In this document: positions 1-64,000 of the stretch, piece after piece
Layout: each line of letters begins with the position of its first letter
Numbering within the stretch: the stretch's first letter is position 1
Assembly (NCBI GenBank): GCA_921293015.1
Contig: OV121081.1
Span: forward strand, 78,323,022-78,387,021
Direction: 5' to 3'
Source: Phorcus lineatus
Taxonomy: Eukaryota > Mollusca > Gastropoda > Trochida > Trochidae
DNA: 64,000 nucleotides
Notes under the pieces: generated by a model
What the model saw: the letters and a program-made list of their open reading frames with translations, nothing else
The model's database searches: none
What the model was told of the DNA's origin: nothing
Position numbers and translations under genes: made by a program

Positions 1-973
1 TCTACTTCTCGTAAATTAGTTTTAATCGCAATCAATTCAAACGTGTGAGCCATCTTCGTATTTTAGTTCATGTGATACCCTCACAAAATCCAATCAAGGA
101 GAGGATTAAATTTGTATGTTCAATTCTGTTAGAATATCAAATGTACTCTTTGAACATTTTCAATTATGTTGACTTTTTAAATGAAGACTGCCTAGATTCT
201 TCATTCACAAATGAGAAAGGTCCTCGAGTGTTTAATTATCCAAACTTTCAGGCCTTTCAGGCAGGAAAACTGCGATAAATTTCTTATAAATCAATTTTAG
301 CTGCTTGGCATTTCAATATAACCGTATTTAAAGATAGTAATTCGTTTCAGACAAATTGATTGAATTTATGAATTCCTACAATAACAATTGATATCGCAAC
401 AAAGATTCATTTTATGAAAGTCGATAAGGTGATTTTAGACTAATTTGAAAGGGCCGTTTAATCCTCATAAAATATAAGATATATAAAATATGAAAACCTC
501 ACGTAAACAAGGAGCAAATCTGTAACTGGAAGTTCCTACCAAACCCTGATATCAATCACAACATATGCCTCTTATCGCTCTATATAAACCTCCATTGAAA
601 TGGCTATCCCCGACCACTTTCGGGCAGTACCCGATAGACAGAACCTTGTGTTCAAAGATATTTTGCTTCAACTCTGCTAGGCTGAAAGAAACAATTACAC
701 ACCATACACATCCATAAATGACTTTGACTTTGACATGACTTTTCCGGAAAGGATTCCTTCTTATGTTTGACAAAAAGATTACACAAATTGTAACTTAAAG
801 ACCGAGATCGGAAGAATTTAGTTTTCCAGGGAAACAAACTCTAAGATATACTGCCCCATCAGCAGGGACACGGTCCCTGTCAGCAGAAGTGATAAGATCT
901 CTTGTCTGGAGGGGAATGGTCTTTTGGACACTCAGATGCCTACCAGATGTTCAACACTTGAAACACAAGTCAC
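1..973. other. Flanking DNA, no gene recognised
   Basis: AT-rich sequence with only short open frames lacking family features. The last 200 bases before the ORF at 974 are slightly more GC-rich and could be a decayed 5' part of the same transposase-like gene, but no frame stays open across them. Confidence 0.5.
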
Positions 974-1654
974 ATGTTTAAATTGCTTGATGGCGAGTTA
1001 GAAAGATTTAACATATCTTGCAACACCAGAAAAAAAACGACAAACCAAATTATTATTTCTGTTATTATCCTTATGTACAAATTTGACCCACAACGTCTCC
1101 AACAACTTCTCTTATCATGTGTAATGCATTTTCAAGACAAACATGATGCATGCCATGAAGACTCTGACTGTAAAAATGCAGACTTCACTCCAGAATGGCA
1201 AATAGTAACTGATCCTCTTGCTGTGGATTTATTAACAAAATTTATCAATACACAACAAATATTTAAAACACCATTGGATTATATTTTAGGTTATAGCACA
1301 TTTCATGTTGAGTCATTCAACAATGCATGTCTAACATATCTTGACAAGATAATACATTTTAAAACTATAATGTACAAAACAAGAATGAGTCTGGCGATAT
1401 TAGACTGGAATGAGCATGTCAGTAGACCATTCACATCTCGTTATAATCGACTAAGGGCACAAAATCCAAACAGACAGACTGGAAAGAAATGTTACAAGCG
1501 GAAAAGCTATAAATTTGTTGACAAAATTTGGAGACTACTACAGACAGTTCTTTCTGACAACAACGATATGACAGTGGACACACTGAGTGACTGCAGTGAT
1601 GTGGACGGTGAGATGGAGAGTGGTTCAGATGAGGAGAGTGAGGAGAACGAGTGA
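974..1654 (+). pseudogene. C-terminal part of a transposase-like repeat protein
   Basis: A 226-codon open frame, much longer than the background here. The middle holds a block reading FHVESFNN, then IHFKT, then a run ending LAILDWNEHV (about residues 110-147). This layout (H-x-ES-x-N, then an I-H-F strand, then a T-x-LA-LDWN helix) is what I recall from the C-terminal end of large uncharacterised proteins found in many copies in mollusc, cnidarian and fish genomes and thought to derive from DDE-type transposases. A basic patch (residues about 160-180) and a very acidic Ser/Asp/Glu tail follow. No catalytic core or zinc finger is visible upstream, so this looks like a 5'-truncated copy. The ATG at 974 is only the first in the open stretch. 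It sits just upstream of a long hairpin repeat at 1985-2156. The family assignment is from memory and uncertain; a small host gene is the alternative. Confidence 0.4.
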
Positions 1655-1892
1655 TCAAGTACATAATAGTCTCAATTATATTTTATGGATTGTATATTTT
1701 AGCATTATAATAGCAGTATTGTGATGATTTTTGTTTGGTCGGTACATACTCTCAGTATATTGTTTGAGAATACATGAACATGATGAAATGGATATTTATT
1801 ATTGTGTATGTTATAGGGTTACATTGTCAATGGATGAATGTGAACTCTAAGTAATAGCATTTGTTGATGTATTATCACATTCAATATATACG

Positions 1893-1929
<37 letters not shown>

Positions 1930-1984
1930 AAAAGGAGAGTAGGTTTCTCACGTGAAGGAAAGTTATATATAAAAAAGAGTAAAC
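1655..1984. repeat. AT-rich spacer with TA microsatellite
   Basis: No gene. It contains a (TA)n run at about 1891-1924, ended by a TTCAAAAAAGG stretch that leads into the hairpin repeat. Confidence 0.7.
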
Positions 1985-2156
1985 ATCGGATGGTTCTGAC
2001 TGGATCAGTCTTCTTTAATACAATACGATGAATTCATTTCGACCAGTGTATCGGTCTTTTCAAGTATGGACCGATACTTGAAAAGACCGATACACTGGTC
2101 GAGATGAATTCATCGTATTGTATTAAAGAAGATTGATCCAGTCAGAACCATCCGAT
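1985..2156. repeat. Long perfect-type inverted repeat (83-bp arms, 6-bp loop)
   Basis: Bases 1985-2067 are the reverse complement of 2074-2156 around the centre 2070/2071. I compared the arms base by base and found 81 of 83 identical. The two differences are G against T and T against G, so a + strand transcript would pair along all 83 positions using two G-U wobbles, while a - strand transcript would have two A-C mismatches. No tandem unit or coding frame explains the arms. It could be a fold-back transposon remnant, a palindromic insertion, or a hairpin small-RNA precursor. Confidence 0.9.
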
Positions 2157-3739
2157 ATTTAGGAAAGACACTGTATTGAAATTATTCAAAGAATGTTTTG
2201 TAAATTTGTCACTCCACAGGGTGTAAACCATCAAATACCGAGCACATGTGCACGGGGAGTGTGGGAGGTATCCGCTTTACGTTTCGTATTATGTTAAATG
2301 CATTTAGTAATGGCTACGATTGTTAATAATGCGACGCCAAAGCTATGTATTTCAAAGTTCTAATATGTTACTGCCCATTGCTTAGATAAAGAGACTAAGT
2401 TTGATCAACCATGTCAAATATTTATTATTTCGGCTTCGTTTGGTTAAGCCAAGGAGTGGGAGATTATTTGTGTATGTTTTTAGTCAACGTATTAAAGATT
2501 GTTTATATCAGAATTGACATTATTCTCTTGAAAGCGATTCCCTCAAATTTTATAATTCCCTTAAAGTCTTAAACTTACCTGGGAAAAATATTCGTTGAAC
2601 GTATGTTTGTTGTTCAGACATGAAATAGCCTTAATAAGAAACATAAAAATGTATATATGAATATATGTATATATGTCTATATGTTATACAAAGTTATATA
2701 CCACTGAATGACAAACATGTATTATATTACTGTGTTTATTTTCTGTGGATGAAAAAAAAATCGATTTTCGAGTGACAATGTTAGGGAGAATAAGAAATAG
2801 GGACCGTTTATTTTTCTTGACGTGTGTGTTACCGAGTTCAGAGTATTTCAATGTTTTTCATAGCTTCAACTCGCTATTCATACCGCTTCAAGACATTTTC
2901 TTGTTCACAACAAACTATAGAAAACAAAACAAAATGGCACTACAAACTTTTAGTTTCAGTTTTAGTTTAATGGTTCAAAAGTTTGAAATTTAAATATTAA
3001 AAACTCCAGTGTAAAGACTAGCATTATGAATAAATATATCTACAATAATAGTATAATTCTATCTACACACCTCTTAGTAGTTCGACTAGAAGTAGGACTA
3101 ACGCTGTTAGATTGCATGCACAGGGACATAAGTGTTCTTTTACGAGCGCTTCAAAAGGACTCTCGCGAGAAAACTTTTTCTCTTGAGGCAAAAGTCACTG
3201 GCACTATTTTCTAAAACAGCTCAAAAGGTACTCTTAACACAAAAGTTTTGACACCGTCAGTTTCATAGTTATTTTTTACAAATTGCAATTTAACCTCAAT
3301 AAGAAACATCGTTTTTCATAATTCACACGCTAAATAGTTTTCTATCCGTGTCAAAAAAGTAAGGAATGCTTGTTTACGAATGACATCCAATTAATAATAA
3401 AAAGGCCAAGACGGCCGAAGTTGTAAAAGATTGTAAAAATATTTTCAAAGTATTATGAACTTAACTTTTTGATCTCTTAGCTGAGAACAAAGGGTGAATC
3501 AGAATCTGGAATCTGTAACTTTACATAATCAATATTATAAAAAGTTAAAGCATTGTTATTCCATACGCGACTTCTGTTTTAGATCACCAGACTGTTTGAA
3601 AAAGTGAATATTACTGATACCGATTCGTAGTTAATGAGGATCAAAAGTGACCCTTCGTGATACTCGTTATGTTTATTTTGCTTTCAATTGACTGTTCAGC
3701 AGAGGTAAAGTGGTCGGCTGACTGTCACCTTGAATGTGA
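2157..3739. other. AT-rich flank, no gene recognised
   Basis: Short open frames (for example at 2745-2993) show no recognisable domain and have the base composition of the surrounding non-coding DNA. A degenerate TATATG run is present at about 2648-2690. Confidence 0.5.
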
Positions 3740-4392
3740 AGTCACTGATCAGATTCCCACGATGCTCACACCTTATCAGAAGCAGGAACGAGTCACCTGC
3801 CAATAATCCAGACAAACATTTCGACAGACATTTTTCACAGAATGAAACAAGGGTTCATCACTTTGATCCCGAGACAGTAGATTCAATGGAAGCAAGCGGA
3901 GTCCCAATAATAAACGAAATCACGAGTTCAGTCATCTTTAGACAAGGTCATACTCACAGTCTTTTGGGACCAGCACGAAGTTGTGATATCAGTTTTCTTG
4001 GCACAGGATACCACCATTGCTAGACTTACTATGCTTCACTGCAGTGGAAATTGAGAGAAGCTATAACGCCCGAGTGTTGTGGTTTGCTGACTAAAGGTGT
4101 CCGTATCCTGCAAGACAACGCTCCCTTGCACAGTTGTCGTATTGCCGAAACGAGCACGGCCTTTGACTAAGAATCCTTCCTCATCCTCCTTACTCTTTTG
4201 ACTTTGCACCACCTGGCTCCCATGGCCATCTATTTCAATCATGAAGTCATTTTTGAAGAGAAAACTCTTTCTAGGTGATTAAACACCGACTGCGGAAGTC
4301 GAGATATAGTTTGATGAGCAACTACGGACTATATTCAATCAAGGTATAGAAGAAAAGTTTTCTCTTGTAGGTTACTCTGTGTCACTTTAATG
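3740..4392 (+). pseudogene. Broken mariner-type transposase
   Basis: Pieces of a mariner transposase occur in the right order but in shifting frames. In order: PRCSHL/LTPYQKQ-like text before 3800; NETRVHHFDPET (a relic of the DETW-VHH-PET signature) near 3840-3885; FWDQHEVV at 3962 on, the block containing the first catalytic Asp; GVRILQDNAPLHS near 4097-4134, the second Asp block; PHPPYSFDFAPP from 4179, the relic of the PPYSPDLAP block; and FDEQLRTIFNQGIE near 4307-4350, matching the C-terminal end. At least two frameshifts and several in-frame stops separate them, and the expected third catalytic Asp after the APP block is not present. It cannot encode an active enzyme. Terminal inverted repeats were not identified. 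Confidence 0.85.
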
Positions 4393-4890
4393 TTGTACGG
4401 ATCACGATACAGTTTGCAATGGTGCATTCAATAATAATTAATCAACCTATCGATTTTTATATTCTTATTGTTCAGAATTACTACGGAGGGAGCATAAAGC
4501 CACATTGAAACGACGAAGCAATAAAAACTAACTAGTTTCTTGATTTTAAATGGTTATGCTATTTTTCAATTAGAAATAAATATGTCGTAAATTCATTACA
4601 AAGTTAAGATTAATTGTCCTTGAAAACCTTTAATGAGCCATTTTGAAACATGTGATATCAAAAGCAGTATTCTCTCTCTGAGGGGTCTAAGATATTGCAT
4701 AGAATTCAATATTGATGTAAACTATTTATTGTAATATTATTATTTGATAACATATTTTTCTTCATGAGAAAAAGGAAAAATAATTTTTTTAAATCTATTT
4801 AAAGCTAGATCTAATGATAGGCTACTTTTAGAAGAAGCATGCTCATGCATGTGATCAAAGCCTTATTCCCTGTTCGGCGATCTATATTCA
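4393..4890. other. Upstream region of PPIB, AT-rich
   Basis: No coding frame. The sequence is strongly AT-rich until about 4860, where GC content and CpG frequency rise into the PPIB promoter and 5'UTR. Confidence 0.5.
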
Positions 4891-4916
4891 ACCTTGCCAC
4901 GTTAGGATACTTTCAG

Positions 4917-4935
4917 CCAATGAAAGCACACCACA
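4917..4935 (+). promoter_or_regulatory. ER stress response element-like site upstream of PPIB
   Basis: CCAAT at 4917-4921, exactly nine bases, then CCACA at 4931-4935. The vertebrate ERSE is CCAAT-N9-CCACG, bound by NF-Y and ATF6/XBP1, so this differs at one base. It lies about 135 bp before the ATG of an ER-lumenal chaperone gene, the expected type of target. A separate CCACG occurs at 4897-4901 (TAACGTGG on the other strand, one base from the UPRE TGACGTGG). Function is inferred from pattern and position. Confidence 0.5.
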
Positions 4936-5068
4936 TGTGTCTTCGTTCGCCATTCGAAGGAAGTCGCGTGGCGTGCTAACATTATCCACCATATCTTCCT
5001 TGTTTAGTTCTGTTGCTCGCCGGGTTTTGGCGTGTCGGAGAGTGGCACCGAAAACAAGATACCTCATA

Positions 5069-8837
<3,769 letters not shown>

Positions 8838-9815
8838 AGAGGATCTTGTGTGGATCTTGTCGGTTTCAGGATGGCATTCAAAGAAGTGACTAAGCACAGC
8901 TTCTGAAATGTTTTGGAAATGTAACTTTGGCCCTGATCTTCAAATTCAATTAGATCTATGGCTTAAGGTGTCTTCTTATATAGAATGCAATCATATCTTT
9001 GATTTTGCCATTCTTTCTAAATTGATCAAACCTTTCTCCTGTAATATCAATGATCCAAATACACAAAAGGTGACGTTAATCTTTAAGTCTGACAGAATTT
9101 TCAGAAAATCTTGGTTTTAAGATTGAAGTCACTGTCAATTTTTTTATAAAAAAAATACTTCTTTATCTTTTAATGTCATCCTGAAACTTGTAAATGTTGA
9201 GTGAATGGTTGTGTGAAATGGAAATGTAGAAGTATGAATTCCGCGGATCTTAAAATGTCAACACTGTTATTGATGTATGTGCAGCATTTTGTCTCGCGGC
9301 AACTACAAATTATTCATTTTCAGTTAAGGAAATACAAGTATTGTATCATTTGAAAGATTGTTAGGGTATGTTCAAAATGTCTGAAGAATAAGATTGATAA
9401 TGATTTTAGATAGGGATATGATTAGTTGTCATGTAGGTAATTTAGAATAAGTGAAGGGACCATATGTTTTGTGTACATTGTAAGTGATGTAACCTTTTTT
9501 TTGTCCTGCTGTATTCCATCATGTCGAGTGTTTCCTATATTGATGTTTTTATAATTTGCCTTTTTCTAAAGTGCAAAGATAGTGCTTTGAATTGTTTAAT
9601 TGTCAGTTTACAACTCTGACACTTTTAGTTAAAAGGTTTTGTATCTTTCAATTTATGCACAAATTGAAGTATTCAATAGTAAAATGTAAGAAATATGTCA
9701 TCTTTTTGTCTTCCCCCAAAATGTATGGGATTTTTGTCACATCTTAACAGCAAAATTTGTAACTTACAGTTGAGTTTAACATCTAAGACAATAAATGATT
9801 TTGTTAACATATGGT
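8838..9815 (+). other. PPIB: PPIB 3'UTR
   Basis: AT-rich with no conserved frame. It runs from the stop to the first good AATAAA at 9790-9795, which is followed by a TGTTGTTATT-type downstream element. The exact end is inferred. Confidence 0.6.
9790..9795 (+). promoter_or_regulatory. Poly(A) signal of PPIB
   Basis: AATAAA with a GT-rich stretch (ATATGGTGTTGTTATT) about 15-30 bases downstream. It lies about 950 bp after the stop codon. Confidence 0.6.
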
Positions 9816-12800
9816 GTTGTTATTATCATTGATGAGTTATATACCTTAGAAATATGAAGCTTTAATTATAAATCAAAGTAAACCCAATAATAAGGTCAAT
9901 TTGGTGTTCCTGTGCTTGATGGTATCTTACGTCATGTGACTTACTGTAGAGATGAATTTGATAAGACCAGAAAACCTGGTGCCTCAAGCTGACTTTTTTA
10001 ATATGTAAAACAGATTTTGATTATTCGTTTGGTTTTGACACAGTCAGCCATGTGCATATTTTATTTGGCTAGAGTTTGCATAGCAGAGAATGTTAGTAGA
10101 AGTATTAAAGCAACTTAATATCCGGATAAATAACTTGTCCCAACTTAATTAATAAAACAAGTGCCTATTTCATTTTGTTTCAACGCTAAGTATACCAACG
10201 TATCTCGAAACTTGGCAATATAAAATCTAACAGACTGCTGAAAACTTTGCAATGTGGTCTCCACAAGACTTGGTAAAACCTTGGCATAATTAATTCTCGA
10301 ATCCGGCACTTCTTTTATCTCCACAATGATGCAATAACTTGAAACGAAAGAAGAAAACTGGCAAATACAAACGACAAAAAATAAAATCTTAAGCACATTT
10401 TGGAATTATAAATAATGATCTAATTCTTCATACACAATGATAATATTCCAATCATAACAGTTCAAATATCCCTAATCTATTTGTCCAGTATATATCTTGC
10501 ATAAGATAGTATTGTTAACTCAATTAATCATAATCATCATAACAATCTGTGGATGATACAGGGAATTGGATTTTTTGTGTGGAAAAGATCTAACTTGGTC
10601 CCCTCCATATTCAATGTTTCATTGTCAAGTTGATAACTGCAATTGACTCCATTCTTCAAGTTCATTTCATTTAGGTACATGATAAGGATCAGCTTCTTGG
10701 ACAGTCAATACTGTTTTTTGGTACCTGACACTGGGGTTGCAGGTGTGTCTGCAACTGATTTCTCGCAGAAAAGTTTCTATTGCAGAAATTTTGATCCCAA
10801 ATACACCATTGTAAGGAGTCTGTCTTTTAGCACAGTATGAAAGTAATATTTTAAAGGGAACTAACTCCTGCTGGATTATATGCTACAATCCAAAGAAATT
10901 GCCGAATATTCTGGTACTTTATTTTACAAAATCAGTAAATTCTGTCGTGAGAAATGTCCAAAGCTTCCAGATATAAATCATCATGTATTTTTATTGCAAC
11001 ACTAACATTTGTTTAAAATGATATGGCAAGTTAATGCAATCTTGACGTAACTTTTAAAAATATATACTGGACAAAAATGATTCGAGATATATATATGAAC
11101 ATTCTGAAATTATCGGTTATGACATATGTTTACATTGATTATATATGATAAGATATAAATCATACCAGTTACAATATCCCTGATTTTATCTGTCCAGTAT
11201 AAGTATGCTAAATGTATATGTAATGTATGTTTTCATACATATTTAAGCCAAGGCAGATAACACGTAGGAGTCTGTTTGTCAAGGCACAATCACCTACATT
11301 TTTTTGCGAAGATTTTTGGTTTGAGTTCATTGGTCTCCACAGTGATAAGTAGGTCTAAGTAGTAACAGACAGGGATTCTGATTTCACTGTCAGGTTCCAG
11401 TACAGAAAGCTGAAACCTGCGACAGAAAGTTGATCAATAAGACCAAGTTTTAAATTACCCACGTACTTACTAGTTGTGGTTATAACAATTTATGGTAGCT
11501 TCACTAAATTGTAAAATTCTTAAAACAATTGCAGTTTGCTGAAAATATAAAAATGGAGCTTCCAAACCTGTAGCAATTAATATAATGAAATCTGTTAAAT
11601 GAAATTTGTTTGTAGTTGATGTTCTGTCCGAGGTAGGATGTCACAGTGTCTGCTTTCAAGTCGGTCAATATAGAATTTGCTTTCATGGAATCTCTCTACA
11701 ATTTGATTTAAGTAGGACTGATTTGATTTGTTGTCATCATATTTTTAACATCCTGGGTTTTCTTGTAATCTTGATACTGTAAGCTTTCTCACTCCAGTAA
11801 GAATAGATGCTTTTATGAATGTTTGATAGTAGATCTTTGACAAGAAAAAAACTAGTGTACAAATCTCTCAGATATATCTGACATTCAGAAGCACACCAAT
11901 CTCATTGAAATGAAATCTAAATGCTCCACTACATTACGCGTGCAGATCTCACCAGGCTCTGTTACGTGAGCCGTCAGGTTTGCCTCCGACATTATTCTAA
12001 TCAGCCAATCAGCGAGCTTGCCCCGTATTCTATGTTGCTGGCGAGTTGCATTTCGTTTGTTTTCCGAATGTTTTCCTAATATCGAAATGCCTAAATACCC
12101 GAATTAATGTATTTTATGTACATTCAATTTACCCTAGCTGGGTTTGTTGGACAAACAAGTCAAATCGAAAGCTATGAAGTTATCTTTCGCAAAGCAAAAT
12201 CTGCATTCCTCAATGTTATCCTTTAGTAGACCGTAACAATCCAAATGCTTATTCCTGAAACAGTTACGTTGAATAAACGTTTCGTCTTTTAGTTTGTAGT
12301 AATCGTTGAATAATTCTAAATTTCGTGAAACAAATTAACCATAAAAATGCTGAGAAACAAAAACAACCAAAACATGTACAAACACCAATACTAGGTTTCT
12401 TGATAATTATATATATTAGTCATATGCGACGTTTATATGCTAATGAGATAGACCCTTGTTTCGTCAAAGACTGAAATGTTATAATAAAATCTGCTGGGTT
12501 GAAGCGTACTAACGGACGTATGCAAATATCTTTAACTTGTTCTGTGTAAAATAAAAAATTTATAAGAGTTTCCACTTCTACTGGCAGAATAACTTGCAAG
12601 CTCCATAAAAGCTATCAAGAGCATGCATTGCAGTTGCTTGATGCTATCTGCGACAAGCCAATGAGATTTAGAGGTCAAACTGAAGTTAAGGTTAACCTGA
12701 AGCTTGAGATCTATAATCTGCGTAACGTAGTGCGAGATTGATAGCACACGACTCGCTTACAGAAAGTTAGTCAACGGTGTCTCTGTTGGAATGAGAAATT

Positions 12801-13367
12801 ATTATATTATCTTTTTCTCAAATAAGATGAGAAGACCTCCACTTGAATACGCAAGCGTTTGTGTAGCACCCTAGGCTGAGCAGATGTGTTGAAGCTTGTG
12901 AGTTTTTGTTAACAAAAAGGGTTGCACAAGGGCTTTCTTGGTTAAAAAATTTAGACTTGAGTTCTCGAATGATCAGACTCAACTTTGACTGAAGTAAACA
13001 AAATTCTTATCTTTACACAAAGAACACATTAAAACATTTATATTGATAATCTTACTTCATGAATCATAAAAAACGGTTGAAAATTCAATAAATAAGGAAT
13101 AGTGATCTGCTATTTTTGACTACGTGAGTGAACCCAAGAGCACTGGCCATGGAGTACCCATTGAAGCCCTGGGTTGCACCAGATCATAAAGATAGAATGC
13201 AGAACATCCCCATCCTCTCCCCACACAGGTTACACGAGTATTTCTCTTCATGTAAGCTCTGCTACAAGTAGAACACCTACTGGGCTGGAAATGCAGAATC
13301 CTGATTGGTTGCAATAGAGATCAGTTATGTCATCAAGGGCGGTGTTCAAACTTGCCATTTGTTCCAG
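9816..13367. other. Intergenic DNA, no gene recognised
   Basis: AT-rich sequence without a conserved coding frame. At 11935-12070 a GC- and CpG-richer block holds CCAATCAG (about 12003), the look of a small promoter or an element fragment, but no exon was found on either side. At 13120-13314 (- strand) a short Cys-rich open frame (RCSTCSRAYMKRNTRVTC) is weakly like the Cys-rich C-terminus of piggyBac transposases. Confidence 0.4.
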
Positions 13368-13592
13368 ATCCTGATACATCAGCGTATTTGTCTCCAACTA
13401 GTTCCATCATATACCCTGATATCCTTTGGCCTAAAACGCTCGTATCGCTTACGGCTGGTTACTCATGGCTATTTATAGCCTACATTGACATTTGTTTGAA
13501 CTCTCATCCAGGTGGTGCCGCTATTGCTGAATGCGAGTCATTATATTGGCTTGCTATATTTGGTAATACAAGCGTTTTAGGCCGAAGGATAT
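13368..13592. mobile_element. Second, truncated copy of the palindromic element at 16801
   Basis: The left arm (CATCAG, GTATTTGTCTCC, TTCCATCATATACCCTGATA, GGCCTAAAACG) and the core (GCTTACGGCTGGTTACTCAT through GCTGAATGCGAGTCA) match the element at 16801-17080, with the core in the opposite relative orientation. The right arm stops after GGCCGAAGGATAT, so about 50 bp are missing. The open frame across it is a by-product: the same element is also open in the other copy. Confidence 0.85.
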
Positions 13593-15344
13593 AATATTAT
13601 TTAATTGGAGATCCCTAAGAATTATTAACGACTTGTAAGAGAGGTTAGGCAGGAACAAATGGTTTCAGATTTGATTAAACTATTTGGTGAGCTCTTGTAG
13701 GCTTCAAGTCCAAGTCCAACCAATCCAAAATCAAGACATAGAAAGAACAAACACTTCATTAAGAACAACACTTTAGTTTATAACCATATTATCAATCTGA
13801 ATTATATTACATCAAACTGACTTAATAATTACAGATGCAATATTTACAGAACAAAATAACATAATAACAATAGAATTTGTAACAATGTTACAACACAACA
13901 ATTGCCTCTGAATACCTGTATCTGCTCTACAGGTTGACTGCCATGTAGATTGTTACACAGTTACTAAGTAGCATGTACCATACAAAGTAAGTCAACCATC
14001 CCCTTTAACTAGAACTCAATTCCAGGGCCTAGGGCTTGCACAGATGTTTTCCTGTTGTAAATTTGTTATATAATTTTTTTATTTTAAATATTTCTTTACT
14101 TCTTATTTTCTTATTGGAGATAATGAGAATTATTAGACGTATCAGAATATTCTACATTTTGAATTAATCTTACTTTGTATGTCTTTCTCTTCAAATTTTC
14201 TCTTTTATTTGTCAATTTTTCAAAATATAAAGATCATTTAAAAACATGAGATTCTTTAATCAATCAAAAAGATCATAGTTTTTGTAACTGTCATAGACAA
14301 TTTCATAATGTTTTCACCTTTAATGGTGATATGCTACAAAAGATATTTGCTTATATATTTGTAAGGTCCTTTGCAACTTAGCAAAATTTCTATTACGTTT
14401 TTGCACTAGCATTTATCAAGAATATCACAGCTTTTAAACTTCTAACAATGAATCAATATAAACAAATTCGATACATAAGAAAGGATTTAAGAATTTTGGG
14501 TTCTTTTACCTAAATGACGCAAAAGAATTGAGAACTGCTCCAGTCATGGCTATATATATTATAACAAATATCAACATGCTTTATATGACTTAAATCCTTT
14601 TTTGACTCTCGCAAAATAATTTTTTAGAATTTGTTTTAAGTGTTTCACTTTACAAGCATAATGTTAAATGCACTTAATAACATTAATATCCTAGGCCAAA
14701 AGGTCATCTTACCTAGTCACCATAAACTTAAACGAAACAACTTAAACAATTACTGGCTTGAATATGAATTTGGATAATGAAAAGGTCATATCACCCTGTG
14801 TTGATGACTTCACGGTGATCCATAGATGAGCTGATGGAGATATATATAATATACTTTTATATACAAATAAACACTATCACAGACTAATATGCCATTAACA
14901 AGAGTAAACAAAACTAAGTTATTCAAAATATATCAATATTTGAAAACTTATATTGATGACAAGTTTTGTCATAAGGATAAAACTGTATTATGAACATCTC
15001 ACACATACACGAACCTCAACACAGCCAGTGGTCCTTGTATTGTTAATTTCACATTTCATTCATTTTAGATATTGAAGATAACATTTTTTATCTTATATCA
15101 TCACCATACTTCATTTCAAATTGGATAAACTTACGTAATACTTTACAATAAGATATTTGATACTCTGTAATTTCATATCATAATAATTTAATGTCATATC
15201 ACATGAATAAAGCCCATTGTCTGAAACAATTATCCCATTAAATTGTAAAAAGTTTTATTTCTTTTGAAAAAAATTTAAAAAGATATATTTAACAACATTA
15301 ACTGCCAAGTTAACATAAAAGTCTATTGACAAGAAATCATCAAT
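13593..15344. other. AT-rich intergenic DNA, no gene recognised
   Basis: Very AT-rich with no coding frame. It may include the far end of a long PDE8 3'UTR (- strand), but no signal fixes this. Confidence 0.4.
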
Positions 15345-15540
15345 TTCAAAGTGGTCATGATAATTATCTTACACCTACCTAATGATATGACAAGACTCAT
15401 GTTAATTATCTTACACCTACCTAATGATATGACAAGACTCATGATAATTATCTTACACCTGCCTAATGATATGACACGACTAATGATAATTATCTTACAC
15501 CTACCTAATGATATGACAAGACTCATGATAATGGTTACTG
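15345..15540. repeat. Four-copy minisatellite, about 43-bp unit
   Basis: The unit contains GATAATTATCTTACACCTAC, CTAATGATATGACA and GACTCAT. The four copies are almost identical. Read on the - strand each unit holds ATTAGGTAGGTGTAAG, a reasonable 5' splice-site match, though no exon was found beside it. Confidence 0.92.
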
Positions 15541-16043
15541 AAGACTTCGCAGATACATCATATCACATTACCATTTTCTAACTTGACTTATATGTGACTT
15601 TTATAAGTAAATTACCATTTACAATGCATAATATTCTTCTGACATCATCAGTTTATATTTTATGACTTCCTCAACCTTTCTTTCAGCATTGACAAACCTC
15701 AATAGTTCACAACTACTTTCCTCTCATATGAACTTTATATCAATATCTTGGCCGAGTAATATTTTCTCAAAAACATTTTTATGAATAAAAGAACAGGATA
15801 GAAATATATAATTCTTTCTCAATCATAACAATGCAGGCACAAAATCATACCACTCCTAAAGGGGATTTAAAACAGTATCTATCATAAGATCTTAAGATGG
15901 TATGACAAGCTTGAAATCATCCATAGTTGCATCAAGAAAGGTGTACAGTAACAAGAAACATAATATCAAGGTAGATCATTGTGAACTATTCATGTTAATG
16001 TTATTTAACAAACAATAGCTTCTAATGTTGCAGTTAATGAATA

Positions 16044-16262
16044 CAGGGGTGTAGGAGCGAATTTGAAAGTGGGGGGGCTTGGATTGAAATTTTGTAACCA
16101 AACAAAAAAAAAAAAAAAAAAAAAAAAAAAAGGAAACTTACTGCTTACCCCATCTTATCGTCAATTAGGATGATTAGATGTTTTAGTTCTACGCTCAGAA
16201 CATTTCGAAAAAAAAGTGGGGGGGCTAGGCCCCCCCAAGCCGCCCCTGTTCCTACGCCCCTG
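16044..16262. mobile_element. Short non-autonomous DNA transposon with 5-bp target duplication
   Basis: Ends are CAGGGGTGTAGGAGC and the complement of CAGGGGCGTAGGAAC, flanked on both sides by GAATA (16039-16043 and 16263-16267). The inside has a G7 run with GGCTT, a run of about 27 A (16106-16131) and a second G7/C7 palindrome. No coding capacity. A second truncated copy, opposite orientation, lies at about 33570-33694. The CAGGGG terminus is hAT-like, but a 5-bp duplication does not fit hAT (8 bp). Confidence 0.75.
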
Positions 16263-16800
16263 GAATAAACAACTTCAGTAGCTCACAAAGGGTGAGACTT
16301 CATCTTATATTTTCTTTTCATTTATTGTAAATATTCTCAACTTTGTTAGTAATTTAATATGGCAAAATCGCAGCTCTTATTTAAAGGTTTAAAGGTAAGA
16401 GAGTGTTCAAATGTGTATACAAAGTTTACAATGTGTCACAAAGCAGCTGATGAGTGAATGAAAGAGATTACGTTCTGTTGAAAATCCCCTTTACGAAAAC
16501 ATGAATTTGATGACAACCTGTATAAACCAAATCATTGATTAGCTCCCTAGATTATATCAGGTTGTTACTTGTCACTGAAGTATCCTGTTCAGATTGCTGT
16601 CTACAGGAATTCACAATATTGCCTATCACAACCATGCTTTCAAATTTCTATAAGTAATTTCAAAATTCAAACATTGCCTTTCTGAGTAACGATGCAAAGT
16701 GTATACCATAAAGGAAATTGCCGAATGTCATGTTGACACAGATCTGTACGGGATTCCGTCAGATCATAAATAGATGATAAGTGACAATCCACTATAAGAC

Positions 16801-17080
16801 ACATCCTGCTACATCAGCATATTTGTCTCCGCCTAGCTCCATCATATACCCTGATATCCTTCGGCCTAAAACGCCATTATCGGTAAATATAGCAAGCCAA
16901 TGAAATGACTCGCATTCAGCAATAGCGGCACCAACCGGATGAGAGTTCAAACAAATGTCAATATAGGCTATAAATAGCCATGAGTAACCAGCCGTAAGCG
17001 ATACAAGCATTTTAGGCCGAAGGATATCAGGGTATATGATGGAGCTAGACGGAGACAAATACGCTGATGTAGCAGGATGT
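16801..17080. mobile_element. Palindromic MITE with about 73-bp inverted ends and 7-bp target duplication
   Basis: The left end ACATCCTGCTACATCAGCAT (16801 on) through CCTTCGGCCTAAAACG is mirrored by the right end finishing GATGTAGCAGGATGT at 17080, with few mismatches. Both sides carry ATAAGAC (16794-16800 and 17081-17087), a perfect 7-bp target-site duplication. The central about 130 bp is unique to the family and shared with the copy at 13368-13592. No transposase. Confidence 0.9.
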
Positions 17081-17087
17081 ATAAGAC

Positions 17088-20000
17088 TAGGGAGTGAAGA
17101 AATGATTTAATTTTAATAAGATTGAATTTGATGATTACAAGAAGTTGTGAGATATGTGGAGTACGTATTGTGTGCTGCACGCCAGCAAGTTAAACCAGTG
17201 CAAGGTTTAGAACAATGATAATAGTAATATTCAGATGGAAAAATAGTATTCAAAATCATACGTTAATAAAAAATTTACCCTTCATCAGGCATTGATTGAT
17301 AGAAGTACAAAACAATTAGATGATCATAAAATCACACTACAAAAATAATAGCTAAATTGAATTTAGAATTTGAAAAAAGGTCAATAAATTGGACTATTTT
17401 GTTCTAATATATACACATCAATCTCACAGTGACAAATATAAAAAATATTATTCACACTCTTATTTTGATTTATTCATTGCCAAATTTAGGCATTTGAAAA
17501 TAATTTCATTTAGGCCATTATGAAATTATAATCTATACAATCATAAAAACTGGTTTCCAAAACCAATTTTTTTCTTATCGAGGATACCTCTTTATTTATG
17601 ACAGAAAAATCTAAATCTGAAAAACTGTACCTTGAAATTACCTATCTAAATTCACTGTTCATTCAATTTCCATATAAACTTACCAATGGGATGCTCATGA
17701 CATTCCACTGACAAAAGAAACAATCTAAGCCAAATGACTCGCCAGTTTAAGTAAGAATATGAGATGATATGATATGTAAATTATAGATGGAAAATAGTAT
17801 CTAAATTCATATTTAACATTGAATATTTCAAAATTATAACATTTCTGTTTCAGGGTTCCAAATAAAAATGTTTCAGAATACAAATCTAATTGTAACGATA
17901 GTTGAGCTGTCAGAGTGATACCTTTACAGTAATTTCATAATGGCCTTGAACGTTATTCATTATGTCATAACGACAAAACTAATGTACAAACTTTTTCAAA
18001 TGTATTCAAAGTACATGAACAATTCAAATAAATTTGTTTTTTCCAAAAGTTGACTAATTATCTTGAAGGGGAATATACCTGTGGAAGGGTGACACTGTAA
18101 TGAAGTAATTTTTAAATTTTCTATACCAAAAATCTCTTTAAAAAAAAATATTCTAATTTCAAAATAAAAAAGTGAACTATTAATTTTATTTTATTTTAAC
18201 TATAAACCTTAAGTTATTCGGCCCAGTGTATTTCATCGAAAAACTATTTTGTATTTCACACAAACATCATTGCACCAAAGACGATTTAGAACACACATTG
18301 AGATAACCAAAAATTAAAAATCATGTTTTTGTTATATTTTGGAGAAATAAAATCAGCAAATGCTGGGATGAAACATTGCAGTTAGGCATATTTTGCTTAT
18401 CAAAGTTTTAAATTTCTTGATGTATTACTTGATTTTCTTATATTGCTGAATATGAGGTTTTTACTTTGTTACACCGACATGGTGAAAATCGAAAATAACA
18501 TATTAAAATTGATGTTATCAATAATCAAAGTTATAAACATGTCAATCTGAGAACTCATCAAACATTAAAAAAACATCAATCTACTTAAACATTTACTACA
18601 AAATTTTTACCGCTTCAAATATGATAAAAACTAAAAAGCTTAACATTAACTAAGAGCATCATTTAGTCAATGACAGGTCACATCTGTAAAACATTTGTCA
18701 TAGCAGCAGTATTCATACAAGAAAAAAACAATTGCTGTACTTTCCATGAGCAAAATTATTCCACAGTTCAATCACAACAAGCTATGAAAGTTCAATATCA
18801 ACAAATATCCATAAAAGTAACCACTTAGACTTCCTCAGTTGAAGTTAATGATTTATTACATGGAAAAATAGAATATCACAAATAAATAATGTACAAAATA
18901 GTCCAAGTAAACAGTTATTAACAAAATCACTGCAATGAGAGGAAATATAAGCCGATTTCATTATGTTCAAGGGGATCCAGACAAGGGGATACTATTTCAG
19001 CATGTTTATTGATATCTTTTGAATAACTTATCCACCTATTGAAGATCTGATTCTAAAAGGTTTTGGGACAACTGCCTCATTCTTGGGTACGAATCATGAA
19101 TACTGAGAATCTGTTATTTTTGTCAGTCTGGCATCAAGATGTCTTCCATTGGTCTCACATTGTAAAATTCATCTAGATAAATCCATTCCATAAAATCCAT
19201 TTCACAGTAAATCCATTTGTAAAATCACTAAGGACACTGTTCAGATACACTATGGTTACACCAAAATATTGTCATATTTTGTAGGGAAATCACCTGTTTC
19301 AGAATGCCCACATGTATACACTAGTGGTCATTAAAACTATTAATATCTGTGGAAACCATTGCTGGAGGTACGGGAGGTAACATGAGAGACTGAAGAAAGC
19401 ATGTCCTGCTAGTCATGAGGAGGGATGGATGGGCGAGTTCAAGCAGCACTTCATCATAATGTTACAAGCATCACTATATTCAGGATCGGGGGTTCTTCCA
19501 CACACCTTGATTATGCTGGCAGGTATTTGTTGTCTTTGAACTTTTGTAAAGCTGCAACCTTGTACATACATTCCAGGGATTAAATCAACTTTGGAACACA
19601 TCCAGTATTGCAGGAACACATTCTTGATAGGCCCTAAATGCCTTGTGCAATATTCAGTGTTAATTCAGGTTTCAGTTCTCTCAGTCAGAAGGAGTAGTGT
19701 TACTTCACTGATACTTGAAAGACTCTCTTTCACGTCAAATCTCCTCTTAAGGAACTAGTTTCATATTCACCTTCACAAAAATACATCCTATTTGCAAACA
19801 GTTTTAAGAACTTTATAAGGAGTTTGCTGCTTGTTTCCAGGCGGTTGCATTTATGTATCCAGGGGAATATATCCAAAATAGAAAAATGTTTCAGCAAGAG
19901 GCATCTGGTAATCTGGCATTTCCTTTTTCTCTTCTTATATACTTGAAATGGAAAGCCTTTTTCTAGACTCATTTCAAGTATCCTAGATGTACAGAGTTTT

Positions 20001-20111
20001 GAGGCAAATTGTACCTAGGGATAAGTAGGATCAGTTGTATGGAGAGGAGTACCTACAAGGACAGGCAGGCAGACAGACAGACAGACGGACACACTGGGAA
20101 TGAAGGTGAGA
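17088..20111 (-). other. Probable PDE8 3'UTR and downstream DNA
   Basis: AT-rich sequence downstream of the PDE8 stop. On the - strand AATAAA occurs at 19005-19010 (about 1.1 kb after the stop) and again near 18852; either could be the poly(A) signal. The 68-codon frame at 19413-19619 has no recognisable motif. A degenerate (CAGA)n tract lies at about 20062-20092. Confidence 0.35.
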
Positions 20112-20290
20112 TCATGTCTTCTCTGAATCTTCCTCAATACTTTCTTGGCCACTTTCCCCTTCTTTGTTACAGTCCTGAATTACTTTCCCTTCTTTCCCTT
20201 CCTTGGCTTCCTTCTCCTGTTCGTCCTGCTCCTTCCAGTACCGGTAGTTCTCCTGCAGGTGGTTCATCAGCTGCGGGATGTCACAGAACT
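20112..20290 (-). CDS. PDE8: PDE8 exon 19 (last coding exon, stop)
   Basis: Two bases, 58 codons, TGA at 20114-20112. Reads [20 protein letters not shown] (last helices of the catalytic domain), then a low-complexity Glu/Lys/Gly tail ending EEDSEKT. Confidence 0.93.
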
Positions 20291-23200
20291 CTGCAGGAAG
20301 GAGGATATATGGTTAGTAACTTACATAGTCACAAGAGAAAGATTTTACCTTTATCATATTATCATGCCATAATCAATAACCAAGGGTTTACAAGGACATT
20401 CATTGGTATCCATCCACTTTTGAGTAAAAGTTGCAGGGTCCAGTTCTGATCACAACTCACTAAGGTAACCTTAGTGTACTGTTTCAGAATGAGAGTCAAG
20501 GTTAACCTAGTACAGGTTCTTTGTAAAAGTGACCCCAGTTTCTTAACACAAATCCATAACAAGCAAAGACAAATAAAAAGTCATCAAATGAAACACGTTC
20601 TCTGAATCAATAGAAATTATAGCATTTGATTAAACAAGACCTTCTGTGGCTGAGTGTTTGAGGCTGTTGGATTCAAATTCACAAGTGATACACAAATCTG
20701 TGCTGATGCAAATGATAACATGTAAAAAGAACTTGTCTGTTGTTCATCACAACCAAATTTGACAATACAATCTCAAAATGGCAACAAGCTCAGCTGGCTC
20801 TATTATCTCCCTTGCACCAAAACATATTGGACTTGAAAGGTTGTCAGTTACTTTTAAAGATTTATATTATTAATGATAAATCTCAAATGCAAGTCTGATA
20901 TTCTTACCATCCCATGAGTCAAACATGTTCTGGATGAAGACATCAATGAAGCTAAGTTGAGACTTGGGAATACTGCAAGTCTTGCGGTCAAATACTGGCA
21001 TCACTACTGGCAGCATTCGTGCCTTTTCTTCGTCAGTCTGCAATGCAACAATAATTAGCAAATAGACACTGAAGGGTAAAGGAGCTGAAAATATTCAGAT
21101 AGGAGCAAAGAATGAGGGCAATGGTCAGACGATTCTTTGCACAAATTTGAACCGAATATTGATGATTAAGTAGAGAAACTTTCATGATATCATAAACATT
21201 GATTATAAATTCAATTCTTTGGACATGTTTTCATGTGGTGGGTGAAACTCAAAATTTTTTTTTAACTTCATTGTGAAATTGAAAACAAATGTAAATAGTA
21301 AATTGTTCTTGAAATTTCATGCTGAGAAGTTTAACATCAGGGTTTCATTACTGAAAATTTAAAGCTTAGCTGTGACCTGACTGATATATAATCAAGATCC
21401 CGAAATTAACTGGGCCCTGTGTCTTCCTTACGTGCACCTGGGGTTAAGATATGAAGAGAATCGAGCAAATGGTTATTGAGACTTCACACTTACAATGGTA
21501 AAATGACATGGATTCATCGCGACCTTGATATGAATCATGGTCAAGATCACAAACTTTATTGGGAAACTTTGTCTCATTTTGACAAAATAATGTTCAACAA
21601 ACCCACCATAAAAACAGGAAAAAAACACCAGTTTTCAAGCTATTCCATTTCATTCAGAGAGACACTGGCGAATACTGTATCCTCCGCTTCATATTAAATG
21701 CAAATATCAAAATGAGGATAGAACAATGCCATCATTTACACACTCTTTATTATTTGATTTAGAAGTTTCAAAAAAGGGTGGGGTAATCACAATTGCTCTG
21801 ATATGCTGAATCACTTTCAAATGATAGAAAATACAAATGGTTATCATCATCTTCATCATTTGAATTACCTGGCTGAAGTACTCCTCAGCAATCCTCTTGG
21901 CCCACTCCACACACAGGTCGAGCGGTCTCACAGGGTTGGATACATCTGCACACTTGATGAGCATCCTCTTGATCAGAGTGCGGTTCTCCGGGGTGGACAG
22001 GATCTGGGAGTCGTGGGAGGAGTGGCTGCTCTGTTAAACAACCAGATATGTCACAGTTGTTAGTTCAATCATAGAAGGAAATTTGATTACTTATCAAAAT
22101 GATAAATAAAATTATTTCCACAATCCCAATTTTTACACAGGGAAACAAAAATATCAGCTGAAATGCAGATAGTTTGCATTTTCTGACAACAAAATTACAA
22201 ATTCAGCTTTTTAAAGAGAATGACTAACTTCTTTGCAACTTTAATCATTCTCAGAATTATCTTGAAACATTGTTTTGATTGAAAAGTGATGAGAAATAGT
22301 ATTACTGGAAACTTCTAAGGACAAACTGAAAACTTAAAAAAGTTTTGCTAATTATGATTTTATGTAAGTGTGTAATTAAAAAAGAAAAACCATTTCAACA
22401 ATCAGTCTCAACAATGTGTTGTTTAAATCACAATTAAGGTATTGTGTAATGGCTTCTCAGACTGATAAATCTGAATATGTTCCAACCATACTTACCTCAG
22501 ACAGTTCCTCTTCAGATCTGATGACATTCTTGTTGATGCTATTTACAAATTTTGACAAATGCTCGAAGTGCTGTTTCATCTCTGTGGCCAGGACCATGTC
22601 GATTATCATCTGCCTCACCTGTCTGTACTCCTCTCTGAAACATGGCAGCACACTTCAGTAAATAGAGATTATTTCCCGAGGAAGTGAGTCATATGAAATT
22701 TACGAAACGAAAATTTACCCAAGCGAGAGGGTTATACACAAATTTCGCATGAGTTTCGTAAAGGTCTTATGACACACTTCCGAGTTTTAAAATTTCTTTA
22801 TTACCAATTCTATTCAATCTAAAACGCATTGAAATATTCAGAAAACAATCCTCTTCCTTTGCGACAGCCTGCTACATTGACGTCATGAATAATAGTTTTA
22901 TGATGTCACAGATAACAAAATATGGTAACTCGCACTGAAAAATCATTGCTAGGTAAAAGTGATTTTTGCACATGTGCTCATATGGAAAATATGTCACCGC
23001 TTATGATGAACCATATGGGTAATAAACTGTTGGGTTTTTTTTAATTTGAGTAAGGACACAGGGATCATCATATCGGTCAAAATAGTTATGAGCGAGTTTT
23101 TGTTCAGCGCCTCTTGGGCAATATTTCAGTTATTAGTAGCATGAAAAAAGGTAATTAAAATATTTTTCAACCGTCTGTGTATGTTTAATAATGTATTTTA

Positions 23201-26200
23201 AAAATTATTGATGAAACATCATATCAACATATCGTTACTGAATTAGTGCTTGATTTGTTTAAAGTAATCTTCTGTTATTTTAGAAATCATCAACAAACCG
23301 TTCTAGATTCTTGAAGATGTTGACAGCTTCGTCTTTGTGAGTGAGCTGGAATGCCAAGGCTGCGTGATGGTTCTCCAGTACCGCTCTGAAACATGTGCGC
23401 ATCTCATGACTAGATAGACGGTATCAAAACAGTGTATAAAGATAAATCAAAATAGAAGCTGTTTGTTCTGATGCTTTTCATGCCATAAGAAACAAGGCAA
23501 GAGTTCACATATAAAATAGGGTTTCTTGTTTTAGAGGTCTCGTCCAAACCAAATCTCTAACTGAACTAATAACAGTATCATTTTGTAATGATATGAATAT
23601 AATATAAATCTCATGACAAATGACCAAAGCAATGTAAGGAGTTCATACACGTCATTGTAGAGGACTGCAAGGTTATTTCTGTCGTTGATTAGAAACGCAT
23701 TGGTCCTGGCGGGGTGGTCAACATCATGAATGACCGCTGCAATCAATGCAGCTACTTCATCTGCTTGGTCAAATACACTCTGTAACATGGAAATACATGG
23801 TATAGTATGTGGAATATGACACCTGAAAAAGGTGTTAAGGAACAGATCACTTAAGTAATTTCCAGCGATGTTATGAAACTGAGTACACACAGTGTCCTAG
23901 GAGTAAATATACTTACAGGAGTAAAAGTGTGCATGTAAGAAGGACATTAGATCAATAGGAATGGTTATTGCTAGGAAATCAACTGCAAAATATAAATAAC
24001 AACTCATGACCTTTTTTCCAAAATGCCTATTACAAACTCCTATGTTCAAAAGATTGTTCACATTCAGCCACCTAATTAAGGTTTCAAATGTTTTGTCATG
24101 CCACATTTAACATGAAATAATTTCCCAATACATGGTAAATGAAACATTAACATATTTTCCAACCACACTTTATGACACAGTATTACTATAGAAAGCATTG
24201 ACCACACCCACAGCAAACCCACTCTACACCCGGGCCTCATCAAGAATATGCAGATAGGGTGATCAACAATTCAACAATGTTACAAGTGTTTACTATCTTA
24301 GTTTATCAACACTCAACTGACCTTGACCCTTTCCCTCTCGAGGAAGAATGCGGTGGCGTGCAGCACATCAGCAGCGTGGGTGGAGTTGTGGTAGGGGTTG
24401 CACGAGTGGTAGCTCGCCTCTATTAGGTGCAACCAGTTTGTCAAACAGGTCTCACTGATGTCAAGAAACTCACACACCCCAAACCGTGTCAATATTTGTA
24501 ATCCTAAATAAACTAGAGGCCTGCAAAATAATTGGAAATTTTTTCATTAGAAAACCAACAATTTTGTTGTGTAGTTATTTTGAAGTTACCTGTAGGCGGA
24601 AGTTCTGCTGGTGGAAGTTTTGTTGTTGAAAGGAATTAAATATTGCAGACAATTATTTTGTGATATTCATCATCTTTATACCATAAGTATTTTTAGTTAG
24701 AAGGCAAGCTGACCAGTGTTTTGTCCTACCTCTTGTTGGTGACCTTCTCCAGTTCTATGATATGAAAGTCCCAGGTCTGCTCCTTCTGAAGGACCTCGAG
24801 GACTTCCTCCGAGATCTGGGAGAGGGCGGCTGGGTTAGACGGAATGTGAACATGAGGGTGATGATCTGTAATAGTAAAATACAGCTGATGATCTGTAATA
24901 GTAACATACGTGGTTATCTGTAAAAGTTTCATGAGGGTGGTGATCTGTAATAGTAACATATGGGTGATGTTACGAAATAGTAACATAACGGTGATAATCT
25001 GTAATATCAACAAAAGAGTGATGATCTTTATAAGGGACATAAGGGTGATGATCTTTATAAGGGATATAAGGGTGATGATCTTTATAAGGGACATAAGGGT
25101 GATGATCTTTATAAGGGACATAAGGGTGATGATCTTTATAAGGGACATAAGGGTGATGATCCGTGAAAACAACATAGGAGATGATCTGTAATAGTAACAT
25201 ATCGGTGATGTTATGAAATAGTAACATAATGTTGGTAATCTGTAATAGTAACATATAGGTGATGATCTGTAATAGTAACATATAGGTGGTGATCTGTAAT
25301 AGTAACATATGGGTGATGTTACGAAATAGTAACATAACGGTGATAATCTGTAATATCAACAAAAGAGTGATGATCTTTATAAGGGACATAAGGGTGATGA
25401 TCCGTGAAAACAACATAGGAGTAACATATCATATCGGTGATGTTATGAAATAGTAACATAATGTTGGTAATCTGTAATAGTAACATATAGGTGATGATCT
25501 GTAATAGTAACATATAGGTGATGATCTGTAATAGTTACAGAAGGGTGAGGAAATGTTATAGGTACATAAGAATGATGATCTGTATAAGGGACATAAGGTT
25601 GATGATCTGTAATAGTAACATAATGTTGGTAATCTGTCATAGGAAATAATAGTTATGATCTGTAATAGTAACATGGGGGTGATAATGATCTGTAATAGTA
25701 ACATGGGGGTGATGATCTGTAATAGTAACATGGGGGTGATGATCTGTAATAGTAACATAATGTTGGTAATCTGTCATAGGAAATAATAGTTATGATCTGT
25801 AATAGTAACATGGGGGTGATGATGATCTGTAATAGTAACATGGGGGTGATGATGATCTGTAATAGTAACATGGGGGTGATGATCTGTAATAGTAACATGT
25901 GGGTGATGATGATCTGTAATAGTAACATGGGGGTGATGATGATCTGTAATAGTAACATGGGGGTGATGATGATCTGTAATAGTAACATAATGTTGGTAAT
26001 TTGTCATAGGAAATAATAGTTATGATCTGTAATAGTAACATGGGGGTGATGATGATCTGTAATAGTAACATGGGGGTGATGATGATCTGTAATAGTAACA
26101 TGGGGGTGATGATGATCTGTAATAGTAACATAGGGGTGATGATCTGTATAAAGCACATACAGGTAGGGCTGAAACGGGTACAATTATTTAATACTCGAGT

Positions 26201-29200
26201 ACTCATAAAGTGTTACTCACGAGTACTCGAGTACTCGTCTGCGCAGCAGACACAACGAGATCGCGAAGTGATTGAGTAATGTAGGGGGGTGCGGGGGCAT
26301 GCCCCCCCGGGAAATTTTGAAAGTTAGAAGCTCTTAGACGCGTTTTCCTGGTCTTTAGAACGGTAATGAAGTTTTGTTTTTAGGTACCAATTTGAAGATA
26401 TCGAGGCGAGTTTTACAAAAATTATGACACCATCATTAATTCATCATACATTATTCTGAACTCATGAGGGTATTAAGATCGTATTGTTTGTAATTTACAA
26501 TATTTTAGTCCACAGAAAGAGAAATAAACTCCAGTTCCATTATTACATATATACTAAGATTCAACACAATGAACAGGTATTATGCTGTGGTTTATTCTCA
26601 TATTGGTAAGAACGCAAACACAAGATAACTTGCAACTCTCAATTTTAATACGTACGCTGCTGACAAGCATTAGCTTGAACACAATACATACTGCTGATTA
26701 GCATGAACAACCAACAAAACAAAAAACTCAAGTAACCATTACTTCTGTAAACTGTCAAATTATCGACTGAAACCCTACAGTTTACCGACTGAACCCAACA
26801 GTCTACAGCATGATTCAGTCACTTTCTAGCTTTAACTGTGGGAGGGCTGGCGCATTTCCCGAGGGAGTAACGTCTGCTGACGTCATAGGGCTGGATGCCG
26901 TAATGGCAGTTGATGCTTTGCTTGAACTTGCTTGTTGCCCTTCTTTTGTGGACAGAACACGCCTGAGATTCTTATTCAGGAAAATAATCGCATCAGCTGT
27001 GCTTGAATCCAGGGCCGAACGCTTAGAGGTAATTGTAAGTCCAGCGACTGAGAAAGCCCTTTCTGAACTCACACTCGTACCTGGCGTTGCAAGGTACTTT
27101 CTTGCCAAGGTTTGCAGTTTTGGATATCTGTATCCATTTTCTTTCCAAAATGTAAGCGACGTTTCACTCTTGACCTGATCCTTCAATTAGGTTTCAAGCT
27201 CGTCTTCGTCATTGTCGTCATCTGAAAGCTCAATGAGGTCACCCATGAGGTAAGCGAAGACATCATTGTCTTTCTGTTTCTTTGGTGCTGGGCTTCCATC
27301 ATCAAGGGGCTCCTGTTTCACTTGCAGGAGGCGGTAGGCACATCAAACGTTGACTTATGTTTCATCTTCAGATGGTTCCTCATAGTTGAGGTCGTCCCAC
27401 CCTTGAAGGATAGTTTTATTCCACAAATTGAACATTCAGTTTTAAGTTTGTCGTCAGTTAGTTTGAAAAAGGACCAAACGTTTGAACGGGATTGCTCCGC
27501 CATGTTGAGAGGGGAGATAACTCTTCTTTGCCGAGTACTCGAGTAGCAGTTTACTACTCGAGTAATGCTCCTACCCGCCTCGTACTCGAGTACCCGGGTA
27601 CCCGTTTCAGCCCTACATACAGGTGATGATCTGTAATCATGGGGGTGATAATCATTTGTTAAAACTGACAATGACCTCTTCATGGAATATTTGTTTTATA
27701 ATACACTAGCATGAAAAGTAAACAAAGTTAACAAATTTCATTGAATTGAATGTCCATTAACTCCATATTGTCAAAAAACCCAACTCACTTGACTTGGGTA
27801 TATGTGTGTCATGTCCTGATAGTCTACGCTTCATGTTTTGCTGAAAATGAAATTGAAAATGATTTTGACATTTATTAGTTTACAATTTGACTATAGCCAT
27901 CTTTTACTTGTAGTAGATTCTTGATTTAACCAAACAATTACAAATGATAAACCAGTAGCTTCTCATGTGAACAAGTGGGTTTAATACTTCACAAATTTTC
28001 AGTCTATTAAATTATGTTCAATTTTGGCTGTTAATATCATAATGATCTGTATATTCAGACAGAATGCACACAGTAATAACAGAGTTCCACTGTAAACATC
28101 TATATTAAGTATTAAATAGTATACGAAATAGTATAAATAAGTGAACACCTACGGACACTAGTCCCCCAACAAGGTCTGATGTCATGGGATCTTCATCCTT
28201 CATGCGTTGAGCGAAGTAGGGAGAGTAGAGCTCGCTGGTGCGGAGGATGTCCAGAGCCTTGTCCAGAGCCTGCACCACCGTCAGCGGACAGTTCTCCTGT
28301 GTGGCGTTGATTATGTTGATCACCTGAATAAAGATCGTTATCTCTTACATCATTGGAGCTAAATCATCTTTCAAAGTATAAACTCAAAGTTGGCCAGGAA
28401 AAGATATATTGTATTTATCGATTGGACATTGATCCACACTCAGTCTGTTCTTACAGTTATCATCCTGAGGAAAGAAGATTTCAGTGTGAACTTCCTAGTA
28501 GTTACTGTGTTATAGAACAGAGGTTATTTCTTAAGGAGAAACCGTGAAATGATTTAAACTGATTTTATTTCCAGATGGTACAGGAAAGGCAAAAAACAGT
28601 GTTGCCCCTACATATAAAGTTAAATCATTTGAGCCGGGATGGCAATGCCGTATGGAAAAAATCACAGAATTTTCTTATTGGCACCGGACTTTGTTTTTAA
28701 TAATGATTACAGTTTTGACAAATTTAATATCATGACAGAAATAGACATCGGATGTCAGACAGAAGACAGGTGGAAAATTAGCCATTTGGTCTGAATAGAT
28801 CAAAGATCAAATGAATGTACCTTAGTGATGGGAGCCTCAATAGTCATGGAGTGTATTCGAGCTAAGGACTCGCGTCGTTTGGGAAAGGCATGGATTCCAC
28901 CTGCAAAGAGAAAGAAAATGATGGGAATGTAGGATTGGGATTTATAATGTAGAACATGTGTAATGATAGAAAGTCTGTAAGATCATCATGTAAGCCTTAT
29001 TGTGTTTAATTCGGTGACAAGATTGAAATTAGTATTTACCTTTTTGTAATATGAGACTACATTAAATATAAAAGCTGACCAATTTCAAAGGCTATGACTT
29101 TTTCATAAACTTATGTACTAGTTTAGATGAGAACCAAGATAAAACAATGGAAATTAACAACCACTAATAACTGCTTCTCAATTTTCAGTATAAAGGGTGT

Positions 29201-32200
29201 TCTGATCCTTCACTTTTTGAATCATCTTTAAAATGCCTGTAAAAAGGATGAACTGCCCTTTTCAGTAGGTGAAACCCCTCTCACAAATAACAGAATCACC
29301 TCTGCATATTATTTAATTATGTACTCTATCTCACTAACATTACACATCTAGCATGTATGTCATTTTCTGATATTCAGTCATGGGGCAAGGCCTAGCCCTC
29401 AAACAAGTTGTGATTCATGTAAGTTTGCTGCTGAGAATGGTTTCATTGGCGGATCCAGAGAGGGTATACAGTGGTGCGCATTATACTCTTATTACCTTCT
29501 CAGTCTTGTCATTAAGCTTCTCTGGACTTCACTTATACACCTCTCCCCCCTCCCCCTTAACAAAACTCCTGTGTCCACTCCTGAGTTTGCCAATGAATCA
29601 TTTAACAACTAGGTAGAATATAAAGATTGATACTTTAGAAGATTGATTTTGTATAAGATTGATTAATGTAAAACTATAGTCTATAGATTCTAACACGAAC
29701 AAAACTAGATCTATTACTCTAAATAAAGGGCTCATATATGCTTTAGGATCACATGCTTTTAAACAACCTCTCAATCTCTGGCTACATATAGCAGGGAACA
29801 ATGCAGCACATTATTCCATAACATATGAATGGTGCAGTAAGCTGGAGAATGAAACAGGATGACCTTGGTTAGGCTTCTAATGAGAGTAATAACAACCCAC
29901 AATAAAATTCATTAATGTCTGAATAACTCTTCTGAAAGACTGACGATATGTCCTAATTGCTTGTAATTAGGTAGACGAACTACAGGCATGTTGGAGAACA
30001 ATAGGGCCGGAGAAGAACCATATAGTAAACATCATATATCTTGTCTTCTGGCATCTGGAAGTGATATACATAAAAAGAAGATTTTCTACCTGATGAAGGA
30101 GTCAGCATGTACTCCGAAGAGTACTGAATTTCACAATCAAGAAGTTGTTATTCAGAAAACCTTGTCTTCTTTATAACACATCTTCTGTTACTTGAGAAGT
30201 ACTTTTTACCAAATAGACGCAACTAGCGCCCTCTTACAATTTCAAGTTTGTTGGATGCTCTCACTCACAAACTCAACAACAACTGAAAAACTTAAACCAT
30301 GTGCATTGCATAGTGTCTATCATTACACAAAAAACACTGATTATGAGAGCAGACAATATCCTTGCACATTCCTGCTTAAAACATGTTTTGTAAAACCCTT
30401 TTATATTAGTTATTTATAATCATTACCTCCAATTAACTTAAGCTTGATATAACATTTTCAGCTAAGCATTAAGGGAAGTTATTAGGCTCATTTCAGTTAT
30501 TTGGTACATACAGCCCAAAGCATCTGAAGAGTGATAAATGGAAAGATTACATTCAAGGTAGGTTTATGCAGTGATAGACTGTCAGATCAACGGATTGTTA
30601 ACAATGGAGACAGTTAATATTGCATTAACAGTCGTTCACTTATCATGTGGGCATTGAAAAAGGATAAAGCATTAATGCTAGACCAGAAAGTTAAAGACAT
30701 GCAGAGAGAAGGTCGATTTCATTTTCTCTCTCTACAGGATATCAGAGATATTTAAGCTTTATACATCATGTGTGAAAATACTGTAATTATTGAACACATC
30801 AATATGAAGTATATACTTTTATTACTGGGGCAATCACATGGGAGATGATATTTTTCATACGATGTCCTAGGGCAAAATATCACATTTCCTTGGTGACATG
30901 ACATATCCTTGGGCAAAATATATCACATTACAATGATGACATGATATATCCTTCGGCAAAATATCTCACATCCTGGTGACATGACCTATCCTAGGGCAAA
31001 AAATCACATTTTCATGGTGACATGACATATCCTTGGCCAAATATCTCACTTTATAATTGTGACATGACATATCTTAGAGCAAAATATCACATTTCCATGG
31101 TGACATGACATATCCTTGGCCAAATATCTCACATTATAATTGTGACATGACATATCTTAGGGCAAAATATCACATTTCCATGGTGACATGACATATCCTT
31201 GGCCAAATATTTCACATTATAATTGTGACATGACATATCTTAGGGCAAAATATCACATTTCCATGGTGACATGACATATCCTTGGCCAAATATCTCACAT
31301 TATAATTGTGACATGACATATCTTAGGGCAAAATATCACACTTCCATGGTGACATGACATATCCTTGGCCAAATATCTCACATTATAATTGTGACATGAC
31401 ATATCCTAGGGCAAAATATCACATTTCCATGGAGACATGACATATCCTTGGCCAAATATTTCACATTATAATTGTGACATGACATATCCTAGGGCAAAAT
31501 ATCACATTTCCATGGAGACATGACATATCCTTGGCCAAATATTTCACATTATAATTGTCACATGACATATCTTAGGGCAAAATATCACACTTCCATGGTG
31601 ACATGACATATCCTTGGCCAAATATCTCACATTATAATTGTGACATGACATATCCTCGGGCAAAATATCACATTTCCATGGAGACATGACATATCCTTGG
31701 CCAAATATTTCACATTATAATTGTGACATGACATATCCTAGGGCAAAATATCACATTTCCATGGTGACATGACATATCCTTGGCCAAATATTTCACATTA
31801 TAATTGTGACATGACATATCTTAGGGCAAAATATCACACTTCCATGGTGACATGACATATCCTTGGCCAAATATTTCACATTATAATTGTGACATGACAT
31901 ATCCTAGGGCAAAATATCACATTTCCATGGAGACATGACATATCCTTGGCCAAATATTTCACATTATAATTGTGACATGACATATCCTAGGGCAAAATAT
32001 CACATTTCCATGGTGACCATGTTGAACAACTATTTACGTGGGGATTGATAACATGCCTATTCTAGAATATAAAAGTTAGCATATTTTCCTTAGTTTCATG
32101 ACTTTCCTCTCGCACTAAACCTAACAATATGGCACATCTTGTCATTAACAACTCACACTTATATAAAATCCTCTAATAAGACAAGCACTCATGGATATTA

Positions 32201-35200
32201 GATCATATAATAGGAGATGACCATTCCTCACATGGTGGGGTGACAAGATGAGTGAACTACTTACCATTAGCAAGCTGTGTGTAGTCAGAGTCCTTGACTC
32301 GGTCCAGGTGCTGATAGAGATCGAGAGGTGCACTCCGGACTGACACAAACTGACATATCTTCCTGCAACACAACAGCAATAACATCTGTTACAGGTGTAT
32401 GGATGTCTGTATTGTGCATTAACAGAGATAACTATCATAAGCATTATGCATGAGAAGTATGTGGAGACAATGATATGAATATATTAGAGTCATAGTCTCA
32501 TTTTTGCAAGGCAAATTATAATGCATGCCGGACAAATAGTTCACCACTTACAGAAATCTTTCCCCTGACGTTTGCAACAATTTTCAGAACTCTGCAGGCA
32601 TTCTGGCCTTCAATAATGAAGTTCAAACTACCCTACCCTACCCTAATATTATGTCTTTGGCGAGCGTTAGTCCTTACCACGTCAAGGCCGTGACGAAGAA
32701 CACATAAAATTTCCCAGCTGAATATCCAGTGAAAATAGCTAATAGCTTACGCTTTTTCAAATAAAGAAATAACAAAAAGGTGGTAAACTCAATGGAGAAT
32801 GCATCTGTCATAAGTATCGGCGCTGCGATGATTAGATTTCCGGTGATTCGCACTTGCGATGGGATTGCACTTGATTTGGTACCTCATCGGTCTGAAACGG
32901 CATACGCCAATAAGCTGCTTCATCCAAAATTGTAAAACGGGCATAAAAATCTTTGCAAAGGCGACAGGAAATATTTGTTTTAGTGATCAGATTTTGTTCA
33001 TGAAGAATAATTAGTTCAGTTTAGTTGCCTTACAAAAATGAGACTATGACTTTAAGGCAACAGAGCACTAATTTGTATCTAACTCCATCATCAAGACCCT
33101 TCAACACATGTACCACCACTATGCGAGCTGTTTACCCCCTGGACCAAATGCTAGTTCCATTGTCTTATCCCTCAGGCAATAGTACTGATGCTTATCCAAA
33201 GCATCTCATACTGGTGCCACTTCCTTACCCCGTTTGTCCTAATACTGGTGACAAATGTTTACCCCGTTTGTCCTAATACTGGTGACAAATGTTTACCCAA
33301 CAGGGCCCAATACTGGTGCCAATAGAATTCAAATATTTCGCGTTTTTGTTAATGGAGTTTTTATTTCAATAAAATAATTACCCACTTTTTTTCGAAATGT
33401 TTTTTTTTTTTCAAAATGACTATTTTTCCCTTTCTATTAGATATTTCCCAATAACTGGTCTAGTATTGTTACAAAACAGTTACTATGCACTACTTTGAGG
33501 GTAGTTCTAAAACTACTCTGAGGGTAGAACTAAAACATCCAATCAAACAAGGAATTAAACTGACTTCAGTATTATGTCCTAATTGATGATAAGATGGGAT
33601 AAGCAGCCAGCAAGTTTCCTTTTTTTTTTTTTTGGTTACAAAATTTCAATTCAAGCCCCCCCACTTTCAAATTCGCTCCTACGCCCCTTGAGACTTGATA
33701 ATAATCACTTGTAAACATCGCTCTGATTGGATAAAATGAACGACTTCCGGGGAATTCCATCGGTATAGTAACCAATAACAGGGCTTTTAGCAATGGGATT
33801 TCCAGGTTTCGATTTATTTTTTTCAGGACATCATAATCAGACAATCAGCTAAGAACAATTTTTTTAACATTATGGAAACTTAAGTGTATAAGTATATGTG
33901 CGTGCAAAACACGCAGTTACAATATATTTTGCTTACTTACTTACTTAAGTTGAGAGTTTTACGAGCGCTTTCCAGCGATAGCTGATGTCATGCTCGGGTT
34001 ACATTTTGCGTGTTTATATAATTTTTAAAACACAGGTTTATGCGTTAACGCGAACACTGATACTGGTGCCACTTCCTCACCCCACAGGTCCTAATACTGG
34101 TGACAAATGTTTACCCAACAGGTCCTGGTACTGGTGTCACATGCTTACCCAATAGGTCCTGGTACTGGTGTCACATGCTTACCCAATAGGTCCTGGTACT
34201 GGTGTCACATGCTTACCCAATAGGTCCTGGTACTGGTGTCACATGCTTACCCAACTGGTCCTGGTACTGGTGTCACATGCTTACCCAACTGGTCCTGGTC
34301 CTGGTACTGGTGTCACATGCTTACCCATAAGGTCCTGGTCCTGGTACTGGTGTCACATGCTTACCCAACTGGTCCTGGTACTGGTGTCACATGCTTACCC
34401 AACTGGTCCTGGTACTGGTGTCACATGCTTACCCATAAGGTCCTGGTCCTGGTACTGGTGTCACATGCTTACCCAACTGGTCCTGGTACTGGTGTCACAT
34501 GCTTACCCATAAGGTCCTGGTCCTGGTACTGGTGTCACATGCTTACCCAACTGGTCCTGGTACTGGTGTCACATGCTTACCCAACAGGTCCTGGTACTGG
34601 TGTCACATGCTTACCCAACTGGTCCTGGTACTGATGTCACATGCTTACCCAACAGGTCCTGGTACTGGTGTCACATGCTTACCCAACTGGTCCTGGTACT
34701 GGTGTCACATGCTTACCCAACTGGTCCTGGTACTGGTGTCACATGCTTACCCAACTGGTCCTGGTACTGGTGTCACATGCTTACCCAACTGGTCCTGGTA
34801 CTGGTGTCACATGCTTACCCAACTGGTCCTGGTACTGGTGTCACATGCTTACCCAACAGGTCCTGGTACTGGTGTCACATGCTTACCCAACTGGTCCTGG
34901 TACTGGTGTCACATGCTTACCCAACAGGTCCTGGTACTGGTGTCACATGCTTACCCAACAGAATGTTGGGGGTACTCCAATGGCCCTTATGCTGGTACCA
35001 CCTACCTAACCCCCAATGCCATAATACTGGTTCCACATTCTAGACTCCAAGCGACCTACTGGTGTTCATTCTTTCATGTTTACCCCCCAGGTCTTAATAC
35101 TGGTGTGTCATGCTTACCCCCCAGGTTCTAATACTGGTGTGTCATGCTTACCCCCCAGGTTCTAATACTGGTGTGTCATGCTTACCCCCCAGGTCCTAAT

Positions 35201-38200
35201 ACTGGTGTGTCATGCTTACCCCCCAGGTCCTAATACTGGTGTGTCATGCTTACCCCCCAGGTCCTTATACTGGTGTGTCATGCTTACCCCCCAGGTCCTA
35301 ATACTGGTGTGTCATGCTTACCCCCCAGGTCCTAATACTGGTGTGTCATGCTTACCCCCCAGGTCCTAATACTGGTGCCACTCGGCAGTGATGAGGTATT
35401 GTTTCTCCACTTTTCCTCCGTGTGTGGTATGTGCCTTCCCAATACTGAAACAACATAGATATTAATAAACAAGGTTTTTTGGGTTTTTTTTTTTCAAATT
35501 TAGATTAGATTGCCAAACATAAATATTGTTAAAAACGGAACAGAATTTGGATTCATGGATATTTCAGAATATGTTAATTTTGAACGAAAATTCTAATGGT
35601 AACATACTTGTTTATTTCAGGGCAGTCTTAAACTACTGAGAAATCAAATTTAATTTCTAAAATTCATAACATTTTCCTTTTAATCCAAGATTATCAGTTC
35701 ATTTACATTCTTCTCTTGAGTTGCATAAACTGAAGTGTTTTAAGATCAGATGAAGACACTGAATAAATATTTGCAATTTATGAAACAGGACCAATCACCC
35801 AGCCAATCACCTGGTGGGTGGGTCTTTTCCAATTTCTCTATTTAATTTTTTTTGACCACATGGTATAACCAATGGGTATAATCATACTTTTGTGCTGGTT
35901 AGTTTTCAGGCTTGTTCAACAAGCTTATATGTGTTACCCTTGATGCAGTATCAATTTCTTAGCTTGAGATTTTCATTATAATTATTTCATGTTATGATTG
36001 TTGTTCACCTTTCCTTTCTTGAGTTGTCCGTTGATGGTTTCCTGTAGTTCTGGTTTGTTCTTGTCAGATCTAGCGAGTTCCCGCGAGTCACGACCACAGA
36101 CCTCCTCGCTTGTGTAGCCTGTCAATCGCTCGTAGCCATGGTTCACATACTGAAACGCATACAAAACAACGTCCATCATGAACCAACACTGTTGATGAAG
36201 GGGGTCGCACCAATCTTATGAAACAAGATCTAGCCATTCACTAGCCATTCACATTTGTTTTTTTCTGCACAACTTAAGATGTGCTATTTTTTTTTTAACA
36301 ATGTTTGATAGCAAACGCTATATATTAAGATGCCCAATAGAGTTGCACATCCAGGGAGAAGAGACATCAGAGGAATCTGACAGCTCGCTACATGACGCTA
36401 ATTGTACTTCCAAAACTCTCATCATCACAAAGGCGGTGCTAAAACATGATATAACGGTATACGGAGTAATTTGGGGTCATTTCAGGGCCACAGGTCATGG
36501 GGGTATCTGAGATATTGAAAGAGCGATTGAATGGGGTTTATCAATAAAGTGGCAAATTTTAGTCTCATTTTAATGAGATTGGGAGTCAAACCCAACATTC
36601 ATGAATAATAACACAGGGGACAACCTCCTTGGTAGGTGGCAAATATCTTTTTGTTATATTCATACCTGACGTCAGGATCATGAGATAAAACAAGTCTGAC
36701 AAAACCCTTTACAAGTAATTTTGCTGAATAGAGTACGTTTATTTCTGACTTCCTTTTTGCCGTCTTTCTAGTCAAAACATCCTCGCTATGAGTTGGGTTT
36801 GCAGGAAAATTCAGGGTGATTGACTAACATGTATAAATACAGAAAAAATATGGACAGTCTACACAATAATTGAAATGAGGATGCATCTCACACATGGGAA
36901 TCCTTCTCCAGATTCTAGTACAGACTCCCAAACATGGATACCAAAAAGAATTGAAATGACAGGGACTTTGTCATGGACACAGCTGTGGTTGAGCAAACTG
37001 AAATGACGAACCAATCACACACCTGTATTTCATTATCCTCATTGGTGACCTCAACAGCATCAGATATATTGTCTAGCGCTGTAAAGAGGGCGCTGCAAGC
37101 TTTCAACTTGATCTGGGAGCGCACCTCGCTGTACTCCAATGAGAGGAGTTCATTGATACAACAGCCTATATTAGAGTTCTCTGTGTATCTCTGAAAGTGA
37201 TCAACAGATAAACCAACAGATACATAACTCCTCAGAGAATTCTTACATAATTATCAATGTTTTTTTTTCAAATTCTTACATCGATAATTGTTAAGTTTTT
37301 CAAAAGAACCTTATGAAATATAAGATTATTTTATTTACCAAAAAAGCATTGAGTTTGTGAGGACATGATTATTAAAGATAGAGTTTTAAATTTCAAAACT
37401 GCTTTGTTTAACTTCAATTATCAATTAACATGTTAAAAAAATAAAAATATTTCCATTATATTTTGTAGCTCCTAATTTAATTCAATAAAACATTTTACCT
37501 ACCCTATTAAATCCTGATTTTAATAATGGTAAAATAGATGGTTCTTCTTTATCTGTTGTGCTGGAAATAAAAAATATCATTAGTACTATTTCAAATTCAA
37601 TATTTAAGGATTCAGCAGAAATGCTGAATCCTTATTGTTATTGGCGTGTTTTATTATTATTTTTTTTTTTTTTATTCCACGATTTTTGTGTACACGATTC
37701 AGCCCAAACCGCTAAAGCTATTACAGCCAAACTTGCCAGTCTGGTGGAGCTTCATGAGACGAAGCCACAATAAGCTTTTGGGCTTAATCGGCTTAAGCAT
37801 TAAAGGCACAGTACCATCCAAAGTTCGAAAAATTAACATGGGATTTTTTTTCAAAATGCACTTAGAGACTTGCAACTTGCTTGATACGATAGGCAATTAC
37901 ATTTTGAGCAAAAAAGTAAATCATGGCCAATTCCTAGCATGCATAGTTTGGCCGCCATATTGCTTTCATTGACTTTTTGAGATGCATCTTTAAAAATCTT
38001 CTTCTCTGAAGATACTTGCATCTAAGAGCTGAAACTCTCAAATCATGTAGCTGAGACATTGGGAATTTCAGGGTGATTCAGATTTTGATGTAAGTCAAAT
38101 ATTTTTTTCTCACCACTTCTTTGCAAAAACCGCAATATGCTTAGGAGATAAGGTCAGATGAAACTTGCTGCAGTAGCTTAATGCATGCTCTAATCCTCAT

Positions 38201-41200
38201 GAAACTTTCAGGGAAACTGGCTAACATCACTATGTTTCTACTGAATGTGTTTTTTTTTGCGCTGAATCCTTTTGTCGTCGCTTGCGACTATATTTAATAT
38301 TCCACTTGATGAAGGCATAAGCATGTACACTGAAATGTCATATATTTTCATAAAAGGCTCTTTTCCAGAAAAGTTTGCTTTAATTACATTTACAAATTTC
38401 CTTAAAAATATTAACTGACATACATGCTAATCTACTATAAGAAATCAGAGAAAAAATGTGGATACTTACTGTCGTTTTGTGACTGCAACTATTGTTGTAT
38501 GTTCACTTGCTTTGGTTGCTCTTATGGATCTAAAAATAAAATAAAATCTTTTTAGAACACAGATGCTCTTTTAAAGTAAAAAACTCCTTACCTTACCTTA
38601 CCTAAAAGTTGCCTTCCATTCAGAGAAAAAAAATTCAAAATGTTTGAAATTTTACTATTTTACTATATACTATTATCAATTTACTATTAAAGTTACTATA
38701 GTCACTCAAAATGAATTAATATCAATAAAGTGATACTGTGCATAATTTTTAAAGATACAAATCACTAAAAAGACATAAATAATGGATAAATGTAACAGTG
38801 TTTTGTAATTTAATCATGATTACCTTATCAGTTTCATGATAAATATTTTAGAACTGATATGTTTGAAAAAGATACTTCTTTGTCCTTATTTTTAAAAGTT
38901 GGACAATGAAATTAATGATTCTTAAACTCCATCTAACTATGGTGCCTAACAACTAGGTTTCTGGGGGAAAAAAAACAAAGATAGATATTTAAAAAGTTTA
39001 TCATCAAATATACCCGCTTTAGTTAAGATATCATTTGGCCCAAAAGGCTAAATAAGCTTAAAAGGAAAACCTAATTAAAAAGACCATCCATGAATTAAAA
39101 CAAGTCTTCAGAAGAAAATATCCTATCGATCCTCCAAAAGTCATCACAAACATCTCTGCAATCGTAAAATAAACATTTCTAGTAACACCATTGAGAAAAT
39201 TTTCAGATATAATGATGAGCTATTCTTGAGTTCTGCTCCAGAAATGAAGCGATCCTCATCCCAAAATGTAAATTCAAGTTGTTTCCATGAGATGAAAAAA
39301 AGCATAATTCAGAAATTTGTAAACATAAAAAAGGCACCACTTCAGTAGGTGCATGCAAAGTTTCAGAAAATAGTTCTGCATGGGAAACAAAGATATCCAT
39401 AACAAGAGTCCATCTTCAACTTCCATGGGAAAAAATTCCAAAAGTTTGAATTTTTTTTATTGTTAGGCACATTTGCAAAGTTTCAGAAAGATTTCATAAA
39501 AAGTTTTTTTAGTTCTGACCCCGAAGCAACTCATTTCATGCAAACAAAAAATACTGAAATTGTAAGAAATCTGAAAATATCAAAGGCACCCAGTGACTTC
39601 AGTAGATGGGATACTTATATTCATGCAAAGTTTCAAAAATATTTACTGGAAGGTTTTGAGTTCTCCTCCAGAAAAGAATTGATTACAGATTGACCGGTGG
39701 AAGGACTGACATACAGGGTAATGACTATAACCTTCTGTATTAAAAACTGATTGGATAAAAATATCATTTTTATTATTTCAAAAACATCACTTATTCTTAT
39801 AACAAAATTTATTACATTAATGGCATAAATCTTATTGATAATGAAGTCATTATTCTTACTTTGACAGATCTGATTTATGATCACCAATATTCTAATATTG
39901 ATGATCTCCAGAAAACATGTTGTTTTAGAATAAGGAGTGAAAAAATAAATATGGAAAAATATTCTAAAATCATTTCTATTGAGATCAGATTTTCACAAAA
40001 ACAACCAAAAATAGTATTGATAAATTGCTAGTTGTCATGACAACAACAAAAATAGCTTTTTTCCATTTATTGCTCTATAGGTCAATGCCATGTATCAATG
40101 GAAATCCACACGTCAAAACATCCTGCACAATATCTATGAATCATAGAGACTTAATCTCACCAATCAACATAAATATCAATAATAGGGAATGAACAACATT
40201 CGCATTTCTTTACAATTGACAATGTGTTCAGCTGTCTTACTAAAGGTCTGTTGAATATGTATGGTGCCTTTAACTCTAAAACTCAATAATATTTCTGCAT
40301 GTTATCTGTTTCCCCCGCATGTTCTCTGGAAAGCCAATAAATAATAGAGATAATATAACCAAATAACATAACAACCACAATCAATGTCTTGCGAACAATG
40401 TAATCTAGGTATCGCAAATAACTAATAATAAAGGAGGTCTAAAAATACATCCTTGTCGACCCCCTCTAAAGATTACCTTCAAAACCTAGGCTTGTAAGTA
40501 TTGTACTTTTGCTAAAAGAAGACGTAGTATTAAAATTGCAATATATGACACAGCTTTAGTGATATGAATAAAAAGTTTCTCTAGCATGAAGTAAATGTCA
40601 ACCAATTTATCATTATCTTTCAGAGTAGGTTCATGTGTGTGCCCCTAATATTAAGAATCAATCACCTCCAAGATCAGGATTAAGTATACAATGTGTTACA
40701 TGTAATTGAAAACCGAAATAGGCTTTATGGGGGTCATTTTTGCACAGTTAAATACACATCTTGAATGTGAATTCAATAAATTGTTGTCATTTTCAACTAT
40801 ACATATATATAATATATATGTGTATGACAATCATATAGCTTCTTGTACAATATTACTGTTCAAATTTTGTGAAACTTTTGAAAAATTTGAAAACTCTGAA
40901 TTCTTAATCAATGATGTTGCAGAAATCTAAAGGTTGAGGAAAAGATTTTAACGAACAACAAATCAACCGTAATCAGCAAATCTTAATCTCGTTCTGAAAA
41001 TTCCTCAAAAGTGATCACAAAGTCAAGTGATTACAAATCGGGAGATGGATCGATTGAGCGAACATGATAGCCATAAGGCAGTCATAGAAACTTTCATATT
41101 TTATTGATTAACTGTCAAAGCTAACCAAACCCATGGCAGCAATGGTGGCATTTGCAGACACAAGAATGATGTCTCTTAGAGATTCCCAATTACTTCATGA

Positions 41201-44200
41201 CATGTGCTATTTTCCTGAAACTTTGATTCCAATTGTGACAGGAAAAAATAATATGAAAATATTAATGGTTCATTACATGCGAGATCAGAAACAAAAACAT
41301 TTAATTTGGATGACATCCTTATGACCTTGTACAAATTTTCCTCTCCTTTTGAAGGATAACGGTCAAATGAATCTGATTATTTTGGTATAATCAACTCGAA
41401 GATTCTTTTATCACATTTCTTTTGAAAAAGGGTTGCCAGCTGCATGTGGTTTAACAAATGATATTACAAAAGGTTGGCACTGCCAGGAGACATTTCCTCT
41501 GTTAAATTTTCTAGTTGATGATCAGAACTTGTAATCGTAAAGTTATCTAAAGCAATCTGTAATAAGAGTTGTTTCATTTGTTTTCTAAATAATTTTTTAA
41601 ATCTAGGGCATGGGATTTGAAATAAGTTAAAAACAAATTTGAGACTGGTGATATTAAGGTGAATTAAAACTTTTCAATGCTTAATAGGTATTAAAAATTA
41701 TTTATCAGGGAATACAAAAATGTCACAAAATGTTGAACTAAAACTATTCTGAAACCAGTCTTTTCAAAACTACCAAGTTCTTGAAATAATAGTTAGCATA
41801 TGTACAAGTCTAGAAAGAAAAAATCTCAATTATGGCCTTGACTTGATATCAAATTAATTTTTGTGTGAAACTTGCTAACCTTTTACATGTAAACAGCTAC
41901 CACCAAATGCTACATAATACTTTAAGAATCTTTAACCTTTAACAAATCAACAGCAAACATCTAAGAATAGACCAAGAAAGTAAATTTTGCATTTAGATCT
42001 TTAAGCCTTTAACAACTTATCAGCAGCCATCAACAAAGTATTTTCCATGAAACTGTTTAAAAAAAACCCTGTGATATCAAAACAACTTTTATTTATAATC
42101 AAATTCAATAAAATAAATCCAATCCATCAATCACAAATACAACAAGATAAGAATCTTTAACCTTTAACAACTTTACAACAACTGCCATCAGAATAATTTC
42201 CTAATAAATTTGTTAAACCCTGAGGAATGGAACAAAACGTTTTTGATGGTGTGCCTGTTGATTTACTTTCCAAATGTTTTCACTGCAGTCAGGTCAATAT
42301 GTCTCCATTACAAGATTAACACAAATCTCTGGGATTATTCCTCTCACCGACAGAGTGCCTCAGCATCGAAGTGTTTGGATGTTCGATGATCGATGACGAT
42401 GACATCGTGGTGTTTGTCGAGGTAACATTCCACGGCCCCTTCTGGGTTTCTGGAGATGTTGCACTTGTAGCCAATACGCTCCGCCGCCCACCAGAAACCA
42501 TCGCTCTGAGCATCTTCCTTTGCAAACACCAGCAGCAGCTGAAAAATGGACAACGGTTTCTCTATATCGATGGTCAGAGAAAAACAATTCGAATGATTCA
42601 CAGATGAAATACGTTCAATTAGTTATTGATTAATCAAATCGAATGGGTGAAATTTCATTCATATCAAATTAAATGCTTAATAGATAAAATAAGTTAAATT
42701 GATTATAAATCAATTAAATCAAAGATAGGTAAAAGTTAATTAAAATTAAAAGTTTTATAGAATGAAACATGGCCAACAATGCCTTCAAATATAGAATAGA
42801 ATACACCAGTTAACACCAGTTGGCTCTAGTTATCCTTTTATGGGTAATATTAAAATAATCTGACATAATTGTTTCTAGGAGGTCACCACCAACAAACTTC
42901 TTTACCAGATACCAACTTCCTACTGGATGAACAGAGGAACATTGTGGGGAGCAGGGACTCACTCTTCAAACTCTCAGTTTATTTAGCAATGATGCTGTTA
43001 ACTCACCATACAAGCAGCACCCTATGCTGCTATACTTCAGCAGTCAACCAAGCTATGCACAGGAATTTGTCATCTTCTTACCACCAACTACTAAATCACC
43101 AATATAAATACCCATAGTTCAACTAAACAGCAATATTTATTGAAACTCTAAGACTTTCTCACCCTCAAATTCACCTTCAAATAAGTTTACACGAGTGCCC
43201 TTATCTGCCCTTAGATTTAATTCATTATTAATCAATTAAATATTATTCAATTAATTAATAAAAATTACATAAAAGTTGAAAGGACAGACCGAATTGAATA
43301 TTGAAAATAGAAATAGGAATAAATGAAAAATGCAGTATAACGAAAGGTTCTGAGAAATTAGGCTATAACATTCTGTTAAATTTGATTTTATATCTATGGA
43401 ATTTCAAACTTGGTTAAGAACATTGATTTTGAGAAAAAAAAACGTGATAAATAATATCAACTTAATGCTAGCCATACAGATCAAGTCTTAAATAAATCTT
43501 TAATACCTATGACTTTTTCTTTTAGAATTAGTCATTTATTTCACTATTTGACCTTTTTGAAATTGCTAGTGTCATAAACTAAAAATCTAATAATTCTCAA
43601 CATGGAGAACAATGAATCAAAATGTCAAGAAAATAAAGAACGGAAGAAATTTACTTTTAACTGAAGGGAATGTGTTCTTTCCCCTAAGTCTCATATAATT
43701 TTATATCTAAAAGGAAAAAGGGCATTCCCAGAATAACCATAATTGTTGCGTAACAACCATTATTTTCGGGTGACACCATTGGCGCTCAGAAACATGGTCA
43801 TTACCATGCATATATCCCATATATGGTGACTGCTAGGATCTGAATAGGAAATCCAGGAACAAAAGGCTGCAAGGCATCTAGTTATACCAGGGAAAGTAAG
43901 AAATGTTCTTCTATACCATACAATTACTCTGGCGGTGTTGAATGCAGCTCCAGAGGCTTGCACCAGAGTCTCTCAGCAGAAGCTATTCCAGGCTGTTTGG
44001 AGCTCTCAGACTCAAGGCAAGAACTGTCTGAGACTACAGAAATGCTTTACAGAAGCTGTCAACGCCAGTCATGCTTCTCCATCGATTATCAATTATTTCA
44101 TCCAAGTGACATTTGCAGCAATATTTCCAATCAACACCTACATTCATCAAAACAAACTACTTTTCCTCTAAGTAGCCTACTGGATATGGTTTTGCAATGA

Positions 44201-47200
44201 AGCTTCCACTCAGATGTGAAGTAAATGTTTGAAAAAGTAGCTCTAAAGTCCAAAGGTTCGGGTTATTCTTTTTGGAGAGACAAAATAGTGTTTCAGACAC
44301 TACTTAACATCCATCTCAACCAATGACTGAAGTTATACAATGGTAACAACTGATGTTGTTACTACACAGACAAAACATCTTGGTCTCAAATGTCTTTTAA
44401 TTGGCCTCTAATATTCAAATATGTATATTACGATAGAGGAAAAAGACCAAGTTCACCATATAATTTCAATATGTCTTGACAAAAATGCACTAATTCCAAT
44501 GAAAAAGGAATGTTTGTGAATAGTTAACCAACTTATCTTATCAACACATGGAGTTGATACCTTCACATACAGATGTCCATTGTTGATTCCCGTTTAATGT
44601 TCAAAATTGCAAATATTAGATAGATAATTGAAGTGATGAATGTCTATGAGAGTGCCTTATTTGTTTGTTATTTTCCCTAAATTTTCTTTTATCAGTTTTG
44701 TGTAAATCATTAATTTTTTTTAAGATTTGCACTTGGTTCTCTAGTTATAATTATCAAGATAAAATGTAATAATAACAACTCCCTATATTCTGTAACCCAG
44801 TGTACATTGGACATTTGTTTTGTGCTCTTGGCACCTGGCAGATACAGTGCAGTTGAAGTGATGTTCTAGCTATGCTCATATCACGAACATCAAGCAAGAC
44901 ATCTTTTTAACTCCAGCCTGATGAGCAGAGACTCTCCCACCTGAGCTATGTCTCCAGCACATGCATCACATGCATGATCTATCCATGTACAATGTATCAT
45001 TACATAGATTTTCTAGAACTTTTGACTTTGAGCAATTTACTTCTTTCTCGGACGTATCAATTATAAGATATTTAACACGAAAATTGAAATTTTCAAGTAA
45101 AAATCAGATGTCTTATAACATTTCTAAATAAGAAAATCATAATATTAAGCTGTGCTATGTCAGGTAATTGAATTAAAGAGATTGGGCTTGGTAAGCTTTA
45201 TAGTGCTCTTATAGATATCACCTTTAAGCTGTGTATTTCCTCCCCTCCATATCTTTTTACCTCTCTGTACTCGCTAGATTGAGAATCTGAAACATTAACT
45301 TACCCTGCTTTGCTATACCTTTCCAATCTGGGTTTCCTCAGGTCATGGGAAAATTATCTGGTGTAAAATCATTCAACAAGCAATGTTTTGGCTCTATTGC
45401 CTTTCCTGAGCCCTATATGTAGAATTGTTAATGGATTTTTTTTCCTCTTGAAATGAATGTTTTTATCATCAGAATTAAGAGTCTTTCTGTTGGTTTCTGG
45501 AAATGGAACATGTATTTGAAAAATAAACTTTAAAGCTCAATACTCTAGTTATCAAAAACATTTAAATTATACATTTTACTATTCAAAGACTAAGCAAGGT
45601 TCAAAGATGTGCCAACCATATTCCAAAGGTCATTTACAATCTTGTAAAACAGTACTATGAGTCAAACTGTCAAGATGTCCAAGTTTATGCAGTCATACAG
45701 TTTATTCATCACAGCAATAAGTAAGATATCTTTCAAACATTTAAAGACAGATAAAAGCTAAAATTCCATTACTTTTTATTATTGTAAAAAAGACCCTTTA
45801 TATACTTTAATGACAATCCATGCTTTACATAACTCTATTGTGGATGAATGAAAATTTTTGCAACATCTTCAGAAACCAATTCAGAAAGGGGTGTTCAAAT
45901 CCTTTTCAAATATAAACAAAAAGCCATAATTGATGTTTTGTCAACAGTCCACGTGGTGGCTGAGATCTAGTGCCTTGGTGAAGCAAGTTTATCATCAGAC
46001 TTGAGTCGGTGGGTGAAACATGAGCTCTGCTTATCGACTGTGTGTAAAAAGAAGAGATACATAGGAAATGCCATTGTGAATAGACGGAAGAAGATCCACA
46101 ACTATGGCCTGGATTTGTGCCAAACTCAGAAAACATTCTTTCATAGCCCGCTGATTATTTCACATTTGTTACAGATCACATGACCCTGACTGATAAACTT
46201 CACGTACACTTGTGAATCAAGTCTTGAAGCACCACCATATTCCCTCACAAAAATAGATTTCTTCATCCTTAAAATATCTCACAAACATCTATGAATTAAC
46301 TTAGCAATTGATACAAAATCATATTTAAGACCCTGACTGATATACTTCATGGACACTTATGAGTCAAGTCTTGAAGCGCCAAGGTCCCCAAACATAAATA
46401 GATAACAGTTCTCTTCATAGAATATCTGGTATACATCCATGAATTAATTTGGTACATGGTGACGATTCTTTCAGATTTAATACAGATCCCATATATGGCC
46501 TTGACTGATCCCAAATACTTCATGTTCACTTAATATCTCACAAGTATCTATGAATAAACTTAGGAAAATGGTGATGACTATCTTGACATATTAGGGATCC
46601 CATGTAGGACTCTTGTTGATATATATCATGTTCATTCATGTGAGGTCTTGAAGCACCAGCATAGTCCACCCCCTCCTACAAACACACTACTGGATACCTA
46701 ACTTCCATCTAGGTGAAATGCTGATTTTTTTATATTCATGATTTAACCTCGGCACAATGGTGATAATTATTTCAAATTCATTCCAGATGACATATATGAC
46801 GCTGACTGATTACTTCATGGACAATTGTGAATCAAATCTTGAAATGCCACCACAGTTCCCTCCTTCAAATTGATTTCTTCCTGCTGAGAAGATCTCACAA
46901 ACACCTATGAATTTACCTGGCAACAAAATGGTTATTGTTTTTTTCAAATCTAATACAGATCATATAAATATGAACCTGACATTTATACATAATCTTCACT
47001 TCTGAAAAAGGTCTTGTAACACTACAAAGGTTCCCTCACCCAAATAGATTTCTTCTTCCATAACTTTCACATTCATCTCTGAATTAATTTGTTAAAATGA
47101 TGATTATTATATATTTATGAATTAACTTGGCAAAATGGTGATGATTATCATCAATTTATAACAGACCACATGCATGACCCTGACTGATATACTTCATGGA

Positions 47201-50200
47201 CACTGTGAATCAAGTCTTGAAGCACCATCTTGGTCCCCTCCCCAGAATAGATTTCTCCTTCCATGAATATCTCACATGCATCTATGAATTAACTTGGCAA
47301 AATGAGTTCCTATTCACAGTGCCGCCAGGAAATCAATCACAGTTGGGGAAATTCTTTTGAGCTGAGTTCTTTTAAATCGGTGCATTAAGTTGATATGACC
47401 ATGATTACTTTGACTAAATATAGAATTTACTATGTCTGGTAGGATTTACATGGAAACCTTCCTACAAATAGATGTTCCAATCCAAAAATAAATGCCCTTA
47501 TATGACAAATTTACATTTGGAAATAGAGTGAGTGAGTGAGTTATTGTTTAGAGCGGCCTGGGGAATAATTCAGCCATTAGTAGCAATTGGAAATAGAAGA
47601 TAAAGAACTATTTCAGATTTTTGTAAGACATTTACAGGATCAAAAAGCGCAAGAGATATAAGTGAAACAAAAGTGACAAAAGTCCAAACCCAAGTAGTAT
47701 CAGGGTCAAAGAAGTTTCTACTCTATTCATAAAGTATTAAAATGCTTTATTCTTTCTGATTTGTTACAAGTGCCCTTGACATCATCGATAATCAACATGA
47801 TTTTACCAATGATAAATATAACATCTAAAAATACTAATATTTGCAAAATTACAAAAACACAAAAACAATTTTTTTAATTGATATATTTCCAAAACTTTAG
47901 TCTAGCATATTTGCCTAAATCATAATTTAATCTCTCACATCCTATTAAATTCATACTTATCGATTAACTTATATTCACTGACATATTTACTCTAATCCTA
48001 TTGCTTACTTATCTAATTAAGAATTTTTTTATTCATTTGCAAATCGAGCGATTTTTTCAATATCGATTTTATTATGTTTAGTGTCTTTTTAGGGATATCA
48101 TCAGTAATCACAGTACAAAATTATTCTACTTCTTACTTTTCCTAATCTAACAGAGTCTTACAACAAAATACAAAATACACCTGCCACATAAAGTCATAGT
48201 GAGTCAAGTGAAATGGTAGGTATTTAGTGCTTGGTTTCTACATTTCAGGTCCATGAGAATCCCCAGAACATAGGGATCAATAAAAGATAATCAATAACTG
48301 TAACACACTGATCCAAGATGTACTCATCATTTAAACGTCTACCAACATCAGCAGCAGCTGTAGAATAACAGCTGAACAGCTTCAGACAGTCCAGGAAGAG
48401 GAACTAACAACTACCAGCTGACTGACGCTACCTGTAACAAGCCCTAGACAATCACAGTTCTGCAACAGCCTTCTCATTTATGATAAATCAATATAAATGA
48501 TTGCCATAAATATACAACAATTCTCATCCCACAGCTGTGTTTCATCAATAAGAAGCGATGAAAATATGTGCAAGTGTATGTGGATGAATACATGGATGGT
48601 ATTAAAGTGATATATCTAACATAAAAGAAGAGACAAATTCATATCTTTTTGATCATAGCTATGATATTTGATTTATATATGGAATTACATTATAGTAATT
48701 TATACAATGATGTTATTTTCACTCTTTTTGAAAATATGTGGTTAGGTGATAAACCATAATGGCCTGTTATTGTTTGAATAATCCACTCCAAATCATAACA
48801 AAAACATCAATAACAGATCTCAACATAAAAAAAGATCTCTACAACAATAAACATATTATAACAAATATGTACCATAACTTACAGTTGATGTGCACTGTGA
48901 CTTAACCATTACATATATACTTTTTCATGGTATTAACCTTTTCAAATAATTCAACTGTCCGAATTTTTCATCTTGACTGAACATTGGGAAAATATTATAT
49001 GATTTTAAATTGAATGATTTTAGGTATATATGGATTTCTGGCATTTACAAAATTTGCTGAGTTAAATGATCAATTTAAAAAAAAAATCCATAGTTAAGTA
49101 ATAGCCATGTGTTGAGATTACATGTATGTCGTAATTCAACCATATATATAATATACCTAGCAAACAGTGATCCATAGCACTTCCATCTTCTGTGACATAA
49201 TGAAACAATAGAACGGGATGTTGATAACAATGAGTGTTACACTCCCTAACTATGTTTTCATTACCAAAAAAAAGTGAAGAAAATAGGTGATCAAATTTTT
49301 TCATTTTTCAAAATCCACTCTTGCGACATCAGATGCTGTTAGACACACTTGCTTTACAATAAAATCAATGTTTATACAGAAAAACCTGCACAGGTTTATA
49401 TTAATATATAAAAACAACTCGGTTAAGATATACAATATCAAGTATTGATCAATCTGTTTCATGCTAACTTGAATGATTTTTAACTATTTCTATTTTGATT
49501 AACAAATAAGATGGGTTTTTCCCCATGTTTTGACATTTCACAATTGTTTACATGTGAATGAAATACAAGTTACTTGACTGACATTAAAACCCAGCAGAAT
49601 GTACACTGTATACAAATATGTTTGACCAGGAATTTCAGAGACCATTTAACCATTCTTAAACACTGAAAACTGAGCAACCATTTGTTGGATTGTTAACCAT
49701 GGCTTATACCAAATTAAATAATAATCAGAAATGAAAATGAGGTTTGAAAAACCATTTTAACTTCATGTTGTAGATTGTCTTGACATAGGCAGTACATAGA
49801 ACGCAATGTGACCACTCTTATGATGTCACAGAAAGCAAAAATACACAAGTTTAAGAATGAAGACTATTTGAATGGAAATAAAAGTTAATTGTACTGAATC
49901 TGCGTCAATTGACATATAAAGATGCTCAGTCATTGCCAAGCAACAAAAGGCTATTCAGAAGAGAGAAGTTGTTTATAACAAAAAGTCTTCGTTCTTCACC
50001 TACCAAACTTCTAGAATGCCAATACAAGAAATCACACAAGGGTTATATACCAAGAGCGATCAAGCACAGAAAAGTGTTCAAAACATTCTAATCTTCATTC
50101 GTTAAGAGCGGTGCCTCTGACATATTTTAGAATACCACATGAAGTAGTAATTCAATAAATTAGTTCAAACCAACAATGACCAAGTTACATCCCCTGCTTT

Positions 50201-53200
50201 GGAGATAGCTTTGACCACAGATCACTATGAATAAAAACCTTCATCATGCCATCTATCTATTTGGAACAGCAAATGAAAACAGGAACCAATTTGACAAATA
50301 CATTCATTATTTATAAAGTCATGGTATGGATCAATTCATCCATTAAAGTAACTAAATTGTTACTGAAAACTGTTGCTTTGCTGTCAACACGAACAGTGAC
50401 TGCATGACATGGCATGACCAAGACAATAAAAACTCACTTGAGTATTTTAACCTCATTTAGTAAGGAGAAATGACTCCAAAATCTTTGAGATTGCTTTGAC
50501 AAACTCTGTTATGCTACCAATTCCACAGTAACCTGTTCAGTAACTTTCCCTGAGCCAATGGCTAAACTCTGGTCAACCAATGATGGTTCCCATACAAGAC
50601 TTTAAACACCCCAATGACTTTAATCTACCTGATAAATTGTCTTTGGCCTGTTATCCACTTTCAGTGCTTACTCACCAAAGGAAATAAATTGGTAGACTTT
50701 GCTTGACCCATTAGTTGACCCACACCCCTAAATCTCAAACTCTCTTTAATTAAAGTGAGCTCTCTCATACTGCTACACATGATGACTAGACCAGCAACGG
50801 TAAGCCATAAAAGCCAATGGAATCTTCATGGTATCTCTGCAAGTCTTCAGGTCTTACAGCTATGGAATATTTCTCTCTCTTTGTGACATGTTCTGCACGA
50901 TTTATTCGAACAAACATTGGCGGTGTTTCAGTCCATCTTATCTTTACACTTTATCTTCAACTTCAGGGTTAACTCTGAACTGTGACAATATTTACTGGAT
51001 AAAGGTGATTGAGGATTCACCCTCAATATAGGAAATCTGTTAACATGCTGACCATATATGTACATTCGTTATGGCATTTGATATGTAACTTTGTTAAGGA
51101 CAACAATGACTACAATGACGGCAAATTAAGTCCTTGTAATGCCTTGAAATAACATTAAATGTTACTTCTTGAAAGATCAACAATTATTGCTTCATAAAAC
51201 ATGAATGTCACTGACCACTATCTCTTCTTGATATAGATAAACGTTTTTGAAACAACACAGAATATAACAATGACGATTTAAGTTTCAGTTTTCTATACCA
51301 ATTTAAACTTCCTTATTGTATTGGGAATTAGTTTTAAACAAAATCTGTTGATCGTGATGTTATGTTATGTTTGTGTAATTGAAATACTTCTTCATTACAT
51401 GTGATTGAGTTTCGTGGCTGTCAGCTGTTCACATATGAAATATTTCATGTCGGTTATGTCAATTCAATACTTGTATTTCATCCTTACCATTTTACATCAA
51501 ACAACAGTCCCTTTAACAAGTCTGTGTATTATTTAAAAGACATTTACACAATCTAGAATTACTTTTATACATTTGAATACACAATAAAATTACATGGTGA
51601 AACCAAAATATTCACATGAAATTAATATTTTTTATCAGATGGTTCGTACATTCAATTTCCAATAACAGCATTGTAAATATTTAATGTTTTGTTTGCAATA
51701 AACAAGTTTAGTTCTCCTTCAGATTATCTGATGCTGCTCACACTACTTATTTTCTCACTTTCGAGTCTGGCAGTGTTCTGCCGTGAACATAAAGCAATGA
51801 GGCTGTACCATTCCAGTCACCATACACTGCTACGCTGCCGGGCTATTGAACATAAAGCAATGAGGCTGTACCATTCCAGTCACCATACACTGCTACGCTG
51901 CCGGGCTAATGAACATAAAGCAATGAGGCTGTACCATTCCAGTCACCATACACTGCTACGCTGCCGGGCTAATGAACATGCAGTCAAGATAAAGGCTCGT
52001 TGAGGTGTCTGTACTGGGTCTCCACAGAGACGAAATAACACTCAAGTTTCGAAGTAACACTTTTCTTGTGACTGTTGCATTTTGGTTTCATTAGAAAGCT
52101 TTCTAGCAATTGCAACACATTTAAGATATATGAATATATTTTATAAATATATCTATATAAATTATCAAATATTCACAGACAAAAATTATCATTCTGTTAA
52201 TTTTTAAATCCAATTAAATTAAAATTACTAACTCCTAACTGTAGTGGCAAGTTTTTCTTCTCATTTAGCTTCTTCTTTCTGATTTAAACGTCTTTTGGAC
52301 ATAACCAAATAGGTTATCTATTGGTTGGACTGTAAAATTCTCTAAATTTTTCTTTACTACCCAAGTTCTAGAATGCTAATCAAAGAACTTAAAAGAAAAA
52401 AGGGTTGATAATTTATAATGAACACTACTGTTGGCTTTCATATAACTGTTTCACATACACTGGACTCAATTCACATCAGATAAAACATCTTCTTTCATAT
52501 AACTGTTTCACATACACTGGACTCAATTCACATCAGATAAAACATCTTCTTTCATAATTCACACAAAAATCTTCTTAGATATGCTCTTGGTGAACGAGAC
52601 ATAAACATCTCGCCTCCTCATGTTTATTACGACAAATGATTGCCACTCATGTGATTTGCTTCTCTTTTCAACAGCACTGTTTGATGGCTTTTGCTTTCCC
52701 TTGATTGTCAGTTGGTTTGCTCTGTCAATATTAAAGTGACAGTGATTGGCATTTGCTGAAGAATGATTGACAGATGATTGTATACAAGCTTAGAGTATGA
52801 AAGAAGATGTATGTAATTTGTTTGTAATGACATGAGACAAATATACTGGTAAATGATATAAATATGAGGTCTATGTAATTCAAAAGAAAATGAATAGCTT
52901 TATTCTTTAGAAATAGGTATTGCATACAATGGCGTAATGTTAAAGAACAAGATTGTAATTTAACTGTAAGTAATGTTGAATGACAACAAAATTCTGTAAA
53001 GTGATATATGGTGGAGGTATTCCACTTTGAAAAATGTGATGTAGCATTGCAAGCAGTGTTCTGCCAATTTAGGTAATACAAGACATGGTGTGAAAGATGA
53101 TGAAGGTCAGTTTGGACACAGGAAGTTTCAAAGTGGGTTGCACCTATTGAAAAGGGGGGTGGGGGGTCACCCTTGGGGTACACCATCCTATCATTGACGA

Positions 53201-56200
53201 TTTAAAGAATTCCTAAAGTGAGGTTGTTGGTTTTGAAGGCCATAACTCCCCTGGATCTGCCACTGTATGTTATTATAAGTACTGGAGAAAAAAGAAATAC
53301 TATAAGAATTACAATGAACTCTTGAGGGACAAAAAGCACTCTGTGCACTTTGGAAAAATTTCAAGCATAACTATCAAAATAAAGTATTGTCTACAAAGGC
53401 TTGGCATGGAAGATTATGTATAAATCTGTAGGTAGTGACAAGAGTCAAAGCAGTTCTGGTAAGTGATATATTTTGAATGTCAATGCAACTTAGAGAAGAA
53501 ATTTGATTTTAACTTCAATCGGGATTTTATGAAATTAAGGTATTGTATATTCTAGTGAACATTGTGTAAAAGATGATCTATGTATGTATTGCCATTCGAA
53601 CAATAAATTCTGGAAACAGATAAAAACTGGAGGTCTTTAAATGCAATACAGAATTTTTTTAAGGATTATCCATCAAAATTAGGTACTGTATAGTATACAA
53701 GATTGTTAAAAGGATATATGTAGTTGTAGTAACACAGGACAAGAAATATGAGTAAGTGATATATATACTGGAAGCCTAGGCAATTTAGAAGGCTTTAATG
53801 TTGTATCAACAGCATTATTCTATTAAAAATTGATTATCTTGTAACATTAATCATTTATAAAAGAAGAAGATGAGTGTAACTAAAGGTGATATAATCAGAT
53901 ACGTAATTGCTGTTTGGTGATTTATAAAATTACGGTCTGTGGTTATCAAGGAGAATAATCTGATGTTAATTTACATGCATACAACACATCTATTGTACAG
54001 TGTTGCCTTAGCTTTGGTGGCCTTGGCTTTAACAAGTTATTTACATATATGTCAACATGCCATAATACATGATCATCATTGAAGATAACTTTATATGGTG
54101 AAATTTTACAAAAGTCCAATAGAACATTTACAATAAATATGTAAGTTGTATCATTCATATCTCAAAGGGAGAAGTTGATAAAAGTTGTGTTTTCAGCAAT
54201 TCAAAAAAGATGATGTGTTCATGAACTATCAATGGGTGTCAATCAAAACCAGATGTTTTGAAAATAATAGCAACTTCATCTTCATCTAAAACCTTTGTTG
54301 ATACTTAACAAGCATTTAAAAACACAAAAACTTCAAAGACTATTGACCTTAATCATTCAATGGACAATTATGCTTGCAAAACTGTCATTATTTCCACTTC
54401 AAGACAACACCAATAGTCAGTCATTTTGGCAATCCGTCCGCCATGTTTGTTTGGGAGGAGTGTCATGACAAATTGTGTTTTACTTTTACTTATCTTAAAA
54501 CATTAAACATTAAACTATATGAATGGATAGAATATCCACATATTTTTAAATGATTTATGATAAGACTGATTGACAATAAAAAAAGGAAGGCCTTCAAACT
54601 TTTAGCGCCAATGAATGGCTTCACTTCTCTTTGCTGTGTTTTTTACCGAGCGTGTGCTCTTATCTATCAAGTTGTCAAATCTAAATAAACCAAAATGTAC
54701 AGAAACAGTAACCCTTAGTAAAATGTTTCAACTGTGATGTGTCATAATCATGTACTAATAATGAATATGAAAAACAGGAATGTCCGCTTGAATTTTGTTT
54801 CCAGAAAAAATACACTGATGAGAACGTTCTTTTAAGTTACTTGACATTATCTTAATCAAAACTTAAGATTCAACTTAAAAACAGAAGTAAAAGGTCCTTG
54901 AGGTCTCAATCTTATTGTAAAAATTCATTAAAAAAGTTTAAAACTTTACCTATCTGTTTTTTGCATTCAGTTAAAATATTCAAATTCAAAGGAATTATCT
55001 TATTGAAGAAGGACAATATCATTTTTAAGAGAAATTAATTCACCATTGGGAGTTTAGCACTAGTCTGAGGTAAGTGTGGATGAATTATATATTTTGGGGA
55101 AAAAACAAAGGACATACCAATTTAAAATTATCTTCTTATTACATTATAAAGACACTTTACTTTGGTAATAAAATAATAAATATTTTGATGTGTCCCTTTT
55201 TAAATTTTATATGCAACTTCCCCTTCATTTGATTAAATGCATGGAAGGGAAGCATAAGGCAAACCCTGATAATCTTCCTTTAGTTGTAAGTCCATATTAA
55301 TTCCATTTGAGCTTTCTTATTTCTATTCAAATACAACTTGATGCAATTGTGTTACTCAATTAAATTAATACTAATCAATTATAATTAATTAAATTAGTTA
55401 ATTGATCTATTATAATGATAAAATAAAAGTCATTATCTCAAATGTCAAAAGGCATAAAAATTTATCAAATCTTACATACCCTGAAAATTGATTTTGTCAA
55501 GAAACAAAATGCCTTCAGTTATGCTATACATTCAAGTATCATTTTCATTTACTGCGCATTTTCTTTTTTAAAAATCTTAAAGTCTTACACAAGTTTACAT
55601 CATGGAAATCAGATGAAACCTTCAGAACAAGGTTTATGGAGAAATCATTTTTACTTTTACAATTATTTTACGACTGTATGGTCCCAATTTAGATCCATTG
55701 AAGAAAAGACGTTGTGGATAGGTAAATAAGTATAATAAACAATTGTTTGTTATTTCTCCTTCCACATTCCAACTTCACCGTTCTGAGACTATCCAAGTTT
55801 CACATTCAAATCCTCTTTGAAACATCGAAAAGAAAACAATTTAAAAGAGATAACTCAATTAAAACTTGACAACATATCCTCAGAGATTCCTCTGATTTGT
55901 GCTAATTTGACTGTTTAAGAACGTTCAAAGTCTGAGAACAAAGTTTGCTTGTATTCTTGTAACTTCAACAGCCTCGCCTCATAATGAACTAGTGTAGACA
56001 TTTCTAAGCATATGCTTTCAGCCCAACATCATACAAAGCTGTTTTAAATTAGTTTTAATTGCTTGTTGCTATTTAGAGTTGGACGGAGCATTCTTCAGCT
56101 CCTTTATTTCTTACTATAACTTCTTTTTACAAATCCATGTTAAGTTGCAGAGTTAAAAGCATTCTATTTATCAGAGACATACATCTTCATGTTAACTTAG

Positions 56201-59200
56201 TTCCATTTGCTGGAGTAGCAGTTGACTGCAGTTATTGATTCATGTCATTTATTACATATTTCAAAACTCATCCTGCAAATCTAATTAGTCATCAATTCAA
56301 AACGCTGGCAGAACTATTTTTATCACAAAAAGAAAGTGTAACTGTTATGTGGTTCTAACAAGGAAACAGTTTTCTCACCTTATCAAATTGCTTTATAGTC
56401 CTATTATCTACCTGTTTGAAACATGAACTGGGTTAATGTACCCAATTAAACTGGAACATTGTAAAACTACCTGGTAGAACAAACAAAAATGTACATGTTT
56501 GAAAACAAGTGTTTGATGTGTATCCATGGTACTTTCTCAATGTTAACTACTGTAGATGTATACACTTTAAAAGATAATCATAAACACCATTCATTAATTA
56601 ATGAAATTAACAGAACAAGTTTTGTCTGTTGCCGTATACTTTTAAGATATCTCCAAAATTCTACACTGGCTAGATTTTAAACCATTTCTTAGACTTCATC
56701 TGATAAAAAAAAACTCCCTCTCGTAGACAAGCAAACTCTCTCTTTTCCTGCAGAGCACTATTAAGACAGTTTTAATTTTAACATTATTCTCATAATGATA
56801 GGAATAGTCCTTTAAAGGTATCTAAAATTACTAAAGAAGATATTTGAAACAAATGGATACGAATAAAAGCATCCCGAATTTCACCACATCATTAATTGTG
56901 AAACAGGTACAACTATATAAAAAGTCTTGAACATTGTTTACCATGACTCAGAAACTTGGAACTCAGATAACCTCTTCGTACTTATGTTTGGAATTATTTT
57001 GACCCAGCTTTGGTAAAAGAAATCTGGCAAATTACCATTTTCTGTCTGACGAATAATGAGTCTAAGCATCATGTACTCTCGTAAAGTCCTGAAAAAACTG
57101 TTTCGCCTTATTGTTTCATCATTCATAAATCCAGGTAATTGTTCTAAACAATGTCAAGGTGTGGTTTTGTTCAAAGATTAGATAAATTTATATATTCAAA
57201 CCTCACTGCAAGGCTTGTAGAAACATATGACAGAGGAGCTACACTTGTTTCTGTGCTTTATGGTATGTTGAAGTTGTTAAAAGGGCAGAAACACTTTAAA
57301 ACCGTCAAATATTTCATGGTGCTTGTTTATAGGCGTGTAAAGATATATAACCTGGAAGAGAGGAAGAATGACAGGATATGATAAAGTGGCTCTGTTGTCA
57401 AGCATCCACTCATTGTTCATCACTTTGGTAAAAATTCTTAAAAACATTATACCCTAGAAATGACAGTGTTGGGGGTCGCTGCTTCCCTATTTGGTAGTAA
57501 GCAATATTGGGATTAAACATCATGTTGATCAATAATTGTTACTGTCACCAGTTACTAAGTTACTAGGATAATTTTAAGTCTAATATTTTGGTATATTGTG
57601 GAAGGTTTTAAAGGTGCTGCCTTCATACCTGACTGTGAACATTACAAGCTTAAATAACTGGAGGCTACTGTTGCTATTATAAAAAAAAAATTAAAAATCA
57701 ATTAAAGATTTTGATTTACAAATTTTCTGAATTCTTAGGAAATATCACCAGAATGTTTTGATTATGGCTCAGGTCATTACTACTCATGTCTGTGGGTGAG
57801 AAGATAGGTTATGTGAATACTTTAATCTCCTGTTCAGATAGCCTCAAGGGCTCCAAACCTCCTGATCCTTTAATAACTCAAGAGGAGCCCTAAAATAGGT
57901 CTGTTTGACTCCTATTATCTGACCAATTCACCTCATGCTCATTTTAGACACACTTTGGGTTATTTCCAGAACCTGAACAGGTTTTAAGATAAAACTGGAT
58001 TAAACATATTTGAATCCCCATTGTTCAAATTTTAGTTTTATAGCAACAAGGAAACTTATAAGTTTGTTCGATTTTTTATATTGTAAATTCTAAGATAAAT
58101 TTACTGACTGAATCTAGCCATAATGAAAATGTTCTTAAGGCAAAAACTTTAAACAAATAAACATGTTTCTTAATGGTTTTGATAGGTCAACCAATTTGGT
58201 ATAATTTAAGGAATGAAGCCTTTCCTTAGAAAAGACATTAACCTTAAAAGGCTGCAACATATCATAAAAACCTTTAATTCATTACAGTAATTTATTTCAA
58301 CAATCTATAATCATTAAAACTTCATACAATTGCCACCTTGTATTGGAATACGGAATTCTCAAATTAAATTGTGATGCTTTCACTCCAAGATCCTTAAGCA
58401 AAAAAAAATATTTTGAATCTTTAAATCAGCATTGCTTCTTAACATTCCTCTTTGTTTTAGCATGCCATCACCATGAATCCAAGATTTCAATTTTCATCCC
58501 AAAATAGAACTCATTTGCTCTCAATTGGCCATTCATATCCATCAACCTGGGAACTAAGCCTTATGAAGAACTCAGCAATCACAATGGAGACATCTTTCAC
58601 TCAATGCTAATGCATTGTACAAGTCACATCTCAGATACAACATATTGTCATCTAATATCTGATAACAAATTTTATCACTTTTATGGCAGTCCAATGCAAA
58701 AAAAAAGAGTTATTTTTGATGATGGCTGTAATTGAAGGCAATGTGGCAACGCATAGATAAGGAGGGCGCAGGGTACTGATTATCTCCCCTGGAATTCTCG
58801 CTGCTCGTAAATGACGAATCTTCCGAGACCAAGGCTCGTAATCTCAGTGACGCCAGTTCCTCAATGCCGATTTTCTTTGATTTTATTGATGACAGGGGTG
58901 GACTAGAGGCAAGGACAGGCCTATTATCAGAGCTGTCTCCTCGATTTTCTGTCTCAACCTAGACAGGCATATCATGAGCTCTAAGTCCACGATCTCCTCT
59001 CCTCTTAAAGACACCCTTCAGGAGTTCGTGCCCTTTCTTTTACTTGCAGGGGTAAAGGTCAGCAGACTAAAAATAGTGTTATAAGTTCACTCTGCAGACT
59101 TATGTTCAGAAGCACCGAGCTGTAATTTCACTTTGCAGACTAAAGATCTGAGAGACATTACTGTAGATTGCGTAGAGTGCAACAAAGATCAGAAACATAA

Positions 59201-61038
59201 TGTTGTCATTTCACTTTGCAGACTAAAGGTCAGAGACATAATAGTGTAGATTGCATAAATTGCAAACCAAAGATCGGAAGTAGAATGTTGTCATTTCACT
59301 CTGCAGACTAAATGTCCTGAAATATCGTGCTGTATGACTCTGCAGACTTAAGATTAGAGATATATTACTTAGGGTGCATATCAAAGATCAGACATAGAAT
59401 GTTGTCATTTCACTTTGCAGATAAAGGTCCGAAGTATTAAGCTGTAATTTCACTTTGAAGGTTAAACATCAGAGACCTAGTACTGTAGTTTTGCACAGAG
59501 CGCATATCAAAGATCAGATGTAGAATGTTGTCATTTCACTTTGTAGACTAAAGGTGAGTTGGCGTTTAACGCCGCTTTCAAGATTATTTCACTTATATCG
59601 CGGCTGCTAGTATTATTGCAGGGAGAAAGCCCGCAACACCATTGTAGCTATGCATTGTGGTGAAACTTGCGAGCATCGGCTGGAACTAGCGAACCATGGG
59701 TGGTACTGCGCTGAATTTCAGTGCAGCATTGCACCCAAACCTGACTGCGTGTAGAACAGTTCTCTACTGCAGACAAAGTTGCTGAGCCCCTGGCGGAATT
59801 CGAACCACGGACCTCCTGATCCGAAGCCGAACGCGCTAACCACTGCGCTATCCCGCCCCCCCTTGTCCTTTAGTTTCACTTGGAAAGCTAAAGATCGGAG
59901 ACAAAAGAAATATTGTTTTGCTTAAAATGTTTATCAAAGATCAGAAGCAAAGTGCCATATTTTCACTTTGCAGACTAAAGTTAAAAAGATTTGTTCTGTA
60001 TTTCACTTTGCAGACTAAAGTTAAAAAGATTTGTTCTGTAATTTCACTTTGCAGACCCAAGTTAAAAAGTATTGTTCTGTAATTTCACTTTGCAGACTAA
60101 AGTTAATAGATATAGCATTGTTGTTAAGCTAAGATTGCATTTCACAGATCAGAATCAAAGTGATATTAATCCACTTTGCAGACTAAAGTTAAAAAGAATT
60201 GTTCTGTAATTTCACTACCAGACTAAAGATCAGAAGCACAATGCTTCAGTTTCACTATGCAGTCCAAAGCATTGTTATGTAACTCCATTTTGCAGACAAA
60301 AGATAAACAATTTCTTTGTCTTTACTTTTTCATTATAGAGACTAAAGAGACAAAAACAGAGTACTTTAAGTTTTTAAACTAGGGACCATAACCATATGCA
60401 AGCTAAACATGAAGAAATGTTATTGGGAGATATCATTGAATTACTCCCAATTAAGAATTCAAAGCAAGAAATATTCTGACAAAGAAATTAAATGTCCATT
60501 TCTAAATAAGATATATTTGCCCTTTTCAGCAAGTGCATTTATTTCATAGTGAGACTTATTGTAATGAATTATATTTCAATATAATAACCCATATTTTCTG
60601 CAGAGAAAATAAATCATTTGTGTTCTGCTGACAGTTCTTGGCTTTTGCCATGCAAGGTCACTTCACTATTAACAGAATAACAATCCAAAATGCTTGTGAT
60701 TAAGAGTAAAACCAAAGGATGATTAAATAATTAGTGAAACATACACACTACACACACTATAAGAAACCAGTGGAATACATTAAGAGGATCATAAAATAAT
60801 TCAATCCTGTTCCCTTGCACTTGGTGCTGGTATATTAAAATTTGCTGAGTCAACAAATTTGAAACGGATGAAATTCATTATGGGGCATCCTTCAAAATTA
60901 TGACTTTGGAACAACCCCACAAAAGAGTTGTTGAACCTGTCCTTCACAAAGTAAATATCAAAAGTGAAATATTTTACTTACCGACATTGTGTGTTGGCGT
61001 AATTTCATAGGTCCGAATGATATATCATTTTCCGAGCT
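20112..61038 (-). CDS. PDE8: PDE8-family cAMP-specific phosphodiesterase (19 exons, 5' end missing)
   Basis: High-affinity, IBMX-insensitive enzyme family that hydrolyses cAMP to AMP. Nineteen exons join to 775 codons with every phase matching; residue numbers below count from the first codon seen. Residues 8-105: receiver-like domain ([30 protein letters not shown]). Residues about 140-265: PAS domain ([42 protein letters not shown]). Linker with PKA-type sites RRES (S299) and RRLS (S379), then [20 protein letters not shown]. Catalytic domain about 405-730: HNSTH with general acid H478 and metal ligand H482, HDVDHP with H518/D519, CADVSNP with D648, and the purine-clamp glutamine Q700 and F703 (PKSQLSF). 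A charged Lys/Glu tail follows. About 60 N-terminal residues, including any myristoylated MGC start, are not seen. PDE8A and PDE8B cannot be told apart here; an invertebrate would have a single PDE8. Confidence 0.96.
20908..21037 (-). CDS. PDE8: PDE8 exon 18
   Basis: 43 codons plus one base. Reads [18 protein letters not shown] then [20 protein letters not shown]; carries the invariant glutamine that orients the purine ring. Confidence 0.96.
21869..22030 (-). CDS. PDE8: PDE8 exon 17
   Basis: 54 codons, phase 0 at both ends. Contains [20 protein letters not shown], where the Asp after CA is a metal ligand, then [13 protein letters not shown]. Confidence 0.96.
22496..22634 (-). CDS. PDE8: PDE8 exon 16
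   Basis: One base plus 46 codons. Reads [20 protein letters not shown] then [16 protein letters not shown]. Donor GTAAGT. Confidence 0.96.
23087..23143. repeat. Fragment of a SINE-like tail
   Basis: GAGCGAGTTTTTGTTCAGCG, then TTGGGCAATATTTCAG and ATTAGTAGCA. It resembles the fragment at 47526-47586 and the reverse-complement tail of the SINE at 59552. Short and degraded. Confidence 0.5.
23299..23385 (-). CDS. PDE8: PDE8 exon 15
   Basis: 87 bp reading [19 protein letters not shown] then AVNIFKNLE. Holds the NHHAALAF signature. The donor (CG|GTTTGT) is weak. Confidence 0.95.
23649..23779 (-). CDS. PDE8: PDE8 exon 14 (HD motif)
   Basis: 43 codons plus two bases. Contains [20 protein letters not shown], the metal-binding His-Asp pair of HD phosphodiesterases. 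Phase fixes the donor at GTATGA, giving LYND-V-AVLE across the junction. Confidence 0.96.
24322..24520 (-). CDS. PDE8: PDE8 exon 13 (catalytic HNSTH)
   Basis: One base plus 66 codons. Contains [19 protein letters not shown] and [20 protein letters not shown] with the general-acid His and first metal ligand. Acceptor ATTTTGCAG. Confidence 0.96.
24730..24865 (-). CDS. PDE8: PDE8 exon 12, start of catalytic region, next to acceptor array
   Basis: Two bases, 44 codons, two bases. Reads [20 protein letters not shown], then [16 protein letters not shown], the segment before the catalytic core (human EEYWDFDIFELE). Phase from exon 11 and the frame through TWDFHI place the acceptor at TACTATTACAG|AT. 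Its first about 17 bases and the preceding intron bases are the repeat unit of the adjoining minisatellite, so many equivalent acceptors lie upstream. Confidence 0.85.
24863..26163 (-). repeat. Minisatellite made of repeated 3' splice sites of PDE8 exon 12
   Basis: Roughly three dozen head-to-tail units of 27 or 30 bp. On the gene strand a unit reads ATCATCACCCCCATGTT followed by ACTATTACAG. That is the first exon-12 bases plus the intron end with the acceptor AG. The true junction (24866/24865) is the terminal unit. Subtypes: TTATAAAG|ATC units (25020-25150), 30-bp units with ATCATCATCACC (25660-26140), and units broken by TTATTTCCTATGACAG. Because units are multiples of three, the frame of exon 12 stays open upstream to about 25175. 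An hAT element interrupts it at 26164, and one or two units continue at 27624-27650. Confidence 0.92.
26815..27300 (-). pseudogene. hAT transposase C-terminal dimerisation domain (fragment)
   Basis: Reads [20 protein letters not shown], a stop, then the hATC signature: [40 protein letters not shown], and [10 protein letters not shown] near the end. This is the C-terminal block of hAT/ZBED transposases. It has a premature TAA between the acidic spacer and the hATC block, and the RNase H-like catalytic core is missing upstream. Confidence 0.92.
27318..27503 (-). pseudogene. hAT transposase BED zinc finger (N-terminal fragment)
   Basis: Starts at ATG 27503 ([10 protein letters not shown]) and contains C-x2-C (ECSICGIKL), then [11 protein letters not shown], the C2HxH pattern of a BED finger that binds transposon ends. 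It runs to a stop at 27318, where an internal deletion joins it out of frame to the C-terminal part. Confidence 0.92.
27789..27840 (-). CDS. PDE8: PDE8 exon 11 (52-bp micro-exon)
   Basis: 17 codons plus one base, reading [21 protein letters not shown] is a PKA-type site, and the position matches LRRLSG in human PDE8A. Acceptor TTTTCAG, donor GTGAGT. It was not visible as an open frame and was found from phase and homology. Confidence 0.85.
28153..28323 (-). CDS. PDE8: PDE8 exon 10
   Basis: 57 codons, phase 0. Reads [20 protein letters not shown], then [15 protein letters not shown], then DLVGGLVS. Two overlapping donors exist (CC|GTAGGT and TAG|GTGTTC); only the first keeps the frame with exon 11. 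Confidence 0.94.
28821..28900 (-). CDS. PDE8: PDE8 exon 9
   Basis: Two bases plus 26 codons: [20 protein letters not shown] then EAPITK. RRES is a consensus PKA site; [14 protein letters not shown] is near-identical to vertebrate PDE8. Confidence 0.96.
29446..29598. repeat. Candidate small inverted-end element
   Basis: TCATTGGCGGATCCAGAG at one end and CTGAGTTTGCCAATGA at the other share about 8 bp of inverted repeat. A GGATCCAG-type end with CATTGG flank also occurs near 53245-53265. Weak evidence, no target duplication established. Confidence 0.3.
30835..32018. repeat. Satellite array of about 83-bp dimeric unit, about 14 copies
   Basis: Each unit has two related halves that both start GTGACATGACATATC: one continues CTTGGCCAAATAT.TCACATT, the other TTAGGGCAAAATATCACATT then TCCATG. 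Copies from about 31080 on are nearly identical, while those at 30840-31050 are shorter and diverged, so the array grew away from the left edge. It lies inside PDE8 intron 8, about 250 bp from exon 8, and does not include a splice junction. Confidence 0.95.
32265..32362 (-). CDS. PDE8: PDE8 exon 8 (end of PAS domain)
   Basis: One base, 32 codons, one base. Reads [20 protein letters not shown] then [12 protein letters not shown]. The first residues are the last PAS strand (human KIRHYVSI). Donor GTAAGT. Confidence 0.95.
33120..35355 (-). repeat. Minisatellite made of repeated 5' splice sites of PDE8 exon 7
   Basis: Unit mostly 34 bp (some 40). On the gene strand it reads CACCAGTATTAGGACCTGGG, GG, then GTAAGCATGACA: the last about 22 exon-7 bases plus the first intron bases, donor GT included. 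Nine almost perfect units with GTAAGC at exact 34-bp spacing lie at 35070-35360. A second subfamily (GGTACCAGGACCAGTTGGGTAAGCATG type), about 25 units, fills 34100-34965. Diverged copies occur at 33140-33310. About 750 bp of other sequence at 33310-34050, including a transposon fragment, splits the array. Long open frames here on the + strand are repeat artefacts. Confidence 0.93.
33570..33694 (-). mobile_element. Truncated second copy of the CAGGGG element
   Basis: The reverse complement matches 16044-16170: AAGGGGCGTAGGAGCGAATT, the G7 run, GAAATTTTGTAACC, an A run (15 here), then AAGGAAACTT. It lacks the other terminus. Confidence 0.8.
35356..35444 (-). CDS. PDE8: PDE8 exon 7 (PAS domain), next to donor array
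   Basis: 29 codons plus two bases. Reads [20 protein letters not shown] then RVAPVLGPG, matching human EWQGIYYAKKKNGDN...IIPVIGQGG. The donor GG|GTAAGC at 35355 is the first of the tandem series. Staying in the exon past it meets TAA at once (GGG TAA), so only this donor gives full-length protein. Confidence 0.93.
36009..36149 (-). CDS. PDE8: PDE8 exon 6 (PAS domain)
   Basis: 47 codons, phase 0. Reads [20 protein letters not shown] then [13 protein letters not shown], the PAS helices and G-x-T-x-E-E motif. Confidence 0.96.
37023..37190 (-). CDS. PDE8: PDE8 exon 5 (start of PAS domain)
   Basis: 56 codons, phase 0. Reads [40 protein letters not shown], then [11 protein letters not shown], very close to vertebrate PDE8. 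Confidence 0.96.
37503..37560 (-). CDS. PDE8: PDE8 exon 4
   Basis: One base plus 19 codons: [19 protein letters not shown], matching human DREELSVMPFISAGFTR. Donor AGG|GTAGGT. Last part of the receiver-like domain. Confidence 0.93.
37606..38275. repeat. Candidate dispersed element with GGATTCAGC-type ends
   Basis: The left edge has a 12-bp-arm palindrome (AAGGATTCAGCA...TGCTGAATCCTT, 37608-37634), and GCGCTGAATCCTTTT recurs inverted at about 38260. The inside is non-coding, with a GTACGATTCAGCCCAAACCGC-like motif. It lies in PDE8 intron 3. Limits and family uncertain. Confidence 0.35.
38470..38529 (-). CDS. PDE8: PDE8 exon 3
   Basis: One base, 19 codons, two bases: [19 protein letters not shown], matching human SIRSSKLSENTVIVGVVRR. 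Donor GTAAGT. Part of the receiver-like domain. Confidence 0.93.
38530..42347 (-). other. PDE8 intron 2
   Basis: 3.8 kb, GT-AG. At 39320-39720 two related copies of CAAAGTTTCA-containing sequence (TTCAGTAG.TG, TTCATGCAAAGTTTCA) look like an old dispersed repeat. At 41925-42200 three loose copies of AATCTTTAACCTTTAACAAC plus CAGCAGCCATC occur. No coding sequence seen. Confidence 0.6.
42348..42538 (-). CDS. PDE8: PDE8 exon 2 (receiver-like domain)
   Basis: 63 codons plus two bases. Reads [40 protein letters not shown], then [12 protein letters not shown] and DAEALCR. The fold resembles bacterial response-regulator receivers; in mammals this region binds Raf1 and regulates the enzyme. Confidence 0.95.
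46150..47320. repeat. Diverged tandem array, about 165-bp unit
   Basis: Recurring blocks in fixed order: CCCTGACTGATATACTTCAT, GGACAC.TGTGAATCAAGTCT, TGAAGCACCA, AATAGATTTCTTC, ATCTCACA.ACATCTATGAAT, TAACTTGGCAAAATGGTGAT. About seven copies, many substitutions, so an old array with no open frame. Confidence 0.85.
47526..47586. repeat. Fragment of a SINE-like tail
   Basis: GAGTGAGTGAGTTATTGTTT, AGAGCGGCC, AATAATTCAGCCATTAGTAG. Same type as 23087-23143, ending at the same ATTAGTAG point. Confidence 0.5.
51785..51979. repeat. Three-copy 63-bp tandem repeat
   Basis: Three almost identical 63-bp units (GAACATAAAGCAATGAGGCT ... CTACGCTGCCGGGCTA) plus a partial fourth start. GC-richer than the surroundings. 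Because 63 is a multiple of three the + strand frame stays open ([16 protein letters not shown] repeated), which I take as a by-product. Confidence 0.95.
52435..52553. repeat. Two-copy 57-bp tandem duplication
   Basis: TTTCATATAACTGTTTCACA, TACACTGGACTCAATTCACA, TCAGATAAAACATCTTC occurs twice back to back with no visible difference, so a recent duplication. Confidence 0.95.
53130..53268. repeat. Possible MITE remnant
   Basis: G-run GGGGGGTGGGGGGTCACCC near 53153, then CTCCCCTGGATCTGCCACTG at 53246-53266. CAGTGGC-GATCCAGGGGAG is a common animal DNA-transposon terminus; the other end was not found. Confidence 0.3.
58740..59050. other. CpG-richer block inside PDE8 intron 1
   Basis: About 300 bp with clearly higher GC and CpG than neighbours, in the style of the PPIB promoter region. 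It could be an alternative promoter or first exon of PDE8, or an inserted element. No ATG frame splicing in phase with exon 2 was established. Confidence 0.25.
59060..60290. repeat. Irregular tandem array with ATTTCACTTTGCAGACTAAAG core
   Basis: The core TTTCACTTTGCAGACTAAAG or close variants recurs at least a dozen times, with variable spacers often containing AGATCAGAAGCA or TTAAAAAGATTTGTTCTGTA. Three nearly identical 41-46-bp units stand at 59965-60105. A SINE has landed inside (59552-59857). Confidence 0.85.
59552..59857 (-). mobile_element. tRNA-Arg-derived SINE
   Basis: On the - strand a tRNA-like head starts GGCGGGATAGCGCAGTGG at 59857 with an A box (TAGCGCAGTGG), an anticodon region CTTCGGATCAGG (TCG anticodon, as in tRNA-Arg) and a B box (GTTCGAATTC) near 59795-59804, so it would carry an internal Pol III promoter. 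A non-tRNA body follows, ending GCGGCGTTAAACGCC then AACTCACC. That tail type is widespread in molluscan SINEs as I recall. No clear target duplication. Confidence 0.88.
60982..61038 (-). CDS. PDE8: PDE8 exon 1 of those seen
   Basis: 19 codons, phase 0: [19 protein letters not shown], matching human VQFGPMRFHQDQLQ, just before the receiver-like domain. It is preceded by a real acceptor (CTTTTTCAG), so at least one more 5' exon exists. Confidence 0.9.
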
Positions 61039-64000
61039 CTGAAAAAGAAATAACACATTAGGACCGACGCCTCATTCATCAGAATTCTCACGACAAAAAA
61101 AGAGAGTATTGAACAAGAAAAAAACACAAAGAGATATATTTCAGTTGTTCATTGTTGTCATTTCTATATGATTTACGAGGACAGGAATCTTTTTGAGGAA
61201 TATTTAGAACAAATGTATCATGTTGATGTTTTCATTTTTTTTATATTAAAAAATAACTGTTTTAAAAGTTATGTTGCTTTCTGGAACACAAAAGGTTTTT
61301 TAGATTTAGGATGAATTATCATAAATGCTGGCAAGACCTAGTTTGAGAATAAAGGTCTTCTAAAAATAATGCTAGTCATAACTCATAGAATAGACATTAA
61401 ACATTAAACTAAAACATAATCTTTGTAGTATCTAAGATTTTTAAATGACAACAAAAAAATCCCAAAATTTACAAAGGCTCTTTTACCAACAACATGATAA
61501 ACCTTGAAAACCAAAACTATATCCAAAGTCAAATCTTCATAATAGTGGAAAATAAAAAGCATATTTTTAATGAAATGTATCTATATGAGTCACAGTGATT
61601 TCCGATTCCTTGAAACTTCAGTTTCATTAAGATACTCCCTTACTGGTTATTTTGTAAAAACGATAATAAATGACAATATATGAAAAAATCCTCTTTTGTA
61701 ATTAGAACACATATTTGATGTCAAGATGAAAACCTGTTATGCAAACTGATAATTTTTTACACTAAGAAATGTGATATTGGTAAAACACATTGTACAAATT
61801 TGTACATTATTTACATGTTTAGCTAAGTAAAGTGGTTTGAGGTCTTCTAGTATTTAGATAGTTCATAAGCTCCAATTGATAGCTGTACCGAGGACATGCT
61901 TTCTGTGTGTTGGAATCTGGATGTTATCTTCCAACAAATTACTTTCACATGAACATCACCCTATGAAAATAACAATGTGAATTTCTTTCATCTGTTCCAT
62001 GACTAACATCAGAAACATAATACTTAAAATCTGCTAAGGGTTAAATTCTTGATTTTACAAAAATACTTAATTTAAAGTGATTTGAATGAATCAGCTTATT
62101 AAGGGTTAAGTCAAAGGTGCCTAATGATTGTTTCTTCTAGAAGAAGACCCTATTTGATGTTTACCCACAAGAAAAATTGAAAGAAAGAAGAGAGCAATGA
62201 TAGAGAGAGAGACGGAGAAAGTGAGAGGGGTTGGATAGACAAAAGAGAGAAAGAAAGAGACAACAAACAGATAGACCAAGAATTAGATACAGTGAGAGTG
62301 ACAGAAGAAAGGAGAAAGCTTCACAGATAGAGAGGTTATTATCTCGCATTCATCATCTTGCTACATTTAAACCGTGTTTGTTTATCGAATGTCAAAAATA
62401 TTTTGCTTCTGACCCAAACACACATGCAGGGAAGAGTCTGGCATGAGAGAGTGGGTACATATGGTGATGTATATATATATATATATATACATATATATAT
62501 GTGTATATAAATATCTACACAGATGCCAGGCTGCCTGGGTCCTGAGCCAAACTTGCAGTGAACTCCAGTCTTCATTCTTTCCTAGCCATTTGAAAAATTC
62601 TATCTTGGATAAAATATATTATTTCTACTTTTCATGGCTTTTTGCAATCAATAAAAATGGATAAATCAGTAATGATAACATATGTTATACCTTGTACCTT
62701 AAACCCTTTCACTTCTAAAAAACGGTGATATATATGTTTTTGAGCCTGATTTCAGGCCTGTAGGGGTAAAAGGGTTGATATTTCAATAACTCACAGGGTA
62801 AGGCAGTTATAATGAAATTATTTAGATTTTAATTGATGCTTTGTATGAATGTATATCATATGTAATGGTAAAATTTTGAGGTTTCCTCTTAACATTCAAA
62901 CCAAGATGTGTTGGTAAAACTCTTGCTACAGTAGCAAAGTGATTAAAGTAAGCATAAATATCTACTTTCTCATTTACATTGTAACATTATATTCAAATCT
63001 ATTGGACAGGGAAACATAATCCTCTCATTGTGGAGAAGATAACACTGATAACATTGTAGATTAGGGGTAATTTACAGGTAATTATTGTTCTTTGGCCATC
63101 TGTTGTTTTATTGGATCTATATGTGAATAAGTAAACAAAAGATAAGATTGATAACATATGTTACCATTTACCATGTATCACCTTGATTGACAAAATATCT
63201 CTAACATTGATCATTTTAAGTGAGGTGGAAACATTCATTGATCTAAAAGTCAATGTCATTATTTTCACTACAGATAAAGGAAGCTTTCATATTTGTCTAA
63301 ATAATATCTGAACTAGAATAAAACTCAGCCTCTGGATATTAATTCTTTAAAAAATTATTTTACAAAACTTATGAAAGGAACCTCAGAGATATGGGATTTT
63401 CCATCCTTGACTTGCTTTTCAAGAGCATATGTTTTGGGCTAGGATGAATTTAATGTAAATGATAACAAATTAAAGTGAAAGAAAAAGTTAAAGAAAAGAT
63501 GTGTGTTTTATCAGTAAAACTATTATTAAAAAAATATTATCAAAATAAAGAGAAATTATTGTTTTTAAAAATAACATAACTATGTAACTGACATCACAAC
63601 CTTGCATATTGGGAGATGCTGGGTATAGACTTGAAATATGAAAAGATTATCTAGATCTCATAACTCATAGCTATAACTCATTAATGCCAAAAATTTAAAA
63701 TGGAAAACTATTGGAAATAATTGAAACACAGGAATAATAAGAACTATATCAAAATTTTATTTTGCTGTTGTTGGTTGAAATCAAAATTTGCAAGTGATGT
63801 TTAATGATACATATGATCTACACTAAACGGCAAACGAAATGTCACCACCTAAAATGCAAGATAGTTTAATCTATAAGGGATGAATACAACTAATGCATCA
63901 TGGAATTAAAGTCCAATACGGTTCATTACGTCGTCAACATCTTTTATCTACCTAATATTCATATTTCATTAATGTTTACCTTAAATCCCATACAATATGT
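61039..64000 (-). other. PDE8 upstream intron, first exon not found
   Basis: AT-rich, with purine-rich GA tracts (62165-62300) and a TA microsatellite (62466-62510). I looked for a Met-Gly-Cys type N-terminal exon and saw none with a proper donor; it probably lies beyond the window. Confidence 0.5.

Follow-up and report, generated by a model that had tools for sequence, protein, structure and literature searches.

The closest described systems are the 'mirages' of amphioxus, tandem duplications across the boundary between an exon and an intron, located on the 5′ or the 3′ side of the exon, that were described in Adh3 and in the globin genes BflGb6 and BflGb9 (PMC3087553). According to that source, the units measure 10-72 bp in Adh3 and ~150-160 bp in the globins, AG or GT signals are present in many copies, the clusters are unstable in length and their edges escape homogenisation. 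Regular splicing is reported there to be undisturbed, and boundary arrays are proposed as raw material for new introns (PMC3087553). In human, the 31-bp VNTR of CBS, c.1444_1467+7(16_21), is composed, judging by its name, of 24 exonic and 7 intronic nt in 16-21 copies, and the title of a reference cited with it (b22) links it to reduced enzyme activity (PMC2630376). Internal tandem repeats of ~30 bp are described in human duplicated genes, where some lie at splice boundaries and can create or move splice sites, or create introns (PMC2812944). A different phenomenon is the intronic minisatellite of C. elegans, reported to be linked to genes in which splicing choices are numerous (PMC4039745). 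A search of open-licence papers by title and abstract found no mollusc junction array.

The array analysed here belongs to the trochid topshell Phorcus lineatus. It is located on chromosome 1, in a stretch of 64 kb hereafter called the window, inside a minus-strand gene that is PDE8: Pfam matches to PDEase_I, PDE8A_N and PAS were obtained, and the best homologue, P0001, is 83% identical across the whole 692-aa model and maps onto the exons in order, from 61038 to 20115. Exon numbers are those of the initial annotation. Searches of the genome covered 957,807,699 bp in 74 contigs. The relevant part of the gene is organised as follows.

27789..27840, minus strand: PDE8 exon 11, ending in phase 1, with a GTGAGT donor.
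24866..26143, minus strand: acceptor array made of 46 units, which measure 25-43 bp and mostly 27 or 30 bp, from TRF and unit lists.
24866..24867, minus strand: AG of the likeliest exon 12 acceptor, with a phase that fits exon 11 and with the support of protein homology.
24730..24865, minus strand: PDE8 exon 12, an open frame with acceptor TATTACAG/ATCAT and donor AAGAG/GTAGGA.

We propose, with a probability of roughly 0.78, that this array is a tolerated junction minisatellite of the mirage kind, at the limit between intron 11 and exon 12, and that the transcript is spliced at the copy closest to the exon.

The presence of a splice-junction minisatellite before exon 12, first noticed in the initial annotation, was confirmed. 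With a score of 904, TRF detected 46.8 copies of a 27-bp unit at 24849-26148, together with overlapping rows of 30, 178 and 230 bp, the last two being higher-order. Between exon 12 and the hAT element described below, 46 units were cut out, the exonic copy being kept separate and four double-length pieces being split by hand. Each unit associates an intron 11 end like TTACTATTACAG with an exon 12 start like ATCATCACCCYCATG, and a typical one reads ATCATCACCCCCATGTTACTATTACAG on the coding strand. Unit lengths were 27 bp (31 units), 30 bp (9), 26 bp (3), 25 bp (2) and 43 bp (1), so that the claim that units are multiples of three is right for 40 of the 46 units and wrong for the other 6. The units end in ACAG in 32 cases (true acceptor included) and in AAAG in 6 cases, and 8 ends have no AG. 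An AG is therefore kept at 38 of the 46 unit ends, in agreement with the 'about three dozen' potential acceptors counted earlier.

The exonic half of the repeat unit corresponds to the first ~17 nt of exon 12, as had been suggested. When these 17 nt were compared to the array, a local score of 14.5 was obtained, against a maximum of 10 in 200 shuffles, and 11 other exon starts gave scores of 4.5-7.5. A comparison of 296 junction-array pairs in the window, in which two exon 2 junctions and one exon 3 junction were 1-3 bases off, yielded two standouts: the 27-bp array paired with the acceptor of exon 12, at 28 of 40, and a 34-bp array paired with the donor of exon 7, at 40 of 40. The best pair beyond these two reached 13.5. 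We conclude that what is repeated is the junction of intron 11 with exon 12.

Copies are not equally similar to each other. The mean identity was 0.816 for the distal 20 units and 0.73 for the proximal 26 units, and the exonic copy was 0.689 identical to the other units, this comparison of a diverged edge covering the exon side of the array only. Neighbouring AGs of the array are 25-97 nt apart (most of them 25-54), with one extra AG, 24884, 8 nt below 24892; the AGs listed are followed by AT, and one by CT. Inside exon 12, the segment 24816-24839 contains a TCTAAC site (24834-24839), then a pyrimidine-rich tract and an AG at 24816-24817; a junction of exon 10 with a start at 24815, exon 11 being skipped, would keep the frame and lose the RRLSG segment.

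The upper end of the array had been set at 26163. This position is merely the edge of a transposon insertion, and the array resumes beyond it.

26164..27615, minus strand: hAT-type DNA transposon of 1,452 bp, with ends and duplication found by eye, and from Pfam.
27616..27653, minus strand: upstream remnant of the array beyond the hAT element, GATTATCACCCCCATGATTACAG/ATCATCACCTGTATG, by direct reading.

The inverted ends of the element are TAGGGCTGAAACGGGTAC, and the 8-bp target duplication CCTGTATG is found at 27616-27623 and 26156-26163. Pfam recognised zf-BED and hAT dimerisation pieces. Among the 72 pieces listed as genome matches, most have 94-100% identity, which indicates that the family moved recently, and several cover most of the element at 96-99% identity. 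Since the element was inserted inside the array, the acceptor array predates this insertion.

Homologous proteins were informative on the origin of the repeat. At the segment where exon 12 starts in the window, P0001 reads THHPHAHIPSSP, and across the exon 11/12 join at 24865 it has HDTHIPKTTHHPHAHIPSSPTALTQ, for which the window gives the corresponding His-rich peptide. A related His-rich, HxHIPSSP-like segment occupies the same place in P0001, in Patella (P0002) and in other molluscs. By comparison with the mollusc PDE8 proteins, exon 12 begins at 24865, within the last unit, and the earlier statement that the acceptor of exon 12 lies within the repeat unit was thus correct for the acceptor that fits homology. 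The His-rich start shared by the mollusc homologues indicates that the start of exon 12 is inherited, and that the repeat copies it. As homology places this start inside the last unit, the array was seeded by the gene's own junction. Of 120 homologues, 118 have between 52 and 69 aa in this region, with 60 aa in P0001 and, by the same gaps, 60 aa in the window; the two homologues with a short region (31 and 35 aa) look truncated. No repeat insertion was seen in the 38 homologue alignment rows examined (P0001-P0037 and P0049).

The core unit is unique to this locus. Its exact matches numbered 16 in the genome, all of them in this array, and one of them is the true junction, whereas the reversed core unit, used as a control, gave 0 exact matches. 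Dispersed copies at many loci, of the kind left by a satellite, were absent from these exact matches over the whole genome. These results bear on an exonisation scenario, in which a pre-existing satellite would have provided the start of exon 12. The position of this start within the repeat is in line with such a scenario, but other mollusc PDE8 proteins have the His-rich start too and the core unit has no exact match elsewhere, which makes its probability close to negligible.

The higher-order blocks, and the contrast between a homogeneous distal part and a diverged proximal part, fit with local tandem growth. Under the mirage reading, a short stretch across the junction, ~10-13 nt of intron and 17 nt of exon, would have been duplicated in tandem, and the array would then have grown block by block, perhaps by slippage, or by unequal exchange. 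Growth would have been confined to the intron side, where the protein stays unchanged. A near-exclusive use of the proximal acceptor at 24865 is predicted, the other copies leaving with the intron. This acceptor would be kept in use because exon definition presumably pairs it with the donor of exon 12, at 24730. If an upstream copy were occasionally chosen, a stop codon would follow and, probably, nonsense-mediated decay.

To describe the products of the upstream copies, each upstream AG between 24866 and 26150 (n = 39, one of which, 24884, lies within a unit) was joined to exon 11. In frame products without a stop were found for 1 AG of the 39, and a stop was met within 7-66 codons in the 38 others. 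Two features of the array are concerned.

24893..24894, minus strand: AG of the single upstream acceptor from which the exon stays open and in frame, with an exon start at 24892, 27 nt and 9 aa being added.
24893..24917, minus strand: 25-bp unit that shifts the frame of the array against exon 12, by frame reading.

The 38 stops are due to this 25-bp unit, to the other units whose length is not divisible by three, and to stops present in variant units. The initial annotation had expected the opposite, namely that the choice of nearby upstream acceptors would add in-frame peptides of the HHPHVTITD type just before the catalytic domain. Most units are indeed multiples of three, and 24892 would add its 9 aa in frame, but it is alone in doing so, and no insertion of this type exists in the homologue rows examined; the frame count rejects such a peptide ladder, and this reading is very unlikely. 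The frame of exon 12, said to be open up to 25175, was found open up to 25355. This does not help, because the frame of the array shifts at 24893-24917. We conclude that the array fails as a coding extension.

Is the true acceptor stronger than its copies? With a small weight matrix, made from the 18 other acceptors of the gene, the true acceptor scored 6.2, above 7 of these 18. Scores at least equal to that of the true acceptor were found for 20 of the 39 array AGs, compared to 60 of 1,642 (3.7%) intronic AGs outside arrays. As first noted, the array is a row of acceptor-like sites, most of its copies having a fair acceptor. A version of the matrix with pyrimidine/purine classes, in which one site was taken at 38528 for 38529 and two acceptors were missing, gave 17 of 39, compared to 3.9% of 462. 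As the true acceptor is no stronger than the copies, its selection is not accounted for by sequence strength alone. The idea that the AG-free stretch of the true acceptor is abnormally short was also considered, and rejected: this stretch is 17 nt long, but the 19 acceptors of the gene span 15-146 nt.

The same scores allow us to judge whether exon 12 starts at another AG, outside the unit, at 24829 or 24815. The start at 24829 keeps the frame, with 12 aa less, but its score is merely 2.8. The one at 24815 has the top score between 24731 and 24892 (9.6) and is preceded by the branch-like TCTAAC. Skipping of exon 11 would leave this start in frame, but its junction with exon 11 causes a frameshift. 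Both would remove the conserved His-rich segment, and a start at either position is highly improbable.

A more regulatory role can be imagined for the copies. They could act as decoys that compete with the true acceptor, the loss of PDE8 mRNA, in the form of transcripts with a stop, being set by the number of repeats or by splicing factors. The stops that follow 38 of the 39 upstream AGs and the 20 AGs that score like the true site are what such decoys would look like, and the CBS VNTR offers a case of a 31-bp boundary repeat linked to reduced enzyme activity in human (PMC2630376). However, 13 of the 26 proximal unit ends have no AG or now have AAAG, a situation that neutral decay fits as well as selection against decoys, and no sign of selection for keeping decoys was seen. 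We consider this role unlikely.

A sister structure of the same anatomy is present at the other standout junction of the gene, the donor of exon 7, and speaks in favour of the mirage reading, as do two apparent donor arrays described below.

35356..35444, minus strand: PDE8 exon 7, which contributes its last ~20 nt to the unit of the donor array.
33220..35355, minus strand: donor array with a unit of 34 bp, formed by the end of exon 7 plus GTAAGCATGACA, from TRF.

TRF reported rows at 34057-34959 and 35074-35377, and diverged rows at 33225-33322. Exon 7 ends with CACCAGTATTAGGACCTGGGGG/GTAAGC, and 34-bp copies of this donor junction follow; P0001 is identical to the window across exons 7/8 (21 residues). 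The pattern of the donor array has 21 matches in the genome, all of them here. Of the 38 donors listed, only the true one, at 35356, is productive. The acceptor array had been presented as the opposite of this donor array, the latter leading to frameshifts. The two arrays are not opposites, because nearly all sites are unusable in both (productive: 1 of 39 upstream acceptors, 1 of 38 donors). The gene contains five arrays, two of which extend over an exon edge, a result equalled by 0.24% of 20,001 random placements, in a test that is post hoc, concerns one gene and uses an exon list from which exon 2 (42538-42348) is absent.

A third junction array in the window was sought among the 83-bp and 41-bp arrays, but was not supported. 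The likeness of the 83-bp array to exon 8 was within that of shuffles; the 41-bp array gave 13.5 with the exon 11 acceptor, compared to a maximum of 11.5 in 60 shuffles. At 59120-60106, a PDE8 intron contains a 41-bp repeat that has diverged and in which units of the CTGCAAAGTGAAATTACAG type abound, with a weak likeness to the exon 11 acceptor.

We then considered arrays elsewhere in the genome. Arrays with a period of at least 15 and at least 3 copies numbered 9 in the 64-kb window, and 11 in fourteen 10-kb stretches (13 random draws and one at a round coordinate). In the whole genome, triple GGTAAG yielded 4,132 matches versus 4,390 for the reversed control, and triple TTTCAG 5,675 versus 1,971, counts being made per match and not per array. 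As single hexamers in 140 kb, GGTAAG was found 33 times versus 54 for GAATGG, and TTTCAG 154 times versus 85 for GACTTT. The excess of triple TTTCAG is thus accompanied by one of the single hexamer. Given that triple GGTAAG is not in excess over its control, junction arrays probably do not represent a large share of all minisatellites.

Five further arrays (L033-L037) were taken from among the triple-GGTAAG matches listed, in the first 9.7 Mb of contig 1. They are not a random sample, the choice having been made by eye, on the basis of donors preceded by AG or of short and regular units. Two of the five, L033 and L034, abut an apparent exon end, and no recognisable exon was found at the array edge of L035-L037.

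C1:3209000-3212500, minus strand: L033, apparent exon-edge donor array of 31/40-bp units, ~33 copies, from reading frames.
C1:4740000-4743200: L034, apparent exon-edge donor array of 36-bp units, ~14 copies, from reading frames.

In L033, where the unit ends with CATTGTACAG/GTAAG, the preceding exon and a later one join in phase. A score of 37.5 was obtained for the junction (maximum of 13 in 200 shuffles), and among 26 GTRAG sites counted the true one alone is productive. The gene has transmembrane-like exons. In L034, the unit, ending with CCATTACAG/GTAAG, follows a 424-nt exon; this exon and a long second one are joined in phase, for a continuous frame of ~459 aa; the junction scored 19, compared to a shuffle maximum of 13.5. 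The proteins of both loci had no Pfam match above the cut-off (for L034, FANCI_HD2 was at E 0.039). The best PDB matches had E values of 0.47 for L033 and 1.1 for L034 (1.7 for a shorter L033 piece), and NCBIfam, searched for L033 only, gave E 0.014, far below the cut-off. A protein search with L034 returned no homologue, a result in which the length filter may hide longer ones. Both loci are thus judged from reading frames only.

These two apparent donor arrays suggest that junction arrays are recurrent. A broader proposal would be that junction minisatellites recur in the snail genome, and that the paired PDE8 arrays constitute a drain on productive mRNA that depends on copy number. It is built on four arrays at three loci, two of these arrays being judged from their reading frames, and we regard it as improbable. 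If it were true, tens of equal decoys in two introns would determine which share of the cAMP-phosphodiesterase mRNA is productive, and the number of repeats would tune cAMP signalling while leaving the protein untouched.

Public RNA-seq and HiFi reads are listed for this assembly (PMC10444997), which makes tests of the mirage reading cheap. They comprise poly(A) RNA-seq from muscle, ERR10377999, and the HiFi sets ERR7254638 and ERR7254639; an alternate haplotype is available as GCA_921293055.1, and assemblies of Steromphala cineraria and Gibbula magus are published. The locus offers a natural case in which to study how one acceptor is chosen by the spliceosome among ~40 similar copies, when a wrong pick ruins the protein.

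Competition between neighbouring acceptors is known from NAGNAG tandem acceptors, in which the competing AGs are 3 nt apart, whereas spacings of 8-97 nt separate the AGs that precede exon 12. Recursive splice sites are serial sites in one intron where the AG is directly followed by GT; in the array, by contrast, AT or CT comes after the AGs listed, never GT. The human internal tandem repeats differ by their ~4 copies on average, their location in primate segmental duplications and their transcript support, as described in PMC2812944. Like the CBS VNTR, the exon 7 array has a donor-side unit that spans the exon end and the intron start; the exon 12 array differs from it in being on the acceptor side, and the CBS repeat is polymorphic in people (PMC2630376). 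The likeness is closest with the amphioxus mirages: the unit of the PDE8 array spans the exon-intron boundary of its host gene, copies keep their AG, and homogenised inner units coexist with diverged units at the exon-side edge. In amphioxus, RT-PCR and variation in repeat number were examined, whereas the Phorcus PDE8 array is known from one assembly; the latter is found in a mollusc and has 46 copies, compared to 6 and 3 in two BflGb6 haplotypes (PMC3087553), and PDE8 carries an acceptor and a donor array in one gene. The amphioxus phenomenon is thereby carried into a mollusc, with a copy number above that of the globin cases. We conclude that the PDE8 array is of an already known kind, and is unusual in its copy number and in its pairing with a donor array.
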